Assembly (NCBI RefSeq): GCF_020520425.1
Contig: NC_079489.1
Span: 19,864,001 to 19,928,000 of the forward strand
Length of the DNA stretch: 64,000 nucleotides
Origin: Spinacia oleracea
Lineage: Eukaryota > Streptophyta > Magnoliopsida > Caryophyllales > Amaranthaceae
Direction: 5' to 3'
Shown here: one piece after another, positions 1 through 64,000 of the stretch
How positions within the stretch are numbered: the stretch's first letter is position 1
How the letters are laid out: every line of letters begins with the position of its first letter
The notes under the pieces: generated by a model
Told to the model about the DNA's origin: nothing
Seen by the model: only the letters and a program-made list of their open reading frames with translations
The model's database searches: none
Position numbers and translations under genes: made by a program

Positions 1-817
1 TCAAATTTGTTCTAATAAGTTCGAGCTCAAATATACGTACTAAACTCAACTAAACTACTTATTGAAAGATTCACGCACATATATTAACATTACACCATAT
101 TTTCCGGGAAGAGCGGGAGTGATTAACTGTATCTTGGGTACGGACCAGATTTTGGTGGGCTCAATCCCAATTCAGATAAGGCAAGATGGAGTTGGTTCCT
201 CTTCTTCAAATGCTCAGACTGCAACGGATGCCCAAGGACGAGGCAAGGATAAAGGAAAGGGAATTATGCAGGAAAAATAAGTTAGTTAATAGTATCTCTC
301 TTCACCTAGCTGGATTAATATGTGATTCTGTAATATATAGTTTAAAGAAACTAGGTGAAGTTTTTGATAGTGCTTTTGGATGGTTTAACAGTAGAAGTAA
401 GCGTAGCTTTTGGGCCGATGGTTTTTGGATTATGGCCAAGGTAATTTGTAAGGGTGACACCGTTTAATCTAATATAATTCTCCGTTGTGTGTGTTAAAAA
501 AAATTGGGTACGGACCAGCTCACAGTAAAAAAAAATTACCATAAGACGAAGATAGCCATATCCCAGCAACATTCTGCACTTCCTCTCAATCTACAATTGG
601 CAAGGATCACTGATGAAATACTGTAGACACTCTGTTTACATCCAAACTGTGGCTGAATTAATGAAGCGTAGATGCTCAGCAAACAGAGTTAATTTTTTAA
701 ACAAATTACTGCAGACTCAGAGCCTAAAATCAAACTGTGGTTGTATTTACAAGTGAGAAAGAAAACAAATGACCATTGGAATTTAACATATGACAGGAAA
801 TTAATCTGGTATCAACA
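1..817. other. 3' flank of PARG gene with one unassigned ORF
   Basis: The flank holds no gene I can name. A plus-strand frame open to a stop at 280 ends in a Gly/Lys/Asp-rich tail (GRGKDKGKGIMQEK) and could be the last exon of a gene that lies to the left of the window. It has no convincing ATG and I do not recognise it. A 15-base string, TTGGGTACGGACCAG, occurs twice (about 134-148 and 505-519), which suggests a small local duplication. The 3' UTR of the minus-strand PARG gene must lie just below 818. Confidence 0.4.
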
Positions 818-3800
818 CTATTCACCGGTAAGGTAGAATGATGGAAGCAGCCAAGAAAAGAAACCCAGCTTTGTCTCTCCCTTTGCGCGTCTGTAAGAAT
901 AATCTGCCAACATGTTCCAAAGGTCTCCAACGGTCCAATTATGGGACATAATCCAACTACGTACCTGCACCGAATTCCCAAGCGAATCGGAAATGAGCAT
1001 GTAAACTGTTTAGTAATATTCAAATGTCTATACGAGCTCATAACGATTCAGATATAAGTGGAAAACCATTGATTATAGGATCTTGTAAATCAGTTTCAAA
1101 ATTAGAGAAGCTAATGGAGTGGAGTGGAGTGGAGTGGAATGGAATGATTTCCTTCAAAAAATATAAGAAAGAAAGTACCTGATCCAAATTTCGCAAAGCC
1201 TCCATTTCAAATGTGTAATATAAAACAAAAGGTCTTAAGGCCTGAGAAGGTTAAACGAAAACATTAGATATGCTTGACGTTGGAGAGAACCCAAACAAGG
1301 AAAACACATTCCCTCACACACTTCCAAGTTCCTTTACAAACTCAGACAATAAACTAATGCAAGAAACAAAAAGAACAAAAGTTGGCAATGTTTGAAAAGT
1401 AAGTTATTTGAAATTACTCTTTGCATCTTATCAGTAGTCTGAAGCTTAGCTTAAGTGCTTAACAGAATTTTTCTTGAAACAATAAGTATAATCTGAGGAA
1501 AAACTAGTACGACAGGCTTCTGAAAGTCACAGAGAATATTGGTTCTGATAAAAGAGCAGTGAAGAAAGAGGGCCTAAATGGCAGAAACCAAAGAAAGCCA
1601 AATTGTATCGATCAAAACTAGCAGGACTATGATTATAGAAAGTAAATGTCAAAACGGATGAATGGAGATATCAGATAGAATAGAAACAGCAGACCAGAAA
1701 AAAGACACCTCTACAATTTCAAACAGTAAAAAAATAAAAACAAAATCAATGTGGACCAAAAAACGAAACAGAGAGAAAGCAGGCCCTTTGAGATAACAGG
1801 AATTAGGCCAATATTAAACTGTAAATACAGAAAGATTTGGGAAGCTGAAGGTTGCATAACCATATACGGTAGAGGATTTACACAAATTTCTCAAAGTTAA
1901 ACGATTACAATTGGTGGTTACCCTAACTTAATGAAGCGTTGTTACGGGTAATTCATGAGAAGTTGAGAACTACCTTTCTCGAGATGTATAGCACCAAAAA
2001 CACTTTGACGTTTCAACAATCTAGAAAAAACTAACTTTAAAACAGCAGCACTGGAAGTAAAAGTCACCTGAGATGCAGCTAGCCACTGTATAACTGTCTT
2101 TACTTGAGGATCTCCACCAAAAGCACCACAACCCCAGTTTCCAGTAGCAATCCCAACATCACTATGACACATTTGCAGCTTAAAGTCCATACTCTGAGTC
2201 GCTTTTGATCCATCAGTGTCTGGAAAGATCCCACAGTCCTGGAGAGGCCAAAAATAGATATTGAATCAGGTCAATGTTGAACATTTAACCTAACTTGACA
2301 AGGAAAGCAACAACCTACTTTATCATAGGCTAGAAAAACGTCCTTATGAATTTGAGGGCCCTAACTCCCAACAAAGAAAGAATATAGAAAAAAATGGGCG
2401 AGCAAAATAACAAAGCACAATAGGTACAAGAAAGTTGGCTCCTTACTGTTGCTTGACTTTCAGAGTTGTTGACATCCATAGGATCACTACCAGGCTGAAC
2501 TTCGCGAGAACTGGAACATTGCAACGGGATCTGAAACTGCTGATCTTTAGGTTGATCCAGAAAGCCACAGAATGCCTTGTTAACCTCTCTGTCAAAATCA
2601 AACAGTTAGCTATGTACCTTCACAAGAGAAAATGAAATTTCAGTATCTTACAAGGAACGCAATACGCCACATCATTTTCTGCACAACATCTTAAAATTTT
2701 CGAATAACCTATGGCTTTAACCCTTTGCTCATAACAACTATTTACACACATTACATTTGTTATTCAGTGATCCCAATTTGACTACATAGACAATTGCCCC
2801 TCAAGATCGGAAATACATGTAGATGTAACACCCATCTGATTCTATACTTTTCACGGTGCATCTTATTTGTGTAATCCGAAAAGAAGATTAAAAAAGGTAA
2901 CAGAAAGTGAAAGCTACGCTTGCATTTGCAAGAAGCAGTGCAAATGACAACTTGACAGACGAAAGTCTTCTTACATTTAAACCCTTAGCTAGACAAACCC
3001 ATGTACCACTATATAATTATCTATTACTACCTCCATTTTCCTGAGCTCCACTCAGTTACTCCAACAACATGAACCAAGGAGAACTCAAGATGAGGACCAC
3101 TCGTGTACATACTCTTGCTTTTAGGAGGAGAGAGATAAGAGAGTAAGAGAATTTGTCGGTATTAAATGTAACTGGGTCCGTAAAAGTAGGGGGATGATGA
3201 TAAAATATGAATAGAACTTATAGAAGGCTGACATAAAGAGAACAAAGTAAAAGTGAGTAGAACTTAGGAAACAAATTAAAACGGAGAGAGTAGAACTTAG
3301 TAAAATGAGGTAGTACTTGAAGCAAAGACCAGATTAAACCAAACCAGATGGTCTTACCTTCGCTTCCTTATTATCAAAAAGATTTTTAAAATCATATTAA
3401 TAAAATTATGAAAATTAGATAACTGGAAAACAAAGATTAAGACGAATCTAACAAGATCCCACCTAACAATAAGTTTTTCTTATATACTTTTTGAGTTTTT
3501 TCACTTCCAAAAAATTCACCACTTGGGTTTAAAAGCTTTTTAAGATGAGGAGAAATATGGAAAGTTGAGAGCTAACTCATGTGATTACACAAAAAGCAAG
3601 CACATTGTTTTATTCATTCACCCACTTGGCCACTTGCACCCAAAATAAAATCCTAATCAGGTAAGTGATGCAATTATTTAGGAACTTCCCAAATAGACAA
3701 ATGCTGCAATATTAGAGTAAAAATTGGTCTAAGTTTAATCAAAACAAGAGATTAAATCAAATCAGACCAAACCATACCCCTTTAAAAAATGGTCAAAGTT

Positions 3801-6800
3801 TAATCAAATCAAGAGATTAAATCAAAACAGACCAAACCATACCCCTTTAAAAAATCAGATTAGATCGAGAGCACAAGTCCAACTTAACAGGTAAATAGAG
3901 CAAACAAGAACAAAGTGACAACTCAACCCGTCCATACTCCATTGACAAATAAACAACCAACTCCAGACTAGATTATTTTTTAAAAAAAAAAAAAAAAAAC
4001 CACGTCACGGAGGTAGCATTCATAGGGTAAAGAAGTAGAAAGGGTCATCGCATCCTTCTCTTTAAGCTCTATAGCTTAGCATATTTAACTATTTTGTTTT
4101 ATTAAGCCTAAATTAGCATACTTACAATCCTTTCAAATTTCACAAGACATGAGAAGCGAAAACCCAATGTAAGGCCATCTACACTTAAATAAACTACAAG
4201 AAAACAAGAATCTAAACCTCAAGAGGTAGTCAACTCTGTATTGTCTCAATCCTGGGCGGGACAATGCATCTACCGCAACAATTTTTGTTGTACGTCTTCC
4301 CAGAGAATCAACTTCTCTCAAGTCTACATGGTTTCCAGCATAACGAAACGTAGAGGCATATCTACAGCAAATTTAAAGATTGTGCGATGAGAATGCATAG
4401 TTATGATGTCATCTAACAAGTTAAACAATGCGTGCAGAAAATTACGCCAGTAATGTGATAGTGGAAATATCAACCACGTCAGCATATCTTTAGTGGATCA
4501 AATAACTTCAGCCTTAATAAAGTTCATAATAAAATCTTCGTGACTTCAACCTTAAAAAAGTATGATGATATGAATCTACTCTTAAGTTTGAAGTCATTAA
4601 GATTTGATACATGCATTTTATGGGGGAAAAATAATCAACATTAGATATCATCAATTCATCACATTTATCAGCTCTACGTCACTAACCCTGAGTAGTTTGA
4701 GAAGCGTTCTGCGCCAACAATTTCTATCGCCTCATTGTCTGACATGGAAGGCAAAAAAAGTATGCCAGCAATCAGTTCAGGATTGATCATGAAACGGATC
4801 TCCTCCTACAAAAAAGTAACTAGCAATGAAACAGGGAAATTTTCTCAGCGAAGAGACTTAAATCATTGTAGTGCAGGATCAATGAAAAAAAAAATCATTT
4901 AGCAAGACATAAAATCAACAATTATGAGTTCCCGCATAGGAGTTCAGGTAGTAACAGCTTGGGTAGGTTTTTCATGCCATACAGATTCATTGTGTAAAAA
5001 GGTTTGACCTAATCATCCCCGATCTCCGACGCTTATAGCCCATTAAAAAAATTAAAAAATAAATTCTAATGACAGAGACAAAGACATAGATGAGGGGAAT
5101 GGTTTCAGCAATCAGTGCAGTTGGAAAAGTTCAGCCAAGCTAATAAAAAAACAAAATGGTTTGCAGCCCGTACAGAGGAAAAGGGAATGACAAACAAAAA
5201 AGGAAGCAAATCATTACAAATTTGCAACGCTGTACAAGGGGCTATCAGTTGCTTGGCAAATCCTCGATTTACAAAGAGACAATACACTGAGATTTCCTGA
5301 ACCTTATGCATATAATATACACACGTAAAAGATAGATTAGAAATCAGACAAGATCATAAGACGAGCAAAGTGTCGAACACGAGAGAGTAACACAGCCAAT
5401 GAACTTGTAACACAAGGTGTACCTTGTTCTCAGATACAATTATTATGAAGTTCTCAAAAGTGCATAGAACATAGCTCTGTTGTTTAAAAAGACATCAACT
5501 GCAATCAGGTAATTGGGCTCTGGATCCAAAGCAAATGAAGCAAGTGGAAGGCACACAGCTAATAAAAAACAAGGAATGTATTTTCACTGATAGAAATAAT
5601 ATAATTATTCCTTCATCCTGCACCTAAGAACTGCAAACCATGTTTTTTCACAAGTAGGATGAATTTATTTACAATTTGATAGCAGAATCACATTAATACA
5701 CATAAGCTACAGATCACTGAATTTCTCATAGTAATGCAAATGCATACTACCTATATTTTTTTTTTTTTGTTCCACACTTCTACTACTTGCTGTAGATATG
5801 TAGATTAAGAAAATTGTGGAAAAGGTGAGTAGGTGTAAGAAAAAGTAGGATAAAGTAGGAGAGAGAGTGTAAAAAGGTGGGTGGGTGTAAGAAAAAGTAA
5901 GAGAGATAGTGTGAAAAGGTGTAATATTGTGGGGTAAGAGAGGTAAGATGGTAAGGGGGTATGACAAATATGGAATAAAGTAAACTGAGTAGAACAAAAA
6001 AACAACCATAAATGGAAAGTGAGTAGAACAAAAGAGAACGGAGGTAGTACAACTAATAAACGAGCATCATTCATGACCTTTCCTATTGAGAACCATCTCA
6101 ACAGAAGAGTTTTAATTCAATGATCTCGTCTCACCTACAGAAATACAGGAGTAACCTTCTGACACCTTGTGTGTCGGGTGCTCTCTTAATACACTATATA
6201 CGTGTAATAGCTCTATGGGTCATCTTGTGATGGAAACCAGCCAAAGTTAAGCCAATAGGTGATCATGAAATTTGCAGGAATACATCCTTACTATGAATCC
6301 CTATGAACAAACAACAGGCAAGTCCTTTCAATCGGACCACGCATAAGAGATGCCACTTGATTGTCTATACCATCCAACAATTACAATTCGGTATGTCCTC
6401 AACTCCATAACCTAATAAAAAGGATATGACAAAGCATGTGAGGTGAAAAAACAAAAAAGTAAGAAGGAAGTTTGCCCTCCTATCTCTCTCGCATCTGTGT
6501 ATGCATCAACTATTCAAGACCACGTTCGTAAAAATTAACAATGAAAATAAAAACCAAATTTCACACCTCTTAATTAGCGAAAAAAAGGTATGAGAAGAAC
6601 AATAAAAGAAAACCTTCGTAACAATAGGCAAAAAGATTTCCAAGAGAAGGCTTTAAAACATACATGAGAGACAAACATCTCAGCAAAGAATTATAAATCA
6701 AAATGGACTGCTGAGTTAGAAGAAAATTGAGCAAACATTACTGCAAGTTTAAGTTTAGCCCACCTGAACACAACCCTTAGACAGAGCCCCACCACCAAGA

Positions 6801-9800
6801 TACTTGTTTGCGAAATCAACTTCCAGAGCCCCTCTAGACTGGTCTTCAATCAAGCCTGAAGGGCAGATCTTTCACAAGAATGTAAAGTTTGAAATGTGTT
6901 CCATTGTTTAATACATTGTACAAATTTCAGAAACAGTTATAACCAAATTCAGATAATAAACAGATTTCCACTTCACATATTTCTTACCTCAAACAGGCAG
7001 AGGGGAACTATAGAGTTGGCCCAGAAACCAGCAGTGGGATAAGAAACAAGAGGTGAATTATGATCCAGAGGAAGAACTTTCCTTTCAAATGAAACAAATC
7101 CCGTTGGTATACATGAATGTATTCTCTCAAAATAATGTACGATGCACTTGATTTTATGCTCTTGATTTTCATGGTAGTTTTCATACAACATCCTACAAAG
7201 AAAAAGGGGCAAAAAGAACCGTTATATAGCTTTCACAGAAACAGAAGATTGAATAAAACAGAAGTGAGTGCTGCAGATATAGTCATGTGCAAAATAAAAG
7301 ATGCAAAAAGGTTTAAGAGTAGGGGTGATATTGAGCTTGGTCAACTTGGAACTATTTGAATTCAACTCGGACAAAACTCAACTCAAGCTCAAGATCATAA
7401 CGAGTGTCCTTGGTCAAAGCCTAAACCGACTTGGAAAACCTGTGAACAACTTGATAATATTTTTTTGGATGGGCAAACCTCGAACATTGTTGCTTTATTT
7501 TTGTTATTTATCTATGGTAAGTTGGTACGGCGGCAACTGTATTCTTAGGGCCATTTTTCAAAATAACCCAAGTTCAAATTTCAAAATTGACCTTCAAGTA
7601 GAAAAATCTCTTCCGAAGTACATTACTTCTGATGGCTTTTAATTAGGTTACAATAACTGAGACTAGAGGTAGATTATGTAACTTTACATATAATTACTAA
7701 ATTTAAATATGCAAACTCTAAAGAAAGTAAGAAACAACATCTTTAGGGCTATTTCCATAAAGGTGGGTTTTCTTTACTTAAGGGTTAATCGGGGAGTTTG
7801 AAACAAATCAGGGTTATTTTGAGGGCCCAAGTATGGGGTTACTCGTAGAAAAAAAAAAGCGGATGCGGTCGCGTTGTCGCGGAAACCGCTTGTAACGGAA
7901 TAATAGAACGGATCGCGGCTAACGCGGTGTGAATTTTTTAAAAAATACACATTAACATGTCTAAGCCTTATTATTACATTTTTAGTCTAAAAAGTATTAT
8001 ATCAACATAATATAACCAAATCTATCCTAATATGAGTGAGTATTATATTCTGTGAACAAATAAGCACTCGAAATATCATGTTTCATAAAATACATAACTA
8101 ATTACAAAAATATTTTTGGTCAATTGATGTAAAAGAACGGTGTAACGGAGAAAAAAACGTCTAACGCGGCGAGTCACCGCTACGTAACGGACGACGCAGG
8201 AAGAAAGACGTGATTTTTGTCAAACCGTAACGTAACGGGTTTTCACGGAACGGCAAATCCAAAATAAGTTACAGAACGGCCGTTACATAACGGAAGGGCC
8301 GAGTTTTAATTCCACGGGGTTACTATAAATGCCATATTTTTACATTACATAGAGAAAAGAATATATAAAAACATAAACCAAAAATAGGTCTACAGTAGTT
8401 AGAATTCTTAGAAATAACAGGCAAAAAACAAGTACGCCCTCCGTTCTTGAACTTTAGCCCTATTTCCTTATTGAGCTGTTTTTTATGTTAGTCCTACTTG
8501 GTAACTTTCCTTCTTTTTTTAGCCAATAGTTATCCCCATTATACCCTCATATCAAAATTGTAATTTCAATTTCGTCCTAAGTAAATCCCCTTCTGGTCTT
8601 AATCTTTTCACTCTCCTACCCACATGGGTGAGCACATGGGTAAAATTCCTATGAGATTCTGTGACAAGTGCCTTTAGAATTGATTGTCTGAGATTCCAAA
8701 CAAGACTAACATATGAAAGCGGAGGGAGCATATAAATTAATACCCCGTCAAACATTCAGGTATACACGCAACATCCAACTGATTGAAGTCCTCCCCTTCT
8801 AATTGACGTCTAAGGATAATGCATAGCAGTGGAATACTTCAATAACTACATAGCACAGAAGAACGACAGATCTCATGCAGCAGAAGTGATCTAAGTCAGT
8901 TTACTCTTGATCAGCACTGAGAAAAACTGAACTTCCCTCTTTAAAGGTAGACCCCTTTCTTTTTCAAGTTTTAGAAAAGATCTTTCGTCATCTTAAAAGG
9001 TAGACATACTTCTATCAAATAGACAGCAAGAAAGTATTGCCAGAGTACAAAAGAGAACTAAGGTAAAGAAAGTAATGCCCCCAAGCCGTGCACAACAATT
9101 AATCTACAAAGCAAAATACGTCAACTACCACTAAGATTTAACACTTCTTATCAAGAGGGCTCTTGATGCAAGCAAGCTCTGTTCTAAAAACACCGCTGGA
9201 TTCATTTTTCCATGTGCACTGCCAATTGTCAAGGAACCATCCTCCACCATATTAACAAGCCATTATTTATTCGCTCTTCTTTTCCAAGCCACAAAACAAC
9301 TTTGGAAGAACAAGTTTACACCCAACTTATTCCAAATGAGGCTAATAGTGCCAAAGAGAAAGAAACAAAGAGAAGAAAAGTAAATTATGATTAACATACG
9401 ACATAGACATCAATGATTAGCAACAACTTTCTACACCATTTCACACATTGTGTTCCAATAAGACTATAGGTCCTTACATGTCCCTTAGCCACGACCATAA
9501 TCAACCTACATGGTTTGCTTCACCGAAATGACAGTCTGACAAAGTGACAAGGGAAACCCAAAAGATAATCCATGAATCACAACCCCCAACCTTCCAACCC
9601 TGATACCAAGAGTCATTCTGGTGTAATGGTGACCAGTGGAGATCTAGGGCTCTCCTAGGTAAGGTTCACAGGTATCTGTACGCAACAGTTTTTTGATAAT
9701 AGGTAATAATGGTTGATGCTTTAATAGAAATGATCTATAATGGATGTCACGTTGTGATTTTAAAAACACATGTTATGGAATGATTTTTGCATAATAGAAA

Positions 9801-12800
9801 ATTGAAAATACTTAATCAAACAACATTAATGAATCTGTGGCCTTGATTTAATTACATAGTCTCAAGCGAGATAAGACACCAAAAAATAAGAAAAAGCACC
9901 TAAAACAATGGAATCCAAGTTCATCCCCGTAGCAGTAAACTATGAAAAGTTAGTCAAAACTCTAAAATGTGAAGATGCCAAAGCATTGCTAAACTTCTGC
10001 AAAACATCAAAGCAAAAACCATGAAGGACGAAGCCCAAGAATACCTAGTAGGACGACCATGACAAAGCACTTAAACCATAGAGTGAGAGTGAGACAACCT
10101 GATACGGGTCATATCTGCCTCGCCCTAAACCAAACACACTCTATCATAAGAATTTGTTAAACAAAACTCAAAAAACACTTAAAAGCATAAAATTGTGAGA
10201 CAACCTCTTATGCCTATATCTAAAACCAACACACCATATCATACGTATTTTTAAAACAAAACTAAAAAAAAAACCTCAGTCTTAAAATGATCAACAACCT
10301 TATTAATCGACAACCTAGCAACAAAAGTAACAATGGAAACCTTCCACCCCCTTGACAAAGACACGCTAAGATGAAAATACAAAATAGAGTACACTATGAC
10401 CAATAATCTATTAAAGTTGATGGTCAAACTAATTGGTCTAGAATATCTGGCCTTAGCATAGAGATGCATTTCAGGCTTTTCAACACTAGAGTAAAATAAG
10501 TATAACTCATACTAAAACACATTATCCATCATTATTTACTCCCAGAAGACCTTGAAAGACAATCCGTAAGCAAACTGCTACAAACCAAGACCTATCTTGA
10601 TCCACAGCTTATCTACCTCTATACTAAAGGGTAAAGACTTTTAATTACTAATCTCACAATTCACAAGATCTCTAAAGCCAAGTAATACCACTCCGAGCCA
10701 TCAAGTGTAGGAAAACCGACAACCATTAAGAGATGTCCTCTACAACAGCCTGCTGTGTAACGAACGTACTATGCACAACCAGAAGTTATTAAATGAAGAT
10801 CCTCCTCTTCTACCCATCTAATTACCATATAAAGAAACTTGAAATTTGTATTCCCCTGTCTAACTCACTTTCCTTTTTAGGTGTACACTTTTCCGGCCAT
10901 TGCTGAGACTTGATTTTCAATGACTAGGGAAATGAGAGGCTGGCAGCCTTTCTAGTGTACAGCAGTACAGAAGCAGGTCTGTCAGCAAACACCTATAGTT
11001 GTGGGTGAGAAATGAGGGGGGAAAATCCCCGTCATCCACAAGGAAATAAGGAAGCAGAAGAAAGAAGATGCATTTAAATTCATCTGAAACAAATGAATAT
11101 GCCATTAGTTGTCAAAGAATTCCGCAATTTGCTTCCAAGTATCAGCCATCCTTCAGGCTTTCTAGTGTATAATCTACAAGCTATTTTGGACTTCAGGGCA
11201 CCAGCTTTAGGTTCTTTAGTTATCATGTTTGGCTCAGCTTGACTCCTCAAGAATGAAATCACCTAGATTCTATGAAGTCAGGAAACTTCCCCACCCACCC
11301 TCGCACACAAAAAAAGAAAAATAAAAAGAATGAAGTAAGGAAAGAAGCCAATTAGGTCATTAAATAGATGGGAAGGTTCCATTGCTTGCCTGACACGGTC
11401 TTTGAAAGAAAACTTAATCAAATCATAAATTTATTTATTTTTTTAAAAAAAAAGAAAAAGAAAGAAAGAAGGCTACTAGTTCACTTAATAGATAGGAAGG
11501 TGCCATGGCTAGCATTACAAGGCTTTAAAAAAAAACAAGTTCACCAAATCCTACAACAAAAACAACAACAAACACAAGCCCTTAAGCCCAAATAGAGGCA
11601 GCTACATAGATATCATCCTATCTTCATTCCTTTTTATCAAGCGTCAAGTGCTCTTGGAAGCGTTGGAACCCCAAAGGCCTTTTGAGTCTATTTCAAGTTC
11701 TCAATCCATGTCATGCTTGGTCTGCCTTGGCTACTTTTCAGGACTTCAAGTCCCCAATATTCCAACACCCCACTCTTATTGGATCTTCCACCCATTAACA
11801 ATGAGCCTGCCTAAATCAATCTAGATGGTTCTCTCTTATCTTATCCTCAATTGTAGAAACTACAACTTTCATGCATATCTCATCATAGCAAGCTCTGCCT
11901 TCACTTGTTTTACCACATAATATCTTAGCATGCATCTTTGTTCCACACTCACCAGTTAACATATCTTTCTTGAACACCCTGATCCATATAATGAAATCAG
12001 CCTAATAGAAGTCCTAAAATTTAATATCTCTTAACTCTTGTAGGCAAATCATGAATTTACAACGATAAAATGCTCCTGCTTCTCCCTAATTTACTCAATC
12101 GGTATATAACCATTTGAGCCACTTCTTGATCAATATCTCTGTTTTTTTTTTTGTACATGGAGCTGCTTCTTAAAACACTCACTGGCAGTTAACTCCTCCA
12201 TCCAATTTCACCATTGTTTGGTCCTTACCTTTTTCGGTACTTCACGAACGCCCTGCGGGCACCTAAAACTAAGTTTACCTATGTTTCATTTAAAATCTTG
12301 AGATTTAATCTCTCGTCTGTGTAGATCCAACTTAGATCTTTACTGGCCTCTCATCAACGAATACAATATGGTTTGCAAAAAACATCATACACATGGAAAC
12401 TCATATAGAAATGTCTTCATTAACTCATCTAGAAATGTCTTCATTAACTCATCTCTCATCCATGAAAGTTAAAAGTAAGAAAAGGTTGAGTGCATATCCT
12501 TGATGCAGCCAAATCGTAACAAGGAAATCCGCTTACACTTTATAATTTTGTTTTTTTCCTTCACTTGCCTAGACATGTCCTTGATTAAATCAAACCACTA
12601 AAACTCTAGCAAGGGTACCATATTCTGTAATAGCCCATCAAAGTACTTCTTTAGGTATCTTATCATATGCCTTCAACAAATCTATGAACAACACATGTAA
12701 TAATTCTAGATCATATATATTAAGGGCTGGAAGAAGTGAGTGAAATAGTGAAGGCAAGTTCATGTAAATTTACATCAGAAGATATTTGGCCTCCAAAAAT

Positions 12801-15800
12801 CTCATTCTATTCCCCTAAGAATCCAGAAAGAGCAAGGGGCTCAACAGCCCTACCCAACAAATCGTTAGGAAGTTTGATGAAAGGCTTTTCACTGCAACTT
12901 AGATGATGGGGATAATCTTTTAAATCATAAGAAAAATAAGGAAAAGTGGTACTTTCACACAGAAATATAATTATATTTAGATATCAAGAGCAAGAAAGAT
13001 AGGGGAAAGGGAGCAGGAGCTAACTAAATAAATATTATAATTCTCAAACACGACGTTATGTATTCACGGAGTTATTTGAGCATTGGGAAACCCGAAATGT
13101 TCAAATACTGCTTACTTAGCAAACACACTTGAACATCCATCAAAAGGAGAAAAGCGATAACATACGCAAATAATCTATCAAAGTTGATCACTGGTAGATG
13201 ATTGGCACCTCTATTGGCAGTTGGAAACAAGCAAAAGAAGGAGCATGCTATCAGAGCGGCGATAAGCTCCTATACAAAAGCATAGAAACTTGTTGTTAGA
13301 AGACCTCTTCACATTACAAATACAACTGGCATGCAGAATTTAAAACAGAACACTGCTCTGTAGTTTGTACAAGTGCAAACACAAACAATAATCTACAAAC
13401 TGCAATATCATGTATATTTAGAACTGGGATAAAACCTCGACAAACATCACTCTCCCTTTGCCAAGATAAACACCACCTATTGCACGGTAATACTAATACA
13501 AAACTATGAACTAACACAAGACCACATGGAATTCTCACTTTTTATCCCTAGAGAACTGCTCTGACTGTAGAGTACACACTCTATTCTCCTTGGAAAATTC
13601 CATTCCCTAATCAGAACAAATTCCACGGCTGATGACTGACATAGTGACATTAAGTAGATACATTCTTCAATCTTAATCGTAATCTTAATCTTAATGCATA
13701 GCTGATGACTGACATAATGACATTAAGTAGATACCTTCTTCGATCTTAATCTTAATGCAACGCTTCTTAACTGTAACTTTTTTCTACTAGTGATTGGCAT
13801 GTAGGAAAGTCAAAGATGCAATACAGGAGAGATGCATACTCTTTCCAACTTTTCTTAGCAAACTGAGGAAACATTTTCAGACAGAAAAAAAGCATACTCC
13901 ATCCGGCTCCCAATTAAGTTTTAACATAGTTTTTTAGTATGTTTTTCCTCTCTATCTTTTCTCTTACAGTTACACCTCACACGGCCACACCCACTTAACC
14001 AACCACTTTTTAGTCTCTAGTTATCTACTATGGGCCTTTCAAAGATACAAGACAGACATCTCAAAGATACCTGCTCGAGAGGGGCTCAATAGAGGAGAAT
14101 GTTTATCTTGCAACGATATCAAAGATTATCTAATCACACATTGATTTCAAGGCAGGAGACAGAAAACACCTCATCAGTACAGAATCTTGAAGTACAGTGA
14201 GCACTAGTGCAATGTAACTACAACAGACACTTCATACAGAACAAATGTTATTAACAACTAGTTGATACACTGACATCATTGACAATATTACAAAGTCAAG
14301 TTTTTCAGCAATTGGAATGAATCAAGTAGAATTTTATTTTATTTTATTTTAAAAGCGAAGATCATATGCTTTTTGAGCATAGGAAATTTATTACCGCAAG
14401 ACATTGTACCCATTTTTACTTTTAAGGATGATTAAATAGTTGTAGGTAGATACCTGGCTGAGGAGAACAATGCCTGGTTGTTGTGGTTTCAGTAAGCGTA
14501 GACCAGTATCAACTCCAACCATAATTATGTCTGCATACTGATAGTGAGATTCTAAAAGTGTAGGAAATCTTAGTAACAATTCAGCCATCACAGGGATTAC
14601 TTCCCCAAACCATTTTGCTGCTTCAGCCCTTGTCAAAAACTGCAAAAAATATGACACCGTCATACATTATTCAGGACATCTCTTTGTAAACACCTGTCTT
14701 GTCTCATGCAGTCATGTATAGCACCATTGGTTACTCAATGCAGATTCAGTCAAATTTTAGTAACATCAGAACTATATAATGTTACCCTACTTAATATATC
14801 AAGCATTTTCTTTTCCACATTAGTAATCTTGCAGTCACTTTGTTTCTTATATGCAAAGACGCAGTACAAAGAAAGCAAGCTTTCTCAAACATATGATGTT
14901 CAATTGTTCAAATGTTCATTTTCTAATATTGGAGTTTTATTTTTATGAGAACAAATATTTTATTTAAGTGTAAGGAAAGGAGTACAGCTAGACGACAATA
15001 TTTCCTCTCTAAAATTCACAAAAAATTTACATAATAGCCGTATTCCTTTGTATCTTCCCAAGTGAGTAATTTGTGAATGCTTGAATGCTCCAGCTGCTTT
15101 AGCCCACAGACATGGTGACAAAGAAACAATATCCCACTAACTATCAGGGGAAGCAGAGACTCCTGTAAAAATCCTTCATTTCGTTCCTATCAAATAGTCC
15201 AGGATAGCCATCATCGCATTTCTCCAACAATTTCTTCTCCTTTGTCGTTCCAAACCCCAGAAATCTGATTTGCAGTCACTCCATACTATTTGAAAGGGAA
15301 GCACAAATCTTTCCAAAAGGTGAAACCCTCGTCCCAAAGCCCCCATCACCCGGCCACTCGACAATCTTCCTCTTTCTTCACTGTTAGAAGTCTTCCCTGC
15401 CTTTTGGTAATGAAATTAATACTAGCTTGCCATAAGTGCGTTTCCATGGAGGTACTTGCGGGGTGCTTATACATCATATCATCATTCCACTTTCATCAAA
15501 TTGTGGAAATCCACAATCTTTAAGCAAATTTTCCCCAGAAATATTTGTATTCTTTCTCACAATAATACATATTCCTTAAATTCCTCTCTTATATATTTAT
15601 GTTACTCAATCATCCAAACAAACAAGAAATTGTCTGCCTCTCCCTTATATGATTCATAAAATCTCGATCAACCTCAATAAACCCAGATCAAACTTTTGAA
15701 TAGCATAACAAATACACATGTAAATACAAAATTAAAATCAATTCATTTATATAAAGCCCCACAATAATGCCATTTAAATTGCATATAATTCATGCAAAAA

Positions 15801-16085
15801 GTAACTCAACATTCATCAAAAAATCAAAGAATTAACCTCGTCGAAGAAGAGGGCATAGCCATCAGCAGTAGAGGGAGCCAGAAGGTGAGGTGAGAGAGAA
15901 AGAGAGTTCCTAAGATCAGAAATAGCGAGGAACAGAACTTCTCCTGAGTCAACCCGGCTATGACTTGGACCTTTAGAAAGCGATTTCAGGGCTTCAATTA
16001 CTGGGTTTGGCCATGCTAGATGGGATGATTCAAGCTTCAATGGGAGACATGGAAGAATTGATATCAAATCTTCACGATTTTCCAT
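818..16085 (-). CDS. PARG1: Poly(ADP-ribose) glycohydrolase, 11 exons, 544 aa
   Basis: This enzyme hydrolyses ribose-ribose bonds of poly(ADP-ribose) and reverses PARP signalling in DNA repair, stress and clock control, mainly in the nucleus. Exons in transcript order: 16085-15837, 14639-14454, 13269-13166, 7192-6988, 6868-6764, 4805-4687, 4361-4218, 2588-2447, 2238-2068, 1241-1179, 964-818. All join in frame at GT-AG introns and total 1635 nt including the stop. Arabidopsis PARG1 has about 548 aa, so the gene looks complete. It starts [12 protein letters not shown], as that homologue does. The PARG catalytic signature is seen as [12 protein letters not shown] (end of exon 5) followed by EE (start of exon 6), so an intron splits the glycine loop from the catalytic glutamates. 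Downstream landmarks are [14 protein letters not shown] and the C-terminal WTVGDLWNM and FFSWLLPS. Exon 5 was started at 6868 because the AG further downstream would give an immediate stop. Intron 3 spans 6 kb and is full of repeats. I see no disabling mutation. Confidence 0.95.
3027..3313. mobile_element. Stowaway-like MITE in PARG intron 7
   Basis: The ends are inverted (CTACCTCCATTTTCC at left, AAAATGAGGTAG at right) and flanked by TA, the Stowaway/Mariner target. It is 287 bp with no coding capacity. It lies between exons 7 and 8 of PARG. Confidence 0.7.
3726..3855. repeat. ~63-bp tandem duplication in PARG intron 7
   Basis: Two nearly identical copies of a unit containing AAGAGATTAAATCAAA and CCATACCCCTTTAAAAAAT sit side by side. 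This looks like simple slippage with no evident function. Confidence 0.7.
5757..6047. mobile_element. Stowaway-like MITE in PARG intron 5
   Basis: The left end CTACCT is followed by a T-rich stretch, and the right end is AGAACGGAGGTAG. Both are flanked by TA. The interior has imperfect GTGTAAGAAAAAGTA repeats, which give spurious low-complexity frames on the minus strand. Confidence 0.65.
7844..8315. mobile_element. Insertion with 9-bp TSD in PARG intron 3 (MULE-like size)
   Basis: A 472-bp block is flanked by perfect 9-bp direct repeats, GGGGTTACT, at 7835-7843 and 8316-8324. Its base composition differs sharply from the AT-rich intron: it is full of CG-containing words such as GCGGATGCGG, TAACGCGG and GTAACGTAACGG. 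A 9-bp duplication is typical of Mutator-like elements, but I see no long terminal inverted repeats, so the class is tentative. It has no ORF. Confidence 0.65.
8435..8730. mobile_element. Stowaway-like MITE in PARG intron 3
   Basis: The left terminus reads CGCCCTCCGTTCTTGAAC after TA, and the right terminus reads GCGGAGGGAGCA before TA. The size (about 300 bp) and the CTCCGTTC-type ends are those of the grass- and beet-type Stowaway families. Confidence 0.55.
11600..12700 (-). mobile_element. Decayed LINE (non-LTR) reverse transcriptase in PARG intron 3
   Basis: Translating the minus strand in several frames gives recognisable LINE RT blocks in the correct order. Near 12640-12690 there is [16 protein letters not shown] (the F-I-D-L-x-K-A-Y-D block). 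Near 12510 there is a degenerate GLHQGYALN (family consensus GLHQGSALS). Near 12340-12390 there is [11 protein letters not shown] in place of the catalytic FADD block. Frameshifts and the loss of the aspartates make it inactive. It is oriented with the host gene. The boundaries are approximate. Confidence 0.65.
13629..13757. repeat. Short tandem duplication in PARG intron 2
   Basis: The string GCTGATGACTGACATA and its downstream AATCTTAATCTTAATGC occur twice, about 70 bp apart. The region has no coding content. Confidence 0.6.
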
Positions 16086-16370
16086 TTTTGTTCATAAATT
16101 TGATTGATTTCTCTCACCCCTTCCTTTTCTTCTTCAAGTCTCCTACAGAAGAAATCGTTGCACTTGAGTCTGCTTGCCTAGCTGATTTTTTCGGTGAAAA
16201 CTGGCAAGTGTTAACCGATGAACGTGCCTCCACTGTGGCGTAGTCCGACAGGGGTGTTTGCCGGTCTAAACCCGAAACGGACCTGATCAGATTCTGAAAA
16301 TTGATCAATCTAAGGTCCGGAAATCGGATTTGTTATGGTTCTGTTCGGCAAAATTAGCCGTAGCAAGTAG
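16086..16370. promoter_or_regulatory. Putative 5' region of PARG
   Basis: This is the segment immediately upstream of the PARG ATG on the minus strand. It must contain its leader and core promoter. I see no unambiguous TATA box. A frame crossing it on each strand has no recognisable product. Confidence 0.35.
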
Positions 16371-16376
16371 CTTTTA

Positions 16377-17190
16377 GGGCGTGTTTGACGGTAGTGTTTG
16401 AGGTAGCGGATAGGGATGGCAGCGGGTCCAGGACCCTACCCGGACCCTGTCAGACCCTACCCTAAAATTAGGGTATGGATCTTTATTTTTTAGACCTTAT
16501 AGGGTAAGGTAGGGTATGGGCATATGCTGTTTTTTTTAGGGTAGGGTAAGAGTCTTAATTTTTCAGACCCGTACCCTACCCATACCCTACCCGCGGACCC
16601 TTAAGACCCATACCCTACCCATACCCTATATTTAGACCCACTTACATTTTGTTATTTTTATGTACTTTACTTTTTTTTGTAGGATGTTGATGATGAAGTA
16701 GATGATGATATGAACGATAACTACTACTAAAGTACTGAATGGATGCCTATTTATTAACATTAATGTTGTGTAGTTAAGAATGTGGGATTTTGTAATTTAT
16801 GAGCTTCGTACTTTAAAATGTATCGTGTTTAAGGAAAGACAAGGATAATTTTTGAAGACTAGCTATTTATTTGTTTTAAAATGCCTTATTAATCGTTGTT
16901 CTTGTATTTTTTTGCATATTACATATAATTGCATACAAAAAAGGAAATAAAAGTTATAGTTTTACGCGGACCCGCATAAGACCCTAGACCCTACCCATAC
17001 CCTGTCGGACCCAAAGGGTCCGGGTAAGGGTCTTATAATTTTAGACCCTATAGGGTAAGGGTAGGGTATGGGTATATGTCAAAAAGTTAGGGTCCGGGTC
17101 CGGGTATTACTAGACCCTACCCAGACCCTACCCATTGCCATCCCTAGTAGCGGGTAGCATTTTGATCTATTCAAAACGCTTTTCAACATG
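16377..17190. mobile_element. Older Tourist-like MITE split by a hAT element
   Basis: GGGCGTGTTTGACGGTAG and the GGTAGCGG that follows at 16377-16410, plus GTAGCGGGTAGCATTTTGATC at about 17147-17170, match the left part of the intact element at 37927-38325. The two parts are separated by the insertion at 16411-17146. The right end of the older element is not visible. Confidence 0.6.
16411..17146. mobile_element. Non-autonomous hAT-like element with 8-bp TSD
   Basis: The termini are TAGGGATGGCA and TGCCATCCCTA, perfect inverted repeats of a type common in plant hAT elements. They are flanked by GTAGCGGA (16403-16410) and GTAGCGGG (17147-17154), an 8-bp duplication with one mismatch. The subterminal regions are packed with both orientations of GGGTAGGGT/ACCCTACCC words. 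Near 16684-16730 a short plus-strand frame ends DVDDEVDDDMNDNYY, which could be the acidic C-terminal end of a lost transposase. Confidence 0.8.
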
Positions 17191-18471
17191 CTTATTCACA
17201 CATCGGTGGTCACCCTAGTCATGTACGTACCTAGAATACCTAAGTACGGGGGCCACTGTGCGAATCACGACTCAAAGCTAGAAATCAACTCCTATCTCTA
17301 ACCTTTAAAATACTCACATTTGCAACAATATGCTTATCAATATTGTGTTGAGTCACAAATTCATGAAATTCACTTTTCCTAAGGAAATGTTTTGCATTCC
17401 TTCCCTTTGCAAGCCCTATCATACTTCTTCAATCAACCAAGGTTCAAACCTTGTAAGCAACAAATTTCCACATTTTTTTTTCACTTTCTCTCTTTTCTGG
17501 TTTTTGATTCCTAAGAAATATGTTTATTCTCTCTCCTAATTTATTTCATTCCTCTCTCCTCTGGTTTTCCTTTCCTTTTTCCTTTTGCCTCTGCTTCTCC
17601 GTTCGTTGATTCCTCTTTCCCTTACTCCGTTTTTCCTTTTGTGCGGCGCCGGTGTTCGTCTATGACGACCGAAATCTTTCCGGCATGTGGGAAGAATTGA
17701 ATTGCTTATTATGTGATTAATTGGTTTTTTAGGTAAACTCTAATTCCTAATTGATCATTCAACTCTCCTCTTCGATCCCCTTCTCTGCCAATCTCTCTTT
17801 TAAATCCTACTCAGGTATTTTTCTTCTTTATCTTCTCTCAATATCTAAATTTTATAGGTTTAGGTATTTAAATCTTGGTTTTTTTAGGGATTTTTGGTGT
17901 TTCACATTCTTATAGGTTTGTAGATCTTATACTCGCTAATTGCTTCATCAGAGGTAGTTGCTGTAGATCTTGTTTATTTAAATGCTACTTTTGTAATGTT
18001 ATATTGGATTTTTTAAAGCTTCTTGATCTGGTGTGATAACTGGATTTTGTGTCCGCATTTGTTTTTTTTTTTCTTCTGCTTTAATAACGTTGTGGGTGAG
18101 TTCAGTAGAAGGTGCTTTAAGACTAATACGAGGTGATTGATAAAATAAACCCCTGGAACTAGGTGGTTTCCTTTTTCCTCGTGGAATTAATAGGCTTAAA
18201 ATTGTAGGAAGAGTGCTCATTTTATTCACCTAACTAACACATTCTTTTCACTGTACTAAAATTTGGCAAGTTACCCACTCTCCAAGATAGACTTTGCTTT
18301 CTACATGGGATGAAGTTCTGTCACCTTAAGTGAATGTATCTCATTTTTGCTGCCTGTATCCTTATGGAAATTAGTTGTTTCTTTGCAAGTAGAATGATAT
18401 TGCATTGTGTTACAGAAATTTAACATATCTGGTGTAGTTTATAACTTTATACTAATATCATATTGTTATAG
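17191..18471. other. Non-coding stretch upstream of gene remnants
   Basis: This is a pyrimidine-rich region (17460-17640 and 17740-17830) resembling a plant promoter and 5' UTR, but no first exon follows that I can read. It may be the surviving leader of the truncated BRIZ-like gene at 18472. Confidence 0.3.
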
Positions 18472-18796
18472 GGAGGAGAAAGCTGTGAGACTGAAGGATG
18501 GTAAAATACGAAATCTTGAAGAAAATGTTTGTGTTTTTATTTAATTGGAACGTCTTGAAGGAGGCTGCTTATGTTTAGGCCTTGGCTTCTTTTGAGAAAT
18601 AGATGATAAAACTGTTTTGGCCTTGCTAATTTTGCAGCACAAAGACTTGATGTTGCACCTTGAAGCAGGGCAACCAATGGAGCAACTATCTATAGTCGAG
18701 GAAGTAGATGATGGTGCTGTATTGAAGTTAGGAGATGAATCCTCTACTGCAAAGTCCATCAATTCCAAAAACATGAAGAAGATCAAGGTGAAATAA
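18472..18796 (+). pseudogene. 3'-terminal exons of a BRIZ-like (BRAP2 RING/ZnF-UBP) gene
   Basis: Two exons, 18472-18526 and 18638-18796, join in frame through a GT-AG intron. They encode a coiled-coil tail: EEKAVRLKDGKIRNLEEN, then HKDLMLHLEAG, ending NMKKIKVK and a stop. This resembles the C-terminus of BRIZ1/BRIZ2, plant E3 ligases of the BRAP2 family needed for germination. The upstream BRAP2 RRM-like, RING and UBP zinc-finger exons are absent from the preceding kilobase, so this is a truncated copy even though the remaining frame is open. The assignment is from memory of the family tail and is moderate. Confidence 0.5.
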
Positions 18797-19975
18797 TTAG
18801 TTCAATCTAGGTCAATGCTCACATAATTGAGGAATGAGACTTTTGTTAGTACACCGACTCATATTGGAATGGGTGAACCAGAGTTTGTTACTTGTAAATA
18901 TGAATGCTTGTTTTGGTAGCTGTTTAGATGAGAATACGAAAATTTTGATTTATAGGGGATTTTGATGTTTCATATTTTAATTTAATTACCTACACCTAGA
19001 GGGGCTCCTTGTCAAACTTGATAAATTTAGTGGCTCCACTGTCAAGCTTGAAGCCATTTGTTGCCTATATTATCAAGATTTTATTTTTTGGGTACAACTG
19101 GCTTCTTTTCTTTAGCTATGGCCTATTGATCTTTATAGTTTACACTTTTGATTAAATATTTTATATTTTATAATTTCATTTGTATGAGTGTGTGATGATA
19201 TGTTAGATTTGCTAAATTTTTACTGATTGACCTATTGATTTAATTAGGTTAAAGCATCAGTAATTTTCTAAATTTTTATTGATTGCACTTATAGAGAAAT
19301 CATAGTAATTGAGTAAGAGGATAGAAGAGGAGTTATAGGTTATCTATTATTACTTCACAGTTTTATGAAGAGTTGTAGGTTCTGCTGGGATATTCTAGAT
19401 AAATTAATAGTGGTTGTTTTTGTTGGGATATTCTGGAAAATTGTTTGACAAAAATCATCATCGATTTGCTCTGAGGTGCTAGGCTCCTAGCCCTGGTCAG
19501 TCCCACATGAACAGTGAATAAATATTTGAAATTAGGCTTTAGACACCAGAAATGTATTTGTATTGGTTGCATGTAATTAGTTAAATTATGAAAAATGGCA
19601 TCGTCACACATTTGGTTCAGATCGATGGGTGTGAATTTGATTCAGGACTGCTCTGAATTTTGTACTCCGTCACAAATGTGTCATAGAGCTAACATAGGAA
19701 ATAGTTTTTTTTAATGAAATTTTTGTCTGGATGGAGTTTGTTTGTCTTCACTTGCTGGAATGTTATGATTTTTTTGTTTGTTTTGACGCGTCTTTTTTTT
19801 TAATTGCTAATGTTAGTTGTTGAATCATTCACTTCCCCAAAAGCATACATAATTCTGCATTGGTAGTCCTTCTGCCCTCTACTTGTGGCGGTTGGTGAGG
19901 AGGGGATAAACATTGTTCTAGTCGAGTTAGGAGAATTCCAGCATATCTGATCATTTGATATGCCCTTTGGTAATT

Positions 19976-20750
19976 GTAGTTGTTATTGAAGAGCTAGAGG
20001 ATTATGAAAATGTTGCAAGTGAAAATGGTGGAACAAAAAAATCAAAGAAGAATAAGAAAAAACAGTTGGCTAACAATGACAAAAAAGCTGAAAAGCAAGT
20101 TGTAAAGGGAGATATTGGTGCCTCGGTAATGGAGAGCGAAGATGAAGACGGGCTTTCCAGTTTCTTCATCACGTAAAAGAGAAAATCCTAAAGCAAACAC
20201 AACAGGAATAGTTGTGGAAGGGAAGAACACGAAAAGGAAGAAGGAAAATATGATGTTGAATCTGCAAAAAGTTTAAAAGAGATAGTTGATGCCATACTGG
20301 TGATGAACAAAGAAGGTACGCCAATGCAGTATTATTGTTATCGTCATTTGTAGTGTTAAACGATGTTCGATATCTTGTGGTTAATGTTTAAACTAGGTAA
20401 GATGCTTGTACATGCAATCGCCATTTGCTATTCATTGTCACTTATCAACATTATTTTGATCTGAATGGGATTTGTTGAACCTTTCAGTGATGCTAATGAA
20501 GCTACTAATGGAGATTCCTCTAAGAACAAGAAAAAGAAGCCGAAGAAGAAAAAAAAGTCAAAATAGAGAAGGATGGAGAGGTTTCAAATATAACGCAAAA
20601 TGCAAACACAGAAGATAAGAAAATTATCAACACTAATAGAGTAGCCAAGCAATCTAAATCAAGAGTTAAGACCTTTCCAAATGGTTGGTCATAGAAGATG
20701 TAGCAATGGGAAAACCTGATGGTAAAAGTGCTTCTCGTGGAACTAAGGTA
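19976..20750 (+). pseudogene. FKBP53/FKBP43-like nucleolar immunophilin, frameshifted fragment
   Basis: The first block (about 19976-20275) encodes VVIEELEDYENVASENGG and then a Lys-rich basic and acidic stretch. A frame change in the SEDEDG-to-SSSRKRE region breaks the reading. The second block (about 20486-20750) has the KNKKKKPKKKKKSK basic run, an in-frame stop, and then FPNG followed one base out of frame by IEDVAMGKPDGKSASRG. That last string is the start of the PPIase domain in plant nucleolar FKBPs, ending at a plausible donor site. The rest of the FKBP fold is not recognisable downstream. The intact family members are histone chaperones in the nucleus; this copy cannot make one. Confidence 0.65.
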
Positions 20751-22381
20751 AGCGTGTATTTCCAGCTTATTGTTTTTAGATTAGCCCAAAGGTAAAAAAA
20801 AATGTTTTCTTTGTTTTTTTCGATTCGTTGTTTTCCTATAAAATGCTGTGATTATTTTCAGTGGATTCATTTGTTGGTATTCACGGCTTTAGTAACTGTG
20901 TACATATGTAAGTTTACGCATTTGGAGAGTGTTGGATGGGATGGTAGTCATAAGAAGCAGCATACTTTGTGTTGCTCAAGTAGTCAAGATCTGTCTGAGT
21001 AGAACATAATGAACCTTGTTGCTAACAGTGTTAAGTACAAACAATGATTTAAAGCAGCAGCATGATTAACTACTTCGTTAATGTTTGCCGCTAGGTCTTT
21101 TTTTTTCTTGTAGAAAGCGTCTTATCCACTTCCATTCAAAAAGAACTTTGTGGGTTACGAGTTGTATTGGGTGCGGTTCAGGGTGAAGCTATGAAGAGGG
21201 AACCATATTACTGACTTGATCATATAAAGTTAATTATTTACTTGTCAAGCTGATGTCTACTCTAGCAAGTACGAATATAACTGGTGTTTATTTCGTTTAT
21301 ATGCATAATGGGACTGTCTATTGTTCTAATAAAAGTGTATAAGAAAATTATGGTTTACCTTCATCCTGGCCAGATCAAGTGATCATTAAGAAACAATATT
21401 TTGATATCGTGAGTGATATTGACTTGACATTAATAGTGACTACAATCTACATTTGTTATTTACTTATTTTGTGTTCTGTATTAAGTATTAGCTGATTGAC
21501 ACTAAGGTTGTCAATATGTTCCCATAATCCCATCCCATTCTCATCATCTCACTGCTCATCAACCGGACCACCCTTGAGCAAAAAAACATGGTTAGTTGGT
21601 TACTCTGATCACTGTTGTTAGTTGCGCATCTGGGTGACTATTGTACCGAAACTTTTCCCAGTTGCATATCTTGTTTACCCAGCGGGTCGGGGGGCTAGGT
21701 AATATGTTTGACTTCGAAGTGAATTAGAAGAAATAGGTTGATCGAAGAACCCACCATCTTAAATAAATGATCCAAAGTTTACACTTTATAGCAAGAATTG
21801 AAGAAGTGGAGGACATAAACTTTAGCTAGGTGTTGATTTTTTCCGTTTTTAAAAAAATTGAATTTGAGTAATTTTGCTACTCTTTATGGGGTTTGTGTGT
21901 ATATATTTTTTTGATAGGTTTTGTAGATATTTCATTTTGGTAGTTAGTTTTCCTGATTGAATGTGATGAAATGTTATGCGAAATGTAGATTTTTCGATTT
22001 TCATGGTGTTGCGGGATGTCATTTATTTCTTGGAGAGACTGAAATTATGATGATAATTCTTGTTCTGAGTTTCTTAAAAGTATAATTCTTTGAATTATTT
22101 TGTGGATACACCTGTAACTTAACAAAACAATCATTTTTTCACGTTCTTTCGAGTAATGGCAAGTTTGTGTGTTTGTGCGTCTCAGAATGTTCGATAGACT
22201 CTCTGGTTGCTTCCAGAGAGATTTTGGCTCCCTGGATTGAATGATAGGTATTCATTATTCGGTTATTCATTGTTGTTTTAAATTCACTGCCTGTATAAAG
22301 TTACGTTTTATGGTTGTGTTATTCTATGCGTGGCGTTGATCATTTGAATTAGTTTTTAGATAGCTATGTCAATGCATGTTG
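20751..22381. other. Intergenic, no gene recognised
   Basis: AT-rich sequence after the FKBP remnant. A possible further exon after the acceptor near 21112 (KASYPLPFKKNFVG) could be a degraded FKBP piece, but I cannot support it. Confidence 0.4.
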
Positions 22382-22386
22382 GTATG

Positions 22387-23444
22387 TGTCACAGCCCGAA
22401 TTTTTCGCGCCGTGCGGCACTCTAGTCCTCCCTCGAATCAGCCTTACTCTACGCCTAAGGAGGGTATTTTGACCCTTAAACGTAATTGCGGAATAATAAT
22501 CTAAGTACTTCGAAATAAAACACAAGTATATGGGTGTGGACTAGTTTTATTTCTCAGGCAACAAAGCATACAACGAGTGTCCGATCATAAGATCGTACAT
22601 GGGTCTTAATCGATTGTTATTAAGTACCTTGGACAACCCCCAAGGTCTTCCTATTTATAGGCTACATGGGCGACGGTTACAGCCCTTTACACGACAGTTA
22701 TAATACATTAATTAAATAATGTAACCGCTCCTTTGTGCAGCGTGGCGTCCTTATCCATTTATCCCAACCGTCGCTGACTCAGCGTCTCACATAACTGTCA
22801 TGCGCTGCATCCAACCGCTGCCACATACATTGCACCTGTTCGCTAACTGCTTCACATAACTGCATGTGCATGTGCAGTGCATGCGCGCACAAAACTGCCC
22901 AGCAACCGCCCTTGCATGTGCAGCGCATGTGCGCCCATGGCACACACACACTTTAGCTACATGGATTGCGCCCAGTGCCTAGCTAGCTACTCCGCAGCCC
23001 AGCTGCTCTAGCTCGCCCACTCGCACGATCAATTGTTTAGCTAGCTCGTCGACTCCTGCCAGCTGATGTGCTCCTCCTAGCTATCTGCCGTGTTGCTCCA
23101 GCCCACACTGAGCTACACACCAGCTCGTAGTAGTGTGCACAACTCCTTGGACCAACCAAGGGAACTCAACGCAAGCCCACGCTTGGCATCGAGCTTACTA
23201 GCATCTCGTCGAGCTACGCCGCATCGATCGTCTACTTTCCGAGTAGCTCGGCTGCACCGTAGAGCCTTCGTGAGCTATCGTCGAGTTGTTACGAGCTATG
23301 CACCGCGCCATTGAGCTGACGACCAGCTGCCTAGCTCACCGTAGAGCTAGCATACACCCAAGCATACCACCATAGGCATCACTCGGCGTCACCATAGAGC
23401 ATCCGAGTAGTCCAAATGCGGACCAAACATATCGGGTCCTCACA
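22387..23444 (-). repeat. 3' LTR of the TR-GAG element (left on plus strand)
   Basis: 1058 bp, bounded by TGTCACAGCC and GGGTCCTCACA on the plus strand. Rich in AGCTAG and CGTCGAGCTA words. It differs from its partner at 25680-26745 by scattered substitutions and a few small indels. Confidence 0.92.
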
Positions 23445-23460
23445 AACCACCCCTAGTTAA
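23445..23460 (-). other. Putative polypurine tract
   Basis: Next to the 3' LTR, the minus strand reads CTAGGGGTGGTT, a purine-rich run in the position expected for the plus-strand primer of reverse transcription. Confidence 0.5.
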
Positions 23461-23877
23461 AGTGTTTGACGTCCTCGTCAAACGTACGAAGCACCGTAGC
23501 AACGCACTAGGGACGTATGTAGAACCATAGCCACGTATAGAGGGACACACGAAACAACTAAGCCTCGTAAAACAGACCCTCGACGTTTGCCTCAGCGCTA
23601 TTAATCGAAGCATCTTACCGGGACGACCAATTAAGGTTTGGCCTTCGACTCGATACTCATCCGCTTGCATCTCACGGATGACATTCGACTCAAAGTTAGG
23701 GTAAGGTCTGCACAACGTTGCAATGTAGGAGGTTTTAGCATGTCCCCTACGCAAAACCATACAGCCCCTACTGGTTCCCAAGGCCTCGCATACATCACTG
23801 AATCGAACATCGAATGAGGCATACGACACATCCTTAGTACAAAAATAACTCGACAAGGTAACCCACCTGTCTACCAA

Positions 23878-24230
23878 ACTCGTCAAGGCAACCAGCCCCA
23901 ACTACAACTCGTTAAGGCAACCGGCCCCAACTACAACTCGTCAAGGCAACCAGCCCCAACTACAACTCGTTAAGGCAACCAGCCCCAACTACAACTTGTT
24001 AAGGCAACCCGCCCCAACTACAACTCGTCAAGGCAACCAGCCCCAACTACAACTCGTCAAGGTGATCAGCCTCAACTACAACTCATCGAAGCCCCAACTT
24101 CGACTACAACTCATCAAAGCACCGATTTTGACTACAAACTCATCGAAGCACCGACTTCGACTACAACTCCTTAAAATACCCGTTTCGACTACCAACTCAT
24201 CAAAACGTGCATCTTAACTACAACCGCAAC
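23878..24230. repeat. 29-bp tandem repeats in TR-GAG interior
   Basis: Seven or more near-identical 29-bp units built around CAAGGCAACCAGCCCCAACT run from 23878 to about 24078. They then decay into ATCGAAGCACCGACTTCGAC variants up to about 24230. The array lies between the gag stop and the 3' LTR. There are no spacers, so it is not CRISPR-like. Confidence 0.85.
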
Positions 24231-24515
24231 CAAGCGCACATTTTCTAAGTATCTCTATACGTAGAAAATAACAACTGTCCAGAATATATTTAAGCGGCAA
24301 AATAACACATTTTGACACACGGAAATAAATTCTGAAATAAGCCAAACCAAAGCAAATAGCAACCTGAAACGACATCACAAAGTCATTGTCGAATCGTACA
24401 CACGAAATAGAAATTATTTACGAAACAACACACAACATAAATAAAATCAAACCCAGCCTTAGTAATCATAACTTGGGCGGCAAAACCAAGTATGTCTTGC
24501 GTCCTTTCTAGCAAG

Positions 24516-25577
24516 TCAGTCGGCCATCTCATCGGACGATACCATCGAACCAAATCTGACCATCGTGCCATCAGGTGTACTACCACCATCTTTGTCGGCA
24601 GCCGTTATTGATGCAAGCTTCTGGCGCGTTGGGCATTCTCTAGCCCGATGTGGACCATCGCAAATGAAGCAACCGCTATCCCACTTTCTCTTCACGGACT
24701 TCCTGTCACTAGGAACATAACCGTCACTTTTCTTTTCTTCGGAAGGCCTCTTGAACGTGTCCTTCCACTTTCCTTCGCTCTTTTCCTTCCCTTTTGCTTC
24801 GCTCTTTTCCTTCTTGTGGGCAGCAAAATCAACGAGCGCTTCCGTGGCAACCACAGCAGCATCTAAGTCCGCAACCTTTTGCCTACGCAACTCCGTTTGC
24901 GCCCACTCCTTCAAACCATAAACAAAGAAAAATAACTTATCACCTTCGGACATACCTTTGATTTCCAACATCGACGATATAAATTCCATCACATAGTCAT
25001 GGATCGTTCCCGTTTTCCTCAAACTGTTGAGTTTGTCGCGAGCAACCCACGAACCATTGCTAGGTAGGAATTGCCTACGCAATTCAACCTTCATAACTTC
25101 CCACGAATTTATAACTTCCTTCCCTACAGCAGCGTCAGTTTCCAAGCGAGATCTCCACCAAAGTTTCGCATCACCACCCAAATACATAGAGGCAACGCTC
25201 ACTTTGTTAGAATCTGCCGTCTTCGTAGCATTCAAATAATTCTCGACATCCCATATGAAATTTTCGAGAGCCTTTGAATCTCTTCCACCCTCGTAACGCT
25301 TAGGATCAGGAATCTTCACACGGCAAGCACCGCTTTTCTCACCACTAGAATTGGAAACAACCTTCTTCAAGACACGAATTTCCTCCTTCATCGAGTGCTT
25401 GTCCTTCGTAAGTTTCTCCACACGACTGGACACTTTGTTCAACAAGGCAGTTACATCCTCCGAGGTGTTGAACAACATCTGAATCGAATCCCTTAATGTG
25501 TTAGTGGGCAGTTCGTCATCCCCACCAACGCCACAGTACTCTTCCAAACGCATCAGACGCAAAAACTGGTTAGCCAT
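24516..25577 (-). CDS. gag: Retrotransposon Gag polyprotein, 353 aa
   Basis: This is the capsid and nucleocapsid precursor of the TR-GAG element, expected to form cytoplasmic virus-like particles that package element RNA. The first ATG gives MANQFLRLMRLEEYCG. An upstream extension in the same frame, to 25637, has no ATG. A coiled-coil-like segment (LNKVSSRVEKLTKDKHSM) precedes the retrotransposon gag domain (IPDPKRYEGG, DAKLWWRSRL, LRRQFLPSN, YVMEFISSML). A basic Lys/Glu-rich linker leads to one zinc knuckle, CFICDGPHRAREC. That is CX2CX3HX4C, one residue shorter than the classical knuckle, a variant often seen in plant Gypsy Gags. The frame is fully open, consistent with a young or still useful copy. 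No protease or pol follows. Confidence 0.88.
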   Translation of the reverse strand: MANQFLRLMRLEEYCGVGGDDELPTNTLRDSIQMLFNTSEDVTALLNKVSSRVEKLTKDKHSMKEEIRVLKKVVSNSSGEKSGACRVKIPDPKRYEGGRDSKALENFIWDVENYLNATKTADSNKVSVASMYLGGDAKLWWRSRLETDAAVGKEVINSWEVMKVELRRQFLPSNGSWVARDKLNSLRKTGTIHDYVMEFISSMLEIKGMSEGDKLFFFVYGLKEWAQTELRRQKVADLDAAVVATEALVDFAAHKKEKSEAKGKEKSEGKWKDTFKRPSEEKKSDGYVPSDRKSVKRKWDSGCFICDGPHRARECPTRQKLASITAADKDGGSTPDGTMVRFGSMVSSDEMAD

Positions 25578-25661
25578 CGCAAACAGCAATTTTCCGAACA
25601 CTTTCGAACAGCAAAAACGAACCAACAACTTCTCCAAATTCGCCCAACCAGATTAGGCAAA

Positions 25662-25677
25662 CCTGGCTCTGATACCA
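25662..25677 (-). other. Primer-binding site, initiator tRNA-Met
   Basis: On the minus strand the sequence TGGTATCAGAGCCAGG starts 2 bases inside the 5' LTR. It is the standard plant PBS complementary to the 3' end of tRNA-iMet, and it fixes the orientation of the element. Confidence 0.9.
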
Positions 25678-25679
25678 AA

Positions 25680-26745
25680 TGTCACAGCCCGAATTTTTCG
25701 CGTCGTGCGGCACTCGAGTCCTCCCTCGAATCAGCCTTACACTACGCCTAAGGAGGGTATTTTGACCCTTAAACGTAATTGCGGAATAATAATCTAAGTA
25801 CTTCGAAATAAAACACAAGTATATGGGTGTGGACTAGTTTTATTTCTCAGGCAACAAAGCATACAACGAGTGTCCGATCATAAGATCGTACATGGGTCTT
25901 AATCAATTGTTATTCAGTGCCTTGGACTGCCCCCAAGGTCTTCCTATTTATAGGCTACATGGGCGACGGTTACATCCCTTTACACGACAGTTATAATACA
26001 TTAATTAAATAATATAACCGCTCCTTTGTACAGCGTGGCGTCCTTATCCATTTATCCCAATCGTCGCTGACTCAGCGTCTCACATAACTGTCATGCGCTG
26101 TATCCAACCACTGCCACATACATTGCACCTGTTCGCCAACTGCTGCCCATAACTGCCTGCGCATGTGCAGTGCATGCGCGCACAAAACTGCCCAGCAACC
26201 GCCCTTGCATGTGCAGCGCATGTGCGCCCATGGCACACACACTTCAGCTACATGGATTGCGCCTAGTGCCTAGCTAGCTACTCCGCAGCCCAGTTGCTCT
26301 AGCTCGCCCACTCGCACGATCAACTGTTTAGCTATCTCGTCGACTCCTGCCAGCTGCTGTGCTCCTCCTAGCTATCTGCCGTGTTTCTCCAACCCACGCT
26401 GAGCTACACACCAGCTCATAGTAGTGTGCACAACTCCTTGGACCAACCAAGGGAACTCAACGCAAGCCCACGCTTGGCATCGAGCTTACTAGCATCTCGT
26501 CGAGCTACGCCGCACCGATCGTCTACTCTCCGAGTAGCTCGGCTGCACCGTAGAGCCTTTGTGAGCTATCGTCAAGTTGTTACGAGCTATGCACCGCGCC
26601 ATTTAGCTGACGACCAGTTTCCTAGCTCACCATAGAGCTAGCATACACCCAAGCATACCACCATAGGCATCCATAGGCATCACTCGGCGTCACCATAGAG
26701 CATCCGAGTAGTCCAAATGTGGACCAAACATTTTGGGTCCTCACA
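25680..26745 (-). repeat. 5' LTR of the TR-GAG element (right on plus strand)
   Basis: 1066 bp, a direct repeat of 22387-23444. The main length difference is a short duplicated CATCCATAGG-type segment near its right end. Confidence 0.92.
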
Positions 26746-26750
26746 GTATG

Positions 26751-27820
26751 CCATTAATGTCGCAAATAATAATCGAGAATTTTCGTAAAACTTGCCAACA
26801 AAAAAGATGACAACAAAGGGTAGGGTAGAGGGGCTAGGGATGAGAGGATGTGCGGCAAAGCAAGTAAGAGACACAAAGCATTTATAACCTTTAATAGATT
26901 ATTTAGAGCATAATTTATTAAGTACATAACCAAAACGCATAGGCAATTCTGAAGAAGCCTTTTATAATTCACAAACCATAAAACACAAATAGAGAAGAAG
27001 ATAAGGGGATTGGGAAGGAGAGGGAGAGATGAAAAGGGATGAAATTATAGTTTGGTATATATTCGTTGGAATCCCTGAAAACAGATATGTTGGAACTCCT
27101 TTGGGAACAAATTAAGGAAGTGTATAATCTCATCTCACTGTGATATGATCTAAAAAATGAGGGGGGGGGGGTATAGGGATACCAGTTTAAGTTAGGATAA
27201 GAGCTTTTAGTATGCTATTATTTATCCAAAAACAATGATTTCTCAAGCAATTAACAAGAATCTTTAAAACTTGTCAACCCACACAAGACATAAGAAACGG
27301 AAGATACTTTGAACTTCGAGTCTGTGATGGAACTGGCACACCGACACAATGCCTTTTTAACACATTCTCTGAAAATTCTAACAAAATATTTAGAATATAC
27401 AAGATCTGCCCTCTAACCTATTCTCGAACTTATACTTTCAATTTACTTCTAAAATTTAATTTTGTGATATACTTACCAACTGGTGAAGCATGTCTATTGT
27501 CAGGTTGATCAAAAGGACTTCAAAGATGTGCTCGAAACACTAGGCACGTTCTACTTCCTAATCAAAATTGACCTAGCGACGACTCTTTCTAGGAACATTG
27601 TTCTGCAATTGCGCCTCAAGACATTTGTTTATGAAGAAGTAGAAGAGCATTTTGGAACGTCAGTAAACCTTTTCATTTGTTTAGTATGCCACGAACTAAT
27701 TGTTGTGTATAAACTTTCTTTAGTTTTGAGAATTTCTATAAGAATAAGTAGCTATATGCTACATATATGTTCTTTACTAATGCCTTTTGCAAATAGGAAT
27801 CTTAGAAACTCAACTAATAG
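26751..27820. other. Intergenic with a coding-like stretch of unknown nature
   Basis: A plus-strand open frame covers 27483-27836 but begins without ATG, and its last residues fall in the solo LTR. A second frame near 27300-27360 reads FELRVCDGTGTPTQCLF, faintly like an OB-fold strand pattern. I recognise no family. It may be a relic of one old gene or transposon ORF. Confidence 0.3.
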
Positions 27821-28696
27821 CTTATTGTTATATTAATTGTTCTATCTATTTGTTTAGTTCGTTTTGCCATTTGATTTCGATATCTTGGGGGACCGCGCGC
27901 TAACTAGTAAACACAAAGGAGAAACTTAATTATTAACTTTTTGGCCTTAAAATCATTAAAATCAACACTTTAAAGCTTTATAATAAATCTGAAAATTTAA
28001 GTTGATTCCCATAATTTAAATCGTAATTAAATTATGTGAATCAATTGCATGAACAATTGGAACTAAAATCCTATCAATAGGTCGTCAATAAACCCATGTT
28101 TTGACCCTAAAAATTGACATTTTAATTAATCATTAAATCTGAAAATAATAGTTCGTATAGTTAAAATCAATCTCATAAATTTAAATACGACAATATTAAA
28201 ACACGGTGTTCATAACTGTTCCCAACAGTTTAAATAATCCAAAACAATAATAATAATTTAATAATTTAAAAACGGAATTTGGAAAAGGTTAAAAGTATAC
28301 GGAGTACGAAAATCGATCAACAACAACAACACACACACAACACAATTGTGTTGCGTGTGGGCAGCGGCACAAAGCAACAACAGCAGCGGGGCACTCGGCT
28401 GGGTGCACGCGCAAGGCACGCGGGTGCGCTGGTGAGCAGGGCAGGCAGGGGCGTGGGCTGCTCGGCACAACGCAGAAACAATGCATAGCAGTGTGCGCGT
28501 GCTGGCAGCGAGGGTGAGCGAGAGAGATACGAGGAGTGCGAGTGACGGAGTGTGTGCGTGAGGCACGGAGGAAAGGCAGCAGCAGTGCACGGGGTGTACG
28601 GGTGCTGCGCGGCAAGGCACGAAGGTAGGGGCGCGGGATGGGCAGCGAGCCAAGCACTCGTTGCTTGCTTGCTTGCGGCTGAAGAAAGAGAGCAAG

Positions 28697-28704
28697 ATGA
28701 GAGA

Positions 28705-28772
<68 letters not shown>
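28697..28772. repeat. (GA)n microsatellite
   Basis: About 75 bp of GA dinucleotides with a few interruptions, located just downstream of the predicted start site of the outer LTR when read on the minus strand. It generates low-complexity Arg-Glu and Leu-Ser frames that are not genes. Confidence 0.95.
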
Positions 28773-29329
28773 TTCTGAAATTTAATGTGGGATTTAATGA
28801 GGGGAAGGGTTGTATTTATAGCTTTTCCTTCCCTCATGGGCTAGGTTTTTGAATTTGAGTTGGGCTTGCTTAAGGGCTTAATTAAAATTAGTTAAAATTA
28901 GTTTTTTGTAAGCCTTGTTGGGTTTGTGAACGAAATTGAATTGGGCTTATATTAGAATTAAATTCGTTTTCAAAATACGACCCAACAATTGCCGAATAAA
29001 TAAATTCGTTGGATTTATTTAATAAAAAACGGTTTTCGTAAATAATTAATAATTAAATTATTTACAAAATAAAATACATTTAAATCACATTAAATGCAAT
29101 TAAATTCGTAAAAATCTTTATAAATACAATAAAATATATTTATAAATTACGAAAAATATGAGGTATTATGCAATACGATATAAGATTTCGATCCAACGCC
29201 ATATCGTATATTTATGTTTTTCTGAACTAATTCCCGAAAAGCTATTAAATGAATTTTCGATTCATTTAATCCGGTGATCTGTTACATGCCAATGGTGTGA
29301 CCTTATAGGTTAAATCAAGAGTAAGTTGT

Positions 29330-30790
29330 TGATATGTTCATATTTTATAGTGTTTTTACCCCCGTCCCTTAGTACTTTTTGATCTCAAATGAGCTCTTCG
29401 GAGCGATTTTTAGTACTAATGTGCTCCTTGTAGTGTGTTTGTAGTTTCAGGTTCCTCATTGTAGGAATTAGCATATTTTTGTGCATTTTCTATTCATTTG
29501 AATCAATACAAGACATTATGTACTTTCGAGAGCACAACATTGAGTTGGAAGAGTTTTCGAGCAAAGCGGATAGTGAAAGAAGTAGAAAACAGACACTCGT
29601 CTACTCTTTTGATCATAACTTACGTTCTACAACTCCAAGTGATTCCAATTGGGTTGGATTCTAGACTTCAAGAGCTTTCCAACGAGTGGTCACTCGCCTA
29701 ATTCCGACGAATAACGAAGGAGATATGGCGTTTTAAAGATAGAGGATCGTGTAGTTTGTACGCGCGCCCGGCGGGCGAACGTCTGCCCGCCGGGCGAAAA
29801 GAGAAAATTTGAGGAACGTCATATTTGGCCCGGCGGGCATACCTGCGCCCGACGGGCGGTTTTCGAGCTTCTCGCCCGGCGGGCGGATGTCTGCCCGACC
29901 GGGCGACGACAACCCATGGCGCTTTTTCGCGGTTTTCTTTCCGATTTTCTTTTATTATTTTGGGCAAACTATAAATACTAAGCCCTATTATTTTAGTTGA
30001 CATCTTATTTTCTAGTATTAAGCACTTAGTTTATTTTCCTAAGCTTAGTTTTTTCTCTCTAATTTGTTCTAAACACTTAGTTTATTTTCAATCCAAAATT
30101 CAAGCTTTCCTTTGCCATTGTTCTTCAATTAGGTATTGTTCTTTATTTCAATCTTTTGTTTTGCCTTAATTATGTTTTCAATCATGCTAATTGCTTTGTT
30201 TATTGTTAATATGCTTGAGTAGTCTAATTTCTAGGGTTTTGGGGATCCATGATTAACATGAAGGGATATTGAATAATTGTGATTGTTGGCATTGTAATTA
30301 ATTCCTATTGATTAGTTTATTTCACTATACAATTAGATTTGCGCAGGTTTAATTGTGGTAGTTATGCAATATCAAATTAAGATTCGAGAGATGCAATTTA
30401 ATGTTTAGGCTTGTGTCAATAGGTGGAATTAGGATTAATACGTAGCGAGAGCCCGTTAATTCTAAGTCTATGATTAGTATCGATTCGAGAGAGCATGCTA
30501 GTCTAATTAATTACCTTGTTGATTATCGTGATTGTTCGTTGTCCTGGATTGTTATTTGTTGGTGAACCTATGCCCTAGATTCCTTAATATATTGATTCAT
30601 TATTCGTTTAATTATCGTTCGTAGTTTTAGCATACAAACCACCAACCAATTCCTGTTCCCAATAGTCTAGATTAATTAATTGATAGTAGAAAGAACACTG
30701 TTTCCCTGTGGATTCGATCTTGACTTCCCTTGCTACCTAGCTAGTGGACTTAGGTTATTTTTGATTAGGTGATACGACTTTAGCCTTTCA
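29330..30790 (+). mobile_element. Solo LTR (nested), 1461 bp
   Basis: It begins TGATATGTTC and ends TTAGCCTTTCA, with perfect 5-bp duplications GTTGT at 29325-29329 and 30791-30795. A TATA-like ACTATAAATAC lies near 29968. The 3' part carries the CCCTGTGGATTCGATC string that is common near the 3' end of plant Ty3/Gypsy LTRs. It inserted into the outer LTR. Confidence 0.88.
29761..29908. repeat. Cluster of palindromic GCCCGGCGGGC motifs in LTR
   Basis: Four pairs of GCCCGGCGGGC-type words (some with one change, such as GCCCGACGGGC) stand in a ~150-bp block about 60-200 bp upstream of the predicted TATA box. The block is far more GC-rich than its surroundings and can fold into several hairpins. 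Confidence 0.85.
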
Positions 30791-31089
30791 GTTGTGAGCC
30801 TAATATAGATTAGAACTCACTGATCGGAAGCATTGCTCCAGCTAGCTGTTCCGATCACTTGATCTCACTGAATTAATTGTTCGTAATTAATCTGAACCTT
30901 GGTATTAGACTAATGCACCTTGGGTGAAGGACATATTTTCTTCACTTATGTGCTCTAGTAGTCATATAGTTTATATTAATACATATTTAACCTACCAATT
31001 TTTTATTTAAAAGTTCCAGAAAGACTAATTAAGAGTACGTGGTGAGTCTTCTTGGCTCTTGATCAAGTACCCTTAAATATGTTTCAACT

Positions 31090-32480
31090 CTTTCATGTTA
31101 GATATTTTTTCTAGAACAAAATAAATTTGATAATAGAATTATTTTAAATTAGGAAACATTATTGTTAGAGTGTTTGAGTTACATAAACAATTAAATATCT
31201 TAAAATATTAAGTATTCAATCTCGCACTGAGAATATTTATTCCTTCCCATAGACAAACAATTTTATCACAATACTTAATCTTTGTTTAATGTTAGATAAC
31301 ATTGTTATTATTATTTAGAAATTGCACTATTTTTCTTTCCATTTCCCGTTTAAGTCTGTTCCTTGAATTTCTTCCCATTTTTCTTTATTCCTTCTTTTGT
31401 CAAGGTTTAACCTCATTATACCCATCTTACTTCACTAATTAGAGATAACAATAACCTTAATCCTAGATAAAAGTGACCTTAATTCAAGCAAAAAAGTTAT
31501 ATTATCGAATGAGAAAAGTAACCTTATTCAAGGGTAACCACTCCAAGTGGACAAAAGTGACCTTATTCAAAGAGAAAATGGACCATGGTCAAGGATAATA
31601 GTGCAATTAGTATAATGTTGTTAGAATCGCGATCCGGGTCGTAGGATCGTAGGATCCTACGATCCATTTTTTGCAAAACGATCCAGATCGCAAGCAGAAT
31701 CGCAGGGATGGTGGGATCGTAGCAGGATCGGTCAGGATCGTAGCAGGATCGGTAGGATCGTGTAGGATTGGTGGGATCGTAATAGGATCGTAAGATCCTA
31801 CTTTTCACTAAGATTGGTGTAGGATCGGTCAGGATCGTACAGGATCGTATAGGATCGTACAGGATCGTGCAGGATCGGTCTATCCTACTTTTATACTTAT
31901 TAAAATGATCCTCAAAGCAACTAATTTTCTCTTTAAGCCTAAAAATGGATAACCCAATTTCATAAACGAAAATATTTCTCTTCTCTAATCTATATAACTA
32001 TTACTTAGCCATATTGGCTTTATAATATCAATATTATGTGAGAAAAAAAATATGTATTTAACATACATGTTGTTTGAAAGATATGTATTTATTTATTTAG
32101 CAGCATTTTTCTTACTCTTTTTTACAATTTTGTAGGATCTTACGATCCTACGATCCGATTCTACCGATTCGATCCTACCCCCCTCATCGATCCAAGGTGG
32201 GATCCCGATCCGAACAACCTTGAATTAGTGAAATAATAAAATGCACATATTAATTCAGTTTGGTCCGCCATTTATAATTTATTGGTAACCGGTTTTTTCT
32301 TTAAAAAAAAGTGTAATTAATATAGATATAAATATGGATAAATAGAAACTTGTGAGAGCTTAATATTTGTTGTTACAGAAATTCTTTATTATTGATTGTA
32401 ATTAGGGCAATTACCCGTGCTATTTTTGAGCAATTGATTGTAGTATAACAAATTTAGTAAGATAACTTGATTGTATTATA
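31090..32480. repeat. Left copy of a diverged duplication (partner 35035-35780)
   Basis: The order of shared words is the same in both copies: TAGAATTATTTTAAATTA, TTCCTTC/TTCCTTCC plus ATAGACAAACAATTTTAT, AATGTTAGATAACATT, CCGCCATTTATAATTTA. The left copy is longer because the GATC-rich element sits inside it. Neither copy has a gene. Confidence 0.75.
31608..32228. mobile_element. GATC-rich non-autonomous insertion
   Basis: A ~600-bp block begins near GTTGTTAGAATCGCGATCC and ends near GGATCCCGATCCGAACAAC, which are imperfect inverted repeats. It is filled with AGGATCGTA and AGGATCGGT words on the left and has an AT-rich middle. AATTAGT flanks both sides (about 31604-31610 and 32224-32230), and the related copy at 35.5 kb lacks the block, giving an empty site. 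Class unknown; the length of the duplication would suit hAT or a similar cut-and-paste family. Confidence 0.6.
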
Positions 32481-32894
32481 ACAAGTTTAGTGTAATTTTT
32501 TGCTATAGAACCCAATCTTTGCACGCGTTGACGTGTATATTACATTAACGAATCGTTTAGTTATTGGAAAAATTAAGCTCTAATAATCTCTTCTAAGAAA
32601 ATTATACAATAACTTTTTCGGTTTGATATAACATTAGAGCCTTATGCATGTAGCCTATATCCATAATATTTGAATTCTTACATATAAATTAAGTTATGCG
32701 TAAGTATATTTTCAGGATGGAGAAAGAATATTTTCAGCATATTATATGAGTTCCCCCAATCTAAAAATATCCATTATACTTATTTTTAGGTAATGACTGA
32801 GTAAATATTATTGTGATGTTAATAAAATTATAACTTTAAATGATTGAGAAAATTATAACTTTAAATGATTGAGTCAATACAATTATGTTAACTT

Positions 32895-33069
<175 letters not shown>

Positions 33070-33110
33070 TCTGAAGTAATTAATGATATTATCAATGGAT
33101 AGTAAGATTC

Positions 33111-33441
33111 TTCACAAATTCTTATTTACAATGGTTGTACAATAATTATTGTACACCGGAGTAAAAGTTAACTCAAAATGCTTAAAAGTTATGCGTATAT
33201 ATGTAAAAGTTATCTAATTTTTAGTGATAAATTTTTTCATTTTAATAAAACTTATTTCTTCAAAATCACTAATAATGTATAAAATTAATTATTTAATCCT
33301 TTAAAATGTTAATCTATCAACCTTTTTTTTACTAATATAAAAGTTAATCAAAACTAGGTTAAAGTTACAAAAAAATGGGTTAAAGTTATTTTGGTGTACA
33401 ATAAATTTATTGTACACCTTGTGCGCGCAAGACCTTTTGAA
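33111..33441. repeat. 331-bp repeat, copy 1 (MITE-like)
   Basis: It starts TTCACAAATTCTTATTTACA and ends GTGCGCGCAAGACCTTTTGAA. Inside, a palindromic TTGTACAATAATTATTGTAC lies near the left end and GTGTACAATAAATTTATTGT near the right, so the ends can pair. It is about 85-90 % similar to copy 2 by eye. Confidence 0.8.
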
Positions 33442-33528
33442 GATTCTTATGTATTATTAGCGCATGGAGTTTAACTATATTACCAATAGGCCTTTCATAG
33501 TTCGTAAAAAGGCTAATTGCCAACAATA

Positions 33529-33860
33529 TTCACAAATTCTTATTTACAAGGGTTGTACAATAAATATTGTACAACGAAGTAAAAGTTGACTCAAAGTACA
33601 TAAAAGTTACCCTTATATATGTATAAGTTATCTATTTTTTATTGATATTTTTTTTTCATTTTAATGAAAAAATTTATTCAAAATCATTAATAATGTATAA
33701 AAATTAATCATTTAACCTTTTAAAATGTTAATCCATCAACTTTTTTTTCGTAATATAAAAGTTAACTAAAACATAGTAAAAGTTACAAAAAAATTAGGTA
33801 AAAGTTATTGTGGTGTACAATAAATTTATTGTACACCTTGTGCGCGCAAGACCTTTTGAA
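33529..33860. repeat. 332-bp repeat, copy 2 (MITE-like)
   Basis: Same orientation and limits as the copy at 33111-33441, from which it is separated by 87 bp of unrelated sequence. Two copies this close argue for duplication or repeated insertion of one family. Confidence 0.8.
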
Positions 33861-34260
33861 CAATATTATATTTTAGATTAGTTTGATTCTTAGCATTAAC
33901 GATATTACGTGAAGTATATACAATAAGACTCTTAGGTAATTGAATATTACCAACGTGCATGTGTCTTCTAGAATCTTACTTTACACATGCCAATTATTTC
34001 CAAACTCGTAAGAATCATACTATATATTGGTAAATTTGATTACCAGTTTGAATTCATTACCCCTTTTTCTTTTGATGTAAATAAACCACAGGAGCGGAGA
34101 TGACAATCGATCCCAGGATCACATAAAACCGGGATGAAATCTCTAACCAACTGAGTTATCCATCACTCTCTAAATTCATTACCATGCAATTACTAACACA
34201 TATGGCAATTCTACGAAAAAATCATTTCCCACTCCTAAATATTATGCTATACGCAGACAA

Positions 34261-34917
34261 TCTATACTAATATATTAAAAGACGTTGAGAAAAATGTGTA
34301 TGTGTCACGTAGTACTTTTCCCTTTGCGCCTCATCATTCACTCAACAAATGGATGTCATATCATAAACAACCAAAAATCAATACGTACAACGAGGTTCGA
34401 ACTCCAAACCTCAAGTGTGGATGATAATCCTTATCATTACCATCTTAACCAACAACTAATTGTGCTTTATTTCTTCATATTAATTTATAAATGAATGTTA
34501 ACATGAAGTCTAAAACAACTAAATTTTTATGTATCATTTATTTTCTATTGACTATTTTAGAAAAATAATAATAATTAAAGAATTAGGACAACCATGAATA
34601 AACATGATGTCATAAGTCTCATAAGTATCAATTACATAAATGTTTTGCATGGTTGCATATATCTAATTTGGTGTTTATTAATTTGAATAACTTAGTTCCA
34701 CTAGAAAACAAATTATACAAATTGTTAGATGATGTAATTGAAAAAAAGAATTATTTCTCATGATAAACGACGTAGTGTGTTTGTGTAGTTGGCGAACTAG
34801 ATGAATGTTTTTCACTTTATAATATACATGTATTTTATCAAATATTGAGCTCAAGAAAAATATAAAATTTTAACTATTCAGTGTAGCAATCGGGGCATCG
34901 CCCGAGCCACACACTAG
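34261..34917 (+). mobile_element. Non-autonomous Helitron, 657 bp
   Basis: The 5' terminus is TCTATACTAATATATTAAAAG. The 3' terminus has a short hairpin (GGGC-ATC-GCCC) followed by GAGCCACACA and CTAG. It is inserted between A (34260) and T (34918) with no duplication, exactly as expected for rolling-circle transposons. It carries a GAGGTTCGAACTCC segment that is frequent in plant Helitrons and looks tRNA-like. No Rep/helicase is encoded. Confidence 0.9.
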
Positions 34918-35034
34918 TTATTATTTTAAAAAGCAAAAAAGATCATACTATGCACAGGAAACGTATACAATTGCAAGGACTTTAAAGAGTCCTAAGAAAC
35001 GTATTATACCCTCTCTCTCTTCTCTCTCTTAAAT

Positions 35035-35780
35035 ATGGTTAGACTCTTAAATATTAAAGATTTTTTCTGACACAAATTAATTTGATAGTAGAATTATTTT
35101 AAATTAAGCAACATTATTATTAGATTACTTACGTTATATAACTATGTTAAAATATTAAGTGTTCAATCTTGTATTGAGAAAACTTATTCCTTCCAATAGA
35201 CAAACAATTTTATATAAATACTTAATATTTATTTAATGTTAGATAACATTATTGCTATTATTATTTAGAGAATGCACTAATTGTCTTCTCTCTTTCCGTT
35301 TAAGTCTGTACCTTAAAATTCGTGTGACTTTTCTCTTTATTTCTTCGTTTGTAAAGGTTTATCCCCATTATACCCATTTTACTTCACTAATTAAGGATAA
35401 CATTGGATCCTAATTATGGATAAATTAAAAGTGACCTTACTATTCAAGGGGAAAATTAAGATTATCGAATGAGAAAAATAACCTTACTCAAGGGTAACGA
35501 CCGACGAAGGACAAAAGGGTCCTTATTCAAGGAAAAACTGGACCTTACACAAGGATAAAAGTGACTATAAAATAATTTAATTAGTGCAATAATAAAACAC
35601 ACATAATTACTCAGTTTGGGCCGCCATTTATAATTTACTGTATAGATATAGATAAATAGAAATTTGTAAGAGCTTAATATTTTTGTTATAGAAATTCTAT
35701 ATTAATAATTGTAATTAGAGAAATTACCCGTACAACTGTTGAGAAATTGATTTTAGTATAACAAATTTAGTAAAATAACA
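35035..35780. repeat. Right copy of diverged duplication (partner 31090-32480)
   Basis: Colinear with the left copy but without the GATC-rich insertion, so it serves as its empty site. No coding content. Confidence 0.75.
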
Positions 35781-35822
35781 TTTTAAAATGATAATAATGA
35801 TGATCTCCCATTATCCTACCTG

Positions 35823-35911
35823 TATAAAGTAATGCGACCAAGGTAGATGCTTTGAAAAACTATAAAGTAATGTGACCAAGGTAGATGCTTTGAAAAACTA
35901 TAAAGTAAAAT
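35823..35911. repeat. 38-bp tandem repeat, 2.3 copies
   Basis: The unit TATAAAGTAATGNGACCAAG plus GTAGATGCTTTGAAAAAC occurs twice and then begins a third time. Confidence 0.9.
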
Positions 35912-36472
35912 ATTTTTTCCTTATAAAATAATTTGGCATTTGTGACTAAGGAACGGGAAAATATTTAATGTGAGAGCCACATGTGTCAATTTTGCTTTTA
36001 GGGCCTCTCTTTTAGTATAGTTATAGAAACCCGAGACGACGCCAAAAATATGAACTTTCCTTTATGCCCTTCCCTCTTTTTTCTTTTTTAAAAATGATAC
36101 AAAACAGTTTCTCTATATTGCTAACCATAAACTTATATTGGGAAGAAGAAACAAATTTGCTAATAGATTTGATTTGTCAGAAGGAGGGATCAAATTTATG
36201 AGTCCGGATCCTCTAGATTTTTAATAAAACTCTACAAGATAGAATTGTATCTAAACCATACATTTTAAAATCAATGACTCGTATTAGTAGGAAGGGAAAA
36301 TCATTAGGTGGGTATTGATGAGGAAAAATAGGGGGACTTTAGGAAAGATAATATATGGGCCATTGATTTTTTCATTCAATGGTCGATATTGTTCAAACTG
36401 TACCTTGTAGAGTTATTTTAGAACTTTAGATGATCCAAAATACATTTATGTACGACTACGTATATAATCGGT

Positions 36473-36710
36473 AACTTTTGTGTAAGACCGCCTTACCGAA
36501 AAGACCACTTTGATTGCTTAACTAATTGGTTCAATTGCTTAACTAATTAGTTCTAGTGCTTAACTAATTAGTTTCTTTGTTTAACTAATTAATATGTTTC
36601 AATGCTTAACTAATTAGTTTCAGTACTTAACTAATTGATTTATTGCTTAACTTATGCTCCGTATGACACCAATGTGGTCTTTTGTGTAAGACCGCCTTAT
36701 ATAAAGTTTA
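36473..36710. mobile_element. MITE-like element with internal TTAACTAATTAGTT repeats
   Basis: Left end TGTGTAAGACCGCCTTACCG and AAAAGACCAC; the reverse complement of the right end contains ACACAAAAGACCACATTGG. The interior has six or so degenerate copies of GCTTAACTAATTAGTT. No TSD could be fixed. Confidence 0.55.
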
Positions 36711-36828
36711 TAGTATTAAACAGATGACATACTTATTTTTGAATGTTCGTGCAATTAATTTAATGGATATTATATGCATTACATTTTATTAAAGCACACA
36801 ACCGCTTGCATAAAAGATTAATCATGTA

Positions 36829-37157
36829 CTACCTCCGTTCTTGAAAGTTCTTTATGCTTTCCGTTTAAGTCCGTTACTGAAAGTTCTTTATTCTTATGCT
36901 TTATTCTATTTTTGGAATAAACTGTTTACAATTATACCCTATATTCTGATTTTTATTCATTCACTTGCAATATTTATTGTCTTACTTGCATAATTATACC
37001 ACTTATTCTGATTTATTTATTCATCTACTTTCACACTCATACAAGGTATCATTTTCACCCATTTGTAAATAACTACCCCACTTGTTCACTCTCTCCTCTA
37101 TCTTAATTAGTGTGAAAACAATAACTGTATAAAAAAACCATATAGGAACAAATGTAG
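36829..37157. mobile_element. Stowaway-like MITE
   Basis: Ends CTACCTCCGTTCTTGAAAG and GGAACAAATGTAG, flanked by TA on both sides. Confidence 0.65.
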
Positions 37158-37170
37158 TACTCCATATTTA

Positions 37171-37923
37171 GGGGGTGTTTGGTTAGGAGAGATTTGAGGG
37201 AAAAATAGCTTTTTGGGGTGAATTAGAGGTTTGACCGGCCTTTAGAAAAAGCTAATTGGGAGTGTTTGGTTAGGAGAGGATTGGAAGAGAGTTTCGGGGT
37301 GAAAAGGCTAATTTTGAAAAAGCTCAATATAGGAGCCTTTTGCAATTAGAGGTTTGAGAAAGTTGATGAAAATGACTATTTTGTCCTACTATTGCCTATA
37401 ATAACAACTACTATCAACCTTGGTACCCTACATATTTGTCTCCTAAAAACATTACTCACAATTTCTTTTTCATTTCACCCTATTTACTAGATTCGTTTTT
37501 TGTTGTAAATAAATAAATTATATTAGTACTTTGAAGCAATTGAAGTATATTGCAATCATGCTTAAAATTTCATTAGTAATATTTCTCTATTTGAAAAATA
37601 TATATTATTAAAAAATTTAATTAAGAATAATTTTTTTTTAAAAATACATTTATTTTATTTAGTCAATGTTTATTAGAAAATTATAAAGAGAAAAAAATTA
37701 ACACAATTACATATTTGTCTAATATTAATAAGAAACAAAGTATGTCAATGTCCTTAATGGTCATTTTACATATTAAACAGCTAACAGCTATACGCTAATT
37801 TACCAAACACTTTTACACAAACAGCTAATGCAACCAGCTAGTCAAATCAGCTAATTCAAACAACTAACCGCTAACAACTAGTCAAACCAGCTATCAACTA
37901 ACAGCTCCTAACCAAACAGGGCC
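37171..37923. mobile_element. Tourist/PIF-Harbinger-like MITE, 753 bp
   Basis: Terminal repeats GGGGGTGTTTGGTTAGGAG and (right end, reverse complement) GGCCCTGTTTGGTTAGGAG, with TTA at 37168-37170 and 37924-37926. TTA duplications and GGCCCTGTTTGG-type ends are typical of PIF/Harbinger-derived elements. Confidence 0.8.
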
Positions 37924-37926
37924 TTA

Positions 37927-38325
37927 GGGCGTGTTCGGCGGTAGCTTTTGAGGTAGCGGGTAGCATTTTGACCTAATCAAAATGCTACTTGTAAAATTTG
38001 TGAGTGTTTGGCAAGGTAGCGGTTTAGGTAGCGGTTAGCGGTAGAGGTAGCGTTTGGGTAGCGTTTGTCAAACGTTAAAATTAGTAGCTTTTAAGGTAGC
38101 GAGTAGCTTTTGACAAATTTATAATAAAGTTTTAAAAAATATTATATCTTTTATTTGATTTTAAAATATCAACCGCTACTTTTACCAAACACACATATCA
38201 ATTAGCCGCTAATTTGACAGCTAACCGTTACCCGTTACCATTCACCGCTACCCGCTACTCGAACCGTTACCCGCTACTCAACCACTACCCGCTACCCGCT
38301 ACCGCTAATTTTACCGAACAGGGCC
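37927..38325. mobile_element. Tourist/PIF-Harbinger-like MITE, 399 bp, abutting the previous one
   Basis: Terminal repeats GGGCGTGTTCGGCGGTAG and GGCCCTGTTCGGTAAAATTA (right end reversed), flanked by TTA at 37924-37926 and 38326-38328. It contains many GGTAGCGGGTAGC and GCTACCCGCTACC words. The left TTA is shared with the preceding MITE. A broken relative is at 16377. Confidence 0.8.
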
Positions 38326-38328
38326 TTA

Positions 38329-38616
38329 GACTTCCAACCAACCTACATATATTTCCCTAAAAAAAGAAAAAGAAAAAGAAAAAGAAAAATAGAACCACCC
38401 TATATATTCCCAGTTTGATTGATTAGGTGAGGAAAGGCATGAAACATCGCAAACATAGCACAAGCACAACAGGGTCAACAGCTCGAAGCACGCCGCTGAA
38501 GTTGCGCAGCCTGCTATAAAGCTTCTCGCACATTTGTTCCACTCCCACGCACTTACCAATCCGAACAAACTCACTTACCGAACTCTGAACAAAATCACCC
38601 AAATTCACCCATTTCA
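38329..38616 (+). promoter_or_regulatory. Proximal promoter and leader of lumazine synthase
   Basis: Only about 290 bp separate the MITE above from the start codon. The stretch contains an AAAAAG hexamer run (about 38356-38389) and a TATATATT at about 38401-38408 that could act as the core promoter. Confidence 0.4.
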
Positions 38617-41600
38617 ATGGCTTCATTTGCAGCTTCTCAAACTTGTTTCCTGACAACAAACCCCACTTGTTTAAAACCCAATTCCCCTCAAAAATCTTCC
38701 ACATTTCTTCCATTTTCTGCCCCTCTTTCTTCCTCGTCATCTTTCCCTGGTTTGTAATTTTGCATTTTTTTTTGGAAGTTCTGTTCAGAAATTTGTTAAA
38801 ATTTAAAGGGTGGTTTTAACTTTTGTAAATTTTGTGATTTCAGGTTGTGGGTTGGTTCATGTTGCATCAAACAAGAAAAATCGTGCTTCGTTTGTAGTGA
38901 CCAATGCTGTTAGGGAGCTTGAAGGTTATGTCACTAAAGCCCAGAGTTTCAGATTTGCCATTGTTAGTTCCTTCTCTCTCTTTTTCTTATCGTAAATTAT
39001 TTTAATTTGTTATGTTTAGTGTAATTTGTTCATATTGAAGTGGAAATTCGATGGAAATGATACAAATACGAATGTACATTGATGTGGATTTAGAAAATTT
39101 GCCAGTTGAATGAAAAGTATTGGGATTCAGTTTGATATTTAGAATAAGGGGATTTTTATTTAAGATATCGTTGGTATTGATGTATTATTTCAAACAATGT
39201 TATATGCAATGATGCTATTATTATATTGACGAGGATGAAGATTTTGGAAACAACATATATTTCAGAATTGGGCTACAGAATTTAGTATAGGTGGGTAATA
39301 AGATAGAGAGATAAGGGTTACTCTACAAATAAATTACACCAAGAGTGGGGTGGGACTTGGGTGTGGGGAGGGGGGCTTGGGTTACTTGTATTGAAGTAAT
39401 GCAGTTGGTAGCTTTAAGGCAGATGAAGGGGAACTGTGAATTAGTTTCAAGGTTTTAGAGTGATTTAGAAAGTATTCAATGTTGAGGGAGATGACTTCTA
39501 TCTGATGGATCTTAAAGATTGAACAAAGTGTTTGCAAACTGTGGGATTTCGGGATTTGTGATCTTTATTCTCTTTCTGTCAACTAATGCTTGTAGATGAG
39601 AGTTCAAGGATATTAAATGGAAGTTGTGGCATTGTGTACGTGCACTCTATTTGTGTGCCAGGGTGATTGATAACAGATAAGTTTAAGAAAAAATATAAGT
39701 TAAAAGAGCAAGCTATATAGTATATACCTAGTACAAGTGCAATCTGATTATTTATTTATTTGAAGAAGATTATATGTTAAGTGAACCGTTGTTCTTTGCT
39801 GTGGAAATCGTGGTGGATGTACTAAATGCTGTAACTTTTGTAAAGAAACAAGACTCTTAATAAAGCTTAGTGGTAGACTACTAGACTAACAATAACTTCT
39901 TGGAAGCTGCAGTAGTGAGTCAGTGAGCTAGTGATCTACAGTATATTTGTATGATTCTAACAATATCCAAATTTGATAATGTGGCTGTTTAATCTTCTGA
40001 ATGAAAGCTTTACCAGAATAAGGGAGTAACCTAGGTTCTAGAATTAGTTCCCTGTAATAGGCGCCTCAACATTGATCCCTCTTTTTTTCCCTTCATGTTT
40101 TAGTGAATTGTCATTCATGATTTGTTTACATGATCATCATTGCTGGAAGAATATTACCAGTTATGAGAATATCAATTCATCATGCATGATTAGCAATTGC
40201 ATGGCCATAGTTCTTTGGGGCATAATAGAAGATGATAGGTGTTTGTTTGCATCACTAATTATCTCTATTTTCTTCTTTTATTAAGGTTGTGGCTAGGTTC
40301 AACGAATTTGTGACAAGACGACTAATGGAAGGAGCTCTTGACACTTTCAAGAAATACTCTGTCAATGAAGATATTGATGTATGTGGTAACATTGATCACC
40401 AAGGATTCTATTAAGATTGATATTTTGTAATCATCCTTTTCTTTCCATGACAGGTTGTTTGGGTTCCTGGTGCTTATGAGCTAGGTGTTACTGCACAAGC
40501 ACTTGGGAAATCAGGAAAATATCATGCTATTGTTTGTCTTGGAGCTGTGGTAGGTCCTTGATACTAGAATTTCACTTCATTGCTTTTCTTTTGTCAAGAC
40601 CACGGAACACTGTCCTTCCTGAACTGATCTAGGGTATTTCGCATGAATTTTAATCAAGAAAATTGTGACTTTCATTGAGTGCCATTTAGAGATTGGTCAC
40701 ATTTACTTAATTCTTCTGTTGAATATGTTTTATACATGTGGTTTCCAGCATGCATTGGACTCCTATACAAACTATTGTCCACTTTTGTAATGCTTCTTTT
40801 AATTTGATCTGGTACCTTAAAAGTGAGGTGTCAAGGCCGAATCAAATTTTCAAATTTGTTATGATTAAAAAAATGGCTGTAATGGGGTCTTATTGGACAT
40901 TCTGCTTTATGTGCAATTGTTCTGATGCCCTTTTCATATCCTTTGTATGCCTCATGCCAATAGCTCATTTCATTCAGTTTATGTAGAGTTTTTTTCCCTC
41001 TTATTGGAACCATATCTAAACTTTTATTGAGTTAATATTGCTCTATTCCTTGGTGGCACCTTTAGGTAAAAGGTGATACTTCACACTATGATGCTGTCGT
41101 TAATTCTGCTTCCTCTGGAGTACTGTCAGCTGGATTAAATTCAGGTAGAGCATCTTAGTCCATATGTTAGTAACACACTATTTGTTGGATATTGGCAAAT
41201 TTATATTTTTACTTGCAGTGCAATTTTCACTATTTCATTTCCCCATTCAGGTGTTAGAAGTTCATTATAATTCATAACTTAACGTTCGTCATGTTTACTG
41301 CATATTTTTTCATAAGGACAATTATGATTTAGTTGTTCTGCTGCAGGAGTACCTTGTGTCTTTGGTGTCCTTACCTGTGATAACATGGATCAGGTACTCT
41401 ATCTCCCCCCTCTCACTTCAACATACGGATATACCATCAGAATACTGTATCTTATGCTCATTGATTACATTTATTACTTCTTTGTTGCCTGAATATATGA
41501 TTTTGCGAACCTTAATACAGCGAATTGATCAATTTGTCTCTTTATAAGTAATATGTTGTTGGATAATAAATCATTTTTACCTTGAACCCCTTATGGTTTC

Positions 41601-42681
41601 TGCCATAGGCCCACCAATGAAGATATGTTGTTTGACCTGAAATTCGCGTTAAGCTTTGCTTCCTGTGTAATTTATGTTTATTTTCTTCATCATATTTGCA
41701 GGCCATAAATCGAGCTGGCGGGAAAGCGGGTAATAAAGGAGCCGAGTCAGCGCTAACAGCTGTAAGTTTTTACCTTAATCATTTTGATGGCCTGATATTT
41801 ATCCAGAGTCCTATTTTCATGTTCTCTAATCTCCTGATTCCTGATGTAAAATTTGGAATTTGGTCTGTTTTGCCACTAGAAGGAGAAGGGGGGGAGTGTA
41901 GGTTTCTTGGCGTAGGGGAGGACACGTTTACTGCATTACTTCTGCCACATATGATAAAAATATTGACATGTTGATAGAAATCCGAAGACAGTGATGCAAT
42001 TTGGATGACTAACATGTTGGCTTATAATATTATTATCCAGTGAATGACCATATAGTTTCGGAGATGCATGACTTTGTATCTCGCTTGTAGAAATCGATGA
42101 CTTTATTTATTAGAAATGACGATAACTTGAGCACCATCGAAAGATAGCAAGTCGGAAAAGTGCCTTCTTGGATCTTTACAAGTTGAGAATCATCATTTTG
42201 GATCTGTGCGGATTTGACAGTTCAATTTTTTTTCAATGTACGGTAAAAGTTGGTTTGCGTTTCTCAGCAACAAGTTATATACTCCCTATGTTGGCAGAAA
42301 AATAGTCACATTGCCTAACACCTCATAAAGTAGGCAAATGGCAATTTAACTCAAAGATTCTTTATAATAGTCGGACCATTCCTATACTTTTCCCTAGCTA
42401 ATGACAATTAAGGGTATGGGTATGGTATAATGATGTAAAATCAATCACAAACCATTATGAGTACTATTTTAGGAAATGTGACCAATTTTCTAGATATCTG
42501 AGTATAGTATATGTGACTGTTTAATGGACCGAGAAGGCACGCTGTATTTATAGGTCTACAAGATGGTGCTAGTGTGCTACTGCTTCCTGCATTTCAGTTC
42601 TTTTATGTTCTTCTCATGACCACCTTCATTTTTTGGCAGATTGAAATGGCTTCGCTTTTCGAACATCATTTGAAGGCCTAA
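38617..42681 (+). CDS. 6,7-dimethyl-8-ribityllumazine synthase, chloroplastic, 8 exons, 222 aa
   Basis: This enzyme condenses 3,4-dihydroxy-2-butanone 4-phosphate with 5-amino-6-ribitylaminouracil, the penultimate step of riboflavin synthesis, in plastids. Exons: 38617-38749, 38844-38962, 40286-40378, 40454-40549, 41066-41144, 41347-41393, 41702-41761, 42640-42681. All introns are GT-AG and the frame is continuous for 669 nt. The N-terminus is Ser/Thr/Pro-rich ([16 protein letters not shown]), as expected of a chloroplast transit peptide of roughly 65 residues. The core begins near [18 protein letters not shown]. Active-site landmarks are [38 protein letters not shown] (the phosphate and substrate loop with its catalytic His) and [10 protein letters not shown]. 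It ends EHHLKA. The mature protein is as I remember spinach lumazine synthase, which forms a 60-subunit icosahedral shell. I see no defect. Confidence 0.97.
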
Positions 42682-43905
42682 CTTCAGTCTGATTGAAGTA
42701 AAAGGTAGTCCCCCTGTTCATTGAGCACTTCAAGATTGCCTAATTTTCTGAGAATGAGCATGGGGAAAGAAAGAGGGAGGGGGTTTCAGGAACTGAGAGT
42801 ATAACCTTTCGTTGTAAGATGAAACTTATTTCTCCCCTGATCAAAGATGAATTCTTGGGCTGTTTTTTCCCCTTCCTTTTGTTTTTATTTTGGTAATTTT
42901 GTTGGAATAAATTCTTGGTAAGTTGTGAACAAGGAGCTTTGGTGCCTGAGAATACCTGTGCATTTTATTCTCCCTGCAAGTGGATCTGCTTGTCAATGAG
43001 AATACCAAGACATCTTTCCAAATGTAATCTTTTGATTTGTACCAGTTTTCATTTTCGAGTCATTTGTATTTTTGACAGTCTTGAAAGTAAGATATCAGTT
43101 GAACAGACATACAAATGTAACCCCGCTTTATAAATCGTTTATAAAATGTGTTGATTTGAGTAAGAAACATGAGTCATGACAACTGAAGTGAATTTTATAT
43201 TGAAGATTCAGAGTATATTATGCTTGAACTGTTTTCTAATGCAATGCCAATGTCTCTGAAGACAATACGTCTCGTTAAATGCTGAGTATGCCTATCTTCA
43301 TTACCACTCCAGCTCGAAATCTTAAAGAAATAAAAATTTCAAGCTTCACTTTAAAATTTGTAATTTTTTTTTTGGCAAGAGTAAGATAGTATTTTCCCCG
43401 CATTCAGCATGTATTGTTTCCTTGTGCACAAATAGCATAGGCATAGTATTATATGACCAAGATATCTCCATTGGTTCTCTGAGATTCCTTGACAGAAGAA
43501 TTTGGCTTAAGATATTCAGTAAAACAAAGCCAGTGTGCATCAAGAAGAATAAAGCAGCCAAAAGCAAGGAAGAAGAAAGTGACAAGTCATTATGAGAAGC
43601 TTCGAATCGAAGTTAAATCAAAGTTCCTTAATACAAATTATGAAATTCTCTTCAAACAGACTTGCAGACAAGGCCCATCCAGTTAAGAAATGTCAGCTGT
43701 TTTTTTGTACCATAAAAAAATCATATGATTATGCTGTAATAAACCATGCTGCAGCAGCCATGAGGAAGAAACCTAAATATTCCTCCTGTCTATACCTTCT
43801 TCCTTGATTTTAATGCAACTGTTAAATATAATACATGGCTCGCAAAGTCGAAAACTATACATTACTTTGTTATAACAAAGCCAGTAATAATATTTGTCTT
43901 TTGTA
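42682..43905. other. Intergenic between lumazine synthase and APS2-like gene
   Basis: This contains the 3' UTR of lumazine synthase and the promoter of the next gene, both on the plus strand. I see no other gene; a minus-strand frame near 43346-43585 has no recognisable product. Confidence 0.5.
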
Positions 43906-46900
43906 ATGGGGACATTGCAACTAACCTCAATAGTTCCTACAAATATCAAACACCAAGTTCTCAGGTCGCGTCACAATGAGATCAAAACTAACAAGTTTCT
44001 GTTATCAGTTTCTTCAAGTTTGTCCATGCCAAATTTTCAGCAGGCAGATCAAATCCTTCCATTTTCACCTCAAGAAAATCAGGTATACACGAAGTAATGT
44101 TATTTTGAAAGTGTTTGACTTACTACATCTTATAATGTTTGGGTTGGTTTTTGACTTAATCTAGGGAAATTGTGCATGTAAGAATGTTGCAGCAATATTA
44201 TTTGGAAATGGATCAGACTGCAAGTTATTTCCATTGATGAGAAGACGGTCAGCTGGTGCAATTCCACTAGGAGCAAAATACAGACTGATAGATGCTGTTG
44301 TTAGCAACTGTATTAACAGCAATATAACCAAGATGTTTGCTCTGACACAGTTTAACTCTACTTCTCTCAATTCCCACCTTACAAGAACTTATTCAAACGT
44401 GGGTCTTGGAAGAGAGGAGTTTCTTCAAGTCATTGCTGCATGTCAAAGCCCTGGAAATCTGAACTGGTTTCAGGTCAGTAACCATTTTATGTAAAAAGTC
44501 TTTCCAAGCAAACTGTTAGTGATTTTCTAAGTCATTCAGAGTCAGATACTATGTCTGACACGGGTATTTGTCCAAGAATAATTTCTATGTTTTTTATCCT
44601 AATACAGTCAGCGTCCATACCATGTCGCTCTGTCAGAGATTCAACATGGGCACTTGAGGAGAAATGAAGAGTCCGGGAACATGTTTATTGGTGTTTAATA
44701 CTTCATTTCTTGCTTGTAAATGGCAGGGAAATGCTGATGCTGTTAGGAGATTTTTGTGGATGCTAGAAGAGTGCCCTGCCACGGAGTTTCTAATCCTCCC
44801 TGGTTACCATCTGTATAGAATGGATTACCAGGAAATTCTACAGCTCCACCATGAAACTCGAGCTGATATAACTATTTCAGCTATAAGATCAGAGGAAAGA
44901 CATGATAAAGGTTTCGGAATTTTGAAAGTGAATTCAGATAATAAAGTAATTGGACTATTTGAAAAAGATAATACTGCATTTCCTTTGGTGAGCTGTTGGA
45001 CTATTATTTCATCATTCAGAAGTTAAAAGAGTATTTCTTCAGACTGAACTTTTTTCTGAAACAGAATCAGGTGGGTAGGTTAGAAATTTCTGAAGAGAAT
45101 AACTGTATAACGTATGCTAGCATGGGCATCTATGTCATTAGCAAAGAGGTAATGGTGAAGATTCTGAGAGAAGACTTTCCATGGGCAAATGACTTCAGGA
45201 GTGAAGTAATTCCCGGTGCTATATCATTAGGGATGAAGGTATGAAGATATATTATTGTTTGTTGTTAAAATCTACAAAATTATCTAAAATGTGTTTACTT
45301 AGATCGCGTTATTCATGAATTCTTAAACCAGGAAACCTCATGTTCATATAAAGTTTGAAGCATACATTCATTGTTTATTTGATGAAAAATACACCACAGA
45401 ACACTGTTGTTAATAGTTATGTCTTCTAACTGTAAGCATATTTGCTCCTTCAAGCAAAAGTTATTGCACTGCTGGATTTTCGGTTTCATTATATTCACGT
45501 GAAACTATCTGCATGAATAGCTAGTTTTGTTTCTAGGTAATTAATTCTGATTACTTACAGATTTCAATGTTTGAAAATGTAATTTGTCGAAAAAGATGGT
45601 GTAAATGTACAATTTGCTGAAAAAGTTACCCTTTTGTTCTTTTGGGCAAAGCCAGGTTCAAGCATATGTATTTGACGGATATTGGGAAAACATGCAAAGC
45701 ATAAAGGGGTTCTATCAAGCCAGCATGGAAAGCACAAAGACAACAGACATAAAATTCGAGTCAGTAAAAGTCACTCAAAGAAAATAGATACTCCATACAC
45801 ATATACCTTAAAGAAATACGGAGCATACATTCTCCCTCTTTTTTCCTCTTTAATTTTTCACTCTCCTAACTTCTTTGCGCAAAAGACATTTAAGGGACGG
45901 AGGGAGTAAATCAGTACATGTATTGAAAATCATATTTGTCTCATGAAATCTGTGATGCGAAATTAACCCTTTTTGTAACAGTTTTTGTGATAGAGACTCT
46001 CCTCTCTACACTTTGCCTCGGCGTCTCCCTCCTACAAGAATAACTGATGCTGTGATAACTGACAGTGCCATAGGAGATGGTTGCCTCCTCAATGTAAGAA
46101 TTCAACATCTTAGCTAACTTGTTTTGGTTATTCTTATCTGAATAACACAACTCTGAGGTCTATAAAACTATAAAAGTTATCCATAAAAAAGGCACATAAA
46201 GCAAAATAAATTTCAAAGACTCCTAAAAAATGAGTCCCCCTTTGTTGAATGAAGATCAAATATAGTGAAGTCTTACTAATTAGTGGATGATTTCTTGTTT
46301 TGTGTTTTTCCAAGAGCAGAGGTGCAGGATCAAAAGCTCAGTGATAGGTATTGGGACAAGAATTGACGATGCAGTTGTGATTGAAGATTCAATTTTAATG
46401 GGTTCTGATATTTACCAAGTAAGGCATCTAATATGATTAACTGCTCCTTAAGTTATCTACTGTCAGTCGCAACAAAAGATCATACCAAGTGTCAAGTTCC
46501 TAACCATGTTAGTGTCGAGGATCTGATACGGATACTATATACCAAGTATTGTGCTAGACTCCTGATATTCACACTGTTTTATATTTTCTGCTTTAGTACA
46601 TGCAGCTTTTCGCTTAATCTCTTTCAGCTGTGTAGTTATTATTGCTGCTCACAACGTACATACAAATGATCTGCAAAGTAGAATAGTACTGGCATAACCT
46701 TTGATGAAAGAGTATTTAATTGTTGTTAACTTATTTGGTACTTAATAAACAGGAAGATTTGATGCAGAACATGGAAACGGAAACATCAGAGATTCCGATT
46801 GGAATTGGACAAGGATCGTTGATACGAAATGCTATAATAGACAAGAATGCAAGAATTGGCAAAAGAGTCATGGTAAAAGATGCTGAAAAGTAATAGTACT

Positions 46901-47073
46901 TGGTATCACGTACGCTTTAGTTTATCACTGAAGTACGTAGTGAATGTTTGCAGATTATAAACAAGGATAAGATTCAGGAGGGAAACAGAGAAGACGATGG
47001 ATATGTGATTCGCGATGGAATAGTGATCGTAACTAGGAGCGCAATCGTCCCTGATGGCACCGTCTTATTATAG
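43906..47073 (+). CDS. APS2: APS2-type ADP-glucose pyrophosphorylase small-subunit-like protein, probably inactive, 9 exons, 491 aa
   Basis: The family makes ADP-glucose for starch in plastids. Exons: 43906-44082, 44165-44473, 44727-44987, 45065-45238, 45656-45759, 45982-46093, 46320-46418, 46753-46872, 46954-47073; all join in frame (1476 nt). The first ATG giving MGTLQLTS was used; the frame extends upstream without ATG. The nucleotidyltransferase domain covers about residues 60-340 and a left-handed beta-helix covers the C-terminus (IGDGCLLN, SVIGIGTRI, IIDKNARIG). Two key sites are damaged: the G-G-G-x-G-T-R-L loop reads FGNGSDCKLFPL, and the catalytic G-D-H-L-Y reads GYHLYRMDY, replacing the aspartate by tyrosine. 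Arabidopsis APS2 has the same kind of loss and shares FALTQFNSTSLNSHL-like and NREDDGYVIRDGI-like blocks. The frame is otherwise intact, so this looks like a conserved catalytically dead paralogue, not a decaying gene. The start of exon 4 could be 6 bases later (45071). Confidence 0.9.
45800..45910. mobile_element. Fragment of Stowaway-like MITE in APS2 intron 5
   Basis: Ends resemble ATACGGAGCATACATTCTCC and AAGGGACGGAGGGAG next to TA. Short and partial. Confidence 0.4.
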
Positions 47074-47525
47074 AGATTGAGCAGAAATAACAAGATACAT
47101 AATTATTGTACTATACATGAAAATCCCAGAAGGAATGCAAGGTGATCTTGATCCATGTATGGACTGAACTACTGATAGATGTTGACATGAATTTATATGC
47201 TACTAATATATGCTACAAATGGGTGCCCCTAATATTAATAATCTGCATACACTGATACTCTACACATTACAACATAGAGGCCGGCCGTTGATTCTAACTT
47301 GAAAGTTGAACCATTCAAAATATAGTAAACTAAACTAGGAACAACTTTAACCAACGGATGGATATAGAAGGTAGGATGATCCAATGATTTTTAAGATTGA
47401 GGGACTACCACTAGGGCACTAGCTAAGTATATTCATAAAAATAAATACAGATCACATAAAAAAGTTATCTCGAAATAAAAATCAGGCATGGAACAAATGG
47501 GACTGAACCATTAGTAAGAGTATAA
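47074..47525. other. 3' flank of APS2-like gene, no feature recognised
   Basis: It presumably holds the APS2 3' UTR and polyadenylation site (several AATAAT and AATATTAATAA-like words). No gene. Confidence 0.4.
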
Positions 47526-47527
47526 TA

Positions 47528-47687
47528 CTTCCCCTGTTCTTTTTTAAATGACACAATTATTTAGGCACGTTTGCCAACGCACGATTTCAAACATTAATAT
47601 CTCCAATTATGGATAAGAATTTTTTTATAAAAGTTGATATTTAAAAAATATTTATTGAGATGAATCTAACAAGAAGAACGGAGGAAG
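47528..47687. mobile_element. Stowaway-like MITE, 160 bp
   Basis: Left end CTTCCCCTGTTCTTTTT, right end AGAAGAACGGAGGAAG, TA on both sides. It carries the GTTTGCCAACGCACGATTTC string common to a Stowaway family of Amaranthaceae as I remember it. Confidence 0.65.
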
Positions 47688-48104
47688 TAGTTGATAGAGA
47701 TAGAAATCTACTAGGATTTAATCTCTTAGGATATTTGTTATATATTAGAATTCTTAGTGTTCCTAATTATATTAGGACTCATATTATAATCCATATATTA
47801 AGACTCATAATTATATCCACTCCAATTCAAGAAATTTTCTAGTATCATAGCTTAGGTTATAGACATAGTTTCCACAAATTTATTTTTCTTGCTCTTGGCA
47901 AATTGGCACGCCAATCCAATCACTCATCTTCCGCTTCGTTTGTTCATTACGTGAACAATTGTATAAACTATTTCTCATAATTCTTTTTGGCAATTATACA
48001 CTAGTCTTGCCAATACTTTTATTTTTGTCCCAAAGATTTTGTCTTTTATCCCACAAACATAATCTCCTCAAGTTGACGTGTTATCAAAGACATAACCGAT
48101 TACA

Positions 48105-48774
48105 ATGGCCAAAGACGATAACGTTAATGATCCTCCCACTCGCACGACATCAACCGAGTTTCACCCTGTTCTAGGAGTAAACAACATCAAAAACGAGATC
48201 CCTCTCACTCTTGATCGTGAAAGGATACAATACTCCAACTTGGTGGAATTATTTGAATGTCATGCTCATGCTTTTAATATTATAGATCACATAGATCCAA
48301 AAACTCCCAGGCCAACCGATGTTTCTGACGATATGTTGAACCGTCTTGACTCGATTGTGAAACAATGGATTTGTGCTACTATTTCTTATGATCTCATGCA
48401 ATCATTTTTGTGCCGAGGAGATTCGGCACAACAAATCTGGAACAAGCTTAGAGGGATATTTCAAGATAATAAAAATTCAACGGCAGTTTGTCATGATAAT
48501 CAATTTACTACTTTGCATCTGAATAATTTTGCTGATGTTAATGCTTACTGCACACAATTAAAAGTTTTAGCAGATCAATTGACTAACGTCGACCAACCAG
48601 AGTTGGAACAAAATTAGTCTTACGTCTTGTTGCAGGTCTTGTTAATACTGATTTTGACGCTGTGGTGACTATGATTCAACAAACGGATCCTCTTCTCACT
48701 TTTGAGAATGCCTGTAATCGCCTCCTTGCTGAAGAACAACGACGATCTCATTACAATAGTGGTGCGCCTTCATA
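48105..48774 (+). pseudogene. Copia Gag (UBN2 type), frameshifted
   Basis: The ATG frame runs to a stop at 48617 and holds the gag landmarks LDRERIQYSNLVELFECHAH, ATISYDLMQSF and AQQIWNKLRGIF. After a one-base shift near 48600 the next frame continues LVLRLVAGLVNTDFDAVV to a stop at about 48774. The downstream Gly/Gln-rich tract (to 49045) is the former nucleocapsid end, again broken. Confidence 0.85.
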
Positions 48775-49045
48775 GCCAACCACCAACCATCCCCACCAGC
48801 AGGTGACATGGGTGGCCGTGGGCGCGGTCGCCGTAGGGGCCGGGAAAGAGGACGTGAAAGGGGTTCTGGTGGCAATGCTCAGCAGCAGGCCCAGGCGTCC
48901 AATCCAGCAGCCCAGCTCCCCCAACAACAGAATTGGGCCTGCCCAATTCAACAGCAGTGGCATGCACAACAAACTTGGGCCACAATCTCTTTTCCCTATC
49001 CACAACAAGCAGCTCAGTTTCAGCAAATTCAACACCCAATGTAGA

Positions 49046-50613
49046 TCAGGCCTACCAATTCCATCTTGGGACCAAGCCTAGTTCCAAGACATGCTCACTA
49101 TGCCCAACAGGGTTATCAACCCCAGCAGGCCTACTATTCCGAACCATTGACGCCAATGGAGTTAGCCAACTCTACAACAACGACTTTGCCACAAGATCAG
49201 TCATGGTACATGGATTCGGGTGCAACTTCTCATATGACGAATAATGGAGGTACGCTTATGCCGCTATTTAATTTAAGCACTAATAATAATACTTTATGTG
49301 GTAATGATCATCGCATTCCGGTTACAGGCTATGGTCAATTTCGGTACATAAATTCATCACTAATAATAAGGTTTCAATTGAATTTGACCCAAATGGTTTT
49401 TCCGTGAAGGATATTCGTAAGGGGACTATAATCACGAGATGCAATAGCTCGGGGGACCTATATCCTGTCACCACCACCACACCATCATCCTGCCTTGCTA
49501 CAACCCTTATGGCCTCATCTCCAACCACTTGGCATAGCCGACTTGGACATCCGGGCCCACAAATTTTAAGTTTTATTAGATCTAAGAAATTTATTTCTTG
49601 TAATAAGGACCATTTTTCCAATTTTTGAAATTCTTGTCAATTAGGAAAACATTGTCGTTTGTTGTTTCATAATTCAATAAGTACTACATCTTCTGCTTTT
49701 GATATTACTCATTCTGATTTACGGACCTCCCATGTTCGTAGCACTAAAGGTCATAAATATTACTCCCTCCATCCCAGATTAGTTGTTACACTTTCCTTTT
49801 TCGTCCATCCCATATTAGTTGTTACACTTCTAAATTAGGAATGACCCCACAATTATTATATTGTCTCTCTCTTCCCACTATTTTTTTTGTCCACACACCC
49901 TCTCTCATTCAATTAAAAAAATACCCCACTAACTCCTATCACATCCACTTTTTCAATAAAATATCAATTGATAATCAAACAACCACTTATCACCTAAAAT
50001 TTTGTGCAAAGTTAAGTGTAACAACTAATCTGGGACGGAGAGAGTATTTAGTACTTTTGGATGATTTTCGTCATTTTGTTTGGACCATTCCTCTGCAATA
50101 TAAATCTCAAGCTTTTCAATCATTTTTTAATTTCCGCCAATATGTTCTAACACAATTTGAACATCCTGTTAAATCTTTTCAATGTGATCATGGGAGGGAA
50201 TTTGACAACGACCCGTTTAAATTATTTTGTGTCAAGAATGATATGGTTTTTCGGTTTTCGTGTCCCCACACATCATCCCAAAATGATAAGGCTGAACACA
50301 TGATTAAAATAATTAATAATATATCACGAACGCTATTTTTTCATGCATCTATTCCACCTTCCTATTGGGTTGACTCACTTGAAATGACTACTTACTTAAT
50401 AAATATATTACCCACAAAGACCCTCAATAACACTACTCCAACAGAGGTATTGTTTCGGAAAATTCCGTCATATGATCATATTAAGATTTTTGGGTGTCGG
50501 TGTTTTCCTAATCTATCGGCTACTGCCCCGCATAAATTAGCCCCTCATTCCACCCATTCTGTTTTCATGGGCTACCCATCCAACCATAGAGGTTACAAGT
50601 GTCTAGACCTATC
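49046..50613 (+). pseudogene. Copia pol remnant: protease and integrase
   Basis: The protease is marked by SWYMDSGATSHMTNN (D-S-G-A active site) near 49197-49245. The GAG-pre-integrase block TWHSRLGHPGPQIL follows near 49528. The integrase core (VLLDDFRHFVWTIPL, FQCDHGREFDN, YLINILPTKTL) lies after the MITE. Zinc-finger and core parts are separated by frameshifts and the MITE, and nothing C-terminal of GYKCLDLS remains. Confidence 0.85.
49763..50044. mobile_element. Stowaway MITE inserted in the Copia integrase
   Basis: 282 bp with ends CTCCCTCCATCCCAGATTAG and CTAATCTGGGACGGAGAGAG, flanked by TA at 49761-49762 and 50045-50046. Without the element and one TA, the integrase codons run through without a gap, which fixes the boundary to the base. 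Confidence 0.92.
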
Positions 50614-50742
50614 TTTTATGGAAAACGAAGGAAAATCCAGCACATCGCTCTTTTTTGGAAAAGCGGAAAACCAATCCTTTGATTTTGGAAAATTTGCCCC
50701 TCATTCCACCCCTTCTGTTTTCATGGGCTACCCATCCAACCA
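50540..50742 (+). repeat. 47-bp direct repeat, 156 bp apart, at the Copia break
   Basis: The segment encoding APHSTHSVFMGYPSN appears twice (about 50540-50586 and 50696-50742) with one or two changes. The offset of 156 bp is a multiple of three, so the frame stays open until the second copy ends in a stop. The second copy abuts the junction with the Gypsy-type sequence. Confidence 0.85.
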
Positions 50743-50749
50743 ATGACTA

Positions 50750-51090
50750 AGGACCTGCGCGGTTAGTGACGCAGACCCCGCCAGCTGAAGGTGGGCGAGC
50801 CTGTCCTGCTGAGGGTGGACGCCCCGTCCAATAGAAGTGGACGAATCTGTTTTGTGTTTTGAAAATAAGGACCTACGCGGCTTGTGACGTAGACCTCGCC
50901 GGCTGAAGATGGCGAGCCTGTTTTTTGAAGATTTTATTTATTATTATTATTTTGTTTTCGAAAACTGAGGACCTGCGTGATTAGTGGCGCAGACCCCGCC
51001 GGCTGAAGATGGCGAGCCTGTTTTTTTGTTTTGATTCGGGACTCACATGGTTCTGACGCGATCCTGCCTGATCGAGGTGGGCCAGAACCT
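50750..51090. repeat. Four degenerate ~60-100-bp repeats, GACCTGCGCGG family
   Basis: Units near 50750, 50868, 50966 and 51038 share GGACCTGCGCGGNTTAGTGA, CGCAGACCCCGCCGGCTGAA and GATGGCGAGCCTGTTTT with growing divergence. They form the left edge of the Gypsy-type element. Confidence 0.75.
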
Positions 51091-52187
51091 ATTTCATTCA
51101 TCCTTGAGTTTTTTTTTGAGAATTTTTCATTCATTCTTGTAAGAGCGAGTTCTCTCGAGAAATGCTCGGGTTTAGTTGTAACCTGAATGTGGGTCGGCAA
51201 CGTGTCTGAACGAACCATCGTTTCGTGGCCGTCTGCCTTTCATGGTTTTGAACAAGTCTTTGCGCCCCATAGGATGTATGTCACCGTTTAGAACTGGCCT
51301 AGTTGTGCCATTACTTGGGTCCTTGCGAAATGACTGGTGGGACCATACGCGAATGTTAATGGAGACCTTTGCTTCGAGGTCGACCCCGTTTTTTTTTGAA
51401 TTTGTCCAAGCACGGGACGCAGCCTGAAAGTGTTGTTTCAACTTGCATCGTATATTTTCTTTCTTTCGAGCCCCCAAGCATTCGTACTTGGTGGTCGCTC
51501 TTTGCCAAGAAAAGTGCGCATTTCATCACGTCCTTGATCGTGTTTGAGATCGTGTTCGTAAGTGCGAGCGACCTTTGTAGTGGTATGCTACTTTGATGAA
51601 ATCGTGGAGTGCGACTTCATTTTCCGGGCGACAAAGTTGCTTCATTTTTCAATGATTAATACATCGAGCTTACTTCGGCCCGGATTGATCTTTTTGACAA
51701 ATAAACGCTTTTAATTTGAGAAACCAACGACGTAATGATTTTTTAGTTCCGAAGAATGACCTTGATTATTATATGTTTTTTTTATTGCTTTGAAAAATGT
51801 ACACATATTTTTTGAGACGAGTCTAAGTTCCGACATTTGCTTTCACTATTTGGGCTCTAAAAGTGCTTTGGGCTTGATCTTGATTACAACAGGGCCCCGT
51901 GTCTACTAACACGGTTTTAGGCATTTTCCTGGTTCGCGTTTTTGGAAGAGTTGGGCCTTGGGCTGCATTTTCATCGCCCTAGGACAGGCGTTAGATATTT
52001 CGGCGCCCAGCCTCGGGCGCTGAAAATGCTACCTTAACAGCCTTTTTTTTTTCCAGATTCCTCAACGCGTTTCCGAATGGGATCAGGATGATTTCATGTA
52101 TATATAGGGGGTTAAGTACGTTTTTCTTTTTCACCACTGCCGACTTCTTCTCTCTACAATTATCTAGCTTTTTTTTCTACTCTTTCC
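51091..52187 (+). promoter_or_regulatory. LTR-like region and promoter of the DUF7745-like ORF
   Basis: No coding content. A TATA box (GTATATATAGGGGG, 52098-52111) stands about 80 bp before the ATG at 52188, a normal spacing for plant RNA polymerase II. GGCGCCCAG and CGGGCGCTGAAAATG words (about 52000-52030) belong to a motif family seen twice more downstream. Confidence 0.5.
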
Positions 52188-54061
52188 ATGTCGATTCCTC
52201 CTTTCTCCCTCCAACGAGTTGTTAGGCGCTGGCTTAGGGCCCTTAATTCCACAGAAAAGGTTTTGTTGAAAGGATACCACTTAGAGGCACTTTTATTCTT
52301 ACAACAAATTAACATTGATTATAACTTTCTGTATGCCGCCCTAAACTTTTGGGATTCTGATCACCATGTTTTTGTTTTTCGGGGCAATGAGGTATGCCCT
52401 TTACCAGATGAATTTGCCGCAATCCTGAGTTATCCTACCAATGCTACTCCTGCTACCCCTGGCACTGTTGAAGAGGGTAAAACAACTATAGGGGCTTTCC
52501 TAGGACTAGATGATGACACGCTTGCTGAGATCATTGTGGATGATAAGGTTAATTTGGCGAAGCTTGTAAAACATCACTTTAGGCCTAGTAAAAATATGAC
52601 TGAACAGAAATTGAATATCCGGGCACTTGTATTCTGCTTGTTGAACCACTATTTACTGTCAAATAACAATGGTGAGTTTGGTGACATAAGGTTGATTCCC
52701 CTGATCAGTCAGATGGAGAGTTGCTATTCTATTATGCCGTTGATTGTTGCCGAGACCTTGTTGGGTGCAGATGAGTTAAAGAAGGATGCCAAGTCTGAAA
52801 ATTTTAAGGGGAGCCCCCTATTGCTGCAGGTAATTGATCGTTTATTTGCGCGCATATAATTATTTTTTCTTTTCGTTTGCCTCTGCCTGGAGCTGATTTT
52901 CAGCGCCCAGGGCTGGGCGTCGGAATATCTGGCGCCTGATCCTGGGCGTTGAAAATGCATCCCATGCCTTATTATTTTTCTGATCTTACCCGTTTTTTTT
53001 GCAGACTTGGCTCATGGAACGACTTAGGCTTCTAGAAGCTCCTGCCGATCCTAAACATTATCGCCCTATAGGCTTAGGCAACCGAAAGTATTTGCACCAA
53101 GGCTAGGACGAGGCCGAATGGGCCTCCTATTTTACTCATGGCATATGCTCTATTAAGTGGGTGGTACCGTGGTGGGGTTTGACTAATATGACGGGGGGTT
53201 CCGAGACGATGGTTCATATTTCTTTGTTGGAATTATCTCGGCCTGTTTAAATCTTCCCTTACCGAGTCATGCGACAATATGGCTTAAGGCAGACTATCCC
53301 ATTTGCTGATAAGGTACCACCTAAAGTAGCGGTCTTTTCACGAGCACGGGTTCAAGCGTGGGCTAAGTATTATGGTGGCCTCCCGCGTTGGACCGTGACT
53401 ACAGATGGCATTGTGGGTCTTTCCGAGAATTATAAGTTGTGGATGAGTTCCGATGATAAGGCTGTGAGAACTAAGGCTCGACATGAAGAGCCGGCTGAAT
53501 TATAAGTTGTGGATGAGTTCCGATGATAAGGCTGTGAGAACTAAGGCTCGACATGAAGAGCCGGCTGAACTTTTGATACCTCGAGGTGGGGCTAAGTATG
53601 AAAACCGTAATCCCGCTAACCCTCGCAAAAATGGCATTAAGACTGTGAAAGCTCGTCCTGATCGAAAGCGAAAGGAAATTCCTCCCCGTTCCAGTTCTAG
53701 GCCTAAAAAGGTACCTAACATGAAGGGGTCTGCTGTTCCCAAAAGAAATGCAAGCTCTCGCGGAGATTGTCGCCGGAATAATGTATGGGTTAGGAAAGTT
53801 CAGCCCCTAGTAGAACCAGTGGCTAATCCAATTGATGTTGATAATCCTTCCCCTCCCATTGTTTGTGCCCTTGAGGCTGAGCGGGCTATAGCTGTTCAAA
53901 CTGAAAATGTTTCTGAGGCCTTGGCATCCTTGGAAGTTAGTGTCAAGGAGCCTGTTCTTATGGAGATTGATATAGGGGCAGCGCAGAAGCCCGTGGAAGT
54001 GGACCCTGCGAACATTGCCCTCTACAACACTTTGTTTGATGATCCGGAAGAACTCGAGTAG
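52188..54061 (+). pseudogene. DUF7745/plant-mobile-domain-like ORF of a Gypsy-type element, decayed
   Basis: Exon 1 (52188-52829) encodes 214 residues with VRRWLRAL, LYAALNFWDSDHHVFVF and GNEVCPLPDEFAAILSYP, the hallmark of DUF7745, a domain related to the retroelement-derived plant mobile domain. A GT-AG intron (52830-53004) joins in frame to TWLMERLRLLEAP. In the second exon the frame is broken by stops near 53104 (LHQG-stop) and 53248, and by a 70-bp tandem duplication. It then remains open to 54061, through a basic linker and an acidic tail (NTLFDDPEELE). It runs opposite to the polyprotein fragment of the same element. The intron carries one of the GC-rich palindromic motifs. No function is assigned to DUF7745 proteins that I know of. 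Confidence 0.7.
53428..53568 (+). repeat. 70-bp tandem duplication disrupting the ORF
   Basis: The segment starting AATTATAAGTTGTGGATGAG and ending AGAGCCGGCTGA is perfectly doubled with a period of 70 bp. As 70 is not a multiple of three, the second copy shifts the frame. The identity of the copies implies a recent event. Confidence 0.95.
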
Positions 54062-55409
54062 TGTAGTTCTTGTTAGGGTGTAGGTGCCCTTTATTCATTT
54101 CAGTTGTGTTTGTTTTTCATTCCTTAGCACTTTTGTTTTCCTTCTTATTTATTTCTAAATATTAATAAAGGCATGATTTTATTTTTTTCTTTTTTGCTTC
54201 TCCCATCTTTTTTATTTACTCATTCCCAACACTTATGCACATTATATTATTTTTTGATTGGACCGAATCCATAAATAGGATTGCCTACGTATCCTTGTTA
54301 AATAACTTTAACTTAGAATCAGGTCGTGCGTAGTTCTAGCTAGAATGAATTCTAGGATGCCGAATTTGATAAGTATGTTCTGAGATGGAAACATATTATT
54401 TGAAACGGTAGAATAGGCGAGGCGAAGTTTATTTTAATCTGCTGCTTTGCCGTAAGTCGAAATTTGCTTTATGATTTTTTTGAGTACATGTATTTTGCGC
54501 ATTTTTGTTTGAGTACATCCATAAATGGGCTATATTTTTGAGTGCATGTATTTTGCGCATCGTTTTTTTTTTCATGTGTTTTTTTTTTGTGGTATGTATA
54601 TCTGAATACGTGAACACGTGCTGTACCCCCCAAGTGTTTGTTATTTTTCCGTGTATGTGCGGATAAAATGACGAGCACTTCTGGGTAAACTTCGGCAAGC
54701 AGAGAGTTTCAACGCCCAGACTGGGGCGCTAATGATTTCGGCGCCCAGCTCTGGGCGCTGAAAATGATTTCTGGGGTAATTTTTGGGCGTGTTGCTTCAT
54801 TTCTTTCACACGTTTCTTGCTTTTATTTCTTTTTTGTTCTTACTTTTTATTCGTCAGAAATCAATTTTGACACTATTTCGGAAGCTTTTTGGACTGTTAG
54901 CGTGAGATGCATTTTCGTCCGGATTAATTTTATCTATTCGTGACTCAAAACGGCTTTGAAAACGGAGTTAGGGTGCGAAAGATGTGAAGATCTTTGTGTA
55001 GGCTTTTGGGTGGGTTGAGGTGCGTGTTGTTAATGGTGGGAATGATGGGTTCATGTTTTATGAATTTTTTTTGTTGAGTAACATTTGCATTGTTTGATTT
55101 TTTTTTTTTGATTTCTTTGGGTTGCACGGGTTTGACATTTATGTCTTGGAGGTATGGTTTATTTTGTGGATTTCGAGAATTGGTTTTGATGTCACGATTC
55201 AAGACCGAGTGGGCCTTGCTATTGGGCCTAAAGTGGGCCGCTTCCTTATATTTTTTGATTTTATTTTTTGCAAATATGATTAGTGCTTGCTTTAGTGTTA
55301 GAGCAATTTTTTTTTAGGAGTCTTAGGGGTCTTAGGACCATCTCTAGAGTTTTATTTTTTCTATCATCTAAAGAACTACTAGGCGTTTTGCTAAAGTGCT
55401 CTCTATGGC
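54062..55409. other. Non-coding spacer between opposed ORFs
   Basis: Poly-T-rich, with no gene. It contains AATCAGGTCGTGCGTAGTTC near 54320 and a pair of palindromic words GGCGCCCAG/CTGGGCGCTGAAAATG at 54708-54768. The last 20 bases precede the stop of the minus-strand polyprotein fragment. Confidence 0.5.
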
Positions 55410-55888
55410 TCAAGCCTTGGGTTTAGTCTCGTAAAACTTTGGTCCTTCGCCTGTACTCATCTTGAATTCTATTCCCTTTGCATTGACCCACTGATATGTC
55501 TTCACCCATCCGTTCTCGATCTCTTCTGGTGTTGGTGTAGGAGTGATTAACCGGGTTGGATTGAAACCTTCATCTTGCAGGGCTAGGTTGGTTATTACAG
55601 TCTCGTCCTCCATAGGCCTCGATTCGTTAAACAATGTCCATAGAGCTTGGTTGTCTAATATTTCAGCTATTTCAGTCTTGGTGAGGTGGGGTGCCTCATC
55701 CATAGTATGACAGTCATGGAAAATCTCAAATCCGGGTTTTAGCAGGCCATTCTGAACAAAGGGTTCAGGGAAGTCGCAGCATGGGTGTTCTTCTCCTTCT
55801 CGGACAAACATACCGTTAAGGGTTCTTTGGTATGGGGGAAGAAGGGTGGTTTGTTTTGTCTTGGCTGGCTTAAGGCGTAGCCTAAACA
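55410..55888 (-). pseudogene. Gypsy-type polyprotein fragment, downstream part (split by CACTA)
   Basis: This is the continuation of the minus-strand frame at 63799-64000 after the CACTA transposon and one ACA are discounted. It contains TLLPPYQRTLNGMFVREGEE, CCDFPEPFVQNG and EGFNPTRLITP and ends KFYETKPKA with a stop at 55410. I take it for the poorly conserved part between protease and RT of a Ty3/Gypsy polyprotein. No RT motif (Y-x-D-D) is present, so the element is deleted or this is a non-autonomous lineage. The frame is open, implying a young host element. Confidence 0.65.
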
Positions 55889-55939
55889 CACTAGTAGAAA
55901 AAACCCTTATTGCAGCGGGCTTTTAGACCCCTGTTACAG

Positions 55940-56240
55940 CGTACATCGTATGCTGCAACTGGGGGGCCTGCAACAAGTCTGAACTTGTTGCAGCGTACAA
56001 TGTTCGCTGCGAAAAGTGGTTTTTTGCAGCGTACATATGCCTGTACGCTGCAACAAGTGTCTAAATTTTGGCTAAAATCTTGACTTGTTGCAGCGTACAA
56101 ATAGGTGTACGCTGCAAAAAACCCAACCTGTTGCAGCGAACATCTATTTGTACGCTGCAATAGGTCTGGTTTTTTGCCAAATTTTACACCCTTGTTGCAG
56201 CGTACATATATATATGTACGCTGCAACAAGGGTGTAAAAT
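55940..56240. repeat. Left subterminal palindromic repeats of CACTA
   Basis: Six tandemly spaced palindromes of the form TTGCAGCGTACA-N6-TGTACGCTGCAA (for instance near 56025, 56090, 56131 and 56197). In CACTA elements such repeats bind the accessory transposase protein. Confidence 0.88.
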
Positions 56241-56667
56241 TTTAGTTTTAGGGATACCTAGATTGCCCAAATACAGAAACCTGTCACAACAATAATAGAA
56301 TATCGCAACATGTATAACAAATATAAAAACAATAAATAGTATTTTGAAGATATCCCAAAACAAAAGTGCACGTACCATATACATTTAAATATATGTATGT
56401 TCCAATTTCAACGTATGCATACATTTTAACATAAAAGATTGTTCTATAATATCTAAACTAACTCGATCAAGCGCCCCTAGGCCAATAATAAATACTTGCA
56501 GCCCATTGCTCACGAACCACATCAATTTCCTCACTAGCATAAGACGTATTCCTCGGAGTATAGACCTTTACAAAAACAAAAAAAAATATCACATTTTAAC
56601 ATTCAAGCAACTAATGGCAATGTCCTAATAGTCTAAAATACGAAGCAAGAGTAAGGAAAATTAATTA

Positions 56668-57805
56668 GGAAAAATTACTTTAAATAATCCAACCTTTCGA
56701 CGATTTTCTGTTAATAATCCGACCTTTGGATTATTATCTAATAATCTAACCTTTGCACCCCATTAACTTTCATTGCACCTAACAAGTCACCAACCCGGTA
56801 TAGCAGGTCACCTATATACGTGTCATGCAACCATTTGTTATTTTTATATTAGAAAATAATTAATATATATTTTTTTTTTCCCTTTACCTTCTTCCTTTTT
56901 CTAGTTTTTTTCTTTCTTCTTTTCTTTACCCTTCCTCCTTGTTTAGTCGCGGCCTCCACCAGAACTCTAACCCTTAACCAAATCCATTATAAAAACCATT
57001 TTTTTCATTTTTAATATTATTTCTTTGAATTACATTAAAAAAAAAAAAACTTCCTCATCTCCTATATCCACCACCGCAACTCCTCCTCTTCCGCTTCATC
57101 ATCATTCCTTCTTTATTCTTCTTGTCAATCACCAACAAGTTATGCCTCTTCAACTAGTGAAATTTCTATTGATTTTTTTTTTATGATTAGTAAAAAAATT
57201 AATGAAGGATTACTCAAATAACTAAAGAGAATTTCAATTGAAATTTTAGTATGAGGAAACGGATTTGTAGATCTTGATGAGGGTGTGGTTATATATCTGC
57301 TAGATTTTGCCGCCCCACTTTGTAGATGGTTTTGATGGTGGTGACAGAGCTAGGGACATTCGAGGTGAGGGGTATTAGCAGTGGTGGTTGATTTTGGGTG
57401 TTAGTGATTGTTTGTTGGTGGTGAAGAATAGACGGTGGGGAGGAGAGGTGAAGGAGAAAGATGGTTGGTTTAATTGGTTGGGTAGTGGTTGTGGTGGTGG
57501 TGCGGTACAGACAATAAAAGGATGGAGAGAAATTTTTTGTTACATAAAGGTAAAATTAATTTTAAGAAATATAAATAAAATAATTCCATCAAAAAGGAAA
57601 AAAAATACAGCAATCAGTTTTGAGGAAGGATGGGTTCTTTTTAGAATAAATAAATAAAGGTGATGACTTGTTGTGCCGGTTGCAAGTGGTTTAGGTGCAA
57701 TAAAAATTAATAGGGTATAAAGGTTAGATTATTAGATAATAATCAAAAGGTTGGATTATTAACGGAAAATGGTCAAAATGTTGGATTATTTAAAGTAATT
57801 TTTCC
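56668..57805. mobile_element. MULE-like element nested in the CACTA, 1138 bp
   Basis: Terminal inverted repeats of about 100 bp begin GGAAAAATTACTTTAAATAA at the left and are mirrored at the right (GGATTATTTAAAGTAATTTT, then TCC). A perfect 9-bp duplication AATTAATTA lies at 56659-56667 and 57806-57814. A 90-residue frame at 57388-57657 has no recognisable product. Confidence 0.85.
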
Positions 57806-57829
57806 AATTAATTAATTACCTCATGTAGC

Positions 57830-59285
57830 CTTAGGTTATGCATATTAAACATGTAATAAGTTTAAAATGAGTATTAGGTTCTATAGTTCAAAGTTGGGAG
57901 CGAAAATGCCTCATTTTAGCCTAAATATGACCTACAACGACCAAACAAGCCTTAAATGTACATAAGTAGATTAGAATAAGTCTTAGAAACTTAAAAATAA
58001 GCATATTAATCATATAATAAGTTTAAAATGAGTCCTTAGGTTATTTAGTTCAAAGTTGGGAGCGAAAATGTCTAAATATGACCTATAACGACCCAATGAG
58101 TCTTAAATGTGCATAAATAGATTGGAATGAGTATTATAAAGTTAAAACTAAGCATATTAATCATGTAAAAGGTTTAAAATGATTCTTTATATTCTTTAGT
58201 TCATAGTTGGGAACGAAAATGTCATTTTAGCCTAAATATGTCCTATAATGACCAAACAAGCCTTAAATGTGCATAAATAGATTGGAATAAGTCTTAGAAA
58301 GTTAAAACTAAGCACATTAATCATGTAAAAGGTTTAAAATGACTCTTTAGGTTCTTTAGTTCAAAGTTGGGAACGAAAATGTCATTTTAGCCTAAATATG
58401 ACCTATAACGACCCAATGAGCCTTAAACATGCATAAATAGATTGGAACGAGTCTTAAAAAGTTAAAATTATGCATATTAAACATGTAATAAGTTTAAAAT
58501 GAGTCCTTAGGTTCTTTATTTCAAAGTTGGGATTACTTTAGCCTAAATATGACCTATAACGACCAAACAAGCCTTAAATGTACATAAGTAGATTAGAATA
58601 AGTCTTAGAAACTTAAAAATAAGCATATTAATCATATAATAAGTTTAAAATGAGTCCTTAGGTTATTTAGTTCAAAGTTGGGAGCGAAAATGTCATTTTA
58701 GGCTAAATATGACCTATAACGACGCAATGAGCTTCAAATGTGCATAAATAGATTGGAATGAGTCTTAGAAAGTCAAAACTAAGAATATAAAACATATAGT
58801 AAGTTTAAAATGAGTCCTTAGGTTCTTTATTTAAAATTTGGGAGCGAAAATGCTCATTTAGCCTAAATATGACCTATAACGACCAAACAAGCCTTAAATG
58901 TGCATAAGTAGATTGGAATGAGTCTTGGAAACTTCAAGCTAAGCATATTAATCATGTAAAAGGTTTAAAATAAGTCCTTAGGTTCTTTAGTTCAAAGTTG
59001 GGATCGAAAATGTCATTTTAGCCTAAATATGACCTATAACGACCCAATGAGCCTTAAATGTGCATAAATAGATTGTAATGAGTCTTAGAAAGTTAAAACT
59101 ATGCATATTAAATGTATAATAAGTATAAAATTTGTTTTTAGGTTCTTTAGTTCAAATTTGGGAGCGAAAATGTCTCATTTAAGCCTAAATATGACCTATA
59201 ACGACCAAACAAGCCTTAAATGTGCATAAGTAGATTGTAATAAGTCTTGGAAACTTAAAACTTAACATACTAAACATGTAAATCA
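57830..59285. repeat. Nine-copy ~158-bp tandem array in the CACTA
   Basis: Each unit contains CCTAAATATGACCTATAACG (positions near 57920, 58072, 58228, 58392, 58542, 58702, 58861, 59022, 59186), ATTAATCATGTAAAAGGTTT or a variant, and AGTTCAAAGTTGGGAGCGAA. Divergence between copies is roughly 5-15 % by eye. It is satellite-like and non-coding. Confidence 0.92.
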
Positions 59286-59348
59286 GAAGAGAGGGTGCAA
59301 GAAAATGATGTGCAACAGAAAATGGTTGTAGGAAAATAATTTCACCTG

Positions 59349-59460
59349 ACTGACGAATCCGGTGTCAAGCATCCAATGAACAGGGATGTGAAAAGACTTG
59401 AATTCGGTGGCTGCTGATTCTCTTAGTCGCGACAGATTATAAACCCCGTGCTCTAATCTG
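59349..59460 (-). pseudogene. Captured exon resembling CHUP1-like protein
   Basis: Between an AG acceptor (above 59460) and a GT donor (below 59349) the minus strand encodes LEHGVYNLSRLRESAATEF and then IPVHWMLDTGFVSQ. The latter matches the I-P-V-x-W-M-L-D-x-G-x-x-S block of CHUP1/IPGA1-like proteins (chloroplast positioning, microtubule-associated), as I recall the family. A single exon only. Confidence 0.7.
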
Positions 59461-59601
59461 TTTCAATTAGCATATCATGAAATTGCATTAGCTAATTGAA
59501 ATCAAAATGTTATACAGAATTGCAACAAAGAAAAATGAACATGAAAAATGGATGTTGTTGCATGTAGTAACAAAACGATTACCGTGGTCCTGGTCAAATA
59601 C

Positions 59602-59713
59602 CTCTAGGACTTGCAGAGGATCGAGTGACTCTTAGTGATTATGAAGAAGGCGAACTGCAGCATTGAGCATTGGTTCCTTACCGTTCTGTGGATCCAAATG
59701 CATATCAAGCAAC
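59602..59713 (-). pseudogene. Captured exon of VPS3/TRAP1-like (TGF-beta receptor-associated protein 1 homologue)
   Basis: A 112-nt exon with proper splice sites encodes LLDMHLDPQNGKEPM, LNAAVRLLHNH, a stop in place of Gly, and ESLDPLQVLE. This is a highly characteristic block near the C-terminus of the plant VPS3-like vacuolar sorting protein. The in-frame stop shows the copy is not functional as such. Confidence 0.8.
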
Positions 59714-59883
59714 CTAATGGTCATGAAATAAAAAATCAATTAGAATATATTTAGAACTCTGTTTGACACATTCAAAAAAATCGTTAGAGGTTTTGGCTTT
59801 TGAGTAAAAGTCAAAATTCATAAGGCTCTAACTCCTAAATATAATCCAAATAGTGTGACTAGTTTCTACGATTTCTGATATAC

Positions 59884-59948
59884 CTCCACAATTTGAGCAA
59901 CAGTCGAGCTGCTTTGAAGACTATCCAGGTACTTCTCTGGATGCACCT
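59884..59948 (-). pseudogene. Exon-like fragment of unknown origin
   Basis: Flanked by GTTTACAG and GTATATCAG-type splice sites, it encodes VHPEKYLDSLQ, SSSTVAQIVE. I do not recognise the parent. It lies between the VPS3-like and DUF506-like exons in the same orientation. Confidence 0.35.
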
Positions 59949-60529
59949 GTAAACAATTGAACTCCCAATTAGAAATTGCTCAAGAGGCAATGGACCAACA
60001 ACTGCTTGTAATACCATGTTCGTATAATTATTCATCCTTAGAAATCATCATGCTCCCACCACCCCAGCCCCCCAACAAAACTCTAACGCGCACTTTAAGA
60101 AGAATATGTATACTTGGCCTGTACAACTCTCAACTTTAAAGAATCTTCAAAAAAAAAAAAACTTTGTTCCTTGGTAGAAGGTGTGTGCATTTGTAAATGG
60201 TCTGATTTGTGTATCACTTTGCCCATGTTCAACCTTGTTTAACATAGTCGAATCAAACTTGAGTTTCCAGACGAGCTCAAACAGTTTTTTAAACTTGATT
60301 CATTTAAGAATCAATATGTTCAAGTTCAGCTCGTTTATTAATTGAGCTAAGCTCATAGGCGGACTTCTTTTTCCTTTAGATCATTTAACTAAAAAACTCA
60401 TCAACGGGCCATAATTTATATCTGGTTAAGTTATTTTTGTTTTGAGGAAGTATGAGAATTGGATAAACCCGAGAATTTAGAATATGCAAAAAAATGTTAT
60501 TGAATGAGATTTTCAGGAAGCGATTATAC

Positions 60530-60620
60530 CTCCAGGCACCTTGTTACAACCTTGCCATTTTGAAGCACATACTGCAGCATTGTAGCCCGACGATCTGAGA
60601 AGCTTCACCAAAGCATAATG
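60530..60620 (-). pseudogene. Captured exon of a DUF506 (PDDEXK-like) gene
   Basis: The minus strand encodes LVKLLRSSGYNAAVC, ASKWQGCNKVPGG up to a GT donor. L-x-x-x-G-Y-x-A-A-x-C-x-S-K-W is the characteristic block of plant DUF506 proteins. Only this exon part is present. Confidence 0.65.
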
Positions 60621-60704
60621 AATACAATTTCCATAGCATAGACCAGATTTAACAAGCTGAAGCTCGTTTACATCCATAGATAGTAAAAGAGATTGGACCG
60701 TACC

Positions 60705-60763
60705 ACAAACTGCAAGTCACTCTCATACTGATCCACCGAGCGCTTAAAGAACTGCACAATGAC
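60705..60763 (-). pseudogene. Exon-like fragment, FFKRSVDQYESDLQF
   Basis: A 48-nt open stretch between a TGTGCAG acceptor and a GTACGG donor on the minus strand. Parent unknown. The spacing is consistent with being part of the same chain of captured exons. Confidence 0.3.
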
Positions 60764-61506
60764 AACGAGCAAATATAAATCTCTCCTTCACAGATATAGA
60801 GAAGAACTCACAGAGTAGGTACAAGAAAAGGCAGGGCAATATCTTATGTGATAGGCATCAAATCACAAAAGCTATATCAATAGAGTAAAAAATGAACCAA
60901 ATTGAATACTAATAGTATAATACTATCACAAATCAGACTTTGTTTTTCCTCAAAAAGTAAAGTTTATATTAAAATGTATTTGTTTAGGGACACAGACAGA
61001 GAAGCTGCTTCTAACAGAAGGATCAAAACTCAAACTACAGAGTAAAAGTACTTGATTTTCCTCAAAGTAAAGTTTCAATAATTTTAGAACAGAATTACAT
61101 TCCCTCATTTCCAAGAAAGTATCAATCACATCTACACATTTCTTTGGAAGTGGCTTCCGCAAATTCATATCCGTAACTGAAAGCTATCATTGTCCAAACA
61201 CAATTATTGTAAAGTAATCCAATTTTCCAAGAACTATCAACCATTTCCATCAAAATTAACCAATTGGTAATTACTTCAAATTCAGTTGCATCTGCAAATA
61301 AGTAATGTTTTAATTTGGAACACTTGACACTCTAACACTTCAATCATCAGTCAAACACTTCAATTATACTTCCTATTATATACTTTGTGTTAAGCTCAAA
61401 GTTTCTTTACTTATTACCAATACAACCTAAGAAAAACTGTAGTATGGATTCAGCTTTTCAGTTTATTAACAATTCATTTTGTTTGTAGCTTTGCTTAGAA
61501 TTCGAA

Positions 61507-61671
61507 ATGAGTGATAATCTGGATGGGGTTGAAGAAGATGATGTTGTGATGTTTGGAAGGAGTAGGGGCAATTCAAGAAGGCAGAGTTTGGTTATTGATG
61601 AAGAAGAAGATAATGAAGTTGAGGGAGGTGCAGTTGTTGTAGGAGAACAGAGTATTATCAGCAGCTATTAA
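61507..61671 (+). CDS. Small acidic ORF of unknown origin inside the CACTA
   Basis: A 54-residue ATG-started frame, MSDNLDGVEEDDVVMFGRSR and on to an Asp/Glu-rich tail, on the strand opposite to the other captured fragments. It could be a first exon piece of another captured gene. Composition looks coding (no low complexity apart from the acidic run), but I recognise no family and expression is unknown. Confidence 0.3.
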   Translation: MSDNLDGVEEDDVVMFGRSRGNSRRQSLVIDEEEDNEVEGGAVVVGEQSIISSY

Positions 61672-61704
61672 ATAATGATAACTAACAGTAACAGTGATTC
61701 AGAG

Positions 61705-61795
61705 TTAGACAAATAGATGGATATGGCCTGGACAAAGTTAGAGAAGTGGACAAACAGATGGATATGGCCTGGAAAAAGTTAGAGAATTGGATTTA
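61705..61795. repeat. ~44-bp tandem duplication
   Basis: GACAAANAGATGGATATGGC and CTGGANAAAGTTAGAGAA occur twice in succession. Local slippage. Confidence 0.8.
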
Positions 61796-61869
61796 AAATT
61801 CCTTATCTAATTTCAGTACGCATTTAAATTGTGAAATGAGGAGATTTAGGAGAGAGAGAGAGACTTGGA

Positions 61870-62305
61870 AAAGTTAGAGAAGGAGGTCATAAGAAGATCA
61901 GCAAACTGAGCAGGTGTATACTGTCTGTAGATATAAGTATTGATGTAGTAATTTTCTGAAGATAATCACTATTTCCAGCACTGAGAAGATGAATTCCAGC
62001 TGAGAACATCCCTTTTTCTTTTTCAATCCCCACCAATTTTGTCACCTTACTCTGGTACTCCTTGTAGTACCCCAACTGTTGCGTAAGAGATACCGCCCTC
62101 TGTAGTTGCAAACCCAACAAAGTTAGTCTTTAACATTCAAGTTAAGTTTTATGAGTTAACAAGGTTTTGCATGGAAAGATTGAAACTTTACATATAAGCT
62201 GGCTGTTCTCTCGGCGTAACACGAACCAGCAGACGCAAAGTTGGTGCCAATGAGTAATCGTAGATTTCCAGGCAAAGAAATCGATTATTTTGCGAATGGT
62301 TTTTG
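61870..62305 (-). pseudogene. Captured two-exon fragment of a GDSL esterase/lipase
   Basis: The upstream exon (about 62295-62210) encodes NLRLLIGTNFASAGSCYAER, matching the L-L-x-G-x-N-F-A-S-A-x-S-G-Y block of plant EXL-type GDSL lipases. The downstream exon (about 62110-61870) encodes AVSLTQQLGYYKEYQSKV, GIHLLSAGNSDYLQ and, after a frameshift, YTPAQFADLL. The family block order is right, but the N-terminal GDS catalytic serine segment and the C-terminal DxxH are missing, so this is a fragment. Confidence 0.82.
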
Positions 62306-63180
62306 GGGAACTCTACCTTTTCTTATCCCCTACAAGGCTACAAGAAAGAGGCTAGCTGGAACCATAGCAGAATAGGATTTGACTAGGGAGCGCTAACTCA
62401 AAATCTAAAAGAACAGACAGATCTGATTGTAACTAGGCGAAAGAGAGTAAATGTAAATGTAATACTTCATAAGACCAACTCAAAATAATAATTACCAGTA
62501 ACAAATTCAGGAGGCTAAAGATTAAGTCGCAAAATAAGCCTTGCAAATGCTGGTGTCAACAGCAAAATAGAAGCCTGCATTTTCAAAAAATCACAAAATA
62601 AGAAACTGCTCAAACTCCTGCATGTTCAATTGGTATCAAAATTATAAAACGTCAGTTAAGTGTCAGTGTATTGCCATGAAGTCAATCAATTTAATCCAAA
62701 AGGGTTACAGATATTCCAGCAAGCATTTTCATTGACTTTACAGTTAAATTATCAGATAATACAAACAAAAGAAAAACCAAAAAGGTGATTAGAAAAGAAG
62801 AGTTCCAGAATCAAAGCTTCAAATTTACTTCAAATTGCATTCAAATTACATACCAACTTGTAATTTATCTATAATTCCTAAATAATGCCAAAAATTGAAC
62901 GTTTCAATTACCAAAGATACAGAAATTATGACTTCCTATGAGTTGGCCTCAGACTTTCAAAAGAGGAAAAAGAGAAACTTCATGAAGATAATTAGATATA
63001 TCAATACCTTAATGTAGCTGTTAAATCTAAACAAGCACGATGATAGATTCCTGCAGGCAGTACGATCTTCACAAATTAAGTGCAAAGAACGAATTGAACA
63101 ACTAGCCAAAAAAACAAAAAAACAAAAACAGAATTGTACAAACCCTAATTCTAAAAATGAAAATCAAAAGGGGACAGGAA
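62306..63180. other. Intron-like CACTA segment, no gene recognised
   Basis: AT-rich, with a possible minus-strand acceptor near 63050 (CTGCAG). No open frame of note. Confidence 0.3.
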
Positions 63181-63490
63181 GATAATTACTTGTTGTGGCG
63201 AGGAGTGACGGCCGAGCAAGCACCAGAGAACAGACCGTTCTTTCTTAGAACCACCGGCCGAGCTAGCTGAGTTTTCAGCGACTATGTCTGTCGTGGTTCA
63301 GCGCGGAGAACGTACAAGACGCGACGGGGGGAGGAGGCGAGAAAAGACACTCACCGGCGAGGAGAGTGACGGCGGATCCGAGCAAGAAGAGTTCGACGGC
63401 GACGCAGGACCGAGCAAGCTCTGAGTTCGTCGGCGACGCAAGGAATTGAAAACTGAGGGAAGAAGCTTGGAGTTGAGCGCGGGGAACTCT
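63181..63490 (-). promoter_or_regulatory. GC-rich leader or first exon inside the CACTA right end
   Basis: About 300 bp of C/G-rich sequence with repeated GCGTCGCCGACGAACTC-like words on the minus strand and a good donor (CGCCGGTGAGTG near 63345-63356). The base composition is unlike the rest of the transposon and like a plant gene's 5' UTR. It stands upstream of all captured exons in their reading direction, so it may have been captured as promoter and exon 1. Confidence 0.45.
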
Positions 63491-63574
63491 AAAATTTTGA
63501 GATAGATATTTTAGTTAAATGAATTAATTATTCAACAATAATATTATTCCAGCAAACAAATTTTGTTACACGGA

Positions 63575-63780
63575 TTTGTTGCAGGGTACAATAACATGTA
63601 CGCTGCAACAGTATCTAGCTATTGCAGGGGGCTTTTAATATGTACGCTGCAAAAAGCTCTTTTGCAGGGGGCAATTAATTTGTACGCTGCAATAACCCTT
63701 TAAAGGGTTTGACCTGCATTGACCTATTGCTTGTTGAAGCGTATTAATACATGTACGCTGCAACAAGGGGGCTGCAACAG
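63575..63780. repeat. Right subterminal palindromic repeats of CACTA
   Basis: Four units, TTGCAGGGTACA...TGTACGCTGCAA and variants (near 63580, 63625, 63660, 63731), in the same design as the left-end repeats. Confidence 0.88.
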
Positions 63781-63798
63781 GGGTTTTTTCTACTAGTG

Positions 63799-64000
63799 AC
63801 AAGTGGTCAGCAATATCTTCCTCCGTTGGTGTATAGCCTAGACCAAAGGGAGTAGTTTTGTTGGGTGGGGGATGGAACATGTTGTTCTTCTTCCTTATGC
63901 CCAATGGAGTTCCCGGGAAATAGCCTTGAGCTAGCAACATTTTAGGGATGACCCGGGACGCTCGCGGATCTAGAAATGCTAAGTTGTAGTCCTCAATGAC
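63799..64000 (-). pseudogene. Gypsy-type polyprotein fragment, upstream part
   Basis: The minus-strand frame is open to the window edge and contains FLDPRASRVIPKML, GYFPGTPLGIRKKN and PFGLGYTPTEEDIADHL. The G-x-G-Y-T/L-G-pattern resembles the G-patch-like stretch after the protease in plant Gypsy polyproteins. Its frame continues at 55885 on the far side of the CACTA. Confidence 0.65.

Follow-up and report, generated by a model that had tools for sequence, protein, structure and literature searches.

The region from 55889 to 63798 of the window (the whole 64,000-nucleotide stretch of Spinacia oleracea DNA analysed here) is a complete non-autonomous CACTA element. We are highly confident that it is of the gene-fragment-carrying, Pack-CACTA-like and Tgm-Express-like kind. 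Five fragments within it, which keep native intron edges, each match a locus of their own, and these loci lie on four chromosomes (C1, C2, C3 and C5). Since the parent loci are unlinked, the evidence supports genuine capture from several genes over insertion next to a single one. The earlier note had proposed that at least four unrelated host genes were captured, and its suggested genome search for the parent of each exon returned the separate parents described below. The element is composed as follows.

55886..55888, no strand: left target site duplication, ACA
55889..63798, minus strand: non-autonomous CACTA element with 18-bp perfect terminal inverted repeats (TIRs), ACA target site duplication (TSD) and an open frame at the empty site
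55889..56242, no strand: left TIR and subterminal repeats (TGTACGCTGCAA units)
56668..57805, no strand: nested Mutator-like MITE, 115-bp TIRs that are 90% complementary, 9-bp TSD AATTAATTA
57837..59282, no strand: tandem array of about nine 160-bp units, present in 19 of 20 fetched copies
59288..59557, minus strand: CHUP1-like fragment, exon 59346-59457 with the acceptor and donor of the parent
59586..59762, minus strand: VPS3-like fragment, exon 59602-59713, 97% to C2:56293133-56293309
59771..60008, minus strand: histone deacetylase fragment, exon 59884-59946
60469..61318, minus strand: DUF506 (PDDEXK_6) fragment, exon 60530-60751, 95-96% to C3:55739623-55740573 in two pieces
61504..61611, plus strand: coding fragment in the orientation opposite to the others, aligning over 108 bp at 94% with an open frame at C3:25800500-25800740
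61810..62256, minus strand: presumed GDSL-esterase-like fragment, with the end of one exon (to 62192), an intron and the next exon (61865-62099)
62257..63150, minus strand: 5' side of the element, partly common to relatives without the GDSL piece
63160..63510, minus strand: ATG-free, GC-rich leader with two possible donors, whose GT begins at 63354 and 63189 respectively
63576..63798, no strand: right subterminal repeats and TIR
63799..63801, no strand: right target site duplication, ACA

The borders agree with the perfect CACTA termini and ACA duplication given in the earlier note. The left terminus, CACTAGTAGAAAAAACCC, starts at 55889 and its inverted copy ends at 63798. Excision in silico of the element and one ACA left a single long minus-strand open frame spanning the insertion point, and the borders are therefore fixed independently. 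The TGTACGCTGCAA subterminal motif, allowing up to two mismatches, occurred 12 times on the left, five times on the right and never in the middle (56301-63550); at three mismatches these counts were 13, seven and four. CACTA TIRs, a 3-bp target duplication and subterminal repeats at both ends are the features of the CACTA superfamily. The right end is presumed to be the 5' end of transcription. A 17-base terminal pattern matched four viral contigs, by our estimate about what chance would give.

The absence of a visible transposase, also stated beforehand, was borne out, because the largest stop-to-stop frame within the element has 116 amino acids and lies in the subterminal repeats. Pfam found no transposase in 15 peptides, 14 of them from the element, and no match in the open frames of the flanks. 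The lack of an inner transposase among the peptides scanned, together with coding DNA whose parent locus lies elsewhere, is what defines Pack-CACTA and Pack-TYPE elements, and several unrelated gene fragments with introns are the mark of the Tgm-Express type. The element would move by means of a CACTA transposase supplied in trans. Transposase_21 is abundant in the genome, with all 150 places scored, of 1375 candidates, over the cut-off and many with long open frames; none was linked to the TIRs of the element.

The nested MITE is flanked by copies of AATTAATTA at 56659-56667 and 57806-57814, and is missing from every fetched copy that aligns across the site 56667/57806 (12 of 20). Long TIRs, a 9-bp TSD and an empty site in sister copies identify it as a Mutator-like MITE. 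At the other side of the element, the leader (63160-63510) contains no ATG on the minus strand against 3.5 expected from base composition, and all 12 aligned copies retain both possible donors, in line with the GC-rich leader and donor site that the earlier note had described.

Parents were sought piece by piece in the spinach assembly itself (894,210,420 bases in 242 contigs), using the queries 59283-59560, 59560-59975, 60420-60960, 60960-61790 and 61800-62300. Where the parent sequence itself was read (VPS3, deacetylase, CHUP1 and GDSL), the exons proved open and the intron edges matched. Minus-strand exon pieces with intron borders, as had been claimed, were thus found for five fragments, and a sixth coding piece lies in the opposite orientation.

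The CHUP1-like piece is 94% identical to C5:93713964-93714233, where the parent exon is open with the same borders, and it was recognised as CHUP1-like by a match to solved CHUP1 structures (E 1.5e-5). Its query (26 of 26 candidates scored) returned 19 loci with 96-100% identity, six with 93%, and the C5 locus with 94%. The VPS3 exon alone had no Pfam and no PDB match. Some 1.2 kb downstream of the matched C2 exon lies another on the same strand, and the two, joined by us, gave zf-Vps39_C with E 2.4e-13; we call the fragment VPS3-like for this reason, and the match supports a putative VPS3/TGFBRAP1-like parent, as had been suggested under the name VPS3/TRAP1. Against PDB, the joined C2 exons found no VPS protein, the best match being a designed protein (E 0.007). 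Further same-strand frames around the C2 locus resemble, we assume, VPS3.

The histone deacetylase piece, which the earlier note did not name, matches C1:121154815-121154994 at 95% over 59771-59954, and at 89% out to 60008. Joined parent exons from C1 matched PF00850 (E 9.9e-7, with 28.8 bits where the cut-off is 27.9), and we take the fragment to be class IV, HDA2-like. This piece and the VPS3 piece adjoin directly, sharing a 3-bp GAA overlap. The query covering both (59560-59975; 23 of 23 candidates scored) gave 17 full-length matches, one of them the window, four half-length matches belonging to two copies with interruptions, and one isolated locus each on C2 and C1.

DUF506 was recognised by Pfam PF04720 in the window copy (E 1.6e-9), as anticipated, and with E 2.7e-11 when the reading of the sister copies was used; a 5-bp insertion, absent from the 11 other aligned copies, splits this exon in the window. 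Its query (23 of 23 scored) returned 19 element loci, some of them partial, and C3:55740087-55740573 at 96%, together with C4:87011812 (94%, partial), C1:113883814 (91%) and one 33-bp match. The match runs on to window position 61318 at the C3 locus (95%), and likewise at the C1 locus (86%). The C3 locus is the probable parent, although the two other long DUF506 matches count against this. At least two further exons had been announced without coordinates, of which one is likely to be the deacetylase exon at 59884-59946; the other, at about 60702-60751, is probably no separate exon, being the first part of the DUF506 exon cut off by the 5-bp insertion.

The proposed GDSL-esterase piece was upheld in part. 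A parent was found at C5:38300155-38300596 (93%, with a fully open exon), but no GDSL family was detected by Pfam, NCBIfam or PDB, where only DUF6353 appeared below the cut-off (E 0.0057 and 0.065), and a search of viral contigs and of paper text gave no GDSL match. Among the 12 aligned copies, the window copy alone carries a frameshift in this piece. Its query gave 42 rows from 40 candidates, all of them scored. At least part of the piece is present at 17 of the 19 loci; three more long matches adjoin element right ends, and the C5 locus is the remaining long match. The opposite-sense piece at 61504-61611 came from the query 60960-61790 (40 of 52 candidates scored), matching an open frame at C3:25800559. 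It may itself be a repeat, because a stretch of about 104 bp also matches at least seven other loci.

When the right-end 599 bp (63200-63798) were used as query, all 40 places scored, of 1690 candidates, matched. In the genome, 19 loci carry the CHUP1 and VPS3/deacetylase pieces and at least part of DUF506, and at 17 of these some or all of GDSL is present too. Besides the window, 20 copies were fetched, labelled here by L numbers. Both ends were found in 18 of these and in the window, with identical 3-bp flanks in 18 of 19; the flanks differ in L029, and L015 and L019 show no left end in the fetched stretch. The window and 11 fetched copies formed a 12-copy alignment, in which L021 was kept despite a deletion; the nine copies left out lacked cargo or the left end, or had inserts (L030). 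Mean pairwise difference in the alignment was 1.4%, which corresponds to about one million years at a substitution rate of 7e-9 per site and year.

Relatives of the element have its ends in common but different internal sequence. L032 shares its right side with the window only from 62239, while L031 does so from 61784, and has the GDSL piece without the remaining cargo. The GDSL parent match begins at 62256 and GDSL-free relatives match down to 62239, giving an apparent junction overlap of up to 18 bp, which local alignment may overstate. In L018, L020, L023 and L028 the right ends are 97-98% like that of the window and the left ends about 81% (in L023, in pieces of 76-93%), with about 1.8 kb of internal sequence other than that of the window. 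In a tree built from 21 right ends, with many near-zero branches, the right ends of these four and of L019 grouped among those of the cargo-bearing copies. From their sequences, the four look like hybrids of two lineages. The internal sequences of two relatives were also inspected for cargo. A SAP18-like candidate in L031 was rejected (Pfam E 4.4e-5, but 24.2 bits, below the cut-off of 27; PDB SAP18 E 0.6), as was what we had assumed to be myosin-like sequence in L032 (PDB myosin E 0.76; Pfam gave another family, E 0.07).

Cargo would have been added stepwise, either through template switching in the course of gap repair or because hybrid elements formed, and both routes fit the facts. Hybrid formation through tandem insertion and aberrant excision, the Pack-CACTA model set out in PMC13317346, is a serious contender that we place somewhat below even, and relatives that combine the right end of one lineage with the left end of another speak for it. 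The direct joining of two unrelated fragments through a 3-bp overlap, with no recognisable element sequence between them, would be easier to obtain by template switching.

Each of ten native splice sites of the captured exons is canonical in all 12 copies or in all but one. The single exception at the VPS3 acceptor is L025, which carries an insertion but keeps a final AG. For the outer GDSL donor, 10 of 12 copies show CCAGGT and the window copy CCAAGT; in L021 it has been lost by deletion. Chimeric splicing of the exons is anatomically possible, judging from these sites, but their retention is also explained by the 1.4% divergence by itself.

It is very unlikely, in our view, that the chimeric cargo is a functional gene or regulator under selection, acting as a protein or through small RNAs against the five parents. 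The ATG-free leader with its conserved donors and the kept splice sites would suit such a role, as would the antisense piece and the dosage given by 19 loci. However, exon changes amounted to 60 events against 65.5 expected from the non-exon spectrum, and the synonymous share (19 of 60 against 15.1 expected, P 0.16) was not a significant excess, in a test that is weak because wrong-frame controls gave 22/59 (P 0.08) and 9/59 (P 0.97). Substitutions showed a C-to-T bias. Further, an in-frame TAA interrupts the VPS3 exon in 12 of 12 aligned copies, and the window copy bears both the frameshift and the 5-bp insertion. Selection on the cargo thus finds no support, and neutral passenger DNA is the best description of it. 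The fragments would at most be spliced into chimeric RNAs, started from the GC-rich leader of the element or from a host promoter. A bolder scheme, in which the CACTA lineage builds and amplifies ready-spliced chimeric gene sets stepwise, and the antisense piece and 19 loci act in trans on the parents, including the histone deacetylase, via small RNAs, strikes us as highly improbable. That an ordinary CACTA element landed beside or inside one host gene which owns all the exons, colinear as they would then be, has next to no probability despite their real splice borders, and is ruled out by fragments that lie inside the TIRs, occur together at 19 loci and have separate, unlinked parents on four chromosomes.

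A gene-fragment-carrying CACTA element has precedents, as the earlier note recognised for Pack-CACTA in principle. For soybean, PMC1947982 describes Tgm-Express1, a 5.7-kb CACTA element that holds pieces of five unrelated genes and gives rise to chimeric transcripts in which their exons are joined by splicing, and PMC8903248 reports Pack-TYPE elements with several source loci in maize and rice. The spinach element resembles Tgm-Express1 in its CACTA ends and its five unrelated host-gene fragments with introns, and in size (about 6.8 kb without the nested MITE). It differs in its genes and host, and in that a single genome has the set at 19 loci, along with divergent relatives; in Tgm-Express1 the chimeric transcripts are demonstrated, in the spinach element they are a possibility. 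As far as these accounts go, it is like Pack-CACTA and Pack-TYPE elements in being a non-autonomous TIR element with coding DNA, sometimes from several loci (PMC8903248, PMC13317346), and unlike them in its particular gene set and relatives. In the same plant family, PMC8978399 records captured gene fragments and tandem arrays in Chenopodium CACTAs, with the fragments toward the 5' side and the arrays toward the 3' side as in spinach; in the examples read, a transposase-associated domain persists downstream of the fragments, which come from one gene per element. The earlier note considered the gene combination new, which holds for the particular genes, but a five-fragment CACTA with chimeric transcripts had already been published, and the phenomenon is known in other plants. 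Novelty is limited to those genes. Because no paper on the spinach genome and CACTA was found in the library searched, the spinach family may be undescribed, though the kind of element is already known.

One genome thus holds GDSL-free, GDSL-only and full-set relatives together with apparent hybrids. Such a series makes the order and the junction chemistry of CACTA gene capture, the mechanism of which is still debated, readable. In addition, gene predictions and small-RNA maps at the 19 loci may be transposon cargo.

Within the CACTA element we located two internal features:

Window 56668-57805: a Mutator-like MITE nested in the element, bounded by TIRs of 115 bp and flanked by a 9-bp TSD, AATTAATTA
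Window 57837-59282: tandem array of about nine 160-bp units, on the 3' side of the element

The array was found in 19 of the 20 copies fetched from the spinach genome, and its position at the 3' side matches that reported for Chenopodium CACTAs (PMC8978399). The MITE site was empty in all 12 of the 20 copies that could be aligned across it.

The element splits a long minus-strand open frame (55410-55885 and 63802-64000), and joining both flanks yielded a single uninterrupted frame. By impression only, this frame resembles a retrotransposon; Pfam returned no family match for it. Elsewhere in the window, two direct copies of about 1.07 kb each (22387-23444 and 25680-26745, 95% identity) resemble retrotransposon LTRs.

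The relative L031 was seen to carry, alongside the GDSL piece, a SAP18-like fragment (element positions about 2675-3004), which scored below the family cut-off against PF06487 (E 4.4e-5). The captured CHUP1-like piece recurred at 93%, always at the same length, in six more loci:

C6:27571675
C4:108313175
C3:131552333
C1:54718200
C6:83207703
C3:84566272

These loci perhaps represent a second carrier subfamily.
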